Part shown: positions 1 through 64,000 of the stretch, one piece after another
Layout: each line of letters starts with the position of its first letter
Numbering within the stretch: position 1 is the stretch's first letter
Assembly (NCBI GenBank): GCA_947184155.2
Contig: CAMXCT020002724.1
Span: 257,001-321,000, forward strand
DNA from: Cladocopium goreaui
Lineage: Eukaryota; Sar; Dinophyceae; Suessiales; Symbiodiniaceae
DNA length: 64,000 nucleotides
Direction of reading: 5' to 3'
Position numbers and translations under genes: made by a program
Notes under the pieces: generated by a model
Seen by the model: only the letters and a program-made list of their open reading frames with translations
What the model was told of the DNA's origin: nothing
Databases searched by the model: none

Positions 1-1096
1 CTATCGAAGCTCAAAGCAGCTTCCATGGAGGAGGACGGCGAAAAGCCATGGCTGACCATACCATACCCCAACAACAGAATTGTTGAACACTGAAGATATC
101 TTAAGATATTTGCAGCTATTGAGGATTGATATCAATGATATATATATATAATAGATATAGATATAGTGATATATAGTGTATTTATCTATTTTTGTAGGTA
201 TGAGTAAGGCCCAAGAAAATGCAGAGCCTCCGGCTTCAGGACTTGGTTTTGGACACCTTGTCAATCTACACCATTCGTCTATTGTCAGCCGATATGGTGG
301 ACAAGGCTGGGGTTGGGCTTTCTTGCAGGTCGAAGGCTGGAGATGCGAATTGGTCTCCACCAGAGCCGAGGTAAATGATCCTTCGCAACCCTTCAAACTT
401 GCGTTACAAGCCCTGATAATTATGATCCAACATGGCCAAGAGGGCCATTATGGGGATTCGGGCATGTATGTGTGTGTCTGTGGCTTTGATGATCATTGAG
501 AAAATGAGCACTTGCGTTTTTGAGTAACCTCAACCTATGGTTGAAACCGGCCACCGCTTCAGGCCTCCTCGGGCCACTTGGGAACTCCTTTTGGTTGCGC
601 TCCATTGGCCAATGCTTTGTGCTGTGGTCTGCAGTTGGGTGCTGCCTGTTGGCCCCAAAAATGGGGCTCAGCGACCAAACCCTTCAAGCCAGAAGTGTTT
701 AGTGGAATCAGTTGGGATCTTCCATTCTTCCATCTTCAACCCCTCTGGGGCCTCTTGGCCGCTGACCGCCTGCTTTCTGCCCCCTAAGGTGGGGCAAAAT
801 CATGCGGTTCTCACCATTTCAAAGGCCGGAACACAGCTTGAATTTAATGACCATTTGAGGAATCGCAGATGGGGTGAAACGAACAAGACCTCTTCGAGAG
901 GGTGGTTGCGAACCAGCAAAGATGATAAAGATTGTGATAGTGGCAGAATCATATGTAATTGATCAATCCATTATACTTTACCATGCTCGCCAATTTTGAA
1001 GGGAGCCAACCTAACTTGGCGGACTTGCAAGCCAGAGCTCCTAAGCACTTTTTGCCGGGCATGAGCAGCCAAACACAAGCACATATTGCATTGCAG
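1..1096. other. upstream of first recognised transketolase exon
   Basis: No exon could be recognised here. The N-terminal part of transketolase (the A-N-x-x-R...S-G-H-P-G-A-P-M-G block, roughly 75-100 residues) should precede the exon at 1097, but I do not find it on the plus strand. It may lie left of the window or be split into exons too small to see. The stretch is mixed-composition intron-like DNA with a short TA-rich tract near 125-200. Confidence 0.4.
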
Positions 1097-1118
1097 GTGG
1101 ATAAACCGTGACCGATTC
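1097..1118 (+). CDS. transketolase exon 1 of those seen (22-nt microexon)
   Basis: Reads W-I-N-R-D-R-F after one split base, matching the N-R-D-R-F-V-L-S block of transketolases. Acceptor is GCATTGCAG; the donor is GC at 1119. Confidence 0.8.
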
Positions 1119-4100
1119 GCAGCTTGGCTAGGAGCGTGCTTGTGATGGGCAGGTCAGAGAAAGATGATGCCCCATGGTAACCCTGGACAAAAACACCTGA
1201 CCCACTGGAAAAAAACGCACAAAGGGTCAACTGAAGACAGAAACACACATGGAGAAACTTTGGGGTCCCCAGTTCCAGTTGATCCAGTTGTGTTTACATG
1301 TGTTCATTGTGCACCTTGAAGTCTACTCCTTCCTAAGGTGCTTTCTGCTGGCCATGCCAGTGCGTTGCTGTACGTCATGCTCCACTTGACAGGCAATGGA
1401 CTGGGCGGCCCCTACGACTCTCAGCAAAAAAATAGTATAAAATCCGTCTACAGAAAGGACACGATTTGAGATATCTTGAGATTCAGAAGGTGCTCCTATA
1501 GCAACTTATGCTCTTGGCAGGGTGCAAAAATGTGGAGATAATTGTAGGACGATAGATTCAGCTCGAAGCTTTAGCCATGAATCTTCAAGGAAACCTAATT
1601 TAGTTTGGTAGTTTCATCTTTGAAGCTGTCCATGACTTGACAGGATGGTAAAGCACCTGGTTGACGGTTTCAAATATTATATTTATATATTGCAGTATGT
1701 TGATTTATATTACCAATATATGTTTTTTTTCTTCAAATATCTTCAAATTATTCATACACTACCAAGCATTTCTGGTGGATCAGAACTACAAAGCAGTCGG
1801 CAATGTGAAACCACCCACCAAGGAGGTATCGATGGAGCGATTGCAGCAGTTTCGCCAAGCAGGCGCTCCTCTGATCTTCCAGTTTTGCTTGATATCCAAT
1901 ATTGTAGTACCGTGCCTACTTTGAGACAAAACCATTTTGGACTGACTACTATGCATAAATATGAATAGAATATATAATTATGATGCAATTATACATTATT
2001 TTCATACTTAGCACGGCATAGTAGTCAGTTAATATATGGGTTTGTCCAAAAATAGGCAGGGTAGTTGCTATGTAGAGAATTTTAGCCAGTGGTTTATCAT
2101 CATGAACCTATGTAACCCATCAAAGTTGTTATACAGTTGAGTACACCCCATTTCAGGACAGACTATAACCCAGGCAGTAGACGTGACCAGTTAGACTTTG
2201 ACAGTTAATCAAGTAGTGAGTTGCAGTTGTTTGGTCATCCTCAGTTGTTCTGACTGAAATCTCTCTTGCCATCTCTTTTCACAGTATATTCCTGTGGTCT
2301 CATGATGCATTGACAATGTTTGAACTTGAACCATTCAAGAACAGTACATTGAGCACTTCATATTCATGTTCATCCATGTTCAACATCCTTGATGTTCAGC
2401 GATCTTATTGGTGAGACCTTGGATATACTCCATTTGCAATAGGGATATGTAGCTGCTATTGTTTGCAAGCAAGCTAGAAATTACATGTTTGAGGGGTACC
2501 AAGGATCGCCAGGATATGCCAGGATTATATCAACCATTGCCATGCAGGCAGCAGCACGCCTGGACACCCAGAGTTCCGAATGACCAGCGGAGTGGAGGTG
2601 ACTACCGGTCCTTTGGGGCAAGGCTTTGCCAACGCCGTAGGTGGGGCCGGGATGACTGGGGTGGCTGGTGCTCGCATGATGAGGTTTCATTGGGCTTGCT
2701 GTTTCAAAAGGGTTTTGTTGATGATGTTTTTGTGAAGTTTGCCCGTGTATTGCTATATATTGCTATTCAAGCTCCCAGTAGGGGTGCTTGTTAGTGACTT
2801 TTTGGAGTAACTGCAAACACCATGCAACACCGCTGCAACGTTGCACACACCTGCCTTGCAAGAAGATCCAGAGGCATGGCGATTGCAGAAGCACATTTGG
2901 CTGCACGCTTCAACAAGGAAGGCTTTGCGCGACTCGACCTGCAAGCGAAAAACCATGGCAAAACCATGTAGATCAACTTAAGACACGCTGCACACATACT
3001 GGGTCATATTTGCAGTTCCAAATGTTCTGTCCTATTCAAGTATATGCTTATATAGTACAAAATGGTGCAAATACTTATGCGTACTTATGAGTGCCAAGAA
3101 TTTCAGCCTTTTGTGGTATTCATTTTCGCCAAAAAGCTGAGGCTTTTTGACAATTACACCTTTGTCTTGGCTGGTGATGGCTGCCTGATGGAAGCCTGGC
3201 TGGGAAAGGTTGGATGGCTGAAACTATTGTGAATGTACTATATAATTATAATTATATATAATATGACTGTTCACATATATACATATATATTATATACATA
3301 TATAATTATATAAATGTCCAAAGTTGAGCTGCCTTTCCCAAAATAATTCTCCCACATTCGGACGTCTTGTTGGTGATCCGAATGGCCCCGCTAGTGGTCC
3401 CTGGCCCCAGCTAGTCAGGGCTCCATAACGATCCGGGCTCAGGAAGGTGTATGTTCGGAGGCCGCGTCGCTGGCTGGACATTTGAAGCTGCACAAACTCA
3501 TCGTTTTCTACGATGACGCTAGGCCACGAGCTGGGCCACGAGCTGGGTCCCGGGGGTGAGTCGCCGGCTGGGGATTTGCCTACAAGTTGATGGGGATCTT
3601 TTGTTGTTGCCTGTTTTTACAACTAGTAGTCATAGCAGCATGGCCCAGCAATTAGTGTGACCATCCTAGACATTCTACTTGCTTCAGAGCTATGCAGTGC
3701 TTGGCCAGCACTATGGCGCTTTGAGAAAGATACGGGCGTGTCGGAAAATGGGATACACAAGTATACATAACTTATCGGTGATCCTACCAAAGCGGTGCCC
3801 AAGAGTGCTCAAAAGAGCACGTCATTGGTGATCCTGTGTTTGCACCTTGAGGATTTGCCTTGTAACAGGTTTTAACTCGGACCTCGATGAGCAATTCACT
3901 TGCATCAAAAGAAACAACAACAGAGAGGGAGAGAGAGAGAGTGTGTGTGAGACGTATTTAAATATGGATGTGCATTGTATACTTATATTTGGGTATGGAT
4001 CACACTAACAACCTCACCTTCACTGCGATGTCACTGGAATGATGCTTTGTGGTGGTAACTATCCCCAGGAGGCCTTATTTTAGGTTCGTGAATAATCAAA

Positions 4101-7100
4101 TCATATGCATAATATATATTAATATAGATTATCGAGGTATAAAGATGTATAAAGCATATCATATAACAATACACTATGATATATATATATATATTATATA
4201 CATTGCATTGCGTTTCATTAATTACGTTAGATACGCATCAGATATCTATGTCAAGGCCATCCAGTTTTGTGCCAAGGACAACAAGGTCACCATCGATGGA
4301 GGGACCAACCTGGCCTTCAGTGAAGACACGGCACAGATCTTCGCAGCCAAGGTTCGACCAACGAAATCCAGCTGTGGGAATTCAACCAAGAAAATATGGA
4401 TTTTTTTAATTTTTAAATGAGTTTAATCACTGAAAATTGGGGGTAGATGATGGTCTGGGTTGGTGGTTTGGAATCCTTGAATTCCCGTACCAAGGTGATT
4501 ATATACATCTATATATATACACATATATATATATATATATTAATATTTATATATATATGTATGTGGAAAGCCAAAAACACAAAATTTGCTGGTCATCATG
4601 GGGAAAAGCCGTAATGATCAATTTTTATTGGTAAAAATTGTTTTTACCCGTAATGACCAAAAAAATGGTCAAATCAAAAGAACATTGCAATCCTACCCGT
4701 AGCAAAACCGTATTTGTTCAACATTTTGTTGAAAAAAAAAAGTAAAAGACCGTAGCAGCTCTCACACAAACCTACCCGTAGCAAAACCGTATTTTTTCGA
4801 CATTTTGTTGAAAAAAGGCCTTAAAAAGCCGTAGCAACTCTCACGCAAGTGGCTCCAGACGATCAAAGCCGTAATGACCAAAAAAAATGATCAAGGCCGT
4901 TTGACCAAAAAAAATGAGATTATGGTTTTCCAGGTACATAATATGGATGATTTCTATGGGGAAGCCCTATACTTCCAAACCACCGGGCCAAGATTTCCGT
5001 GAGGGATGACCAGAAATCCGCCTTTTTTGGCGCCCGGCGGAGCAGCCTTGCAGGGCTGGAATGTGCTGCACATTCCCAATGGGGATGTACATGATGCCGC
5101 TGTGTATGAGAAGGCAGTGGCAGAGGCTGGAAAATTTGGGCACAAAAAAACTCGCTGGTTTACACACAAAGAAATGGGAAGCAATCACCAAAATAAGCTA
5201 ACCAAGAAAAGCATCAAAATCACCAACAAACTGAGGAATCAGCGATCAGAAAAATGAAGAATTTGCTTACTTGTTGGGATGTCAAGAAGGGGGGTAGTTT
5301 TCAAGGCAGGGCCATTCAGGAGATTCCAAGATGAGGAACTGACAACCAATGATGGAGTCCCTCACCCCTCATCTTAGAAGAGGAGACATGATGTGTTTTT
5401 CAGCAGCGGTTTTTGGAGGCCAAGTCTCAGACAGAGAAACCTTCCATCATCATCATGCGCACCACAATTGGCTGCGGCAGTGGCAGTGGAATCGAAGGTG
5501 CTAGTAGTTGGCAGCGGGCAAATGGTGGGCCTTTGGTAGCAAACATGGCAATTTTGAGATGATTTTCCTATGAAAAAGGCGCCATTGTTAGGGGATTTCC
5601 ATGGATTTCCCATATTTCTCATTGCCATGTTTGAACAGCGGAAGGTATCCCTTAGACCTGGCTGGTTCCCCGTTTCATTAGATGGAGACCTTGGAAGTTG
5701 AGCCAGGCAAAGCCAAAGCTCATGGAGGAAAATTCTCCAACATTGAGGTGAGGTCCCCAGTGTATGCCCAGTGGGCACCCAGTGGGCACTTGGATGGTGG
5801 GAAGCATGGCACTTAGTGTTTCGATGGCACTTCTCGGCTCATGTTTTTTGATGTTATGCTTCAGCTTTGTTCTGTGGCATGGCGGCATGGTGGGGTGAGC
5901 TAGCTGTTTTTTTCCCGCCTGGGCTTTGAGGAGATTCGTGCAAACTACTTTTCACCAGAAGGTCTTAGGAAGAGCAACTGGGCTGCAGCAGTAAGGGCTT
6001 GAAACATCTTGGAACGACCAGCAATGTGCCTTTTCGTTCAGACTGGGAGTGGACAAAACTATCCTCATAACTTTGGCAGCATGCACTCCGGTGGAACGAC
6101 GTGGTAAAGAAAGGTTGGGAGTCATCAACCGGTCCAAAAATAGACAACATCTAAACAAGCCCCTCAGAGACAGCGGCCATTTTGGTCACGAAACCATACA
6201 AGACCCAGGGCTCGACCCAAGCTTGACCTGGTCTCCAGCTATGTTTTTTTCTATCTGCTACGGGCCCATACGCCCAAGGCAAGAATCCGGTGGACCATCG
6301 TCTCGCCGAAGTGATCGAAGCAGAGCTGGGCTCCCTGAATGGCTCGGGCAACGGGAAGATCTTGCCCAAGTTCTACGTCCCCAAAGCCGTAGCTTGGCTC
6401 CAAGTGGCTCAGTTGACCCGGTGAATGGCGGATTCTTACTCTTAAAGTGTGGATGGGACGCATGTTTTGCACAGACATGGAAGCGAACAATGGCCATAAC
6501 CAATGAGAATAGTAATCCTCCAACGCCTTTTGATATGCAGTCCTCCTTCATTACTCCATGTTACTCCTGATCATCCTCAAAATATATCCGAACTCTCCAT
6601 GGGCTCAAGGTGCTGAAGAAGTTTCGCTTGCGCGGCGATCATGGCGACGAACTCGCCTGCGACTCTCGGCTGCGGGGAAGCCAACTTGTAACAAAATGTG
6701 TGCCCAACCAGCTGCACCATGCTGCACCCAAAAGCCGGCCAATGGAAACATGTCATCAAACCATACGAAACATGCTTTCTGGACTCATTTCTGTTCCCAG
6801 TGCAGCAGTTGCTTTATAGTGCTTTGTCTCGTGTTCATTTCACCAAGGAATGGAACCGGATGGTGGGAAAATATTGCAGAACTTTTAGGGAAAGCGACCC
6901 TGCATTGGTCCAAGACTTGGAGGACTGGAGAGGGGCGAGTTTTTGGGTATTCCCTGGCAATGCTTGACTCCAAGACTGGATTAGGTGACTTGGAAAGGAT
7001 TGAAAGGTATAGGATACATATAGGATATTATAGGATGGTATTTGTTGGGACAGCTGCCAGCAGTGCTGGATGGCCCCTCAGCCAGCAGTGAAAAAAGGCC

Positions 7101-10100
7101 CCTCGATCCATTCATAGAAATTCCTGTTGTGTTTTGTGCACCTCCACGGCACCTTGTCGCTCCACTTGTCGCCAGGACCGGATGCGAGGGAAATATCTGA
7201 TGGATGACTGGAGGGCATCCCTGGACGAATATTTGAAGAAGGACCAGCGACCTGCTCAGCAAAAGGCTGAAATGTCAGGTTTTGGGGTTTTAAATGTCAG
7301 AAACATGTTTCTAAGCCTAGGGATGCCCAAAAAAAAATAATGCAGATTTGAATAGATTTGATTCGACACAAGATGCCTTTTTTACCTGCTGTTGTTTTTT
7401 CTCCGCTGCCCGTTGAGTCAGCAGTCAGCATTGTTGCCCGGGTTTTAGGTCCCCACTGCTCCAGGAGTTGTTGTACGAGTATACTGAGTACACATCAACA
7501 AGATCAGTACAGTAATCCCAGCTTCCGATTTTAGTACTGTAAACATAGTGGTATCATAGTGGTATCCACCCATATAAACCCATATAAACCGCATGGTTCA
7601 TGGTCCGAGTCATGGTGGTATCCACCGGGATGGTGTATTTCGGAACAGGAGACGAAGGTGCTCGATGCGAAACTCGGAACCTTGCTGAACATGGCAACAT
7701 GGCTGAGAGGATCTGAGAGAATCTGAGGTGGCCATGGGGGATCTCATCCAGAGATATTCAGATTGGATGAACTGATGAATTCAATGAACATATGATAGTA
7801 TGTTGATATATATATATATTATATTATCATTATTATTATTATATATATATATTAGTTTTATTATTATATATATATACATATGTTGATCATATATGATCAT
7901 ATGTATTTAAAGACCCAAAAAAGATTGCAATGTCAAATCCTACTAAAACAGTAGGTAAATCATGCTTCTTTTTTTGGGGGGGCTGAAATGGTTGATAGTG
8001 GTTTCTGAAAGAATGATGTGATAATGTCATAGTCATTTTCCGGGAAAAGGTTGGTTACTTGGATGGTGTGAAATGGTGGCGTTCATACTTCTGGGGTTCC
8101 CAGCCGGTGTCATGCAGGTAGCTTGTTGATGACACCGGCAGGGGTTGAAGATTGCCAGCACTATTTATACCCGCTTGATCATAACTCTGGTTTAAGATTT
8201 GAATCTATTTGTTTTGGGTCCCATTGATGTTGTGTATTTGCACTCTTGCTTTAGATTTCCGTTTAGGGGGATTACCCTCTGGATCCCTCTGGTAATTTAG
8301 CATAGTTATTGAAAATTACCAATTTTACAGTTGATTTATGTTGATTTTGCTATTACAATGGTCATTTTCCATAGCTATGTTAGTTCACCTGAGTCTGTAA
8401 GCTTGATGAAATTCATGACTTCCACATTGGGCCGAGCGGCTCGGCGTTAAGGTTGAGCCCAAGCAGGAAGAGCCACGGCCGCCCTTCAAGCGTCTCACGG
8501 TGAGAGATTTCACCAAGCATTGGGGAGATTTTTTCGGCCAGCATGGTTAGCAGCACCATAAAAACCACAGTGGTTACATGACAAATTCATGAATAAATGT
8601 CAATAAATGAGGGCTTTCCCAAAGGGCATATTGATCATATTGACATGATTGGCAAGCACCGACAAGAAGCATCAGGAATTGAGGATATTATCCAGGAAAA
8701 TGCTTCTTGAGTTTGTCAGATGCAGATCCAGGCGGTGAAGTTCGGTTGGTTGGTTTGTCCTCTGGCGATTCTGCTGATCCCCCCAGGTCACGACGGTCAC
8801 GATGATCAGATAATTGGACGAAGTTTGTGAGAAAACTGCGGATGGCTTTTGGGAATTTTGGGGTGGGGCCTTTTCAAATGTTCAACAGTTCAACAGTTCA
8901 ACCCATCCATGAGCAACGGCTTTGCTTCCCCGAAGCAAAGGTCTAAAATCTGATGGCGCCATCGGCTTCAAGAACAAAGCTGGTCGAATCTATGCCAGCG
9001 AAGTCCTGAAGTGTCTGGTGGGAATCTGAGCTGCCGATAGCTGCCACCATGAATTGGATGTGGCTCAAAAGAACAGCTATGTTGATCAACACCCCAGCAA
9101 TGTTCTATTCCAGTGAACCGTCAAGTTTAGGGAGTCAAACACTACTTGAGCCATACCCAATTTGTGCCACAGAAAAGCCGATAAGCCCACATTGACAGCA
9201 GATGAGAGACGAAGAGAGTCAGAGTCATATTCTTTGGCACGTGGCATTGCGGCATTGCGTTACATTTTTTGTCGCTTCCAGAATCACGGTCCTTTATTTG
9301 CAGTTCATGGTACTTCGATTCTGAGCATGTCCCAAATTGGGAATCCCACCAATCCATCTTGCGTCTGGCTGTGACGAAGCCAGGGACCGAAAAAATGTTG
9401 ATCCAAGCAGACCGCAGACCTATCTTAGTCCTAGCCTAATTGGAAATAATGAGACCCCAACTCTGCAGCATTATGCATTGGCCTTTCAATGACTGTGGCT
9501 TTTCTCTATCATGCTCCATGAACGTGGGTCACTGATGTTGATGAGGGATTTCACGTAATCCGGGCTGGGTTTCAATCAGCACCCCTACATAGAGCTAGTA
9601 CATGAAAGATGTTTAATAATTACACTAGATGGTCACAGAGAGAGAGAGAGATGATAGATAGAGAAAGAGAGACTCGTCATCAGTGTAATCATCAATAAAT
9701 ACTATAATTATAATTAGTTATACATATTATAACTATGTTTGATAATTAATTCTCACACACATACATACTTATATATATATATAATCATTATTATTATTAT
9801 ATGCACAGAAGACTTGTTCCCCATGAAGAAAGGCTTCGGCTTCTGGGTCCCTCAGGTGCAACATAATCCTGCCATCATTGGTGGTGCTGCAGATGCGGCT
9901 TGGCAGCTTTGAAAAACCTCAGTTTGAGACAAAATTTGCCCAGAAACAACTCAGCTCAGGTGGCATCTTCGTGCGGAAGTCATTTCCCAGATCTTCAAGG
10001 ACACTTCCTTCCACCCTCTCGTGGGCAAGGACTTCATGATGCCAGTCACTTGCACAATGAGTCCAGAGGACCCGTGCTTAAAGTAGGCCAAGTAGGCCTT

Positions 10101-13100
10101 GTAGTCCGCCGTTTTGATTCATACTTAAATCACAAGTGGAAATTGATTAGAGATGATTATATATATATACTAGGTACGGATGAGATAGGAGTTGTCGGAG
10201 GGTCCAGTTTTTTTGATTTCCCATCTCATGAGTAAAGTATTGTTTTTGCCCTTTGAAGGTGCCAAACTCCTATCTCATATGGTTCTATTAGTCATTTGAA
10301 GGATACCTGCATCAAGTTTTTACATTCCCACAGTTTATGGTTTTTAATGCTATAGGCTACAGTTTGGACACATGAGATAGGAGTTAGGGCTGATTTGGGG
10401 TATGTTCACATAACCCATGTGTTGGGACCCTAGCATCTATATCCCATGAAGAATTCCTATTCCCATCTCATGGGTTTCATCCTGGGCCATTTAGCAATAT
10501 GGTAAATTGCAGCTGGATGTAACTTTTTCCATTTTCTCATTGTTTCTCTACTGTTGTTACCTTTAACGGGAAGCGACAGGGCTCGCGGAGAACGGACGGC
10601 CATGTGTCTCCTCTGTTGTTACCTGCAACGGGAAGCGACAAGGCTCGCGGAGAACGGACGGCCATGTGTCTCCCCTGTTGTTGCCTGTAACAGGAAGCGA
10701 CAAGGCTCGCGGAGAACGGACGGCCATGTGTCTCCCCTGTTGTTGCCTGTAACGGGAAGCGACAAGGCTTGCGGAGAAGGGACGGCCATGTGTCTCCCCT
10801 GTTGTTACCTGTAGCAGGAAGCGACAAGGCTCGCGGAGAACGGACGGCCATGTGTCTCCCCTGTTGTTACGTGTAACGGGAAGCGACAAGGCTTGCGGAG
10901 AAGGGACGGCCATGTGTCTCCCCTGTTGTTACCTGTAGCAGGAAGCGACAAGGCTCGCGGAGAATGGACGGCCATGTGTCTCCCCTGTTGTTGCCTGCAA
11001 CGGGAAGCGACAAGGCTCGCGGAGAACGGAGAGGTCCCCTCCGGTAGCTTCCCGGTGCGGCAACGGAGAAATAGCGACCACTAAAAGCAGATGAGATAGG
11101 ACTTGTGGAGATTTGACGATTTGACTTGGGAAATCTAATGGCACATGGGTGCGGCAACGGAGAAATAGCGACCACTAAAAGCAGATGAGATAGGACTTGT
11201 GGAGATTTGACGGTTTGACTTGGGAAATCTAATGGTACATGGGCGCGGCAAGGGAAACATCATAGCAACCACTAAAAGCAGATTAGATAGGACTTGTGGA
11301 GATTTGTCGATTTGACTTGGGAAATCTAATGCCACATGGGTGCGGCAGCGGAAAAATAGCGATCACTAAAAGCAGATGAGATAGGAGGACTTGTGGAGAT
11401 TTGACGATTTGATCTGGGAAATCTAATGGTACATGGGCGCGGCAAGGGAAACATAGCGACCACTAAAAGCAGTTGAGATAGGACTTGTGGAGATTTGACG
11501 ATATGACTTGGGAAATCTAATGGCACATGGGTGCGGCAACGGAGAAATAGCGAACACTAAAAGCAGATGAGATGGGACTTGTGGAGATTTGACGATTTGA
11601 CCTGGGAAATCTAATGGCACATGGGTGCGGCAAGGGAAAAATAGCGAAAAGCAGATGAGACAGCACTTGTGGAAATTTGACGATATGACTTGGGAAATCT
11701 AATAGCACATGGGTGCGGCACGGGAAAAATAGCGACCACTAAAAGCAGATGAGATGGGACTTGTGGGGATTTGACGATTATGACCTGGGAAATCTATATG
11801 CACATGGACGCGGCAAGGAAAAAATAGCGACCACTAAAAGCAGATGAGATAGGACTTGTGGAGATTTGACGGTTTGACTTTGGAAATCTAATGGGACATG
11901 GGGGCGGCAACGGAAAAATAGCGACCACTAAAACAGAAAAGATAGGACTTGTGGGGATTTGACGATTTGACCTGGGAAATCTAATGGCACATGGGCGCGG
12001 CAAGGGAAAAATAGCGACCACTAAAAGCAGATGAGATAGGACTTGGGAAATCTAATGGCGCATGGTGCGGCAATGGAAAAATAGCGACCACTAAAAGCAG
12101 ATGAAATAGGACTTGTGGAGATTTGACGATTTGACTTGAGAAATCTAATGACACATGGGCGCGGCAAGGGAAAAATAGCGACCACTCACTAAAAGCAGAT
12201 GAGATAGGACTTGTGGGGATTTGACGATTTGACCTGGGAAATCAAAAGTGGCACATGGGCGCGGCAAGGGAATAATAGCGACCACTAAAAGCAGATGAGA
12301 TAGGACTTGTGGGTCTTCGACCCTGGGCATTTGAGCAAAGTCGCATGCCTGGATGCCCATCCCCGTGTAAAAGCAAATGAGATAAGTCTTGTGGGGATTT
12401 GGCCTGGGAAATCTAATGACACATGAGTGCGGCAAGGGAAAAACAGCGACCGCTAAAAGCAGATGAGATAGGACTTGTGGGTCTTCGACCCTGGGCATTT
12501 GACCAAAGTCGCATGCCTGAATGCCTTTCCCCGTGTAAAAGCAGATGAGATAAGACTTGTGGGGATTTGGCCTGGGAAATCTAATGGCACATGAGCGCGG
12601 CAAGGAAAAATAGCGACCACTAAAAGCAGATGAGATAGGACTTGTGGGGATTTGACGATTTGACTTGGGAAATCTAATGCCACATGGTTGCGGCAAGGAA
12701 AAGGTAGTGACTTCTAAAAGCAGATGAGATAGGACTTGTGGGGCTTTGACGATTTGACTTGAGAAATCTAATGGCACATGGGTGCGGCAAGGGAAAAATG
12801 GCGAGCACTAAAAGCAGATGAGATAGGACTTGTGGAAATTTGACGATTTGACTTGGGAAATCTAATGGGACATGGGGGCGGCAACGGAAAAATAGCGACC
12901 ACTAAAACAGAAAAGATAGGACTTGTGGGGATTTGACGATTTGACCTGGGAAATCTAATGGCACATGGGCGCGGCAAGGGAAAAATAGCGACCACTAAAA
13001 GCAGATGAGATAGGACTTGTGGAGATTTGATGATTTGACTTTGGAAATCTAATGGCACATGGGTGCGGCAAGGGAGAAATAGCGACCACTAAAAGCAGAT

Positions 13101-16100
13101 GAGATGGGACTTGTGGAGATTTGACGATTTGACTTGAGAAATCTAATGGCACATGGGTGCGGCAACGGAAAAATAGCGACCACTAAAAGCAGATGAGATA
13201 GGACTTTCTGGAGATTTGACGATTTGACCTGGGAAATCTAATGGCACATGGGCGCGGCAAGGGAAAAATAGCGACCACTAAAAGCAGATGAGATAGGACT
13301 TGTGGAAATTTGACGATTTGACCTGGGAAATCTAATGGGACATGGGGGCGGCAACGGAAAAATAGCGACCACTAAAACAGAAAAGATAGGACTTGTGGGG
13401 ATTTGACGATTTGACCTGGGAAATCTAATGGCACATGGGCGCGGCAAGGGAAAAATAGCGACCACTAAAAGCAGATGAGATAGGACTTGTGGGGCTTTGA
13501 CGATTTGACTTGAGAAATCTAATGGCACATGGGTGCGGCAAGGGAAAAATGGCGAGCACTAAAAGCAGATGAGATAGGACTTGTGGAAATTTGACGATTT
13601 GACTTGGGAAATCTAATGGGACATGGGGGCGGCAACGGAAAAATAGCGACCACTAAAACAGAAAAGATAGGACTTGTGGGGATTTGACGATTTGACCTGG
13701 GAAATCTAATGGCACATGGGCGCGGCAAGGGAAAAATAGCGACCACTAAAAGCAGATGAGATAGGACTTGTGGAGATTTGATGATTTGACTTTGGAAATC
13801 TAATGGCACATGGGTGCGGCAAGGGAGAAATAGCGACCACTAAAAGCAGATGAGATGGGACTTGTGGAGATTTGACGATTTGACTTGAGAAATCTAATGG
13901 CACATGGGTGCGGCAACGGAAAAATAGCGACCACTAAAAGCAGATGAGATAGGACTTTCTGGAGATTTGACGATTTGACCTGGGAAATCTAATGCCACAT
14001 GGGCGCGGCAAGGGAAAAATGGCGACCACTAAAAGCAGATGAGATAGGACTTGTGGAGATTTGACCTGGGAAATCTAGCGGCACATGGGCGCGGCAAACT
14101 AGAAGCAGATGAGATGGGACTTGAGGGTTTAACCTTGGAAATCTAAGTGGCGAATGTGTGCGGCAAAGTGTTTTTCGTGTTTTTTCAACTTTTCCCCAGC
14201 CAATTCCAGGAAGGCTGTTTCTTCAACTGGGGTTGGGGGACACCATCCGCCAGATGGTCAGGCTATGCCGGGAGGTATATCCACTTTGGCGTGCGCGAGC
14301 ATGCCATGCTGTCAATCTTGATCTTCGGTGGATGGTGACCCTTTTGTGGGTCAGTCGGCAAGGTCTGAGTGGCAATTCTTGGTGTTTCGATATCCACAAG
14401 ACTATGTGGCATGTGGTATATAAATACAAGACAAAGAGGTCAAGCCACTATTTTGGTTTCCCCAAGTCAATCCAAATACATCCAAATCAGCATGCGCAGA
14501 ATCACAAACCATCATCCAAATCATCCAGTCATCCCAAAAACCCATCAGTCCAACCCATCCTGATCCAGTCGATCCTGAGGAATGGTATCTGCTCCTACTC
14601 TTTGATGATTCCTTACGGCGCCACCTTCACTGTTTTCTTTCAGTATGGTCTTCCAGCCATTCGCATGGCCGCCATCTCGAAGTCATTTGGCACGGGGATG
14701 GCAGGACGGGGCGAAGGAGAGGTAAATGCAACAGAAAAACATACAAAAACTGAAGGAGATACACAAAAATCATCAAAAATCTGATTTTAACTGAGAACAA
14801 TTGTGAAAAATTGGGGTTCAACTAGCGAGAATGGGGAGGTATCATGAAGTGTAACAAAAAGACATGCCCATGGAAGCTATGATAATTGACCCAAAGCATG
14901 CGTTAAGTGAAAATTTGGCTATTGGATACAGAACTTGAGTACGCTGTGAGTTTCTCTGAAAAATGTAGGGAAAAACATGGAAAAACAATCCATCCACTGA
15001 TTACTCACCATTTTCCTCCTCAAAAAAAGTCATAAATTAGGGCTGAATCACCAACACACCTAGGCTTTTGTCCATGACCTGAGGTTCCCCATCTTCTACA
15101 TCGGAACTCACGACTCGATCGATTTGGGTGAGGATGGGCCGACACATCAGCCAGTGACTTGGAGTGGTTGTAAGGCCAAGTTGACTTGGCCCAAGACCAA
15201 AGGCGACCAAACACGACTCTATTTAACATTCTTTAACATTTGTGGATCTCAAATGTGCACTTGAATTTGGTGTTTCAGTTTGTGCTTCATCACTTTCATC
15301 AGGTGTAGCCAGCCAGTGCCAGCCATAAACGTCGCCTTCCCAGCACCGCGCTTCGCCAGGTGGAGGTCCTTCCGCAGCTCCGTGCCATGCCGAATTTGTT
15401 GGTCATTCGTCCCGCAGATGTGCCACTCGTCGGAAGTGGCCGTAGGCTGATGGGGACTTTTTGGCACCAAAACCATGGGGAGATCTTGGTATGATGATGG
15501 AGATTTAAGCAAAATATAGCAAAATAGAAATTTGATTGATTGAAACATGCTCGAAGTGAGTGAAATTTCAACTCCCCCTTTTGGCTAATGATTAGTTCGG
15601 TGGTCACAGTCTACCCAATGTATTTGAGGGCATCATCCATGAGCCATCAGCCGTATAGCCATCCCAAGACTGGCCGATTCTTTCAGTTTCGGAAGTTATT
15701 GTAAATTATCCACGGTTGATACTTACACTTGGATGGGACGGAGAACAGGGGCCACTTATGACTCAACTGCTGGGAATGAGGATCTTCATCAGCTCAAGGA
15801 ATCTGAGGGTACTGGTATACTGGGTGGAGGAAAAACAAGAAACCATAAGAAATTATCCCGTGGTAATAAACCCTAGCTATCCCTAGCTTTTAATATTTGG
15901 AGAAGGGACTGTCCGCTTTTGGATGCCTCACCTGAGCCCAACTCCAGCGTTTGGTTCTGGCAGGAACGAGACGGTGGGTGCATTTGAAGTCATGGCCGAG
16001 CAGTATGCAAGCTTCAGGGAATCTTGGCTGTAAAGCACAGGGACTATGACTAATGACTAGGGGCTAGCGTTGGGTCATAGTATATATATTACAGTGGCGT

Positions 16101-19100
16101 GGCTTAATATATATAGACTTATGTCATTTACATTAGTTACGATGTGGCGGAATAGTCTTTGAATCTACTGTATTTCACCAGATTTAACCCAAGAGTTTGG
16201 AAACTTGCTACATTAGTGCTAAAGTTTCAGGGAATGCCCAGTTGCGACCAGGTACCGGCCACACCCATAGATGTGAAGAATTCTGAACTAATATGGAGGT
16301 TTCCTGGGGAGATACCCCCAAATGGATGGTAAATGAAAAAATTCTATTACCAGAAAGATGGATGATTCAGGTTTACCAGAATTTTAGGAAACGTCCATAT
16401 GTGAACGAAGTGCCATGAAGCCGAGGACATCAGCCAATATGTTGACCCCAAACCGCTGTCGCGACGGCCAATTTTTCTGATGACCTGCCGGGGCGAGCTG
16501 GGTCTCCCCTACAAGACCAATGCTGGCATCTCTGGCCGTGAAGGTGTCAAGAGAGGCCCAGCACTCTGATGGATGTCTGAGGTCTTGTTGCAACAGCCAA
16601 GAGGTCGACTTCTACTGTTGTTTTTTCATTGTTTTTTTTCCTTCCAGTCGTTTACCTTTAATACATCTCTAAACTCTTTAAACTCCCAATTGCTGTATTG
16701 ATGATCAAATCCTTGTCGCGACGTTGATGTATGCCAGCCTGAGCTTCCTATGATTTGATACCTCGGATTGTTTCCCCATTGTGTTAAAAATTGCCAACCG
16801 CCACTGATCTGCAGCTGTTAAAAATGGCCAGCATACGCCAGCCACATGTTTCACTGTTCCACTGATACCAGGTGCATATGTGGTGCATGACTGCTTCGAC
16901 ATTACCAGTGGATCCACTCATGCCAGTCAGTTGCCAACTGGCTCGAAAGTGCCGGATTCTTGGCGCCAACGATAAAATAGATGGTTGGTTCATGTTAATG
17001 TTAATGTTAATTAAAGGAGCCACCTTTTTCAGGTGGTTTTTATATATATATATATATACGGTAACGCCATTTAAATATGTGGAGGGCGGGCCAGACCGCG
17101 AGGCCTCGGAGGTAGTATGAAATACCAGTTCGTATATTTAAATGTAGTTACCGTATATATATATAACTATATACATGGATACATACTAAGATTGTTTTTT
17201 TCCGTATACTTACTAATTGACCGGTGGATCCCAAGCTCTATTCGGTGCATTTCTTCCTCCTGCAGATCCCCAGGATATCATTCTCATTGGCAGCGGGCAA
17301 GATGTAGGACTCTGCATGCAGACCAAAGAGCTGCTTCTCAAATGGTCCAGCGCTTTCTATGAGCAGCTGCACATCAGTTCCTCGGCTCACAGATGGGCCA
17401 CCAAACATAGATTTGGGAATGAATTCATAGATTCAGGATGTTTATCACCAATCAATTGGAAAAAATAGCAAGTATACAGCTGGAACATTGGATCAAAATG
17501 AAGATGAGAGATTCTTCACAGATCGATTGATAGATTTCCCGGAAGTGGGCCAAAATTGGCTGGTTTACCGCTGCTTTGGTTTTGACCCATACCCATTAAT
17601 GGCACCAATGCCAAATCTTTGGACATTTTAGGAATTTTAGGATGCCCAATTGGGGTTGGCAAACCTTATGTATCCTGGTGGTTTGCGGTAGGTCATCTGC
17701 TATAGGGGATTGTACTACGGGTTTGTTGGGGATTCCTTTCATCCACAATGGGAATCCCTATAGATGAACCAAGCAGTTGAAAGGGATGACGGAGGGTTAA
17801 CAGCGCTTGGCTTTGCTTGAGGCTTTGACGGGCCTATTCCCTTGCCGATTTCCGCAACTGAGCTGACAATTGATCATGTCGATTTCAGAGAATCGTTTAA
17901 AGCAAAGATGACTTAAAGTTGTTTTCTGTTGCATCTCTCTTTGTTTTTTGTGGGGTTGATTATCATGATTCACCCAAAATAAGAGCGAAGGGTGGGAAAA
18001 ATGCTAAGACTGGCCAGGAGCAAAGTTAGGCGCATCCCAAAGGTTTTGACTGCCTTGATTTGACGCATGAATCCATATTCTACCGCCCCACTTATTCAAA
18101 GATGCATGATGATATGTGTGTATATGTACCTATTTTAATATATATATATATATTTATATTATACTGTGCCTGTGCAATGTATAATTATATCTCCTATATA
18201 TATATGTATATATGTATATCTTATATTTAAAATATTCCAATGCTCTAATTCTAGTGTTCTTCGTTTTCACTGCCCGGTCAGGTGCCGTTGTGTTTCTACT
18301 TGAGGTCAATCAGCCTTGCCTCAAGATTCGCATTGTTTCCATGCCATGCTGGGAGCTATTTGATGAACAAGATCAGGAATACCAGGAGCTTCGGATGGCA
18401 TCCTGGCAACTTTCATGGAGATTAAATGCCTTGAGTATTGGATCTATTGATTTTGGGGATATATGAAAAATTTCATGTTGGCTGTTGGCCTTTGTCCTCA
18501 TTCCAGGAAGGGTCTACTGACCCGAGTAAACATGTTTGTATATTGAACCCCGAACCCCATATGAATTGTTCAGGGGATGGGAGGATCCCACTAAAAATGT
18601 GCTTCATGGGATTTGTACAGCCCATCACGGCCCTGCTTGGCGCGCCTTGTGTCTTGCCAGGCACAAGAGTGACATAGTCACTAATGTCACTGTATGGATG
18701 CCCTCCTGTAATCGAACGTGGCAATGGGAATCCCGGAAGCAAATGGAAGTTTATAGCTGGAAAATCAACTATAAATGATGGATTATATGGATTTTCCCGC
18801 CAGCCATGTTTGATTACTGGAGGGTATCAGATGATATTAGTCAGAAGATGGGTAGTTTTCATGCGACCAATGGTGCCATATTTCTCCCAACATTGGATGA
18901 TGGGAAATCGCATTTTTTCACAACCAATCTAACGAAAACGTAAATATGTTTGATTTCCCCGCAACTACCACTACAATGTACTACAATCACTAATGATTTA
19001 TCACTCTATGACCATGTAATATCATATGATGTATAATGATGTGATATAAGTTCCATATAAAAGTCATACGTTTACATCGTTTACCACCTAATATAATTAC

Positions 19101-20940
19101 CATATAGGACCATGTATTTACCACTTTTTTTGCAGGAGTCGGTGTTGCTGTCAAACTACACGGACGTGCTTTCCATCTACGTGGAGAAGGCTGCGACCAA
19201 GAACACTGGCCATGACAAATATGCTCAGTACAGCGTTTCTCATAGGTGAGTTATACGGTTACGCTCTGGTTATTTAACATAGCGATGGAAAATGGCCCAT
19301 TTATAGATAGTTTACCTATTTAAAATGGGTATTTTCCATGGCTATGTTAAATAACCAGATGATTTACGTTTTCTTTGTTGGCAAAAATTGTTTCTATTAA
19401 TTTTACGTGTATATATATATATGAACACACATGTAAACATGTGTGTTTTAATGCTAACGCCACAATGATCATAGTGACAATAGCAATAATATCGCACACA
19501 TACACATACATACATACTCTATATATATATGTATAACATATATATAAATATATATATATATACACGGTAACGACATTTAAATATGTGGAGGGTGGGCCAG
19601 ACCGCGAGGCCCCGGAGGGAGTATGAAATACAAATTCGTATATTGAAATGTAGATACCGTACGTTTACTGTAAATGAATTGGATTGTTTAAATGGCCGGG
19701 CGGGCCACGGAAAACCTTGACGAAGGTAGTCTAAATCTCTGTTCGTATATTTAAAAGTCCGTATATTATTTAAATGTAGTTACCGTATATATTTATCAAT
19801 TTATATATATATACACATTGTGTGTATGATGTAGGATATTGGAAGCCCAAAATCAGCAAATCCAAGGTCCTGATGCCTTCTTTTGGCCTGTCTGGAAAGA
19901 GTGCTGACGTCGAGCGCAAGCTCGAATTTACTGCAGCCGCTTCGCAAGGTTTTTTATTTGGTTCGGTTGAACGATGTTGAACGATGGCAACTAAAAAATA
20001 TTGGAACATAGTAACCCACCAGAAAAATTGAAAAGTATCTTAAGTAATCTTAAGTCACTATTTAAGTAGGAAGTGTTTTTCTATTTTGCTGAGGGGTTGC
20101 TATATTACACTTACAGTAGCTGGCTCAACCTTTGTTTCGTTGTTAAAAGCTGTTTTTCTTTCTGGGGACATACATGGTGAAATACACTCACCAGCCAAGT
20201 TTGTTCAGTGTTTCGCAGAGTATCTAAAATGAGTTAGACATGCTCAAAGCATTTCAAAGCTTGCATGGGTATAAAACTAGCACCAAGTCGGTGTCACTAC
20301 CTAGTTTTGCGGATATAGGATTATATAGGACAGAAAGTAAACAGTCCAAACGACAGTTTTGGATTCTTGTGGTTGTTACTAATTGCTCACATCCCAGTGT
20401 CATTCCCGCATGGCAAATTGGGAATCTTTTTTTTCTTTAAATCTAGTGACAGAAATGCTACTTGGCACTCTTCATGCGGGGGAGATAATAAGCTGGAACA
20501 AGCCTAAACCTCCCACTGGGCCACTGGGATGAAATCCCAAAATTATTGGGTCAACATGATTAACCGAGCTGGAAGAGGTTCAAAGCCATTTCCTAATTTC
20601 CATTTCTCACCGGTTTTGAAGTTTAGCCTTCCGTCACATCGCTAACGTTAGCCAACAATATGTATATATATATATTTATAATTTTAGAATATTATAGATA
20701 ATTATATTTATACATATATGATACGTATATAAAGTATATATCCTAGGTTTTTTCCCCAGGAAATCCCAGGACCAATGGTTGGATTCGATTGTTCTTCATC
20801 GTTTCGAGGATTTTGTGGCCTCAAAAGTTTGGGCTGCCTGGCTGGAGCGAGGGAGACATGTGCCTCAAGCCGCAGACACTGGTGATCGCGGCTTCAGCAC
20901 CTGGGTCTCCCGCATGCACCGGCGTGCTGGAGGCAATTGA
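1097..20940 (+). CDS. transketolase gene, 30 exons recognised, 5' end missing
   Basis: Thiamine-diphosphate enzyme of the Calvin cycle and pentose phosphate pathway, moving two-carbon ketol units between sugar phosphates. I placed 30 exons by family motifs and checked that every junction keeps phase. Exon total is 2212 nt (about 736 residues) in 19.8 kb. Landmarks in order: [40 protein letters not shown], the ThDP/Mg site [13 protein letters not shown]...[31 protein letters not shown], the AHG histidine, [22 protein letters not shown] (catalytic Glu), [67 protein letters not shown] and [15 protein letters not shown]. Introns start GT (10), GC (13) or GA (6), a dinoflagellate trait. Two exons are only 21-22 nt. 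A poorly conserved stretch (exons 15-17) and a C-terminal tail of about 30 residues after the last family motif are unusual. Compartment cannot be told because the N-terminus is missing. Confidence 0.93.
1338..1392 (+). CDS. transketolase exon 2
   Basis: Reads [18 protein letters not shown], the family's VLSNGHGSMLLYSLLHLTG block. It follows exon 1 in phase 0. Donor GC at 1393, ending in phase 1. Confidence 0.9.
1797..1862 (+). CDS. transketolase exon 3
   Basis: Reads [20 protein letters not shown], corresponding to the LSMEDLKxFRQ helix. Acceptor AAGCAG, donor GC at 1863. The sequence CAGGC occurs at both the donor and the next acceptor. Confidence 0.85.
2548..2640 (+). CDS. transketolase exon 4
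   Basis: Reads [20 protein letters not shown] followed by [12 protein letters not shown]. This is one of the most conserved transketolase blocks and lines the cofactor site. Donor is GT. Confidence 0.95.
2874..2926 (+). CDS. transketolase exon 5
   Basis: Reads [17 protein letters not shown], which directly continues GQGFANAVG. The 3' boundary (GC donor at 2927) is the best phase-keeping choice, but a few residues of slack remain. Confidence 0.88.
3137..3190 (+). CDS. transketolase exon 6
   Basis: Reads [18 protein letters not shown], containing the first half of the ThDP-binding GDG motif. The exact 5' boundary is tentative. Donor is GA at 3191. Confidence 0.88.
3443..3514 (+). CDS. transketolase exon 7
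   Basis: Reads [20 protein letters not shown] then VFYD, continuing the GDG...N cofactor motif. The same GAAG sits at the upstream donor and at this exon start. Donor is GA at 3515. Confidence 0.92.
4277..4351 (+). CDS. transketolase exon 8
   Basis: Reads [20 protein letters not shown] then IFAAK. The Asn of DDN/DNK closes the ThDP/Mg motif. Donor is GT. Confidence 0.95.
5054..5125 (+). CDS. transketolase exon 9
   Basis: Reads [20 protein letters not shown] then AVAE. This fits the family block G-W-x-V-x-x-V-x-D-G-x-D. Acceptor CTTGCAG, donor GC. Confidence 0.92.
5431..5497 (+). CDS. transketolase exon 10
   Basis: Reads [20 protein letters not shown] then IE. It matches KPTLI-x-V-R-T-T-I-G-F-G-S. 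Donor is GT, phase 1. Confidence 0.92.
5707..5727 (+). CDS. transketolase exon 11 (21-nt microexon)
   Basis: Completes Gly and reads K-A-K-A-H-G, supplying the conserved histidine of the family's (G)K-x-x-x-H-G element. Acceptor GCCAG, donor GA at 5728. Confidence 0.75.
6279..6391 (+). CDS. transketolase exon 12
   Basis: Reads [20 protein letters not shown] and ends in [11 protein letters not shown]. The F-Y-V-P-x-x-V end is a family landmark, while the first ~25 residues are not conserved and replace the usual A-P-L-G segment. It joins in phase 1; donor GC. Confidence 0.75.
6610..6654 (+). CDS. transketolase exon 13
   Basis: Reads [15 protein letters not shown], fitting the variable helix between F-Y-V-P-x-x-V and the W...Y segment. 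The frame is chosen because it joins both neighbours in phase 0. Another open frame in the same stretch reads [11 protein letters not shown]. Confidence 0.6.
7176..7278 (+). CDS. transketolase exon 14
   Basis: Reads [20 protein letters not shown] then [14 protein letters not shown], matching the W-x-x-x-L/F-x-x-Y-x-x-x-x-P region. Acceptor TCGCCAG, donor GT. Confidence 0.8.
7658..7701 (+). CDS. transketolase exon 15 (variable region)
   Basis: Reads [14 protein letters not shown]. It is phase-compatible on both sides (acceptor GAAG|GT, donor GC), but family similarity is weak. Confidence 0.55.
8452..8545 (+). CDS. transketolase exon 16 (variable region)
   Basis: Reads [20 protein letters not shown] then [11 protein letters not shown]. 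Codons favour G/C in the third position. It joins neighbours in phase (GT donor) but has no counterpart I recognise in typical transketolases, so it may be a lineage-specific insertion. Confidence 0.6.
8941..9017 (+). CDS. transketolase exon 17
   Basis: Reads [20 protein letters not shown] then EVLKCL. The A-S-E-V-L-K-C-L end fits the helix just before P-x-L-I-G-G-S-A-D. Acceptor CAAAG, donor GT. Confidence 0.78.
9856..9897 (+). CDS. transketolase exon 18
   Basis: Reads [14 protein letters not shown], the start of the pyrimidine-binding domain (family L-P-x-L-I-G-G-S-A-D-L). Acceptor CTCAG, donor GC. Confidence 0.88.
9960..9989 (+). CDS. transketolase exon 19 (tentative)
   Basis: Reads [10 protein letters not shown], which fits the A-S/P-S-N segment after G-G-S-A-D and joins both sides in phase 0 with AG acceptor and GA donor. 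It is short, and the Asn is absent, so confidence is limited. Confidence 0.5.
10549..11045. repeat. 62-bp satellite array inside a transketolase intron
   Basis: About eight copies of a 62-bp unit containing GGCCATGTGTCTCCCCTGTT and AAGCGACAAGGCTCGCGGAG. Copies differ by a few bases. ORFs across the array exist on both strands because it is GC-rich and period-shifted; I regard them as artefacts. Confidence 0.95.
11046..14150. repeat. 94-bp satellite array inside a transketolase intron
   Basis: Roughly 32 copies of a unit of about 94 bp with the landmarks AGCGACCACTAAAAGCAGA, GATAGGACTTGTGGAGAT and AATCTAATGGCACATGGG. Two variant units near 12300-12560 contain an extra GTCTTCGACCCTGGGCATTT block. 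A multi-unit block at about 12768-13240 is repeated 751 bp downstream, so the array has higher-order structure. It lies between the exons at 9989 and 14210. Confidence 0.96.
14210..14319 (+). CDS. transketolase exon 20
   Basis: Reads [20 protein letters not shown] and then [16 protein letters not shown]. The Glu of V-R-E-H is the catalytic acid of the family. Acceptor AATTCCAG. The GA donor at 14320 restores the family spacing HAM-xxxx-NGI. Confidence 0.93.
14580..14681 (+). CDS. transketolase exon 21
   Basis: Reads [20 protein letters not shown] then [13 protein letters not shown], the family block N-G-I-x...P-Y-G-G-T-F-L-x-F. Acceptor CTGAG|G, donor GT. Confidence 0.95.
15084..15153 (+). 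CDS. transketolase exon 22
   Basis: Reads [20 protein letters not shown] then HQP, with the substrate-binding His and Asp of the T-H-D-S-I[10 protein letters not shown] motif. Donor GT. Confidence 0.97.
15360..15421 (+). CDS. transketolase exon 23
   Basis: Reads [20 protein letters not shown], the family's L-x-x-L-R-A-x-P-N-x-x-V-I-R-P-A-D block. Acceptor TTCGCCAG; a GC donor keeps phase. Confidence 0.96.
15964..16002 (+). CDS. transketolase exon 24
   Basis: Reads [12 protein letters not shown], continuing R-P-A-D-x-N-E-T. Acceptor TGGCAG|G; donor GT. Confidence 0.9.
16434..16555 (+). CDS. transketolase exon 25
   Basis: Reads [20 protein letters not shown], then [20 protein letters not shown]. 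It fits the R-P-T-x-L-x-L-S-R-Q...(S)REGVxxG region, though the usual S-R-Q-x-L-P is altered. Donor GC. Confidence 0.82.
17058..17154. mobile_element. short inverted-repeat element, ACGGTAAC family, copy 1
   Basis: 97-bp element with imperfect inverted ends: ACGGTAACGCCATTTAAATA at the left, and its near reverse complement at the right (ATTTAAATGTAGTTACCGT). The interior is GC-rich. It sits directly in a TATATA microsatellite. A second copy is at 19564. Confidence 0.75.
17266..17349 (+). CDS. transketolase exon 26
   Basis: Reads [20 protein letters not shown] then KELLLKWS, the family's D-x-I-L-I-A-T-G-S-E-V block. Acceptor TCCTGCAG, donor GC. A further small exon between 16556 and 17265 (for the usual G-A-Y-V-L) is possible. 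Confidence 0.92.
18282..18385 (+). CDS. transketolase exon 27
   Basis: Reads [20 protein letters not shown] then [14 protein letters not shown]. It matches the family's V-R-V-V-S-M-P-x...F-D-x-Q-D-x-x-Y. Donor GA, with GAG repeated at donor and next exon start. Confidence 0.94.
19136..19245 (+). CDS. transketolase exon 28
   Basis: Reads [20 protein letters not shown] then [20 protein letters not shown] matches the family's Y-R-E-S-V-L-P. Acceptor TTTTTTTGCAG, donor GTGAG, the most conventional splice pair in the gene. Confidence 0.92.
19264..19363. mobile_element. inverted-repeat element MITE-1 (intronic copy)
   Basis: Imperfect palindrome running from CTCTGGTTATTTAACATAGC to GCTATGTTAAATAACCAGA around a short loop. 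It lies 18 bases inside the intron after exon 28. Confidence 0.75.
19564..19660. mobile_element. ACGGTAAC element, copy 2
   Basis: Same inverted ends and GC-rich core (GGGCCAGACCGCGAGGCC) as the copy at 17058, again inside a TATATA tract. A diverged relative with GGCCGGGCGGGCCACGG follows to about 19790. Confidence 0.75.
19857..19935 (+). CDS. transketolase exon 29
   Basis: Reads [20 protein letters not shown] then KLEFTA, matching the C-terminal F-G-x-S-(A)-P-A-x-x-V...F-G-F-T-A. The GC donor at 19936 is chosen because it joins the next exon as F-T-A-D-F-V-A-S-K-V. Confidence 0.85.
20809..20940 (+). CDS. transketolase last exon and stop
   Basis: Reads [20 protein letters not shown], then a tail ending RRAGGN and TGA at 20938-20940. 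The start fits the family end F-T-A-D-N-V-V-A-K-V; the next ~30 residues are an extension. Other frames are open here too, so the choice rests on phase and motif. Confidence 0.72.
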   Translation, partial: DFVASKVWAAWLERGRHVPQAADTGDRGFSTWVSRMHRRAGGN

Positions 20941-21536
20941 CGGTAGCCGATTCCGATTCAGAGAACTTTGGGGCTGGTGGCATCTGAAAGCTGGGTGCTA
21001 CAAGTTCTGGGCCTGGTGGGGAGTGGCACTAAAATTCTGATGCGTTGCCATTCCTTAAGGACTTTCCGAAGGTGTTTTTGAGATTGTTTTGATGACCAAA
21101 CTCCGTGACTTAGACGTATCACTTTCCACCAGCTGGAGACACAAATCAGATTCGCGCTAATTATGCTTCTGACACATTAGGACGACATTGCCAACGGACG
21201 TTAGACATACTTGCGAAGGACATTTTTTGCGTTTTTTCCAACTCTTGTGCAATTGTGATATGATCATTGGAAAAAAACATATTGATTGCGATTGCAATTA
21301 TAACGATTTTATGATTTCATCTAATTTAAGAATATTCGAGAAATGATGAGAAATGTGGATATGTTGTGCAAATGATTTCAATTTGGGCTAGTATATTAAC
21401 ATAAAGCCCCCTAGCCCTTATATATATATACATATAATTACGATATTTAAAAAATATATATATAAATATATAAAACTATAAAAATATCAAATATAGTATT
21501 TATTTTATATAATATATATTTAATATGTATATATAT
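20941..21536. other. transketolase 3' flank, no gene seen
   Basis: Downstream of the stop there is mixed-composition DNA turning strongly AT-rich (TATATA tracts) before the assembly gap. No polyadenylation signal could be assigned with confidence. Confidence 0.5.
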
Positions 21537-22083
21537 NNNNNNNNNNNNNNNNNNNNNNNNNNNNNNNNNNNNNNNNNNNNNNNNNNNNNNNNNNNNNNNN
21601 NNNNNNNNNNNNNNNNNNNNNNNNNNNNNNNNNNNNNNNNNNNNNNNNNNNNNNNNNNNNNNNNNNNNNNNNNNNNNNNNNNNNNNNNNNNNNNNNNNNN
21701 NNNNNNNNNNNNNNNNNNNNNNNNNNNNNNNNNNNNNNNNNNNNNNNNNNNNNNNNNNNNNNNNNNNNNNNNNNNNNNNNNNNNNNNNNNNNNNNNNNNN
21801 NNNNNNNNNNNNNNNNNNNNNNNNNNNNNNNNNNNNNNNNNNNNNNNNNNNNNNNNNNNNNNNNNNNNNNNNNNNNNNNNNNNNNNNNNNNNNNNNNNNN
21901 NNNNNNNNNNNNNNNNNNNNNNNNNNNNNNNNNNNNNNNNNNNNNNNNNNNNNNNNNNNNNNNNNNNNNNNNNNNNNNNNNNNNNNNNNNNNNNNNNNNN
22001 NNNNNNNNNNNNNNNNNNNNNNNNNNNNNNNNNNNNNNNNNNNNNNNNNNNNNNNNNNNNNNNNNNNNNNNNNNNNNNNNNNN
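21537..22083. other. assembly gap, 547 N
   Basis: Run of unknown bases bordered by TATATA on the left. Open frames across it are meaningless. Confidence 1.
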
Positions 22084-22171
22084 CCAGTAACTATAGTTAT
22101 AAGTACCATAAACCATAGAATTCTTGGAGTTATGTGAACCCCAACTTAGCTATCGAACGGGGGCCCCACAT

Positions 22172-22290
22172 TCTGGGTAAATTATAATATTTCACGTTCA
22201 CCTGAATCTTGCGGCCATTTGGGGATGATTTCCCTTATTAACTATGATTCCAGTGAGGGAGAACAGTGAGGTCGTTATAATTTATCCAGA
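22172..22290. mobile_element. inverted-repeat element MITE-3, complete copy
   Basis: Runs from TCTGGGTAAATTATAATATT to TTATAATTTATCCAGA. The interior GATGATTTCCCTTATTAACT and CCAGTGAGGGAGAACAGTGA is shared with copies at 56373 and 61476. Confidence 0.85.
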
Positions 22291-22758
22291 TCCCACTATA
22301 TACACCATCATTATCCCATTACATACATTATATACATTATCCCATTATACTATATCCCATCATTATCCGATTATATACACCATCATTCCCTTCATTCCCA
22401 TTCTATAATGTCCAGACCACATTGTAGATATACCCAACTCAAGGGTCTCAGATTCCCATTCTCAAATGGCCCATCGATTTATAGCTGGTTTACCGTTCTT
22501 AATAGCATGGTGGATCTTTCCATGGCAAACTGTTAGTCATAACCAGATGGTATCTATATATAATTGTATGTTGCTAATATCTATAATTATATGTATGTAT
22601 AAATATCTATCTATCTATCTATCTATACCCATGACGGATCCATGGTGCTGGTATATATGCTAACATAAAGGGGGTATATTGATGGGATCCATGTTACCAT
22701 ATATAGCAGCACCATGGATCCTATGGGATATATATATATACACAATTGTACCATGATT

Positions 22759-22872
22759 ACCCTCTGGTAAACTGTTACATAACTATGGAAAGATCCACCA
22801 TTTTCTAGCTGGGTAAATCCACTATAAATCTATGGCAGTTTTCAATAGCTTTTTGTAGGTTTACCATTAATT
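22759..22872. mobile_element. MITE-1 copy, diverged
   Basis: Starts ACCCTCTGGTAAACTGTTAC and carries the family core (ATCCACTATAAAT, CAATAGCTTTTTGTA). The right end has decayed. Confidence 0.6.
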
Positions 22873-23104
22873 CCAATTAATTATACCAATTAAATCTCAT
22901 TAAATCACCATTAAATCACCTATAGTTTTCCTAGAGTTTTCCTATGGGTTTTCCATTAAAAACATCCATTTTCCTATGGTTTTCCTATGGTTTTCCAAGG
23001 AATCCAAAGGAATGCCCGCGGACTCCAAGGCACGGAGGAAGGGACGCTGTAGAGCAAGGCCAACTCCCCGAAGGAATCCCCAGGCCTTGATTGGAATCCA
23101 GTAC

Positions 23105-24010
23105 TGTCTAGTGATAGTTAATAGTGGTTAATGGTGGTTAAATAGTGGTTAATGGTGGTTAAATAGTGGTTAATGGTGGTTAAATAGTGGTTAATGGTGG
23201 TTAAATAGTGGTTAATGGTGGTTAAATAGTGGTTCATGGTGGTTAAATAGTGGTTCATGGTGGTTAAATAGTGGTTAATGGTGGTTAAATAGTGGTTAAT
23301 GGTGGTTAAATAGTGGTTAATGGTGGTTAAATAGTGGTTAATGGTGGTTAAATAGTGGTTAATGGTGGTTAAATAGTGGTTAATGGTGGTTAAATAGTGG
23401 TTAATGGTGGTTAAATAGTGGTTAATGGTGGTTAAATAGGGGTTAATGGTGGTTAAATAGTGGTTAATGGTGGTTAAATAGGGGTTAATGGTGGTTAAAT
23501 AGTGGTTAATGGTGGTTAAATAGTGGTTTAATGGGTGGTTTAAAATAGTGGTTAATGGTGGTGAAATAGTGGTTAATGGTGGTTAAATAGTGGTTAATGG
23601 TGGTTAAATAGTGGTTAATGGTGGTTAAATAGTGGTTAATGGTGGTTAAATAGTGGTTAATGGTGGTTAAATAGTGGTTAATGGTGGTTAAATAGTGGTT
23701 AATGGTGGTTAAATAGTGGTTAATGGTAGTTAAATAGTGGTTAATGGTGGTTAAATAGTGGTTAATGATGGTTAAATAGTGGTTAATGATAGTTAAATAG
23801 TGGTTAATGATGGTTAAATAGTGGTTAATGATAGTTAAATAGTGGTTAATGGTGGTTAAATAGTGGTTAATGATAGTTAAATAGTGGTTAATGATAGTTA
23901 AATAGTGGTTAATGATGGTTAAATAGTGGTTAATGATGGTTAAATAGTGGTTAATGATGGTTAATAGTGGTTAGTTTTAGTTAATAGTGGTTCATAGTGG
24001 TTAATGATGG
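23105..24010. repeat. 21-bp satellite TTAATGGTGGTTAAATAGTGG
   Basis: About 42 near-perfect tandem copies. The last third mutates gradually to TTAATGATGGTTAAATAGTGG and then runs directly into a MITE-2 element at 24032. Confidence 0.97.
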
Positions 24011-24031
24011 TTAATCATTGGATAATGATGG

Positions 24032-24133
24032 CTGGTTGGTGGTTGACCTACCCCTCTGAACAATATGAAAGTCAATGGGAAGGATGATCCCATATATGAT
24101 GGAAAATAAAAATTGGTTGAAACCACCAACCAG
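24032..24133. mobile_element. inverted-repeat element MITE-2, copy 1
   Basis: Ends CTGGTTGGTGGTTGACCTAC and GAAACCACCAACCAG are inverted repeats. The interior CCCCTCTGAA...ATGAAAGTCA is shared with other copies. Confidence 0.85.
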
Positions 24134-24419
24134 CATATTGTCATCAAAACTAAATGATGGCAAACATATACTTGAAAAGTGATTTTTTTCATGGATTTTG
24201 GAGGGATTTTGAAAACATCTCGTGTCATTGTATTTTAATAAGACCATGGACGTCTAAATGTTTTAACAGATCCTCATGGATTTTAAATGGTTATTAAACA
24301 TCACTTAGTTATCATAATAAGTGATAATACTAAGTCAATAACTTAACATTATCAGTGGTTCACAATGGTTAATAGCTATGTGATTCTTAACTTAATATAT
24401 ATATATATAATATTATAAA

Positions 24420-24594
24420 GACCTCTCCATGTGCGCGGTTATTGTACTCAATCCAGTCAGACTCATTGCTGCGCAGCAAAAGATGGTGGTCGGAGCTATC
24501 CTTGAGACAACAGTCGACAATGGGGATATTAAAATTGCACTCCCCTCTTATTGTCGTCCCCTTTTCAAACTCCCCATTCTTCGGCAGTGACATT
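24420..24594 (-). CDS. candidate exon, unknown gene
   Basis: The minus strand reads ECNFNIPIVDCCLKDSSDHH then LLLRSNESDWIEYNNRAHGE, with many G/C-ending codons (GAC, CTG, CGC, AGC). No family recognised. Boundaries are approximate and no partner exons were found. It sits alone among inverted-repeat elements. Confidence 0.4.
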
Positions 24595-24656
24595 ATAATG
24601 ATTTATAGAACACTCGTATAGAAAACCATCGTTTTTCTGGTTATTATACCCTCTGG

Positions 24657-24756
24657 TGAACTAACATAGCAATGGAAAGATCCACCATTTTTCATGGGAA
24701 AATCCACTATTTCTATGGCCATTTTCCATTGCTTTTTGTATGTTCACCAGAGGGTA
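24657..24756. mobile_element. MITE-1 copy
   Basis: Near-perfect long palindrome from TACCCTCTGGTGAACTAACA to TGTTCACCAGAGGGTA, about 100 bp. The interior alternates GGAAAGATCCACCATTTT and ATTTCTATGGCCATTTTCC. Confidence 0.88.
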
Positions 24757-24931
24757 ATGATTTTCTATCCATGGCAATGTTCCCTTGGGGAGTGACACCA
24801 AAACGGAACTCGACATGGGACGATGGATTTTTTCTTCCACCCCATGCACGAAATCCAGGGATTTTTGTCACAAATTAAACCGAAATTTTGTACCCGGAAA
24901 ACCATAGGAAAACCATAGGAAAATGGAGGTT

Positions 24932-25039
24932 TACCCTCTGGTAAACATACAAAAAGCTATTGAAAATGGCCATTGAAATAGTGAATTTTCCTATTAAAAA
25001 TGGTGAATTTTTATAGTTATGTTAGTTTACCAGAGGGTA
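24932..25039. mobile_element. MITE-1 copy
   Basis: TACCCTCTGGTAAACATACA to TTAGTTTACCAGAGGGTA. It is preceded by two copies of AACCATAGGAA, a motif that borders several other copies. Confidence 0.9.
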
Positions 25040-25489
25040 TATCTGATCATTTTGAAATGATGAAAAAATACATGTGGAATGTGGATTTGCAGAAATCAAT
25101 GTATATCTCGGTTTTTATCCTATCAAATAGAAAGAATGGCAAATTGTGATGGGATTATGCATATGGTTATCTCTTCATTGATTGAAATTCCTTTAGATTG
25201 AAATCATATATCAGTGTCCCTATTATTATTGTTATTCCTCCAATCATCATTATGCTTATATATTTTTTAAATAATGATTAATACTTTTATACCAAGGGCA
25301 TACCTCAAATATCATAGTGTTGGTTACATCTCCATATTATGTATTTACATATGTATATATACTCTACATTTCGCTACCATGTTCCTATAAAATGATTCAC
25401 TTTGTACGCCTATAACCAACAATATGATTGAGGGATACCTTTTGAGATGGATATTCCCGATAAGTATAGAGTAATTCCTATATGATATA

Positions 25490-25675
25490 TACAGTTTAAA
25501 TGCTATATATATATATATATATATAATATATATACAGTTTGTATATATATATATACAAATATATATATATATATATATACAAATATATATATATATACAG
25601 TTTATATATATATATATATTATAGTTTATATATATAACATTATATATAAATAATATTATATATATATATACTGCG
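25490..25675. repeat. TA-rich microsatellite
   Basis: Almost pure TATATA with ACAGTTT interruptions. The 112-codon open frame across it is low-complexity Ile/Tyr and not a gene. Confidence 0.95.
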
Positions 25676-25802
25676 GTATCCAAATCCTTGCCTGGAGGGT
25701 TCCCAGCAGCTTTGCCCCCGGCCCCGAATTGTAGCCTTGGCCGCCTCCCCGACCCCCATTTTTTTCTCTTCGCCTGCGTCTCCTTTCCATCCGTTTGGAG
25801 AA

Positions 25803-25921
25803 TACCCGTTGGTTATTTAACATTAACTAACATAACTATGGGAAAATTAGCATTTTTAATGGGGAAAATCCACTATAAATGTGCCATGTTCAATAGCTTT
25901 TTGTACGTTTACCAGAGGGTA
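25803..25921. mobile_element. MITE-1 copy
   Basis: Left end decayed (ACCCGTTGGTTATTTAACAT); right end intact (GTACGTTTACCAGAGGGTA). Confidence 0.7.
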
Positions 25922-26043
25922 ACTATTCACCATTAACCATAGATTATCCATATATCAACCATGGATTATTCATTTATAGATGGTTTACCCAGTCATAAAC
26001 CATAGAACATAAAAAATCATCTTCAGCAAATCCAAGTACCCAA

Positions 26044-26163
26044 CCTGGTTATTTAACATAGCCATGGTATAGATGGTCCATAGAAATAGATGATTTTCCC
26101 AGCTAGAAACCTCCATTTATGGTTGGGATTTTCCATGGCTATGTTAGCCATAACCAGATGGTA
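26044..26163. mobile_element. MITE-1 copy, CTGGTTAT subtype
   Basis: CCTGGTTATTTAACATAGCC to GGCTATGTTAGCCATAACCA. Same end subtype as the intronic copy at 19264. Confidence 0.7.
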
Positions 26164-26182
26164 ATTATTATAAGCATTATCT

Positions 26183-26340
26183 TCATAGATGGCCTGAGGT
26201 CGCTCCGCCTGCTGCCGGATACGTTGGCTCTGGTGCTTGCTGAGAAGTGATATTGTGCATTCCCTGCATTGTCTGGGAAACCAGGGCTTGGTCCCAGAAC
26301 CCTTGCTCATATTGTCGCATGACACAGTCCCAATACTCGC
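26183..26340 (-). CDS. candidate exon, Gln-rich, unknown gene
   Basis: The minus strand reads EQREYWDCVMRQYEQGFWDQ then ALVSQTMQGMHN and ends ...GGATSGHL followed by TGA. A second minus frame is also open. Codons favour G/C endings. No family recognised; it may be a terminal exon. Confidence 0.38.
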
Positions 26341-26497
26341 GCTGCTCACCGTTATTTTTATCCGATTATTACCCCATATCATCCTGATGAACGCGCAAAA
26401 CACCACATTTTTACGTATCATGAAACTTCACTTTTTCCGAAGTTTCCATAGGATCATCCCATAAGAATCACATTTTCCCACCATTTTCCCATTTCAG

Positions 26498-26640
26498 ATG
26501 TGGGAACCATCCCCCCAACCGTCCCAAAAAACCGCTGCGCTGCCCTACCCCAAGGTTTTCAGCAACGCGACCGAATCCTGGGATAAGGCAAAGGTGCCAT
26601 GCCTCGCAGCCGCGAAAAAAAAAATCGAAAAGGTGAAGAA
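26498..26640 (+). CDS. candidate exon, weak
   Basis: After TTTCAG the plus strand reads MWEPSPQPSQKTAALPYPKV then FSNATESWDKAKV and a Lys run. Some third-position G/C bias, no recognised family, no partner exons. Confidence 0.25.
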
Positions 26641-27137
26641 GTCATGGGATTTTCCTGTTTTATGTGGTTTAATGATGGTTTTATGTGGTTTAATGATTGT
26701 TTTTCATGAGGCATTCATGGATATGATGAGCGAAAAACGATCATTTATATTAAACCATCATGAAACCATCATTAATAATGGATAATGAGATAATGAATGA
26801 TGGTATAATGATGTTGAATGATGCTTTGATGATGTGTTTGATTGGGATTGAGGGAAATTTCAGACGGTTTCATACGGATCAATGAAGATCAAACCAGCAT
26901 GCATGGTTAAATTTCGGTTCAATGTTGAACAAACAGAACATGTATGCTGATTTACCAGCAACAATGCCTGTGATAGGCAAACCAAGGAAAACCTGGGGAC
27001 ATGCTATAGCATGACCGGCAGGGTTGCAGTTTCTGCGACACATGGGGACTTCAGGATTGGAAATTGTCCATTTGGAAATTGACCAAGAAGAAGAGATCAA
27101 AACAACATGGAAAGTGAACTGATTTAATCAGAATATA

Positions 27138-27243
27138 TACCCTCTGGTAAACATACAAAAAGCTATTGAAAATGGTCATTTATAGTGAGTTTTCCGATTA
27201 AAAATGGTGAATTTTCATAGTTATGATAGTTTACCAAAGGGTA
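27138..27243. mobile_element. MITE-1 copy
   Basis: TACCCTCTGGTAAACATACA to GATAGTTTACCAAAGGGTA. Confidence 0.88.
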
Positions 27244-27711
27244 AATCGGATTAGATTTGAACTGATTCCGGATTTGAGGTGGCCTTTCTCTACTGCCTCA
27301 AAAAACAACCATAAACTAGGAAGTCATCAAAACACATTGGATTTCGCCAACACAAGTAGCTGTCCAAAAACATAAGATAAACATATCAACATATGGAGGT
27401 TCCTAAAATAGGCGATACGCCTATATGGAAACCCATACATATATATATATATCATATCTAGTAATTAGTATATAATATATACACATATATTCCAAGTTAT
27501 ATAATATATATATACACATAAATGCCAGAATAACCAATGTCTTCCATGTATTTCAACATAAATCGGAAGTTTGGCGATTTCCAGAAAAAATCTTTTCGGT
27601 AAGACATCACCAGGGTACTGTCAACACGTGGATTTGTAACGTTCTTTTTGGGGGGGTCACCATACTAAAAAAAATGTGAAGCACTTGAAAAAAACGTAGC
27701 TACTAGTTTAT

Positions 27712-27825
27712 CTGGTTGGTGGTTTCAACCTACCCCTCTGAAAAATGATGGACTTCGTCGTCAGTTGGGATGATTTTCCATTCCCAACTGAATGGAAAGT
27801 CATAATCTATTCATGTTCCAACCAG
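27712..27825. mobile_element. MITE-2 copy
   Basis: CTGGTTGGTGGTTTCAACCT at the left; right end eroded to TGTTCCAACCAG. It is followed by CATTAACCACTATTAACCAC, the complement of the 21-bp satellite motif. Confidence 0.75.
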
Positions 27826-29049
27826 TTATCTCATTAACCACTATTAACCACTATTAATCACCATTAATAAATTTCATGCCACCAACCAGTCATAAATGAT
27901 CATCGATGATCTACATTTTGATCCAATTTTTCTTCCTGAACTCGGATAAGAAAACTCTTTTTTGTCGGCCTTACCCACATCCATGGCCCAGAATCGACGA
28001 GTCAGCTACATTATGCCCATGATTTCCCGATTTTCCATCAGATGTCCAACGATTTCCCAAAAAGATTTCCCATGGATTTTCCATCAGATCCCGAGATGAT
28101 TCTTCGATGGTAAACTCCCCATGGATTTTCCCCATGGATTTTCCCATCATCTCCAGATTTCCCCATGAAACGCCGCCGTTCATGTTGGGAAATCCAACAG
28201 GGAAAAATCCATGGGGAAATGATGGGTTCAATTTGCGCGCCTGATGAAGTAAACGGATTCAGCCTGGTCTCCCTGACTCACGATGACCTGCTGAACTGCT
28301 GTGTGAATTGAAACTTGAAACGGTATCTTTAAAGGAGGATACTATGTGGATAAAGATACAACAAAGACTTCAAAGATGATATTAAAGGAGGATACTATGC
28401 ATCTTCTATGTGGATATTTTTTTGATGACAACTTGAATGTGTTAAAGTGTTTGGATTAATTTGCATTGTCATGTAGTCTGTGTTGCTCTTAATCTTCGAA
28501 TTATTAGTGGATTTTGAAACACAATATTTTTCAAAAGAGCCAACACATGGGATTCATTTTCAAATGGACACAAAGTTCCGTAGTATTTAAGGACAATTAG
28601 ACACATAAAAAACTATGGTTTTACAATCCGATTTCGAGATCGTGGGCAGATATGCATTCCAAACTCCAGGACTTCAGGGCCTGGAAGTTCTAGCGATCCC
28701 TCCACAAAAACGACCAGAAAAAAGGAGATACCAAGTTATCAGTTGCTGAATATATCTACCGTAACCACCTTTAACATTAAGTTAAACTAGTTATAAACCA
28801 ACTTAGCAACTTAGGGCCCCCACATAATTCCAGTTTCGAATGAGGATCAAACAGGCTATGGATCTGGTCAAATTATAATATTTCAGGGTCTTTAGGTCGA
28901 ATTTCGCTATTTCAAACTGAAATATGGTGACGTCGCGAAAGCTGCGAAAATTTTCTGACGTCGTGAGACTAGGATGAAAGCAGGCACTCTGACAGGCGCT
29001 TCTTTTTTTGCTCATCGGTGGCATCGCTTGGCTAAAGTCAAGTCAGAGA

Positions 29050-29375
29050 CAAAATTGTCCTGCTGCGGGCTGTTGAACGGAGCCTCTTCACCAGTCTCTT
29101 CCTGCGAGGCCGGGAAGTCGCAGAAAACTGCCGGCTAGTCAGGGGAATCGAGGCTACCCAGGGGGGAATCGAGCCCAGGAATTTCTAACGACGTCGTTTT
29201 TGGCATTTTCAGGGGGCTGAAAATGCCAAAAACGACGTCGTTAGAAATTCCTGGGCTCGATTCCCCCCTAAGTAGCCTCGATTCCCCCCTGGCTTGCCGG
29301 CAGAGACTTCCGGGCCCCGCAGGAAAAGACTGCTAAAAGGCCTTTCAACAGCCCGCTGCTGCAGGACAGTTGGTT
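29050..29375. repeat. large inverted repeat in copy 1 of the 1.11-kb repeat
   Basis: The inner 50 bases of each arm (GAATCGAGCCCAGGAATTTC ... GGCATTTTCAG) are perfect reverse complements around GGGG. The outer arms (CTGCGGGCTGTTGAA versus TTCAACAGCCCGCTG) are diverged. This fits a foldback element. Confidence 0.92.
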
Positions 29376-30159
29376 TGGGATGGAGTCGAACCATGCAGTC
29401 TTAGAATACCACTTATGGGGACTAACGATGATTGTTGTAATTCTTGATTTGAGGTGTTGTAAATACGCACCCCCTTAATTTCATACGAGTGTGTTGAACA
29501 ATACTGCGTGCTGGGATATACTAGTCGGATAGTGGGACCAGTCATAGTTGTTGTAATTCTTAACTTGGGGTAGACATGAAAGACCTTATTTCAGCAGGTT
29601 AGGTCTAATTTCACGGTGACGTCGGGTGACGTCGCTATTTTTCAAAAGAGCCAGCACATGGGATTCATTTTCAAATGGACACAAAGTTCCGTAGTATTTA
29701 AGGACAATTAGACACATAAAAAACTATGGTTTTACAATCCGATTTCGAGATCGTGGGCAGATATGCATTCCAAACTCCAGGACTTCAGGGCCTGGAAGTT
29801 CTAGCGATCCCTCCACAAAAACGACCAGAAAAAAGGAGATACCAAGTTATCAGTTGCTGAATATATCTACCGTAACCACCTTTAACATTAAGTTAAACTA
29901 GTTATAAACCAACTTAGCAACTTAGGGCCCCCACATAATTCCAGTTTCGAATGAGGATCAAACAGGCTATGGATCTGGTCAAATTATAATATTTCAGGGT
30001 CTTTAGGTCGAATTTCGCTATTTCAAACTGAAATATGGTGACGTCGCGAAAGCTGCGAAAATTTTCTGACGTCGTGAGACTAGGATGAAAGCAGGCACTC
30101 TGACAGGCGCTTCTTTTTTTGCTCATCGGTGGCATCGCTTGGCTAAAGTCAAGTCAGAG

Positions 30160-30487
30160 ACAAAATTGTCCTGCTGCGGGCTGTTGAACGGAGCCTCTTC
30201 ACCAGTCTCTTCCTGCGAGGCCGGGAAGTCGCAGAAAACTGCCGGCTAGTCAGGGGAATCGAGGCTACTTAGGGGGGAATCGAGCCCAGGAATTTCTAAC
30301 GACGTCGTTTTTGGCATTTTCAGGGGCTGAAAATGCCAAAAACGACGTCGTTAGAAATTCCTGGGCTCGATTCCCCCCTGGGTAGCCTCGATTCCCCCCT
30401 GGCTTGCCGGCAGAGACTTCCCGGCCCCGCAGGAAAAGACTGCTAAAAGGCCTTTCAACAGCCCGCTGCTGCAGGACAGTTGGTTTG
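30160..30487. repeat. large inverted repeat in copy 2
   Basis: Same hairpin as copy 1, but CTACTTAGG is in the left arm and CCTGGGTAG in the right, the opposite arrangement to copy 1. Confidence 0.92.
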
Positions 30488-31584
30488 GGATGGAGTCGAA
30501 CCATGCAGTCTTAGAATACCACTTATGGGGACTAACGATGATTGTTGTAATTCTTGATTTGAGGTGTTGTAAATACGCACCCCCTTAATTTCATACGAGT
30601 GTGTTGAACAATACTGCGTGCTGGGATATACTAGTCGGATAGTGGGACCAGTCATAGTTGTTGTAATTCTTAACTTGGGGTAGACATGAAAGACCTTATT
30701 TCAGCAGGTTAGGTCTAATTTCACGGTGACGTCGGGTGACGTCGCTATTTTTCAAAAGAGCCAGCACATGGGATTCATTTTCAAATGGACACAAAGTTCC
30801 GTAGTATTTAAGGACAATTAGACACATAAAAAACTATGGTTTTACAATCCGATTTCGAGATCGTGGGCAGATATGCATTCCAAACTCCAGGACTTCAGGG
30901 CCTGGAAGTTCTAGCGATCCCTCCACAAAAACGACCAGAAAAAAGGAGATACCAAGTTATCAGTTGCTGAATATATCTACCGTAACCACCTTTAACATTA
31001 AGTTAAACTAGTTATAAACCAACTTAGCAACTTAGGGCCCCCACATAATTCCAGTTTCGAATGAGGATCAAAGAGGCTATGGATCTATGGGAACCAACAT
31101 CGGGTCCCCCTTTAGAGGGGGGATCTGGTCCATCCTGGATGCTTGGTAGCGAACCTATCTTTAACCCGGAACTTAGGATGTAAACCGTTCCTATCTGTCC
31201 ATTTTTTGCACCTATTTGGATGTGAATTCCAGTTCGCTAGTGGTTTCCCCATAAATCTGGGAATATTCCATGTATTATATATATATATACATAAGTATAT
31301 ATATACATATAAGTATATATATATGTATATTTATATATATATTATATGGGATAATATGGCTATATATCCACTTATACATGCACCTGCACTGGATCCAGTT
31401 GGGACATCCCAATGTGGACAAGCAGCACTTGGCCGCTTAAGGAGCACAGTCAAATCTGTCATGTAAAAAAAAACCCGCAGCATGGCGTCCCTTGTATAAA
31501 ATATTGTTTTTTCTAGGGGTTCCCCTAAAAAGTCCCTAATGGGTTATATAATGGATTGTGATTATCCCCTGTATATATATATAT

Positions 31585-31687
31585 CTGGTTGGTGGTGCAA
31601 TAACCATCTTGAAAAATATGAAAGTCAGTTGGGATTATTTTCCCAATATATTGTGGAACATAAAACATGTTTGAAACCACCAACCAA
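31585..31687. mobile_element. MITE-2 copy
   Basis: CTGGTTGGTGGTGCAATAAC to TTTGAAACCACCAACCAA. Confidence 0.85.
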
Positions 31688-31756
31688 ATGGGATTTTCCA
31701 CATGTATATTGGTTGGTATAGTTAATCCTCTTTGATGAATTATCAATCAACAGCGG

Positions 31757-31860
31757 TACCCTCTGGTAATTTAACATAGCGATTGACAATGATCATTTAC
31801 AGTTGATTTACCTATTATATGTGGTGATTTTCTATAGCTATGTTAGTTTACCAGTGGGTA
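31757..31860. mobile_element. MITE-1 copy
   Basis: TACCCTCTGGTAATTTAACA to GTTAGTTTACCAGTGGGTA. It is followed by AACCTCCATTTTCCTATGG and five or six TTTTCCTATGG-like repeats to about 31940. Confidence 0.88.
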
Positions 31861-32127
31861 AACCTCCATTTTCCTATGGTTATCCTATGGTTTTCCTATG
31901 GTTTTCCTGTGGTTTTCCTATGGTTTTCCTATGGTTTCCGTGTCTGCAAGAAAGGAATGATGTGCATGCCATCCAGTCAGCAACATCAAGCGTGGCAGTG
32001 GCGTGGCTGCCAAGCATGATGGAAAACCCTAGGAAAATAGTGATTAGTAATGGTTAATAGTGGTTCATAATGGTTAAGGATGGTTAGTCATTGGTCAATG
32101 ATGGTTAATCATGGGTTAAAACATAGG

Positions 32128-32236
32128 CTGGTTGGTGGTTGAACCACCTACCCCTCTGAAAAATGATGGAGTGAAAGTCAGTTGGGATGATGACATTCCG
32201 AAGATATGGAAAAATATGGTCCAAACCACCAACCAG
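32128..32236. mobile_element. MITE-2 copy
   Basis: CTGGTTGGTGGTTGAACCAC to GGTCCAAACCACCAACCAG. It is preceded by GGTTAATAGTGGTTCATAAT-type sequence. Confidence 0.88.
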
Positions 32237-32720
32237 TTATATTTCAACTTTCAATGTTCGATGACTGTTATTGTTTCTTCCATTTAATTAGTAACAATGA
32301 AGATCCGGAAATCAAACGTTGCCGGAGTGCTATATCGATCTATTCATGTTGGGTCCAAAGGGAAACTTTACTATGATCAGGGGATGACTAATCCTATTCC
32401 AATAATGATACTAATCCTAGTCTATAGGATTAACTATTGGAATAGGATTAATCATCCCATTGGAATAGGATTAATTATTCCAATAGTGGTTATTAACATA
32501 GAATAATGACTAGATTCCACTCATTTGCAATAATGATTGATCATAGTCTAAGCGTCAATCGGTTACTATGAATGATCGATCACAGTAAATTAGAAGATGC
32601 TTAGTGATAATAGTGATAATTATCAATTTTCTAACTATAACTAAGCATCTATTGGTAAATGTTGAAAATTCACTATAGTGGTTTTCTAACTTTTCTATAA
32701 CTTTTGACAATCATGTTGGT

Positions 32721-32827
32721 TACCCTTTGGTAAACTAACATAACTATGGAAAATCACAATTTTTAATGGGTAAATCAACTATAAATGGGTCATTTTCAAT
32801 AGCTATTTGTATGTTTACCAGAGGGTA
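32721..32827. mobile_element. MITE-1 copy
   Basis: TACCCTTTGGTAAACTAACA to GTATGTTTACCAGAGGGTA, followed by AACCTCCATTTTCCTATG. Confidence 0.9.
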
Positions 32828-33058
32828 AACCTCCATTTTCCTATGTTTACCAGTAGATGTTATAGTCATGGTCGATGTCTGACAATCAACAGCTAAGAGC
32901 TGACCGGCTGACCCTGTTTTTGTGGTGAAATCCCGGCGTTTTTGAGGTCAAAAACTGCCAGGTCAGTTGAATACACCGAGGCTGTTTTTCGTCATTATAA
33001 CTATAATAATAGTGGTTAAATGTGGTTAATGATGGTTAATCATTGGTTAAACAATTGG

Positions 33059-33172
33059 CTGGTTGGTGGTTTCAACAAACCCCTCTGAAAAATATGAGTT
33101 CGTCAAATGGGATTATGACATTCCCAATATATGGAAAAACATATTCCAAATGTTCCAAACCACCATTCCCAG
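33059..33172. mobile_element. MITE-2 copy
   Basis: CTGGTTGGTGGTTTCAACAA to CCAAACCACCATTCCCAG. It is flanked left by TGGTTAATGATGGTTAATCA and right by CCATTAACCAG repeats. Confidence 0.82.
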
Positions 33173-33289
33173 ATATCTCATTAACCATGATTAAACATTA
33201 TTAACCACCATTAACCAGCATTATCCACCATTAACCAGTTCAATCCTCTATGAATCACCAGCAATCAGATATTTCAAAGGATCCCCATG

Positions 33290-33395
33290 ATCTTCCCATG
33301 ACTCAGATGATCCCCATGATCTCTTCTCCGCCTCATCGGCAACGGCGTGCTTCACCTTCATGGACAAGCTCAAGGCCTGCGTCTGCAGCTTTTAA
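33290..33395 (+). CDS. candidate terminal exon, unknown gene
   Basis: The plus strand reads HDLFSASSATACFTFMDKLK then ACVCSF and a TAA stop, with mostly G/C third positions. No family recognised, boundaries approximate. Confidence 0.3.
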
Positions 33396-33491
33396 AACAT
33401 CCAGGCGTTTTCGTCCCACAAAAAAATCTGATGTTTCAAACCATAGGAAAACCATAGGAAAACCATAGGAAAACCATAGGAAAATGGAGGT

Positions 33492-33604
33492 TAACCCTCT
33501 GGTAAACATGCGAAAAAACTATGGAAACACACTATTTTGTAGCTGGGTAAATCAACTATTTCGACTGGGCCATGTTCAAAAGCTATGTTTGTTTACCAGA
33601 TGTA
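33492..33604. mobile_element. MITE-1 copy
   Basis: AACCCTCTGGTAAACATGCG to GTTTGTTTACCAGATGTAA, preceded by four AACCATAGGAA repeats. Confidence 0.8.
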
Positions 33605-34259
33605 ATCTGTGTGGATCTTTAATGTTTTACCATCACTTCAAACATGTTTCTTTGCAACATGCTTTGTTGGATGCTTCTGTTTATGGATGTGATATTTCAA
33701 TGCGATCTGAATGGGATTGTGATGGGATTCCAATACGACTAAAAGTATCAAGGTGATGAGCACTTAAGGTTTGGGCAATAGAGAATATGTGTTGCCTGTA
33801 TTAGGATAACATGAAAGCCCGGCTAAGCATGATCGCATACTCTTTTAAATAGAGTATCTTCAGATATCTGGACGAATTTTCATACTTCGCAAATCAAAAA
33901 TGCACAATTAGTAGAATCAATTAGAATCATCATAATTAAATTAGTGTGACAAATCATTATCAATATTCATATATATATATACAGGATGGTGCCCTGAGTT
34001 AAGTTGGACTTATGGGCTTTATAAAAGGACTTAAGGAAATTAACTAGAAGTTATGTTAAGTTATGTTGTTGTAGGTTTTGTAAGTTAAATTATATTTTGT
34101 GTATTTTTTTGTCGAATCTGTACTATGTTTTTCAATCCTGCATGTGTGCCTGGCCAGTTGTGTTGTTTTCCCATTGCGTGTTTGTTCTTTGGTTTGTGAT
34201 CGCGAAGTGTGAACAAATTAGGGTAAAAACATGACCACGTTGCCTTTGGCAGTGGTCCA

Positions 34260-34960
34260 TGCAGGCACATGCATGTTTGTCATGCACGTGTATTCAACAA
34301 CATTTTTTGTTTTTTGTATTGGAAAGTTTTGAAAGAGTCCTTCACAGTTTTTCAGGAAACGCGAAAAAACACATGTTTAACACATACGCGTTTACAAATG
34401 CAATTGGTCGGGGACGTGGTTACACCATCGCGTTCCCTTCTATTTTTGATCTTTTCATGAGGATACACAAGTGCGTTCTCTTCTTTTTGTGGAAACACAT
34501 CCCAAACATTTACATATTTCACCGTCATGTGATTGTAGGTGGAAACACATTTTTAATACATTCGGGTTTGCAATCTCTGTTTGGTTTATATGTTGGGAAA
34601 CACATACGTATTTATGCATTATCTACATACATTCGGGAAACACGCGCGTATCTATGTTTTATTGGCTAATGAAGAGGCGACACATGCGCGTTCCTTTGTT
34701 TTCTGGTCTATTCTATTGGATATACTCACGCGTTTCCAGATGCAGCTTCTCTCATTCCTCCACACTAGGCCAGCCAGTGTTTTCTCCCGGAAACACTGCG
34801 TGAGTGATACGTTCTGGCCACGAGACTCTGTTCCAGCTGTCAAAGCGTTCCAAACTTCTTGCGATAAAAAAGAACTGCAAGATTTGAAATCCTGCAATGT
34901 CGCTCTCTGCGCGACAGCGGTTCCTGGTTCTGCCATGCTTTCAAGGATTTAGCGCTTCAC
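34260..34960. repeat. decayed dispersed repeat rich in GGAAACACAT / GCGTTT
   Basis: Variants of GGAAACACATACGCGTTT recur about every 40-80 bp (34380, 34490, 34545, 34598, 34636, 34682, 34790). ORFs through it (Tyr/Phe/His-rich) are probably repeat artefacts. Confidence 0.5.
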
Positions 34961-35031
34961 TTGGGCAAAAAAAAAAGGCTACCATTAAACACATCATTCT
35001 AGACAAACAAAAACCGCTATCTTTGCTATTT

Positions 35032-35547
35032 TTATACAATAACGCCCCGGGAGGAAGTAGATTTAGGGGACCATTTTCTTTGCCCCTGATTGCGCCTCAC
35101 CTGATTGCGCCTGGGGGCTCTATTTCTCCTCCCAAAGGCAGGACCTTGCCTCCTCTCCCTGGCATGCAAAGCCCGATGTGCAGCCTGGGTCATCATCACC
35201 AGGTTGGTCGACATATTGTCGCCTGGGTCGCCATTCCTGTGATGGACCATTTCATGGGGGAGGAGTCTTCTGCCATTGAGGTCCTGCCATAACTGGCGAT
35301 GAAAGAGGACCTTATTGGGATCAGGGCATGGCAACCTGAGGAAAAAATAACCATCAGGATGCCTATGGTGTGGAACCACATCCGACGAAGGTTCCACACT
35401 TCCATCTTCCTGCCTCTCCTCTGTCTCATATTCGGGAAAGTAATCAGACACCAACCCAGTCCCTAGCTCATGGCGTCCCACATAGACCCACCAGCCCACA
35501 TTGACACCAGTCTCCCAATTGGTCATGACAACAAACTCTTGTGCCAT
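35032..35547 (-). CDS. HNH-nuclease-like protein, intronless
   Basis: Single open frame of 171 residues from ATG, with no interruption in a genome where the recognised gene averages about 74 nt per exon. Residues about 83-128 resemble the HNH (HNH_3/AP2-associated) fold: H-R-Q-L-W near 83-87, then L-L-P-H-E-M-V-H-H-R-N-G-D (His102-His103, Asn105), N111, N-L near 115, and a trailing A-A-H-R-A-L-H-A. The tail after residue 130 is Arg-rich, as in DNA-binding proteins. Expected role is metal-dependent DNA cleavage, as in homing or phage-type endonucleases; that is inferred from the motif only. No inverted-repeat ends or transposase partner were seen beside it. It could be a transferred or mobile gene. 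Confidence 0.7.
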   Translation of the reverse strand: MAQEFVVMTNWETGVNVGWWVYVGRHELGTGLVSDYFPEYETEERQEDGSVEPSSDVVPHHRHPDGYFFLRLPCPDPNKVLFHRQLWQDLNGRRLLPHEMVHHRNGDPGDNMSTNLVMMTQAAHRALHARERRQGPAFGRRNRAPRRNQVRRNQGQRKWSPKSTSSRGVIV

Positions 35548-36189
35548 TGCTGCACACAGACAAAGGAGGGGGTGGTAATCACAAAGAGAGCTTAAGATCG
35601 AAAAAGCTGCAGGATATCCAAATCACCATGGTCCTAAGCTCACCATGCCAAAGTGCCATGTCCATGCCCATGCAGTTCACATCATGGCTATGCAGATGAC
35701 ATGTTTCAACCCCAGCTCTTGAACCCCAGCTCTTAAAATCTTTCAACCCCAGCTCTATCAAACCCACCTTGTCTGAGCCAACTTCTCTGAGCCAAAGGCT
35801 CTTTCAACACAACTTTAACCCATGTTATAACATTAAATATACAATATATAAAATGATTTATATGTCAAGGCACCTCATTGTATAAATGATAATCCAATGA
35901 ATATTGATGGGGTGGATGATTTTCCCCATGAAAAAAACGGCCTCGTGGCGTCGAGAATCTGGAACATGTTGCTCGAACAATAGCATGGGCTGTGAACAAA
36001 ATGGTAGTGACACTTCATGATATCACAAAAGTAACAAATATGACATGATATAATGATCATATAATGATATACCAGTAGTACCGCACAAGGCGGTGGCGGA
36101 AGTTTCGAAAATAGGAAACCTATAGGAGAGGTTGGTTGTTGTGAATCAGGGATGGCAGAGCGAATCCACTGATGGACCGAAAGGTGCTT

Positions 36190-36540
36190 GAGGTCTCCTC
36201 TCTTTCGCTCTCTTTCTCTGACTATCTACCTACCTACCTATCTATCTTCTATCTCTATCTATCTATCTATCGATCTATCTATCTCTCTCTCTCTCTCTCA
36301 TCTGTCTATCTGTCTAGCTGTCTAGCTGTCTACCTGTCTGTCTGTCTATCTATCTATCAATCTATCTATCTGTCTATCCATCTATCTATCCATCCATCTA
36401 TCTCTCTCTCTCTCTCTGTGTCTCTCTCTCTCTCTCGCTTTCATCTGTCTATCTGTCTGGCTGTCTACCTGTCTATCTGTCTATCTATCTATGTATCTAT
36501 CTATCTGTCTGTCTGTCTATCTGTCTACCTGTCTATCTGT
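36190..36540. repeat. TCTA/TCTG microsatellite
   Basis: CTATCTATCTGTCTATC-type repeats with CTCTCTCT tracts. The Ser/Leu/Tyr-rich open frame is low complexity. Confidence 0.97.
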
Positions 36541-37835
36541 GGTGCAGTGTCATTCAGTGTAATGTAGTGTAGTGTAATGTAGTGTAGTGTAGTGGAGAGT
36601 AGCGGAATGTAGTGTAGTGTAATGTAGTGTAGTGAAATTTGGTGTAGTGGAGTGTAGTGGAAGGTAGTGTAGGGTAGTGTAATGTAGTGTAATGTAGTGT
36701 AGTGGAGTGTAGTGTAATGTAGTGTAGTGTAATTTAGTGTAGTGGAGTGTAGTGGAGTGTAGTGGAGAGTAGTTGTGTAGTTGTAGTTGTAGTGTTGTGG
36801 AGTGTAGTGTAGTGTAATGTAGTGTAGTGTAATGTAGTGAAGTGAAGTGTAGTGGAAGGTAGTGCAGTGTAGTGTAGTGAAATGAAATGTAGTGGAGTGT
36901 AGTTGTGTAGTTGTAGTTGTGGTGTTGTGGAGTGTAGTGTGTGTAATGTAGTGTAGTGGAGTGTAGTGTAGTGCAATGTAGTGTAGTGTAGTGCAATTTA
37001 GTGTAGTGGAGTGTAGCGGAGAGTAGTGGAGTGTAGTTGTGTAGTTGTAGTTGTTTTTGTAGTGTAGTGGAGTGTGGTGTAGAGTAATGTAGTGAAGTGT
37101 AGTGGAAGGTAGCGTAGTGTAGTGTAATGTAGTGTAGTGTATTGTAGTGTAGTGTAGTGGAGTGTAGTGGAGTGTAGTTGTGTAGTTGTGTAGTTGTGTA
37201 GTTGTAGTTGTAGTTGTAGTGTAGTGCAGTGTAATGTAGTGAAGTGTAGTGGAAGGTAGTGTAGTGTAGTGTAATGTAGTGGAGTGTAGTGGAGTGTAGT
37301 GTAGTTGTGTAGTTGTAGTTGTATTTGTAGTGTATTGGAGTGTTGTGTAGTGAAATGTAGTGAAGTGTAGTGGAAGGTAGCGTAGTGTAGTGTAGTGTAA
37401 TGTAGTGTAGTGTGCTGTAGTGTAGTGTAGTGGAGTGTAGTGGAGTGTAGTTGTGTAGTTGTGTAGTTCTAGTTGTAGTTGTAGTGTAGTGCAGTGTAAT
37501 GTAGTGAAGTGTAGTGGAAGGTAGTGTAGTGTAGTGTAATGTAGTGTAGTGTAGTTGTGTAGTTGTAGTTGTAGTGTTGTGGAGTGTAGTGTAGTTGTAG
37601 TGTAATGTAGTGTAGTGTAGTGGAGTGTAGTGTAGTGCAATTTAGTGTAGTGGAGTGTAGTGGAGTGTAGTTGTGTAGTTGTAGTTGTATTTGTAGTGTA
37701 TTGGAGTGTTGTGTAGTGAAATGTAGTGAAGTGTAGTGGAAGGTAGCGTAGTGTAGTGTAGTGTAATTTAGTGTAGTGTAGTGTAATTTAGTGTAGTGGA
37801 GTGTAGTGGAGTGTAGTTGTGTAGTTGTAGTTGTC
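36541..37835. repeat. GTAGT-based array
   Basis: Degenerate 5- and 10-bp repeats (AGTGTAGTGTAATGTAGTG with GTTGTAGTTGTAGTTGT blocks). A longer order of roughly 300 bp is visible, each with a TTGTGTAGTTGTAGTTGT block. Minus-strand frames of up to 371 Thr/Leu/His/Tyr codons are artefacts of the strand's low stop content. Confidence 0.96.
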
Positions 37836-37854
37836 AAAGGAAGTTTAGTGGGAG

Positions 37855-38372
37855 AAACTTCCGTGTTACGGACTTTTAGAATGTCAAAGAAAGAGTTAGT
37901 CAAAGAAAGAGTTAGTCAAAGAAAGAGTTAGTCAAAGAAAGAGTTAGTCAAAGAAACAGTTAGTCAGGGAAAGAGTTAGTCAAAGAAAGAGTTAGTCAAA
38001 GAAACAGTTAGTCAGGGAAAGAGTTAGTCAAAGCAACAGTTAGTCAGGGAAAGAGTTAGTCAAAGAAAGAGTTAGTCAAAGAAAGAGTTAGTCAAAGAAC
38101 AGTTAGCCAGGGAAAGAGTTAGTCAGGGAAAAAGGTAGTCAAAGAAAGAGTTAGTCAGGATATATGAGGTAGTCAAAGAAAGAGTTAGTCAAGGAAAGAG
38201 TTAGTCAAAGAAACAGTTAGTCAGGGAAAAAGGTAGTCAAAGAAAGAGTTAGTCAGGATATATGAGGTAGTCAAAGAAAGAGTTAGTCAGGATATATGAG
38301 GTAGTCAAAGAAAGAGTTAGCAAAGAAAGAGTTCGTCAGGGAAAGGGTTAGTCACAGAAAGAGTTAGTTAGG
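37855..38372. repeat. 16-bp array AGTCAAAGAAAGAGTT
   Basis: About 30 copies of AGTCAAAGAAAGAGTT and variants (AGTCAGGGAAAGAGTT, AGTCAGGATATATGAGGT). Strand bias is extreme (purine-rich). Confidence 0.96.
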
Positions 38373-38785
38373 GCATTGATTGTTCCCGCAATGCAAATGG
38401 GATTGCAAGTGGTGCTGGTGGATGAGTTGCCGATGGAGTTGTGAAGGAAGTCTCGCACGAAATGCGTTTTTGAGAGATAGCAGATGCACGAAACCCTATG
38501 TTTTTCCATACAAAGTGCGTCCCCGAACCTCGATGATCTACCTCTGCGGTGCGACGGGTGCGAGACGGTCTCGTGTGTGGTCGGATCATGGGCGGATCAT
38601 GGGCGGATCATGGTCGGATCGGTTCCGCATTGTAAATGGGGTTTCAACTGTTTTTCGTGCACGTGTGGTCGACAGAATTCCATTGTGATTTGCAACTGTA
38701 GGATCGTTCCCGCAATGTAAATGGGGTTGCAAGTGGTGCTGGTGGATGAGTTGCCGATGGAATTCCATTGTGATTTGCAACTCTA
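38373..38785. repeat. GATCGTTCCCGC satellite, segment 1
   Basis: One long unit (GTTCCCGCAATGCAAATGGG ... GGTCGACAGAATTCCATTGT) plus a short 95-bp unit. Segments at 42525 and 45518 continue the same repeat. It contains tandem GGCGGATCATG sub-repeats. Confidence 0.9.
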
Positions 38786-38999
38786 CAGTTAAGGCCTTTT
38801 GCAGTTATAAGTTAGGTTATAAGTAGGTTATAAGTGCATAGTGAGTTATAACTGTAGTTAGCCTACTTAACGCAGTTATGCAACTGTTCTGTAACTGCTG
38901 TAATTGGACTTATAAGTCCGGTTAAAGCAGTTATAGCAATTACAAAAACAGTTAATAACAGTTATGATGAGGAGGAAAAAGCAGTTATAACAGTTACAA

Positions 39000-39910
39000 A
39001 CAACATCTTTCATTGGTGACATGACGTGGCTTGTTTCGTGTGCGTGTGTTTTCTTACGCAGTGTTTTTTGATTGTTTTCATGGATTTTGACATGTTGTTG
39101 GCTGCGCGCCATGGATTTGTTCTATCATGTTTTTGTTGTTGCATGGATTGTCCACAGTCGCTTGGTTTGGGTCATGGATTGCGTAGCGTGGATTGTTGGG
39201 CTGATTTCTTGCTTGGTGTATGTTATGGATTGTTTATCCTGGTTTCTTGGCTGCCATGTTGTTGCATGCATTGTGATATGTTGCTTGATGTGCGTCATGG
39301 ATTGTGATATGTTGCTTGGTGTACGTCATGGACTGTTTATCATGGTTTCTTGGCTGCCAGGTTGTTACATGGATTGTGATTTGTCGCTTGGTGTGTGTGT
39401 GTCATGGATTGCGTATCATGTTTTCTCGGTCGCTGTGTTACGTGTTGTTGCATTGATCTGATTTGTTGCTTGGTGTAGGTCGTGGATTGGTTTTCATGTT
39501 TTCTTGCTGTGTTGCTGCATGGATTGTGATGTTGTTTGATTGATTTGTGTCGTGGATTGTTCATCATGGTCACCCTGAGTCGCATGGATTGTGAAGTGAT
39601 GTCATGGATTGTGCATCTTTCTTGTTTTGCATGGATTTTGTGGCGTTTGCTGTGGCATATGGATTGCGTTTGGCACTTCAGGTGTTGCGTTTGTTGTAGG
39701 GATTGCGAACGGTTTGCTTGATGTTTGGCATGGGTTGTGTACCAGGTATACCACGATTTTTTGGGTGTGTTGTTGCATGGATTGTGGTTTGATAGTTTGA
39801 TGTAAGTCATGGATTGTGTATCACGGTTTGTCGGAAGCATTTTGATGGATTGTTTTTTCTTGATGTGTGATGTGGGTAGCAAGGAGTTTGTCGCGGTTTT
39901 TGCAAACAAT
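39000..39910. repeat. CATGGATTGT repeat block inside element A
   Basis: More than 20 occurrences of CATGGATTG with spacers such as TGTTGCTTGGTGTACGT and TCATGGTTTCTTGGCTGCC, spaced about 30-70 bp. Frames on both strands are Cys/Met/Trp-rich and look like repeat products. Confidence 0.85.
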
Positions 39911-40299
39911 GAATAGCAATTTGACGTTTATGTTATGTTTATTGCTGAGTGTGTCGTGTTGATTGTGACTGACTGTTGTTTGTCCTGCACGGATTTTGTT
40001 TTGTTTCCTGAAGTGTTTCATGGCTTTTGTTGTTTTTGCTGGCGCTTGGCATGGCATGTTGTTTACTATAAAGGATGGAAAAATAAAAGGATGGAAAAAA
40101 CAATACATTTTCATCTTCATCAATATAAAAGGATGGAAAATAATAAATTAAAAATACATTTTACTTTCATGAAGGTTAACTATTTACATGAAACAAAACA
40201 AAATATAGTTGAATTAAACAGAAACACAATAATTGAACGTATTTTTGGACATTAGCAAGGTTTAGGTAATACTGAAAGACAATTAGCTAGGTTTAGTTC

Positions 40300-41035
40300 A
40301 GGCTGAAAGATAAAGATGTTCAGTGTTTTTATGAACTTAACTAGGTTTAGTTCAGATTGGGAGAAATATAAATTCAGAAAATTTCTGACCTTAACTAGGT
40401 TTAGTTCAGGCTGGGGGAGAGATAAGTTCAGAAAATTTCTGAACTTAACTAGGTTTAGTTCAGGCTGGAAGAGAGATAAGTTCAGAAAATTTCTGAACTT
40501 AACTAGGTTTAGTTCAGGCTGGGAGAGAGATAAGTTCAGAAAATTTCTGAACTTAACTAGGTTTAGTTCAGGCTGGAACTTAACTAGGTTTAGTTCAGGC
40601 TGGAAGAGAGATAAGTTCAGAAATTTTCTGAACTTAACATATTTTAAATTAAACTATAATTATGCTAAGTTCAGAAAATTTCTGAACTTAACTAGGTTTA
40701 GTTCAGGCTGGAAGAGAGATAAGTTCAGAAAATTTCTGAACTTAACTAGGTTTAGTTCAGGCTGGGGGAGAGATAAGTTCAGAAAATTTCTGAACTTAAC
40801 TAGGTTTAGTTCAGACTGGAAGAGATATAAGTTCAGAAAATTTCTGAACTTAACTAGGTTTAGTTCAGGCTGGGAGAGAGATAAGTTCAGAAAAATTCTG
40901 AACTTAACTAGGTTTAGTTCAGACTGGAAGAGATATAAGTTCAGAAAAAATCTGAACTTAACTGGGTTTAGTTCAGGCTGGGAGGGAGATAAGTTCAGAA
41001 AATTTCTGAACTTAACTAGGTTTAGTTTAGACTAC
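40300..41035. repeat. 54-bp array inside element A
   Basis: About 13 copies of a 54-bp unit containing the palindrome TTCAGAAAATTTCTGAA and AACTAGGTTTAGTTCAGGCT. Because 54 is a multiple of 3, an open frame of 240 codons repeats FRKFLNLTRFSSGWERDK. Copies decay to about 41290. Confidence 0.95.
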
Positions 41036-41799
41036 TAGGCAGATAAGTTCAAAAGATTTCCAAAATCTTAGCTAAGTTTAGTTTAGACTGTGGGCGACAT
41101 AAATTCAGAATTTTTTTGAACTTCACTAGGTTTAGTTCAGATTAAGATAGAAATAAATTCAAAAAATTAAAGTTTAATTCAAATTAGTATCAGTACAAGT
41201 TCAAATTGTTTTTCTTCACTTAGCTGGGTTTAGTTAGGCTAGAATATAGATAAATTCAGAAAAACAATTTCTGAACCTATATATGTTGAATTCCAACTGC
41301 AAAATGCTGTTTTTTTTTTTAAAAAATAAATATAAATATGTACAAATTATTATAACTAAATATTTTCTGAAACTAGGATTCTTTAACTCATTTAATTAAA
41401 TTTAATTGAACAATATTTCTATTTTGTAACTTTTCGAAACTGATATATTAATCAAATGTTAAGTTGTATGTTTTTTTGTATTTTAAATTTTTTGAAACAC
41501 ACAATAAATTTGGAAAATAAAATAAACCTACACTGAATATGAATATTGTTTAAAAAATATAATTGTTTTTAATAATCAATTTGATATTTCTTAAAAAATC
41601 AATACTAACATGTCATGTTACAAATAAAGGTTGGAAACAACACAATCAATAGTTGCATCTATTGATTGTTCATATTATTCTGTATGCATTTAACAAAATG
41701 CTGCGTTGTTTTCAATGCATGTTCCAAATGAGTTGTTACAACGTAAGAAAACACATTTGTTTAATCAGATACAAATCGATGTGAAATACATGTGCACCC

Positions 41800-42009
41800 A
41801 TGCCATTGCAAGATACATTACAAGATTTGTTTGGCGACAGCCGTCATCGCGATTTGCTCTGCTGCATCCAGCCACTTTGGCAGCTTGTGTTGGTGCAACG
41901 TGGTTTCATTTGGAAAGCGACGGCTCGTACCTCTGCTTGCGTTGAAAAATGCCTGCGTCTAATGAGGCTGGCTGCTGCGTGCTACAAGTTGAAGCTAGTT
42001 CAGGTCTAA
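41800..42009 (+). CDS. candidate small ORF inside element A
   Basis: 69-codon frame starting MPLQDTLQDLFGDSRHRDLL and rich in Leu, Cys and Arg. Composition is closer to coding than the surrounding AT-rich repeats. No family recognised. It could be a fragment captured by the element, or chance. Confidence 0.25.
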   Translation: MPLQDTLQDLFGDSRHRDLLCCIQPLWQLVLVQRGFIWKATARTSACVEKCLRLMRLAAACYKLKLVQV

Positions 42010-42524
42010 AAGTATTTCAGCATATGGCCAAACAATCTCTTTGCCTGGAACTGACTTAAGAGGAAGGGTCTTGTGCTGCAGCTCGTGATATGTGCATGTC
42101 ATGGATTGTGCTCGCGACAGCCGTGGTTATCATGGATTGCAACATAATGTGTGTGGATGCACTAGTTGCAGGAAGACTGCAGGAAAACATATAGAATCAA
42201 ATTCTCCAGCTTCATGATTGCACTTGTCATGATTCATGTTTGGTTGCTGAGGTTTCCTTTCCACAGCTCAAATGATACCGCGAAAGTGGTTATCTACATG
42301 CTTTCTTCCCAGCATTTCCTCATTTCCGAACAGTTCTAACAGTTACAAAATGAGACAAAAAACAATTATAACAGTTACAAAAACAGTTATACCAGTTATA
42401 AGTAAGACTTATAACTGGTCAGATCACGACTTATAACTGTTAAAATAACTGTTATAAGTAGCTTATAACTGTTACTTATAACTGTAAGTAGCAGTTCAGT
42501 TATAACTGTAAAAGGCCTTAACTG

Positions 42525-42987
42525 TAGGATCGTTCCCGCAATGCAAATGGGATTGCAAGTGGTGCTGGTGGATGAGTTGCCGATGGAGTTGTGAAGGAAG
42601 TCTCGCACGAAATGCGTTTTTGAGAGATAGCAGATGCACGAAACCCTATGTTTTTCCATACAAAGTCCGTCCCCGAACGTCGATGATCTACCTCTGCTGT
42701 GCGACGGGTGCGAGACGGTCTCGTGTGTGGTCGGATCATGTTCGGATCATGTTCGGATCGGTCTCGGATCATGCTCGGATCGGTTCCGCATTGTAAATGG
42801 GGTTTCAACTGTTTTTCGTGCATGTGTGGTCGACAGAATTCCATTGTGATTTGCAACTGTAGGATCGTTCCCGCAATGTAAATGGGATTGCAAGTGGTGC
42901 TGGTGGATGAGTTGCAGATGGAATTCCATTGTGATTTGCAACTCTAGGATCGTTCCCTCACTGTAAATGGGATTGCAAGTGGTGCTG
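42525..42987. repeat. GATCGTTCCCGC satellite, segment 2
   Basis: One long unit, one short unit and the start of a third unit that is cut at GGTGCTG by element B. It contains TTCGGATCATG sub-repeats. Confidence 0.92.
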
Positions 42988-43229
42988 CTAAGACCACAAA
43001 ATGAAGATATTTTCACTTTAGGCACTTAATGAAGATATTAGTAGTTATATGAACTTATTATAGAAGTGTTTTTCTCTATTTTTACTTATTTTCACTTATT
43101 TTTCAATGTTTTTTTGATGATCAGAATTGATTATAGACGATGCATTTTTCTGTTATATATTTTTTGAAAATAGTTGTCGACCTTTTTGTTTCCTTTGGAA
43201 TATTTTTTCTTGCCTTTTTTTCATTGTTT

Positions 43230-43440
43230 TTTTCATTCTTTTCAGGCATCATCCTTTTAGAAATCACCCTTTTCAGGAATTATCCTTTTCAGGACTTATC
43301 CTTTTCAGGAATTTTTTATTCAGAATGAATCCTTTTCAGGAACTATCCTTAACAGGAATCTTTCTATTCAGATTGATTTCATTTTCAGGAACAATCCTTT
43401 TCAGGAATTATCTTCTACAGGAAATGGTTCTTCTACAGGA
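43230..43440. repeat. CCTTTTCAGGAAT irregular repeat in element B
   Basis: About ten variants of TCCTTTTCAGGAATTATC, related in motif (CAGGAA) to the 47-bp array further right. Confidence 0.7.
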
Positions 43441-43929
43441 ATATGCGCGGCTGCGAGTGACACAAAGAATCTTGAAGTACATCTGTGGAGAAATCATTCA
43501 GAGGCAAAAGGAAAAAAACATATAAAGGATGCTTCTTGGAAAGAACAATTGCTCTTTTGATGTGTCTTCTTCAATTGTATACGACTGCCCAGAATGAGAT
43601 CTTTCACAAAATGAGGCTTCGGTTACTACTTCCAAACTACATAATTCAGGGATGAAGATGGATACCTGATTTGGAAAATATTCTATTATATTTTTTTGTT
43701 GGTAAAAGTTTTAAAGCTAGCTGGCTTGCTTTTTGTTTTGAAAATGTATTTTCTATAATTGCTATTTTTGTTTTATTGTTCATATTGTTCTACAATTTAC
43801 TTTCTTTTGATTTCGCATACTTTGTTCATACGGTTTTTTCTCAATTTTTGCTGAGATTATTATGATTTGCTACATACTTGGTATTATAAATACTTTGTAT
43901 ATTTACTTATCCTTTTTTTCTCTATAAAT

Positions 43930-44400
43930 ATTTTCTGAATTCTCTGAATTCTCTGAATTTTTTGACTTTTTTGAATTTTTTGAATTTTCTGAATTTTCTG
44001 AATTTTCTGAATTTTTTGAATTTTCTGAATTTTCTGAATTTTCTGAATTTCCTGAATTTCCTGAATTTTCTGAAATTTCTGAATTTTCTGAATTTTCTGA
44101 AATTTCTGAATTTTCTGAATTTTCTGAATTTTCTGAATTTTCTGAATTGTTTTCCTTTTAATTTAAATTGTAAATTCTGAATTTTCTGAATTTTCTGGGT
44201 TTCTGAATTTTCTGAGTTTTCTGAATTTTCTGAAATTTCTGAATTTTATGATTTTTCTGAATTTTCTGAAATTTCTGAAATTTCTGAATTTTCTGAAATT
44301 TCTGAAATTTCTGAGTTTTCTGAATTTTCTGAAATTTCTGAGTTTTCTGAATTTTCTGAATTTTTTGAATTTTCTGAATTTTCTGAATTTTCTGAATTCT
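43930..44400. repeat. 9-bp array TTTTCTGAA in element B
   Basis: Around 45 copies of TTTTCTGAA/TTTCTGAAA. In-frame translation is Phe-Leu-Asn repeats, which I treat as an artefact. Confidence 0.96.
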
Positions 44401-44410
44401 ATAAACTTTC

Positions 44411-45115
44411 CTTTCCAGGAAGTATCCTGCAGAGAACTATTCCCTACAAAATTTTTCCTGTTCCAGGAAGTATCCTGCAGAGAACTATTCCCTACAATTT
44501 TTTCCCTTTCCAGGAAGTATCCTGCAGAGAACTATTCCCTACACAATTTTTCCTTTCCAGGAAGTATCCTGCAGAGAACTATTCCCTACAAAATTTTTCC
44601 TTTCCAGGAAGTATCCTGCCGAGAACTATTCCCTACAATTTTTTTCCTTTCCAGGAAGTATCCTGCAGAGAACTATTCCCTATACAATTTTTCCTTTCCA
44701 GGAAGTATCCTGCCGAGAACTATTCCCTACAATTTTTTTCCTTTCCAGGAAGTATCCTGCAGAGAACTATTCCCTACACAATTTTTCCTTTCCAGGAAGT
44801 ATCCTGCAGAGAACTATTCCCTACAATTTTTTTCCTTTCCAGGAAGTATCCTGCAGAGAACTATTCCCTACAAAATTTTTCCTTTCCAGGAAGTATCCTG
44901 CAGAGAACTATTCCCTACACAATTTTTCCTTTCCACGAAGTATCCTGCAGAGAACTATTCCCTACATTTTTTTTCCTTTCCAGGAAGTATCCTGCAGAGA
45001 ACTATTCCCTACAAAATTTTTCCTTTCCAGGAAATATCCTGCAGAGAACTATTCCCTACAATTTTTTTCCTTTTCAGGAAGTATCCTGCAGAGAAATTGT
45101 CCCTACATTTTTTTT
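44411..45115. repeat. 47-bp array in element B
   Basis: About 15 copies of a 47-48-bp unit: CTTTCCAGGAAGTATCCTGC, AGAGAACTATTCCCTACA and a T run. Very homogeneous until the last two copies. Confidence 0.97.
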
Positions 45116-45517
45116 TCCTGCCATTTTATTTTCCAAATAGGCGCCTTCAGAGAATTGTTCTTTAGCAGCATATTCCTGTTCAGGAAGGTTTCTTCAGAAA
45201 AGTAGTGCTCTGAGACAATATTGTTCCGTCGAAAATCAACATTCCTGTGAATCTATCAAGCACACATAAAAATCAAATTTCACTTCTTATCACTTATTTT
45301 CGCTTATTTTGGCTTATTTTTGACTAATATTCTACTATATTTGCTTATATTTTCCTTATTATGTTATAAGTTCACCTAAAAATTTAGTGGAACTTATAAC
45401 AAAATATTTTTGAAAAAACAATTTGAACAAGATATTAGAAGGATAATAGTAACTTATAGTATACTTATAAATTCATTAAGTGCCTAAAGTGCAAATATTT
45501 GCATTTTGTGGTCTTAG

Positions 45518-45837
45518 TGGTGGATGAGTTGCCGATGGAGTTTTGAAGGAAGTCTCGCACGAAATGCGTTTTTGAGAGATAGCAGATGCACGAAAGCCTA
45601 TGTTTTTACATACAAAGTGTGTCCACGAACCTCGATGATCTACCTCTGCTGTGCGACGGGTGCGAGACGGTCTCGTGTGTGGTCGGATCATGTTCGGATC
45701 ATGTTCGGATCGGTCTCGGATCATGCTCGGATCGGTTCCGCATTGTAAATGGGGTTTCAACTGTTTTTCGTGCATGTGTGGTCGACAGAATTCCATTGTG
45801 ATTTGCAACTGTAGGATCGTTCCCGCATTGTAAATGG
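45518..45837. repeat. GATCGTTCCCGC satellite, segment 3
   Basis: Continues the unit interrupted by element B, and runs into the second assembly gap. Confidence 0.92.
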
Positions 45838-45937
45838 NNNNNNNNNNNNNNNNNNNNNNNNNNNNNNNNNNNNNNNNNNNNNNNNNNNNNNNNNNNNNNN
45901 NNNNNNNNNNNNNNNNNNNNNNNNNNNNNNNNNNNNN
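45838..45937. other. assembly gap, 100 N
   Basis: Exactly 100 N, a conventional placeholder for a gap of unknown size. The true satellite length here is unknown. Confidence 1.
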
Positions 45938-46600
45938 ATATATATATATATCGATATAAATCAATACCTATTAATATCATTTTTAGTAGGATAAATATCC
46001 ATTTACCAATTATTTTAATATTTACCAGGAATACAAGGTTTTAACATACTGCCATATATCAAAGGGTATTTATAATTATTATATATAATATATTTAAAAA
46101 TTTAATGTTTTTTGGATTTTTTTTCCCTATAATTATTTTTTTATTATATATTTTTATTAAATTATAAATATATTTTTTTTAAAAAAATTTATATAATTTA
46201 TTTATAATAAAAAAAATATCCATAATTTGTATTAAATTAGCCGATTTTTGTTATTAAAATCCAAATATAATCGTAATATTTTAATTATCGGAATATTAGA
46301 AAATTAATAAGAATTATATTTAATTCAGAATTATTTAAATTTAATTTAGGATTCGAAATTTAATTTATAATTTTATATTAATAAATCCAAATTTGGGAAA
46401 TATTTATATAAATATAATATATAATTATCTAGCTATCACGACGCGTAAAATACGTCGCTAAATAATTATAAGTGTTTATTAAATTATTATTACAAATTTT
46501 TGGTCTAAGATCCTATTTATATATAAGAAAAAATTAATTCAAACGAATTTGTAATAAATATCCGATATGGATGATATGTTCAATGTTAGGGGCTAAATGG
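45938..46600. other. extremely AT-rich island
   Basis: Poly-A/T-rich DNA with long A and T runs, unlike either flank. No open frame of note and no recognised gene. It begins right at the gap, so a misjoined or organelle/foreign fragment is possible. Confidence 0.6.
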
Positions 46601-46960
46601 GATTCGGGCCGAAGTCTAGTACACAAAACGCGTCTCCCCAATTTAGGACGATTTTTTTTTGCCTAAATCCTGGGGTTAAGGTAGGATTTAGTTTATCTTA
46701 AGGAGTACAAAACACGCGGCTGACTTAGGACAAAATAGACCTTAGACCCTAGATTTGGGACGAAAAAAAAAACAGCCTATCTCAGGGGGTATATTTCACG
46801 AGTGCGACTTAGGACCAAAACTCAAAATCTATCAAAATCCATAGGTTTCTGATGGTTTCTGTTCAATTAATTCGGGGTCGTTCAACCCGGATTTAGCACA
46901 TTTTTTTTTCCAGCCTATCTCAAGACCCATTATCAACCGCAGGACGCGCTTTGTTTTTAT
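46600..46960. repeat. imperfect GCCTAAATC/TTAGGAC repeat
   Basis: Variants of ACTTAGGACAAAA, CCTATCTCAGG and GGACGAAAAAAAA recur three or four times at roughly 100-bp spacing, with long A/T homopolymers. Confidence 0.5.
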
Positions 46961-47499
46961 TTTTGCCGGCGGCTTGCAGCCCCACAATACAGGCGGCACA
47001 GGCTCACCCACAAAATATGCAAACGAATGACATCAATTCTAATATGTTTTAATTTAGAGTTAACCCGTTAGAAGGTAACCTCCCTTTGTCAGCTGCTTCT
47101 TCCCGGAGCATTCTGAGCTACCTCTTGAGCTTCTGTGACCAAAAAATACGGTATACACCCTCCAGCTGCAGTCTCTCATAGCACTATACAGTCACAACAT
47201 TCCAAAAAATTGTCATTCCCGCAGCTGTTTCAATCAATTCAATCAATCCCACATAGCAGGAGAGTTGCAGCAACACTTACACAGCTGCAAACCCTCCCAA
47301 AACAAACCAACATGAAGAGAACTGCTACAAAGTGGATGGGTACAAGTCGAATCACCACAGAAAGCATTGCAGCAGAATCCACTCCGTGTCCAAATTTGTG
47401 TTGACAACAGCGCTTGATAAATGAACACGTCAGTAAACAAATACAGCAAGAGCCAGCCCAAGGCTTCCTGCGCGCAGCCGCGCTAATGGGCTTCGTCAC

Positions 47500-47800
47500 C
47501 TGGAGCAGTTGCAACCAAGCATAGCTGGAGCGTCGCAAATCGATCAACGCGCGGACACTCTGATTACTTCAGCTTTTTGCAGTTCTTTGGGAAAGCGAGC
47601 TCTCGCTACAGTCTCATGCACATTTTTCGGGCCTCATCTCCCAAAAGTGGCACGATCCCCTCAGTTTACAAGCATTTTTTGGGCCAATCGAGCTCTCGCT
47701 ACTCACGTGCACTTTTTTGGGCGACGGCTTTTGGATATCGAGGCCCGAAACCGCGGAAACACAGACCCTCCTTTGGCAACCCGGAGCCACCTTTGGCAAC
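47500..47800. repeat. GAGCTCTCGCTAC duplicated segment
   Basis: CGAGCTCTCGCTAC followed by GCACATTTTTCGGGC or GTGCACTTTTTTGGGC occurs twice about 110 bp apart. No gene assigned. Confidence 0.45.
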
Positions 47801-48139
47801 AACACTACAGAACGATTCGCTCACTTCGATTGTTTCACCCACAAACTTACACGCTCCTGGACTTTTACTGTGATCTAGGATCTATTGTTTCCACCTGCCA
47901 ACTGCTGCTACTACCTCTGTGGTTGACATGAGTGTGACATGAGTACAAGACTAATCATGGACATTCGTCGGTAACTCGGAAGCTTTCGAACTAAACTTCC
48001 TTTGATATCCTTTGATAACTTCCTTGCGCTTTCTTGTAAAGATTCTGTGGAGACTGAGTTACCTTTCTTTAAGTTGCCTTCGTTTATTAAGATCCTTTTG
48101 AATCTAAATCCAAGCTCGTAAGTTTGCCGGAAAGCAATT

Positions 48140-48415
48140 GTGCACCTTAGAGAATCAGGGAAACTGATGACAATTCGCATCCAATGTTCCAAAGCCATTG
48201 GCAAAACATGGCAAACATGGCCCATTCACCTAGCAAGGCTTGCCCAGAAATGGGAATCCAAGGGACAAAAGAAAAGCAGCTCGACCATCTGCTGCTGTTT
48301 GGAGCCTCCATGGCAGCTCAACGAACCAAGTCATGTCATGAGATTCTTAGGTAATCTTAGGTCCAAGGCACAGGGAAAAAAGATCGACAGGAAACATCAG
48401 GAACCATGGTTTTGA
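48140..48415 (+). CDS. weak candidate exon
   Basis: 91-codon plus-strand frame (SGKLMTIRIQCSKAIGKTWQ then TWPIHLARLAQKW). Composition is less AT-rich than the flanks. Other frames are also open and no family is recognised. Confidence 0.2.
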   Translation: MHLRESGKLMTIRIQCSKAIGKTWQTWPIHLARLAQKWESKGQKKSSSTICCCLEPPWQLNEPSHVMRFLGNLRSKAQGKKIDRKHQEPWF

Positions 48416-48692
48416 ATGGAGCCTTTCCTGATCTCAGTCTGTCAACAAACAGGTTGACAGGAAGAAGTCGCCTAACAAGAAAGAGAGCTTTGAATACAGG
48501 ACTCGAAGAAGTGAACTCCCACAGGCTAGGCAAATATGATGCTTTATGTATTTCAAGATACAGACATATGGGTGTGTCTGAAAATAGTGTACCTCTAAAC
48601 CCAATGGTTAATGATCATTATCCCTATTAAATGGCTATTTCATTGGGAATATACCCTATTTTCAGACAAAACCTTATCACCCTGTTGAACAG

Positions 48693-48760
48693 ATACCCTC
48701 TGGTTATGTCAAAATAGCTATTGAAAATGGTGATTGATAGTGATGTTCAAAATCCCCAAA
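48693..48760. mobile_element. MITE-1 fragment
   Basis: Left half only: TACCCTCTGGTTATGTCAAA then ATAGCTATTGAAAATGGTGA. Confidence 0.5.
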
Positions 48761-48899
48761 ATGGGACATTTACCAAACCCTGACATATGCTAGGTGATGA
48801 CAAGTCTGCACCCACTTGTGCCGCATCAAACGGACCAAGCCCTTGCTGCCAGCGTCCGCCTGAGGCGTCACCGCACGCGGAGCTTCGGCCTGGATGAGA

Positions 48900-50740
48900 C
48901 TATGGAGACTTTACCAGCAAACAATGGGATTTCATGGCTTTAATATGATCTATAACCTGATTTAACCAATAATTAGACTTGATCTTTGCAATGAAATATC
49001 ATGGAAATGTGGATTTAAACATGTTTAGGCCCCAAATAGAACCCCAAAACATGAGGAATAATTACTTATGTTTCCGAAATTATGATAAATTAGGGGTGTC
49101 CCAAAACCATTGGTTTCAATCTTGAAACTGAACAATGGCTTAGATGATTTTTTTGGACAACCCCTCCATATGGAAATATATATATAGCTGGCGAACCACT
49201 AGCTTACATATCACAGTAGTTACTATTTTAGACAGGATCTAAGTTGTGTGGAATCGCCGTAATATATCGAATAAATTATACAATAAGCAGCAAATATTGG
49301 GTTATATTGGGATATACCAAGGACATAAGCTAACTCCTCCGGTTTAAAGAAGATGATTCGTCGAACATGGAGACTTGAAGTTTCCACTGCGGATGACTAG
49401 AGGGGACTTGGTTCATCTTGGTTCGAAGAGTCAACCGTTATCACCAATTTTGAGAGAAAGAGGCTTAATAGATGGATGGCTGTTATAACTCTTTGGTTTG
49501 TGGAACACGAGGGCCACTAGGGCCACTAACATGGGTCCCACCACTGAATAGTCGCGCACAAAAAAGACGGTTTAACCATGAAGAACGCACAGTTGCTGGG
49601 AGAATGCTGATATAAATCCTACTGAAACCACCAAACAGGCAAGAATAGATATAGATAGAACCAAAGACACACATGTAAAAACACTCACAGCAATGGCTCA
49701 ATGGCTATTTTGACAAATGTGATCTGGATGTGATTTGGTTGATAGTGAAGCTACAAAGTGGTGGATTCAGTGGGCTACAGCATGATACCACAAGCAAATA
49801 AGGAAACATATTTCCTAACGATCAGTCGACTAGCTGCCAGAGGTGCTTGAGACGTTTGGGCCTCAAGAATATGCAATCGTCAGTTGCCGTTTGGCCAACC
49901 AAACAGGATGTTTAACACAAAATTTGCGTTTGTCCGAACATGGGTTGTGTCCCGATGAACAATATGATTATGGCATGTTGCGGTCATATTTTTAAATGGA
50001 CATATATATATATTTTTTTTTCTATACCCCGGAATTTCAGCACATTTTCAGATCCCTAGCACGCCAAAATGGAGATACAACTAAGACAGTTGGGACAATG
50101 TCATTGGCAATGCCTCCTTTTATGGGTCTCATCCCATTCAATATTGGCTGGCTCATAGGGCTTCCCATTTTTGGGGTCACAAAAATAATCTAGGACGCCG
50201 ACTTTGGTGACCAGCCAGGGGTCATATTTTAGATTTTGTAACCCTTTCTGGAACACCTGGTGCCATGTCATGGACCAAAGCCCTGAAAGCCCTGCTCCAA
50301 GGCAATTCTTGGAGGCTATGATACCTCACTTATGCCTTCCTCCCAAGGTCAAATACACCCAATCATTGAACTATTGATTTAGTAGTGGATCCATATGGGC
50401 TTCCGATCTATCGTCGCTATTTAGTATCAGGGGATGCGTCAATCTAAGGCTGTGGATGACACCCCTCTGAGCATCATCTGGGGATGGCTCAAAATTTCAC
50501 AGCTCCCAAAAGAATGAAGGCTTAACATTCAGAATTCTAAACATTGCCGATAAAAAGGTCCAGAGGGTGCCATATAGGATGCCATTGGTACCCCATCTTT
50601 CAGCCGATGGAGCTTAGCCAGCGAGCTTCAGCGGCCAACCCATGTGTTTTTTTTTCCGTGCGTTGCGCTCCAGCGACCGGACTGTCGTCAGCCCGTCGCG
50701 ACATTGGGGGCGCGTTTTGGCGAGGCTGCAATGATTGATC
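48900..50740. other. no gene recognised
   Basis: Mixed-composition DNA with one weak hydrophobic plus-strand frame near 50038-50190 (DTTKTVGTMSLAMPPFMGLI). I found no convincing splice-linked exons. Confidence 0.35.
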
Positions 50741-50747
50741 TGCCGGT

Positions 50748-50851
50748 AACCCTTTGGTTTTTCAACGTGGACCATGTGTAGATGATTTATGTTAACTTAC
50801 CGAAATTGAACATTGTGATTTTCCATAGCTACCTTAAATAACCAAAGGGTA
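50748..50851. mobile_element. MITE-1 copy, diverged
   Basis: ACCCTTTGGTTTTTCAACGT to CTACCTTAAATAACCAAAGG, with the family core TGATTTTCCATAGCTA. Confidence 0.6.
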
Positions 50852-51644
50852 AATATCCATTTATGGCAAAACAATAGAGTAGTAAATTTAAACATATATT
50901 GAGCATTATATTAAGCTACCATTCATCAAAGGTTTGCACTGAAAAAGTCATCTACTGAACTTCAGTGGGTTGATATAGATGATATAGTGCCAAATCGACA
51001 GCAGAAACCTTTGGTTGCTTCATGTTTTTGCACTGAAATACAAGGTTGTCCGTCCGGCTATTTTTTCCTTTCAATCAATTCTTGGACTTATACTTGCAGC
51101 TTTGTGTTGACCTTGAAATCATCAATCTGGAGTAGACATGGGTTTCTCCAAAACAGGGGGATTACGACAGATCACCCCATCCATTGTTTGATACCTTAGA
51201 ACGAACACCAGGGTATCGCTGAAGTCGAGGGATTCTCCGTGGAACATCACCAGGGATTCCCCCGATATTTTTTAATGGCCAGAAAGGATCAGAAAGGGGG
51301 TTATCCCCCAGTTGTGGGCAAAGATCATTCAGAAACATGTAGAAACATGTAGAAACATCATCATTCAGAAAGATAGTCATGTACACCACTATGGTACTTC
51401 GCCAGGCGTAAACAATTGGATATAATTGGATGGCGATAAAATTGGATGGTTCGAGTCGAGAACCTAAATCGAGAACAATCTTAATAGTGAAGTCAAGTTC
51501 ATGATCGTGAACCAAAGTACATAGGATCCATTTCATCCAATTTCCCACAAATTGCCATTATCACTGCATTATGCCAATCAAGATCCTGTAAAAAAACAAT
51601 CATAGCATGTTGATGATGTCACCAAAGCTCCGTTCTCATTGCAG

Positions 51645-51789
51645 CTGCAGCTGCCTTGTTTGTCCATCAGGATCAACAAGGCTCATGGTGCCACGTCGAC
51701 ATCAGCAAAGCCGACACTGTTGAAAACGAAAAGCTGCGCAGACTTTGGCATAGCATGGCCGCCATGTTTCGCGGCTTTGGCATAGAGAA
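51645..51789 (+). CDS. exon of an unknown plus-strand gene
   Basis: Strong acceptor TTCTCATTGCAG and donor GTAGGTACC enclose a frame reading AAALFVHQDQQGSWCHVDIS then KADTVENEKLRRLWHSMAAM and FRGFGIE. Third positions favour G/C (GTC, CAC, GAC, ATC, CTG, CGC). No family recognised. It converges with the minus-strand gene ending at 52339. Confidence 0.6.
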
Positions 51790-52338
51790 GTAGGTACCTC
51801 GAACTCCCATTGGGGTTACATCATTGTCCCAGCCAAAATGGCGAATCACTGGTTTTACACACACACTCACACACACACACACACCCATATACCGCAAGTT
51901 CTTCTCGCCATGATTGGGATCGTATCTATGGGTGCTTATCGCGCCTCTCTCCTCTATAGAATCCATGCAAATATCTCAATTGTTTGAAACTTCTGCACCG
52001 GCCATTTTTGGGGCTTCCCTCTTTTCCAGCTTCACTTCTCACTTGACTTTCAATCTTGCTTGCCAACTAGACGTCGACAGCTTCCCAAATCCAAACCTAT
52101 GTTTAATTAGAGCCCCAGAATTCGGGGGCCGTGCGTAGGTTTCAACCCATCCCAAAGCTGCAAAGATATGAAAGTCAATTGGGGATCATCATCCCAATGA
52201 TGCTCCTATTGAAAAATGGTGATGTTCCCCTCCCCACACATCCACAAATGTTTGCAAAAAAACCAACCACATAAAAACTACATCCTGGGCGTTCATTGCC
52301 GATAGCTGGACACCCATTGCCCATTCATTGCCATCTGC

Positions 52339-52459
52339 TCAGCGTTTTTTGCCTTTGGCATCTTTGGCCTTCGAGGCTTTCGGGTCCTCTTTCTGCTCCG
52401 GTTCCTCTGGCGCTTGCAGCTGCATGATCCTGAGGTTCCGCTGCGTGTTTGAGATGAAA
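52339..52459 (-). CDS. 3'-terminal exon of minus-strand gene X
   Basis: After CCAG it reads FISNTQRNLRIMQLQAPEEP, then EQKEDPKASKAKDAKGKKR and TGA. The Lys/Glu/Asp-rich hydrophilic end is typical of a protein C-terminus. The phase matches the exon at 52691-52796. Function unknown. Confidence 0.72.
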
Positions 52460-52690
52460 CTGGATCAAGTACCAAGAAAGCGCGTGCCATGGTCAACTTA
52501 CATGCTATATTAATGGTATGGCTATCTAATGGTTACATAGTGCAATGTACTAGGATATATAAAGAACCTAAGATGATATGTATGATTATGTATTTATGTG
52601 GGTTGTGGTCATCCCGCCATTATGACTGGGATTCCCATGGGTTTATTCACCCCTGACCCCCCTTCCCATTGCTGGTTGCAGCTAGGTTGC

Positions 52691-52796
52691 TTTTTCTGCT
52701 CCTTCTTGTGCGTTGTCATGGCTCCCTTCGGGGAAAAGTGGCTGATCACACACTGGACCAAGGAGGTTTGGTAGATTTGTAGCGACACATTTGGGT
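52691..52796 (-). CDS. gene X exon, penultimate
   Basis: Reads DPNVSLQIYQTSLVQCVISH then FSPKGAMTTHKKEQKK. Acceptor GGCAG, GC donor in phase 2, which joins the terminal exon exactly. Confidence 0.72.
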
Positions 52797-53078
52797 CTGC
52801 CATCACAGGAAATACCTGCCAAAATCCTACTGCAGACTGTATTTGACTTGACCCTACCTCTAATATTCTAATTGTCCTTACTAATGCTACATTCTACATT
52901 GTAATACTGCTTCTTTCTTTCCGCATCAAAATTTCTTAATCTATAGTCTGGAACAATTTAGTTTTTTTAAATTGTAGAATTGAATTCTAGAAAAATGTAA
53001 AGATTCCAAAAAATCTAAATTGGAATTAGTCGAAGCTAGCCAGATTTAGTCTCGAATTCCAAAATTCAAAATCTAAAT

Positions 53079-53670
53079 TTGGAGCTGACAGTTGGAGCCT
53101 GGAAAAGAAAAAATATATCTTATTTATATATATATATGTGTATATATATAAGATATCTTATATATTATATATCTTGTATATATATATATATATCTTATAC
53201 ATATATATATATATATATATATGTATCTTGTATACATGTATATATATCTTATCTATATATATATATACAAATGCCTACATATATATCATATTATATCTAT
53301 CATATATATATAGTATATGCATATATATATATTATACATTGTATATATATATATTGTATATAATATATATATATATATACAATCTATATATATATATATA
53401 TTTATTTATTTATACAATACATATAATATACAATATATATATAATATACAATATATATATAATATACAATATATATAATATACAATATATATACAATATA
53501 TATATACAAAATATATAGATACAATATAATACATATATATATAGATACAATATATAATATATATATATACAATATATATATATAGATACAGATACAATAT
53601 ATAATATATATAGATACAATATAATATATATATATATATACAATACTATATATATAGTCTATATATATAC
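53079..53670. repeat. TA/TATACA microsatellite
   Basis: About 590 bp of TATATATACAATATATA-type sequence, followed near 53650 by ACTATATATATAGT palindromes. It lies in the intron between two gene X exons. Ile/Tyr-only open frames here are artefacts. Confidence 0.97.
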
Positions 53671-53748
53671 ACCCTTATTTCAGGATGCTTCAACTATGTA
53701 AAATCCCCATGGTTGCTGGCTAAACCGCCTTCGTTTTTTATCTTCGAC

Positions 53749-53818
53749 CCTCAATCGCCCATTTGAGCCCAGTAGCCCCAAGAGCAGCGGTGACGGAACT
53801 CAATCGCCACCAGGCGCC
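53749..53818 (-). CDS. gene X exon
   Basis: Reads GAWWRLSSVTAALGATGLKW then AIE. GT donor in phase 1 and acceptor CTCCAG. It joins the next exon as A-I-E-D-P-N-V without a break. Its acceptor lies in the remains of a MITE-2 element. Confidence 0.68.
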
Positions 53819-53892
53819 CTGGAGCTGGTTGGATGATTCTTCCCAACTGAATGGAACAAACCAAAACATGTTCCAAAGCACCAACCAGTTTT
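53819..53892. mobile_element. MITE-2 remnant beside a gene X exon
   Basis: AGCTGGTTGGATGATTCTTC to CCAAAGCACCAACCAGTT carries the family ends and the interior GGGATGATTCTTCCCAACTG-like part. It touches the 5' edge of the exon at 53749-53818. Confidence 0.6.
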
Positions 53893-54077
53893 TATGGGGT
53901 AATGTTGGGTAAATCATGGTTTTTATTTTAAAGTTAAATTTTGGCAAAGAAAAACTCTAACCCAACTAACATGATTTATATGTTTTTTTTCACGAGAATG
54001 GTTTTCCACTTCTCATGCTGTGACAGTATGAAAGAAACGGTTGCAACTTTGATGTTGTGAATTGATGCCCATGCTAC

Positions 54078-54109
54078 CTCATCCTTGGTGCACTTCTGCG
54101 CGACTTTGC
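54078..54109 (-). CDS. gene X exon (32 nt)
   Basis: Reads KVAQKCTKDE. Acceptor TCCGAG, GT donor, phase 0 into G-A-W-W. Small but consistent. Confidence 0.55.
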
Positions 54110-54277
54110 CTCGGATGCCACTTGAGACAAGACCCATGAATCATGAGGGTTTAGCTGTGGTTTTACAGTGGTCTAACAGTGGCTTAACCATCCAAAACTG
54201 GAAGGCTTCCGAAAAAAAAATCGACATGACAAACCCGACATAACCCAAGTGTTCTCAGAAAGTTTGCCACGCCACGC

Positions 54278-54318
54278 GCACGTTGCGCACCCTCGATGCG
54301 GCGGCGACGCTCGCCATC
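54278..54318 (-). CDS. gene X exon, tentative
   Basis: Reads MASVAAASRVRNV, very high G/C at third positions. GC donor in phase 1 gives ...R-N-V-R-K-V-A-Q. The plus strand is also open. Confidence 0.4.
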
Positions 54319-54779
54319 CTACAATTAACATCGCTTTGTCTAAAGGTGCTGGGAAGCCCCAACTTCTGATGGCTTATCAGTTTCTTTTCTGAACATGTTG
54401 GGGAACAAAAAGGCACAATTCGATGGTTTTTTGAACATTTTAGAACCTATTTGTTCCATTACACTACGTAGAGATTTAAATAATTATCCCCAATTTTCAG
54501 ACGAAACCACATAGGACTACCAACCAGCCGACAATCGAGGGATGTTCTGGCAAAAACCTTGAAACAAACGTCATCAAACATCGATATCAAACAACAATGA
54601 TTAGAATTGATTGGAGGGACATCTACTTGTTGCTGTTTCAGCCCACCCCCAAAGAAATATTCCATAATATTCCCACGTGATGGAAACCTCATGAACAATT
54701 GAAATCATGGGATGCTAAATAAAAGAAATGGCGATCAGAAATTGAGAGATTGCCTAAGACCTGTCTTGGTTCCTCTGGC

Positions 54780-54853
54780 TTAGGAACTTCAACCAATCGT
54801 GTTCGGACGAGGAAACCAGCTTCTGTAGCAACACCCCTATCTTCAAAAGAGAC
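54780..54853 (-). CDS. gene X exon, tentative
   Basis: Reads VSFEDRGVATEAGFLVRTRL then VEVP. A CAG acceptor and GC donor keep phase with the exon at 54278-54318, but codons are AT-ending, unlike the other exons. The open frame extends further on both sides. Confidence 0.3.
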
Positions 54854-55340
54854 CTGAGTGCTCAATGGTTTAGTTCTAGCAATCAAACTTGTGGTGCCTT
54901 TCGTAACTTTGGTATATATATTAATATATGTATATACCAATTTCCTATAGTTGCCCCCAAATTCCGTTCGGTGCCCATATTGTGTTTGGTGGTGAACTTC
55001 TTAGTTGTCTTTCTCACTGCTGACCCGCGATACACTGCAAACAGCTTGCAAGATGTCGTAGCTTTTTTTCAATTCGACTAGCTAAGTAAACAATTGTATG
55101 TATACGCTTCTATCTAAGGCAAACAAACACATAAACTAATACATATTTGTAATCATACACTACACTCGACTCTATATATAAATATATACTTAGAACATCT
55201 TAGAACTCTATTCATTCACTTGCAAATCACCAAGGTTCACCCAGTTAAAACTTCCCCATCCTTCCCCACTCCTCAGTCATCCATTCAAACTCCCAGCCAT
55301 GGCGGTCACAGAGTGCGCGCAGCCGTGCCTGGCTGTGGGA

Positions 55341-55445
55341 TACCCTCTGGGCTGAACCTACTGTGGAAAATCCATGGGAAAACCCCAGGAAAATAGCCTA
55401 CAACATGGTTGATTTTCCATATCTATGTTGGGTTACCCTAGGGTC
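55341..55445. mobile_element. MITE-1 copy, diverged
   Basis: TACCCTCTGGGCTGAACCTA to CATATCTATGTTGGGTTACC. It abuts a GC-rich, coding-like stretch (ATGGCGGTCACAGAGTGCGC) at 55299-55340. Confidence 0.55.
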
Positions 55446-55696
55446 AATGGTAAATCCATGTAAATCCATCTAACCACACAAACTCCAAAAACTTTCTTAA
55501 CCCATCCAGTAGTGTGGGTTATGATAATTCCCAATAATCCAGGCAGTGTAATCCCAAATAGTAAATCAATCAAGGGTCAACTGGTAATCGCTCAGCTGAG
55601 TGCCTGGTTTCAGCCAATTTAATGTTCATGAATTTCAAACTGGTAAACCTAATGCCTTACTGTAAGTTCCTGTCACTGTGTATTATAGCGGGTTTA

Positions 55697-55830
55697 AAAG
55701 ACCACATCATCGTGTTGCAGGACCCCAACAAATCAAAAGGAGATATCTTTCTTTTTCCTTCCCGATACATGATCTTTGCCTTGTAGTTGGACCACGGCTC
55801 ACGATTCGCCGCGGTAAAATATCTAGTTCT
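55697..55830 (-). CDS. candidate exon, unknown
   Basis: The minus strand reads YFTAANREPWSNYKAKIMYR then EGKRKISPFDLLGS. The plus strand is also open between TTGCAG and GGTAAAA, so strand is not certain. It could belong to gene X. Confidence 0.4.
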
Positions 55831-55944
55831 CATATTTTTTTGAATTCTGATGGGGTTATATGGGGTTGGGTGGGGTGGGTGTAATAAATAACGTCCTTCT
55901 CTTGAGAGACGCGTCATCTAACGTTGTCATTGTGTTATACTATG

Positions 55945-56150
55945 CTACAGACGTCTTCTGTTGCACTTGCACACATACGTCATGAAGAAGTTGCTCAAGG
56001 ATCCACTCACAAAGTCCCTGAGTCCCTTTTTCTCCCATTAAGTCCATTCGTGGGCTTGGCGTGGCGAAACCTGGGATTTGAATGCTGTCGCTGCCGCTGA
56101 AAGTCACTTGACCAACATTTGGTGAGGATGCGACTAGTTGACTCGCATTT
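55945..56150 (-). CDS. candidate exon, unknown
   Basis: The minus strand reads QLVASSPNVGQVTFSGSDSI, then QIPGFATPSPRMDLMGEKGT and LCEWILEQLLHDV. Long, balanced composition, no family recognised. Boundaries approximate; possibly gene X. Confidence 0.42.
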
Positions 56151-56372
56151 TGCACAACAATTCTGTGAGCTCCACCACAGATAAAGAATATAACCCCCTG
56201 TAATTGCGTTGATGTGATTGCAACATCAACATCATCAGAATGTCATTTTAACATATTTTAACTCACGGCGAAATATGAGCCGTGCACCTTGTAGTTGCAT
56301 ACTCAGATTTCCAGGTTTCAATGATGAGGTTGCGCTACACTGCTACTCTCTCTCTATATATATATATATATA

Positions 56373-56474
56373 TCTGGGTAAATTATACTATTATTTCACT
56401 AACCTGAATTAAGGCCATTTGGGGATGATTTCCCTTATAAGCCATGATTCCAGTGAGGGAGAACAGTGAGGTCG
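56373..56474. mobile_element. MITE-3 copy, right end missing
   Basis: Identical in layout to the copies at 22172 and 61476 up to GAACAGTGAGGTCG, where the expected TTATAATTTACCCAGA is replaced by ACTCCCAAG and a coding-like stretch. Confidence 0.8.
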
Positions 56475-56479
56475 ACTCC

Positions 56480-56645
56480 CAAGATCGGATATCTGGATCC
56501 TTTCGGACTAGAATGGAAGTGGCATATCTGCCATATCTGCGCTGCGATCGCCTCGTCCCAATCTTCAGGTTCCACGGAGATCTTTGAACGTTTTCCAATG
56601 GCTCGTGTGGCCTCGAAGCAGCTCCCAAAGTCTGACCCAATTTTT
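56480..56645. CDS. candidate exon, strand unresolved
   Basis: Plus reads IGYLDPFGLEWKWHICHICA then AIASSQSSGSTEIFERFPMA. Minus reads DFGSCFEATRAIGKRSKISV then EPEDWDEAIAAQIWQICHF. Both are open with similar codon bias. An AAG acceptor follows the MITE-3 remnant on the plus strand; GGTCAG is available on the minus strand. Confidence 0.4.
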
Positions 56646-57438
56646 TGGGACCAAAACATCGAAGATCCAATGATTTCTCACCACGTTATCACATTGAATA
56701 TCATTGAATTATATCAAAAATGGTATGAGTATGACTTACCCGACTGTTAGACAATTTTCTGAGCACAACTTCAGAACAAACACTTTTTGAGTCGATCTTC
56801 AAACCGTCCTAGTTGGTTTGGTTTTTTGAATACGGCGTCATGCAATTTTCGCCACGTGCCTTGTCACCCCATGAGTCCATGAGTGCTTGCACTTTCTCCT
56901 GCGAATGCGAAGTCTGACTTGTGACATGTGCATACTTGCGCAGAATACATGCTGCTTTTAAATCATCTTAGTTCCACAAGTTCCAAAAAACATATCCTCT
57001 ATCATCCGGATAAAACATCTCATAAAGCCATAGAATGCCCATATTCTTCCAAGATTAGCACCACTTATATAGTTTCGGTTCGTTTACAGAGACCACCTTC
57101 CGTCCGGTCCTCCGACGGTGCAGCAGCACCTCCTGGTGTGACCACCTGGTGTGTTCTTTTGGGCCTTTTGAATGGGGATAGGGTGGGGATGATATGGGAA
57201 TACTATGGGGGTACTATGATTAATATATGGGACAACATGGTTGATGCTTGTGAAATGTACTGTAGTGAAATGTTGTGAACGGTGATATGAATACTCTGGA
57301 ATCATATTCACGAATTGGTGTTGACATGCAGACAGATTCTCTGGTGCTTGGGCCAACGGGTCCATCATTCGTAGTGGAAGTCCTGCTCTCAATCAGCTAG
57401 AAAGGGATGCAACCGTTGGGAACCTTTGTCAACCTTGG

Positions 57439-57544
57439 TACCCTCTGGTAAACTAACATAGCTATTGAAAATGGCCATAGAAATAGTGGATTTACCCATA
57501 CAAAATGGTGATTGTCCATAATTATGTTAGTTTACCAGAGGGTA
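57439..57544. mobile_element. MITE-1 copy, nearly perfect
   Basis: TACCCTCTGGTAAACTAACA to TGTTAGTTTACCAGAGGGTA. This is the best-preserved copy in the window. Confidence 0.92.
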
Positions 57545-58445
57545 ATCACCCAAAAAAAATTGTTGGTTATTCCCATGGATTGCACTTGGTAAAAAAACCA
57601 TGTTGTGCCCTACAAAAAAATGGCAAAGCCATGCCCGGTGCCCAAATGAAGAGCACTTCTTGCTGATGATCTCCAGAGCTGAAATGCATATAAATAACTT
57701 ATGTACAATAATAACAATATCAATAATTATAATAGTAATAGTAATAACAATAATATATAATTAATGATAATAATATATAACAATACCAATAATAATAACA
57801 ATGATAGTAAATAGCAATAAAACATCATAACATAAATAATAATCACAAATGAATATATAAATAATTAGGTAAATCAATAAATAAAAACATAGACTAACAA
57901 TATCTAACAATGATATGATTTTTTTAATGTTTTCGGGTGATACGGTACAGGTTTGATCCACGTGACATTAGAATATCATCAGGGCTTCCTGCCAACATGC
58001 CCTCTCAAATCAGTTCTGGGTATTGGTGATATCTCGATCCTCTTCTATTTGGTGGATGCAACTCCTGTGTGAAGCAGTGTTTTGGTCAACTGGGTCCACA
58101 TATGAATGGAACAAAAAGTATTCAAAAGCAACAACCAGTCAATGTGTTCAGCATTTTCTGCATTCAAAGGCCTAATCAACACTTTCCAAACATGGATGCG
58201 GCAACATGAAATTCCTACACGGCTAGTCCCCCCATTTCTATTGGCTGGTGAAATTCCAAGTTCTACACTTTGTTTTGACACTCCCATTATTGTAGTACCG
58301 AAATACGAACAAAATACTTCGCACATATGATGTTCATTTGTAATTATATATGTACATCATGTACTTAGACTAGATGGGCATAATCACACATAGATACACA
58401 TGGCATATAATACATATAGTATTATGATGACATATAATTATAATT
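57545..58445. other. no gene recognised
   Basis: AATAATAATA-rich tract (57700-57900), then mixed DNA. A minus-strand frame near 58150-58300 (GISPANRNGGTSRVGISCCR) is possible but unsupported. Confidence 0.4.
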
Positions 58446-58609
58446 ATATCATATTTGATCATATTTGTAATTAAAGGACCGGATAACCCCACATGTTACC
58501 AACTTCTTTAGACTTAGACTGACCATAGAAGAGCAAGAAGGGAAGAGGAAGTATAAGAGTGATGGAGCGGTGATGGTGGGTGAGTTTGTGTGTATGTATG
58601 TATGTTCAT

Positions 58610-59125
58610 GTACAGTGAGGGAGTGAGAGTGTGAGTGAGTGATGTGAGTGTGGTGTGTGTGAGTGAGGGATGTGAGAGTGAGTGAAGTGAGTGAAGTGAA
58701 GTGAAGTGAAGTGAAGTGAAGCGAAGCGAAGCGAAGCGAAGTGAAGTGAAGTGAAGTGAGTGAGTGGGTGAGCGAGGGAGCGAGGGAGCGAGGGAGCGAG
58801 GGAGCGAGGGAGCGAGGGAGCGAGGGAGCGAGGGAGCGAGGGAGCGAGGGAGCGAGGGAGCGAGGGAGCGAGGGAGCGAGGGAGTGAGGGAGTGAGGGAG
58901 TGAGGGAGTGAGGGAGTGAGGGAGTGAGGGAGTGAGTGAGTGAGTGAGTGAGTGAGTGAGTGAGTGAGTGAGTGAGTGAGTGAGGGAGTGAGTGAGTGAG
59001 TGAGTGAGTGAGTGAGTGAGTGAGTGAGTGAGTGAGTGAGTGAGTGAGTGAGTGAGTGAGTGAGTGAGTGAGTGAGTGAGTGAGTGAGTGAGTGAGTGAG
59101 TGAGTGAGTGAGTGAGTGAGTGAGT
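58610..59125. repeat. GAGT/GAGC/GAAGT microsatellite
   Basis: GAGTGAGT, GGAGCGAG (about 20 copies) and GTGAAGTGAA blocks. It flanks the 78-bp satellite on the left. Confidence 0.98.
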
Positions 59126-60572
59126 CCGACCCCTTGGCAGTGCACATGGTCCCACGCCTGCCACGCAAAAGAGGCGGAGACCAAGGGACGCCAGGGCGTA
59201 CATCCAACCCCTTGGCAGTGCACATTGTCCCACGCCTGCCACGCAAAAGAGGCGGAGACCAAGGGACGCCAGGGCGTACATCCGACCCCTTGGCAGTGCA
59301 CATTGTCCCACGCCTGCCACGCAAAAGAGGCGGAGACCAAGGGACGCCAGGGCGTACCCGATGGCGGTGCACATTACCCCACGCCTGCCACGCAAACGAG
59401 GCGGAGACCAAGGGACGCCAGGGCGTACATCCGACCCCTTGGCAGTGCACATTGTCCCACGCCTGCCACGCAAACGAGGCGGAGACCAAGGGACGCCAGG
59501 GCGTACATCCGACCCCTTGGCGGTGCACATTGTCCCATGCCTGCCACGCAAAAGAGGCGGAGACCAAGGGACGCCAGGGCGTACATCCGACCCCTTGGCA
59601 GTGCACATTGTCCCATGCCTGCCACGCAAACGAGGCGGAGACCAAGGGACGCCAGGGCGTACATCCGACCCACATTGTCCCACGCCTGCCACGCAAACGA
59701 GGCGGAGACCAAGGGACGCCAGGGCGTACATCCGACCCCGCACATTGTCCCATGCTTGCCACGCAAAAGAGGCGGAGACCAAGGGACGCCAGGGCGTACA
59801 TCCGACCCCTTGGCAGTGCACATTGTCCCACGCCTGCCACGCAAACGAGGCGGAGACCAAGGGACGCCAGCGCGTACATCCGACCCCTTGGCGGTGCACA
59901 TTGTCCCACGCCTGCCACGCAAAAGAGGCGGAGACCAAGGGACGCCAGGGCGTACATCCGACCCCGTGGCAGTGCACATTGTCCCACGCCTGCCACGCAA
60001 AAGACGCGGAGACCAAGGGACGCCAGGGCGTACATCCGACCCCTTGGCGGTGCACATTGTCCCACGCCTGCCACGCAAAAGAGGCGGAGACCAAGGGACG
60101 CCAGGGCGTACATCCGACCCCGTGGCAGTGCACATTGTCCCACGCCTGCCACGCAAAAGACGCGGAGACCAAGGGACACCAGGGCGTACATCCGACCCTT
60201 GGCAATGCACATTGTCCCACGCCTGCCACGCAAAAGCCGCGGAGACCAAGGGACGCCAGGGCGTACATCCGACCCCTTGGCGGTGCACATTGTCCCACGC
60301 CTGCCACGCAAAAGACGCGGAGACCAAGGGACGCCAGGGCGTACATCCGACCCCTTGGCAATGCACATTGTCCCACGCCTGCCACGCAAAAGACGCGGAG
60401 ACCAAGGGACTCCGGGGCGTACATCCGACCCCTTGGCGGTGCACATTGTCCCACGCCTGCCACAATGCACAAACGAGGCGGAGACCAAGGGACGCCAGGG
60501 CGTACATCCGACCCCTTGGCGGTGCACTTGCGCACAGTGCACATTGTCCCACGCCTGCCACCAAAAAGCGGC
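59126..60572. repeat. 78-bp satellite
   Basis: About 19 copies of a GC-rich 78-bp unit: CGACCCCTTGGCAGTGCACA, TTGTCCCACGCCTGCCACGC and GACCAAGGGACGCCAGGGCG. Some units are shortened (59668, 59737, 60199). As 78 is divisible by 3 and the unit has few stops, long open frames arise on both strands. Confidence 0.97.
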
Positions 60573-60910
60573 GTGAGTGAGTGCGTGAGTGAGTGAGTGA
60601 GTGTGAGTGAGTGAGTGAGTGTGAGTGAGTGTGTGTGAGTGTGAGTGAGTGAGTGAGTGAGTGAGAGTGAGTGCGTGTGTGTGTGTGAGTGAGTGAGTGA
60701 GTGAGTGAGAGTGAGTGCGTGTGTGTGTGTGAGTGAGTGAGTGAGAGTGAGTGCGTGTGTGTGTGTGAGTGAGTGAGTGAGTGAGTGAGTGAGAGTGAGT
60801 GCGTGCGTGTGTGTGTGTGTGAGTGAGTGAGTGTGAGTGAGTGAGAGTGAGTGATGGAGGGAGGGAGGGAGGACGGGAAGGAAGGAAGGAGGACGAGGAG
60901 GAGGAGGAGC
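60573..60910. repeat. GTGA/GTGTGT microsatellite and GGAGGA tract
   Basis: Right flank of the 78-bp satellite: GAGTGAGTGCGTGTGTGTGT blocks repeated four times at about 60-bp spacing, then GGAAGGAAGGAGGACGAGGA. Confidence 0.96.
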
Positions 60911-61051
60911 GGATACAGAACTAAAAACAAAAACCCCACACGTCAATGTGGGGAATTACATACAAAAACTATACACATTTATATACATATATCATTTATA
61001 ATATATATATATCCATGATATACATTACATAACCCCTTCATTTATCATCAC

Positions 61052-61148
61052 ATGTTGGAACCAAGGCGCCGCCAGGAAGCCATATCGCCGCTTGGGGTCC
61101 GCATCAAAGAACCAGCCGCCACGGTCGCCGTCCGTGGTGAACACGAAC
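61052..61148 (-). CDS. candidate exon, unknown gene
   Basis: Minus strand between GTCCGAG and CAT|GTGATG reads FVFTTDGDRGGWFFDADPKR then RYGFLAAPWFQH, with almost every third position G or C. The plus strand is far less protein-like. No family recognised. Confidence 0.58.
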
Positions 61149-61475
61149 CTCGGACGGAACGGTCGGTTTGAAATTGCCATGATTTGATGGATCTGGATCT
61201 GTTTTTCTATGTTTAATTTTTTGTCACATTTAAGATATTACGTACATATATATATACATATATATATATACATATATATCATATATCACATGTATGTTTT
61301 GTTTTCATATATAATTTCTACTTGTTTTTGCATAGTTAAACATGATAACATGGATCATGATGACTTCTACATGTTTTTTTAAGCATCTAAGTCAAATAAT
61401 TCAATAGTTACTAGTTAATGACATATAAAGTACTGTAATTCCATGGGATGAATTATGATGATTTGATATGATTTA

Positions 61476-61589
61476 TCTGGGTAAATTATAATATTTCACT
61501 AACCTGAATTAAGGCCATTTTGGGATGATTCCCCTTACTAAGTATGATTTCCAGTGAGGTCGCAGTGAGGTCGTTATAATTTACCCAGA
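61476..61589. mobile_element. MITE-3 copy, complete
   Basis: TCTGGGTAAATTATAATATT to GTTATAATTTACCCAGA, same interior as the copies at 22172 and 56373. Confidence 0.9.
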
Positions 61590-61929
61590 TTTATATACAC
61601 ATGACAATTATTGAATATCTGATGAATATCATTTATGATTCACAATCCACGTTGGTCACTGCATAATTCAGCTGTGAGAGGCCCCCAGTCCAGGTTCTAG
61701 CTTTATTCTCTGGGTTCCTCATCTAAGAGGCACAATTGAAGGCCCAAATCGATCCCTTTCCGAAGGATCAACGCATGAGAAAAATATGAAATCACTATCC
61801 TCATGCCCTGTACCTAGGATACCTAGCGACTGTTTCAATTCACATTCACTATTCCTACAATTTCCTACATACCCATTTTGGGGGGTCGATCTTTCTTTTT
61901 CTGGTCCTAGGTTGACCTATATCTGACAA

Positions 61930-62175
61930 GTCTCTGAGCGGTGTTGATTGGCATTTGGAAGCGTTTCCACACCTCCTGCACCACGCTACTGACAGCTACG
62001 AGTACAGACATGCTGAACGCATCGGAATTCCTCATCAATCTGATCATGCTCATTGTAAAATGCATGCCATCCATGGCCATTCATGGCCAATCTCACTCTG
62101 GATATCTCTGGATCTGTTTAAAGCTGGCGGGTGTACATCCTCTTGATCTGTCCAAGGTCCAGATTATCCAGAGCT
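61930..62175 (+). CDS. weak candidate exon, His-rich
   Basis: Plus strand reads DWHLEAFPHLLHHATDSYEY then RHAERIGIPHQSDHAHCKMH. A second plus frame is also open. No family recognised and no clear splice sites. Confidence 0.25.
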
Positions 62176-62441
62176 TTGGTACCTGAAATCCTCGGAACAC
62201 CCCCATTCCGCTGGTTGATCATCATTCCTCCTATTAAATGGCCAGAAATTATCACACATATCCATTGGAATCCAATGGACAACGGTGAGAAACGATGAAA
62301 TGATGAAACAGATTAGAGATGATTAGAGTGACCACCACTTTTCCTGCGAAAACTTCAGGGAATTGAAATGAATTGAATCATCAAACCGAGCCGGAAGCCT
62401 GAGTAGCTTGCCAACAAAATGGATATCACAGCAACCACCTA

Positions 62442-62563
62442 CAGGATGGTGCCCCCCAGTTATAAGTTGGTTTATAAGCCCCGGTAACTATAGTTATAAA
62501 TGCCATAAACCATAGTTATTGGACTTATAAACCAACTTAGCTAACTATGGGGCACCACCTTGT
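62442..62563. mobile_element. inverted-repeat element MITE-4
   Basis: ACAGGATGGTGCCCCCCAGT and TTATAAGTTGGTTTATAAGC at the left are mirrored by TTATAAACCAACTTAGCTAA and GGGGCACCACCTTGT at the right. Related fragments lie at 22083, 28785 and 33982. Confidence 0.75.
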
Positions 62564-62589
62564 ACTCAACGGATTTCTTTCCCCCCAGT

Positions 62590-62747
62590 TTTCTGGGCTC
62601 CTGCCCTTGACTGCTGCCCTTGAAAAACTCTTCCGGTTCAAAGGTGGAGGGTTCGAAGACCAGCATCACCTCCGAGAGCTCCAGCAGTTTACTTGGATCT
62701 TGGATGATATCGTCCTGCGAAAACGTGGCAACGATCATCCAATGGGC
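62590..62747. CDS. candidate exon, strand unresolved
   Basis: Minus reads AHWMIVATFSQDDIIQDPSK then LLELSEVMLVFEPSTFEPEE from a CCCCAG acceptor, with strong G/C third positions. Plus reads QHHLRELQQFTWILDDIVLR after TTTCTTTCCCCCCAG. I lean to minus. It lies between MITE-4 and a MITE-1 copy. Confidence 0.48.
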
Positions 62748-62755
62748 CTGGGGTA

Positions 62756-62865
62756 TACCCGGCCTGGTAAACATACAAAAAGCTATGGAAAATGGCCGTA
62801 GAAATAGTTGATTTACCCATAAAAAATGGTGATTTTCCATAGTTATGTTAGTTTGCCAGAGGGTA
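62756..62865. mobile_element. MITE-1 copy touching a candidate exon
   Basis: TACCCGGCCTGGTAAACATA to GTTAGTTTGCCAGAGGGTA. It starts about 9 bases from the candidate exon edge. Confidence 0.85.
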
Positions 62866-63085
62866 GATGATGGGGAAATCATCCAATTACTGGGGATGTT
62901 TTCTGGGATTTTGCTTCATGGTTTGATGGTGATTGAACTGATTGAACATGATGGAAGCAACAAACATTGTGGTTCAATGAGTTTAATGGGGATATGGAGA
63001 TATATTGGTCGTGTAATGGGGATATATACTGGGAATATACAACCAACCATATGATATTTGTGGCCCACTGTCCAAAAGCGGGACA

Positions 63086-63191
63086 TACCCTCCGGTAATT
63101 TAACATGGCTATTGAAAATGGCCATAGAAATAGTGGATTTTCCCATGAAAAATGGTGATTTTCAATAGCTATGTTAGTTTACCAGAGGGTA
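63086..63191. mobile_element. MITE-1 copy
   Basis: TACCCTCCGGTAATTTAACA to TGTTAGTTTACCAGAGGGTA. Confidence 0.9.
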
Positions 63192-63427
63192 ACTTAATTC
63201 CCTTCTGGCACGGCATCATTTGGTTTTGGGCCAAATGTCGTTAAACCCCCCCATGGTATCCAAAATCCCATGAGAATTTGTTGTTTTCTCCACTAATTTG
63301 TGACGACTCATTTGGCTATGAGTCAAAACCTTGTACCCCTGGTGAACATCAAAATAGCTGGTAAATGGATGTTCATCCCATTACAATTGATACTAATAGG
63401 TTTTGACCCATCCCCATTTGAGTTGCA

Positions 63428-63530
63428 GTGGCCCAAACCCGAAGCGAACTCAGACGATGTTCAACGGCCATCATTCCAAGCAGATCTTCGATGCCTTCTA
63501 CCCAAATCGGATCAAATCGCATCACTTTAG
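63428..63530. CDS. candidate exon, strand unresolved
   Basis: Plus, after GAGTTGCAG, reads GPNPKRTQTMFNGHHSKQIF then DAFYPNRIKSHHFR and a GT donor. Minus reads CWAWDDPKVMRFDPIWVEGI then EDLLGMMAVEHRL. Both look like protein; codon bias slightly favours plus. Confidence 0.45.
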
Positions 63531-63659
63531 GGTCGTCCCATGCCCAACATTCTTGGGGAAGACTAAAATAAATATAAAGAAATGCCATTAATCTGTGCAT
63601 AAAAAAAATCTACCTTATCCAAATCCATCTTTTTCAATTCATCTTTCCAAATCCATGTG

Positions 63660-63752
63660 AATCCATCTGCATTTGGCACCTGCGAGAGATCCGACCATTT
63701 ACCTGGCAGGGACGATGGTCGACTTCTGTGGCCAAGTTCATGCGAGTTCAAG
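63660..63752. CDS. candidate exon, strand unresolved
   Basis: Plus, after TGCGAGAG, reads IRPFTWQGRWSTSVAKFMRV and could follow the candidate at 63428-63530 in phase 0. Another plus frame and a minus frame are also open. Confidence 0.35.
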
Positions 63753-63833
63753 GGTATAGAAGTGGAAGAAACTATAACAATGGTCATGGAAATTGTGTGA
63801 AGATATATTTATCTGTTAAACAATATCTTTCCG

Positions 63834-63945
63834 CTACCCTCTGGTAGTCAAACATAGCCATGGAAAATTGTTCATTTATAGATGATGTGCATATTATGCT
63901 TCAGGTTGTTCCATAGCAAACTGTTCGATTACCAAAGAATACACT
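63834..63945. mobile_element. MITE-1 copy, diverged
   Basis: TACCCTCTGGTAGTCAAACA at the left, with a weak inverted right end near TTCGATTACCAAAGAATA. Confidence 0.6.
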
Positions 63946-64000
63946 CCATCAATTGGTTGATGCTTTTTCAAGCCCCTAAACAATGGGAATCATGATCCCA

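Follow-up and report, generated by a model that had tools for sequence, protein, structure and literature searches.

Among described transposons, the nearest parallel in design to the element reported here (element A) appears to be the Tetris/DAIBAM system of Drosophila virilis, in which, as described in the relevant part of its source, an element that appears to be non-autonomous and contains tandem repeats internally has the last part of its ends in common with a miniature element (PMC4079207). In the same account Tetris is foldback-like and carries its repeats inside the inverted ends, whereas element A has 15-bp ends and a central array. In target choice, element A and its relatives are like Sleeping Beauty, as characterized in the sections of two reports that treat its target sites: CAGT ends, a 2-bp duplication, TA as the commonest target, and CA/TG next (PMC5801840, PMC7987939). 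A re-analysis of one Sleeping Beauty screen put non-TA insertions at about 1.4%, for which CA and TG were the favored sites; two validated sites showed perfect duplications, and others showed none (PMC5801840). Of the matched duplications here, by comparison, six of 16 are CA or TG on both sides. The Sleeping Beauty cases were later judged to be mostly one-sided and aberrant, with one cited data set having 54% of its positions at non-TA sites (PMC7987939). A natural mixture of TA, CA, and TG duplications seems unusual. Like the mariner Mboumar, which by its published account resides in ant satellite DNA, element A is a transposon lying in a satellite; unlike in Mboumar, no transposase has been recognized in it (PMC2581405). 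The introners of Symbiodinium microadriaticum, as reported in the part of the study that describes their structure, and the mini-elements described below are both short, have inverted ends, and occur in a eukaryotic genome, but the introners make 4-bp duplications and the mini-elements 2-bp ones (PMC9860276), a difference in length that rules the introners out. Among the papers listed by our literature searches, we recognized no description matching the element A family.

The window is a 64-kb stretch (C2724:257001-321000) of the Cladocopium goreaui genome (1.17 Gb, 6,202 contigs), which was searched for further copies. Element A occupies positions 38786 to 42524 of the window on the forward strand (3,739 bp). 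Its ends are exact 15-bp inverses, CAGTTAAGGCCTTTT at 38786 to 38800 (forward) and its inverse at 42510 to 42524 (reverse), with no other exact match to CAGTTAAGGCCTTTT in the window. Flank reading and comparison with empty units place a 2-bp target duplication, TA, at 38784 to 38785 on the left and at 42525 to 42526 on the right. The satellite around the element includes a recurrent 300-bp stretch (window positions 38416, 42566, and 45518). When 30 bases of each flank were joined and one TA was dropped, the 60-base junction matched an unbroken satellite unit with a single TA at 42917 to 42976 (forward strand) in 57 of 60 bases (three mismatches), and the variant AACTCTA is common to both. Units at 42832 and 38671 matched with four and five mismatches in 60, respectively, and a fourth matching unit, at 45784, runs into Ns. 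The window has two N runs (21537 to 22083 and 45838 to 45937), the second of which starts within a satellite unit. Because the joined flanks match intact satellite units, the empty site is present as a paralogous unit and not as an orthologous empty allele. Element A is confirmed as a genuine inverted-end insertion, and two proposals of an earlier, sequence-only reading of the window, that the ends are inverted and that excision restores the intact satellite unit, are upheld.

On its left, element A begins with an inverted end and about 200 bp of AGTTATA/TATAACT repeats. A CATGGATTG-rich block follows, then a 54-bp array lying between two AT-rich stretches, and finally a unique block and the subterminal region of the right side. 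The subterminal repeats, at 38786 to 38990 (forward) and 42330 to 42524 (reverse), are conserved between copies. Thirteen of the 14 AGTTATA-type motifs in the window copy are found within 220 bp of an end, compared with a mean of 0.39 and a maximum of 4 in 2,000 first-order simulated end sequences. The three central features lie on the forward strand. The CATGGATTG-rich block (38991 to 40055) is a degenerate tandem repeat, 96 to 98% identical among the young copies compared (see below) and 76 to 82% identical in old ones over part of its length. The 54-bp array (40283 to 41145) has about 16 units with a palindromic arm, GTTCAGAAAATTTCTGAAC, and the unique block (41796 to 42330) shows 97 to 99% identity among the young copies compared. 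As had been read from the window, the cargo consists of tandem repeats, namely the CATGGATTG-rich block and the 54-bp array, which has a hairpin arm.

Genome-wide, the exact 15-mer CAGTTAAGGCCTTTT has 12 matches, compared with seven for the reversed control, and on its own it is weak evidence for further copies; three of the 12 are not element A, with those on contigs C768 and C1161 looking like related ends and that on C1510 like chance. Strong evidence comes from paired ends and from matches to longer end regions: the 195-bp right end has at least 10 matches and the 205-bp left end at least 12, three of which are short and correspond to subterminal repeats on the reverse strand. The family is found in at least 11 places, which we count as nine independent insertions: the window, C1735 (two copies), C5786, C5754, C3424, C2516, C413/C4848, C6038, and C1446. 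The sequences on C413 and C4848 are 99.3% identical over 7.2 kb and were counted as one insertion, and the two C1735 copies (L021 and L022), about 21 kb apart, have both flanks in common and belong to a duplicated segment. One end only was found for C5754, which runs into Ns, and for C6038 and C1446; the left inverted end is lost in C413/C4848 and in C2516. The sequence-only reading had staked its case on there being a second copy with the same ends, and these nine insertions supply it.

The young two-ended copies measure 3,739, 4,346, 4,419, and 7,375 bp, and the copies in C413, C3424, and C2516 about 2.1, 10.1, and 11.0 kb, respectively. Over the right 730 bp, the window, C5754, C5786, and C1735 copies diverge by 0.8 to 4.1%. 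Divergence from the young copies is 13 to 22% for C3424, C413, C2516, and C1446 (326 to 712 bases compared), which differ among themselves by up to 23%, and 9 to 10% over the left end for C6038. The family is therefore composed of a young wave (about 1 to 4% apart) and older copies. Within the young wave, the 54-bp array varies from about 16 units in the window to about 29 (L021) and 27 (L022) in C1735 and to about 4.5 kb in C5786, where it is interrupted by a second copy of the neighboring block. Outside the array, the blocks of the C1735 and C5786 copies are 96 to 99% identical to those of the window copy, except for the second AT-rich stretch (89 to 91%). Because the non-array blocks are nearly identical while the arrays differ, array length changes faster than the remaining sequence.

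Individual copies have further peculiarities. Both ends of the C5786 copy (L041, 533 to 7907) read CAGTGAAGG and not CAGTTAAGG; the two inverted ends thus carry an identical base change, as though one had been copied from the other. The C3424 copy (L043) contains a TGTGTGTAAAAGCGTC-type 16-bp array, and similar-looking repeat-coded frames occur beside the C6038 copy (L028).

The long open frames in element A, at 39340 to 39927 (reverse) and 40307 to 41038 (forward), overlie tandem repeats, and inspection by eye recognized no transposase among the open frames of the other copies. A Pfam scan of five frames from the two 10- to 11-kb relatives, C3424 and C2516, gave no match, and both were rejected as candidate autonomous copies; the surplus length of the C3424 copy includes several unrelated tandem arrays. 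The earlier remark that no transposase is evident accordingly extends to all of the frames examined. Inverted ends, a target duplication, several copies, and no recognized transposase together characterize element A as a non-autonomous inverted-end DNA transposon. In the element's surroundings, a Pfam scan of 10 flanking frames found only a phosphoesterase, which is outside the element, and the 64-kb window had no Rfam match at gathering scores. The window also has no match to the dinoflagellate spliced-leader pattern, which need not occur there. An open frame at 35032 to 35622 (reverse), some 2.8 kb ahead of the point where the satellite is matched at 38378, matches the HNH_3 endonuclease profile (E = 4.6e-7).

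The ends of element A have relatives on much smaller elements. A whole-genome search with the 25-base end pattern, allowing up to three mismatches, returned at least 83 sites, compared with none for the reversed 25-mer. By position, 13 of the 83 belong to the element A family, and 39 of the other 70 are exactly CAGTTATGGCCCTTAACAGTTATAA by hand count. The commonest first 25 bases of these mini-elements differ from the right end of element A at three positions (22 of 25 match). Six inverted end pairs are 99 to 106 bp apart, although three of the six represent one duplicated insertion. We read 20 regions of 301 to 421 bp each, covering 26 of the 70 sites outside element A: in 14 of them the mini-element has two ends, and in the other six a single end is recognizable. 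Twelve of the 14 are independent, since those in C1158, C1347, and C1542 are one duplicated insertion. The two-ended mini-elements in these regions are 99 to 124 bp long, with one exception of 277 bp. An inverted-pair scan of 299,810 mutually overlapping bases added four more (two in L001, one in L014/L015, and one in L046); its remaining pairs are weak or fall within element A ends, and shuffled sequences gave 0.3 pairs per 64 kb.

Target-site duplications were tabulated for 20 independent two-ended insertions, four of element A type and 16 mini-elements. Sixteen of the 20 have matching 2-bp flanks (10 TA, 4 CA, and 2 TG), compared with 7.6 expected by re-pairing (permutation test, P about 4e-5), and the six non-TA matches are also in excess (permutation test, P about 1.4e-4). 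The non-TA duplications are TG/TG in the C1735 copies, CA/CA in C3424, and CA or TG in four of the 16 mini-elements; two of the six come from insertions in which one end was placed by hand (C768a and the right end of C3424). Because of these hand placements, and because some ends are mutated at their outermost bases, we retested a strict subset of 13 insertions with intact outermost end bases, from which degraded or hand-placed ends were excluded. Ten of the 13 match (6 TA, 2 CA, and 2 TG), compared with 5.0 expected (P = 0.003), and four of these matches are non-TA (P = 0.009). The excess of matched 2-bp flanks holds, and is weaker, in the strict subset. The TA duplication proposed from the window therefore stands at the element A site, which has TA on both sides, and falls as a rule of the family; likewise, the predicted copies with the same ends exist as independent insertions, but their flanks are not confined to TA.

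The four remaining insertions have unlike flanks (TG/TC, TA/TG, TA/TT, and TG/TA). No matching 3-, 5-, or 6-bp repeats flank any of the 20 insertions, and the sole 4-bp match, TATA at C5786, includes TA. Pyrimidine-purine steps make up 20 of the 20 left flanks and 18 of the 20 right flanks, compared with a dinucleotide background of 24% in the window. Insertions with a missing end or that duplicate another insertion were kept out of the table (C1735b, C413/C4848, C2516, C5754, C6038, C1446, L058, L059, L062, L064, L066, L068, L002, and L052/L053). Among their single readable flanks, nine are pyrimidine-purine (TA in C5754, L002, L059, and L064; TG in C6038 and C2516; CA in L062 and L068; and CG in C1446) and three are not (GA in L058, AG in L066, and AG in C413/C4848, where the end itself is mutated). 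The sample is small and was picked by end similarity, and it therefore favors better-preserved copies.

How these insertions arose can be explained in several ways. That element A sits in a satellite, that C1735 carries its two copies in a duplicated segment, and that an array could mislead assembly would all suit a satellite or segmental-duplication rearrangement, or an assembly artifact, in place of a transposon; given that the same end regions recur in nine independent contexts, that 2-bp duplications match, and that a paralogous satellite unit is intact, we regard this as very improbable. An ordinary TA-only Tc1/mariner family, whose CA/TG flanks would stem from later mutation or misplaced ends, deserves more attention and is still unlikely. 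CAGT-starting termini are a general feature of Tc1/mariner, and the ends here begin CAGTT/CAGTG. They can be compared with the ACTG/CAGT end of Sleeping Beauty, as given in the part of PMC7987939 that describes it. The genome also has DDE_3 genes, and TA makes up 10 of the 16 matched duplications. Yet 10 of 16 falls short of the 2-bp TA duplication by which Tc1/mariner is recognized, and every two-sided CA/CA or TG/TG pair would require the identical change twice, in six independent insertions (four in the strict subset). Moreover, the non-TA insertions include the C1735 copies, which are young and have exact ends. A Tc1/mariner family defined by TA alone is ruled out by the CA/CA and TG/TG copies.

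The main rival is a mobilizing enzyme of the CMC type (CACTA/Mirage/Chapaev), or of another non-Tc1 superfamily, for which short variable duplications would be ordinary; it overlaps with our preferred explanation, and we consider it possible, although doubtful. Dense subterminal repeats and a large variable cargo are typical of CACTA, and element A has both, together with short inverted ends. The terminal motif of CMC elements is CACTA/CACTG, however, and the ends here are CAGTT or CAGTG. In the portion of a published paper that covers duplication lengths, CMC target-site duplications are 2 to 4 bp, which the 2-bp duplications here fit (PMC4482050). The same source gives AT within A|AT|T as the PHIS/ISL2EU duplication and 5 to 8 bp as that of hAT (PMC4482050). 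PHIS/ISL2EU is ruled out by duplications of TA, CA, and TG instead of AT, and hAT by the lack of 5- or 6-bp repeats in all 20 insertions and of any 7- or 8-bp repeat seen by eye in the 8-base flanks.

We favor, with a probability of about 0.78, a cut-and-paste family that is moved in trans by a putative transposase making a 2-bp stagger at TA, CA, or TG. Element A would be a non-autonomous cut-and-paste DNA transposon whose 15-bp inverted repeats and about 200 bp of AGTTATA-type repeats may serve as a binding platform for a transposase encoded elsewhere. The mini-elements of about 100 bp may be mobilized by the same transposase or by a sister enzyme, as suggested by the similarity of the ends at 22 of 25 bases. 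The transposase would excise the element and join its ends, with a stagger of 2 bp, to a flexible pyrimidine-purine step, most often TA and often CA/TG, and gap repair would then create the 2-bp duplication. The 54-bp array probably lengthens and shortens through recombination or slippage, which would yield sizes from 3.7 to 7.4 kb among near-identical copies. A mechanism like that of Tc1/mariner, with relaxed target choice, is the leading reading of these data. The genome has eight DDE_3 profile matches. Matching frames on C4, C2234, C3580, and C1410 are 397 or 415 aa long, and four of 397 aa (two on C4 and one each on C2234 and C3580) score equally. None of the eight is near the listed ends (up to three mismatches), the nearest being about 29 kb away, on C1410. 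Given that the family does not hold to TA and that no link ties a DDE gene to its ends, we do not file element A in Tc1/mariner.

The same satellite holds a second inverted-end element, element B (42988 to 45517), with imperfect ends of about 44 bp that start with CTAAGACCACAAAATG and are unrelated to those of element A. It is flanked by TG/TG relative to the intact satellite unit, a 2-bp pyrimidine-purine duplication, and its cargo includes 9-bp and 47-bp tandem arrays. We tentatively raise the idea, which we think possible but less likely than not, that an undescribed transposase lineage reads the pyrimidine-purine step itself (TA, CA/TG, and perhaps CG) and serves at least two types of ends, those of element A and the mini-elements and the unrelated ones of element B.

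Transposons are assigned to superfamilies partly by their target duplications, with TA regarded as a hallmark of Tc1/mariner. If a natural family duplicates TA, CA, and TG, then either the rule of TA can be relaxed or some elements flanked by TA are being misfiled. In addition, ends common to 100-bp mini-elements and to multi-kilobase carriers of arrays show a way in which tandem arrays can ride on a transposon and spread with it.
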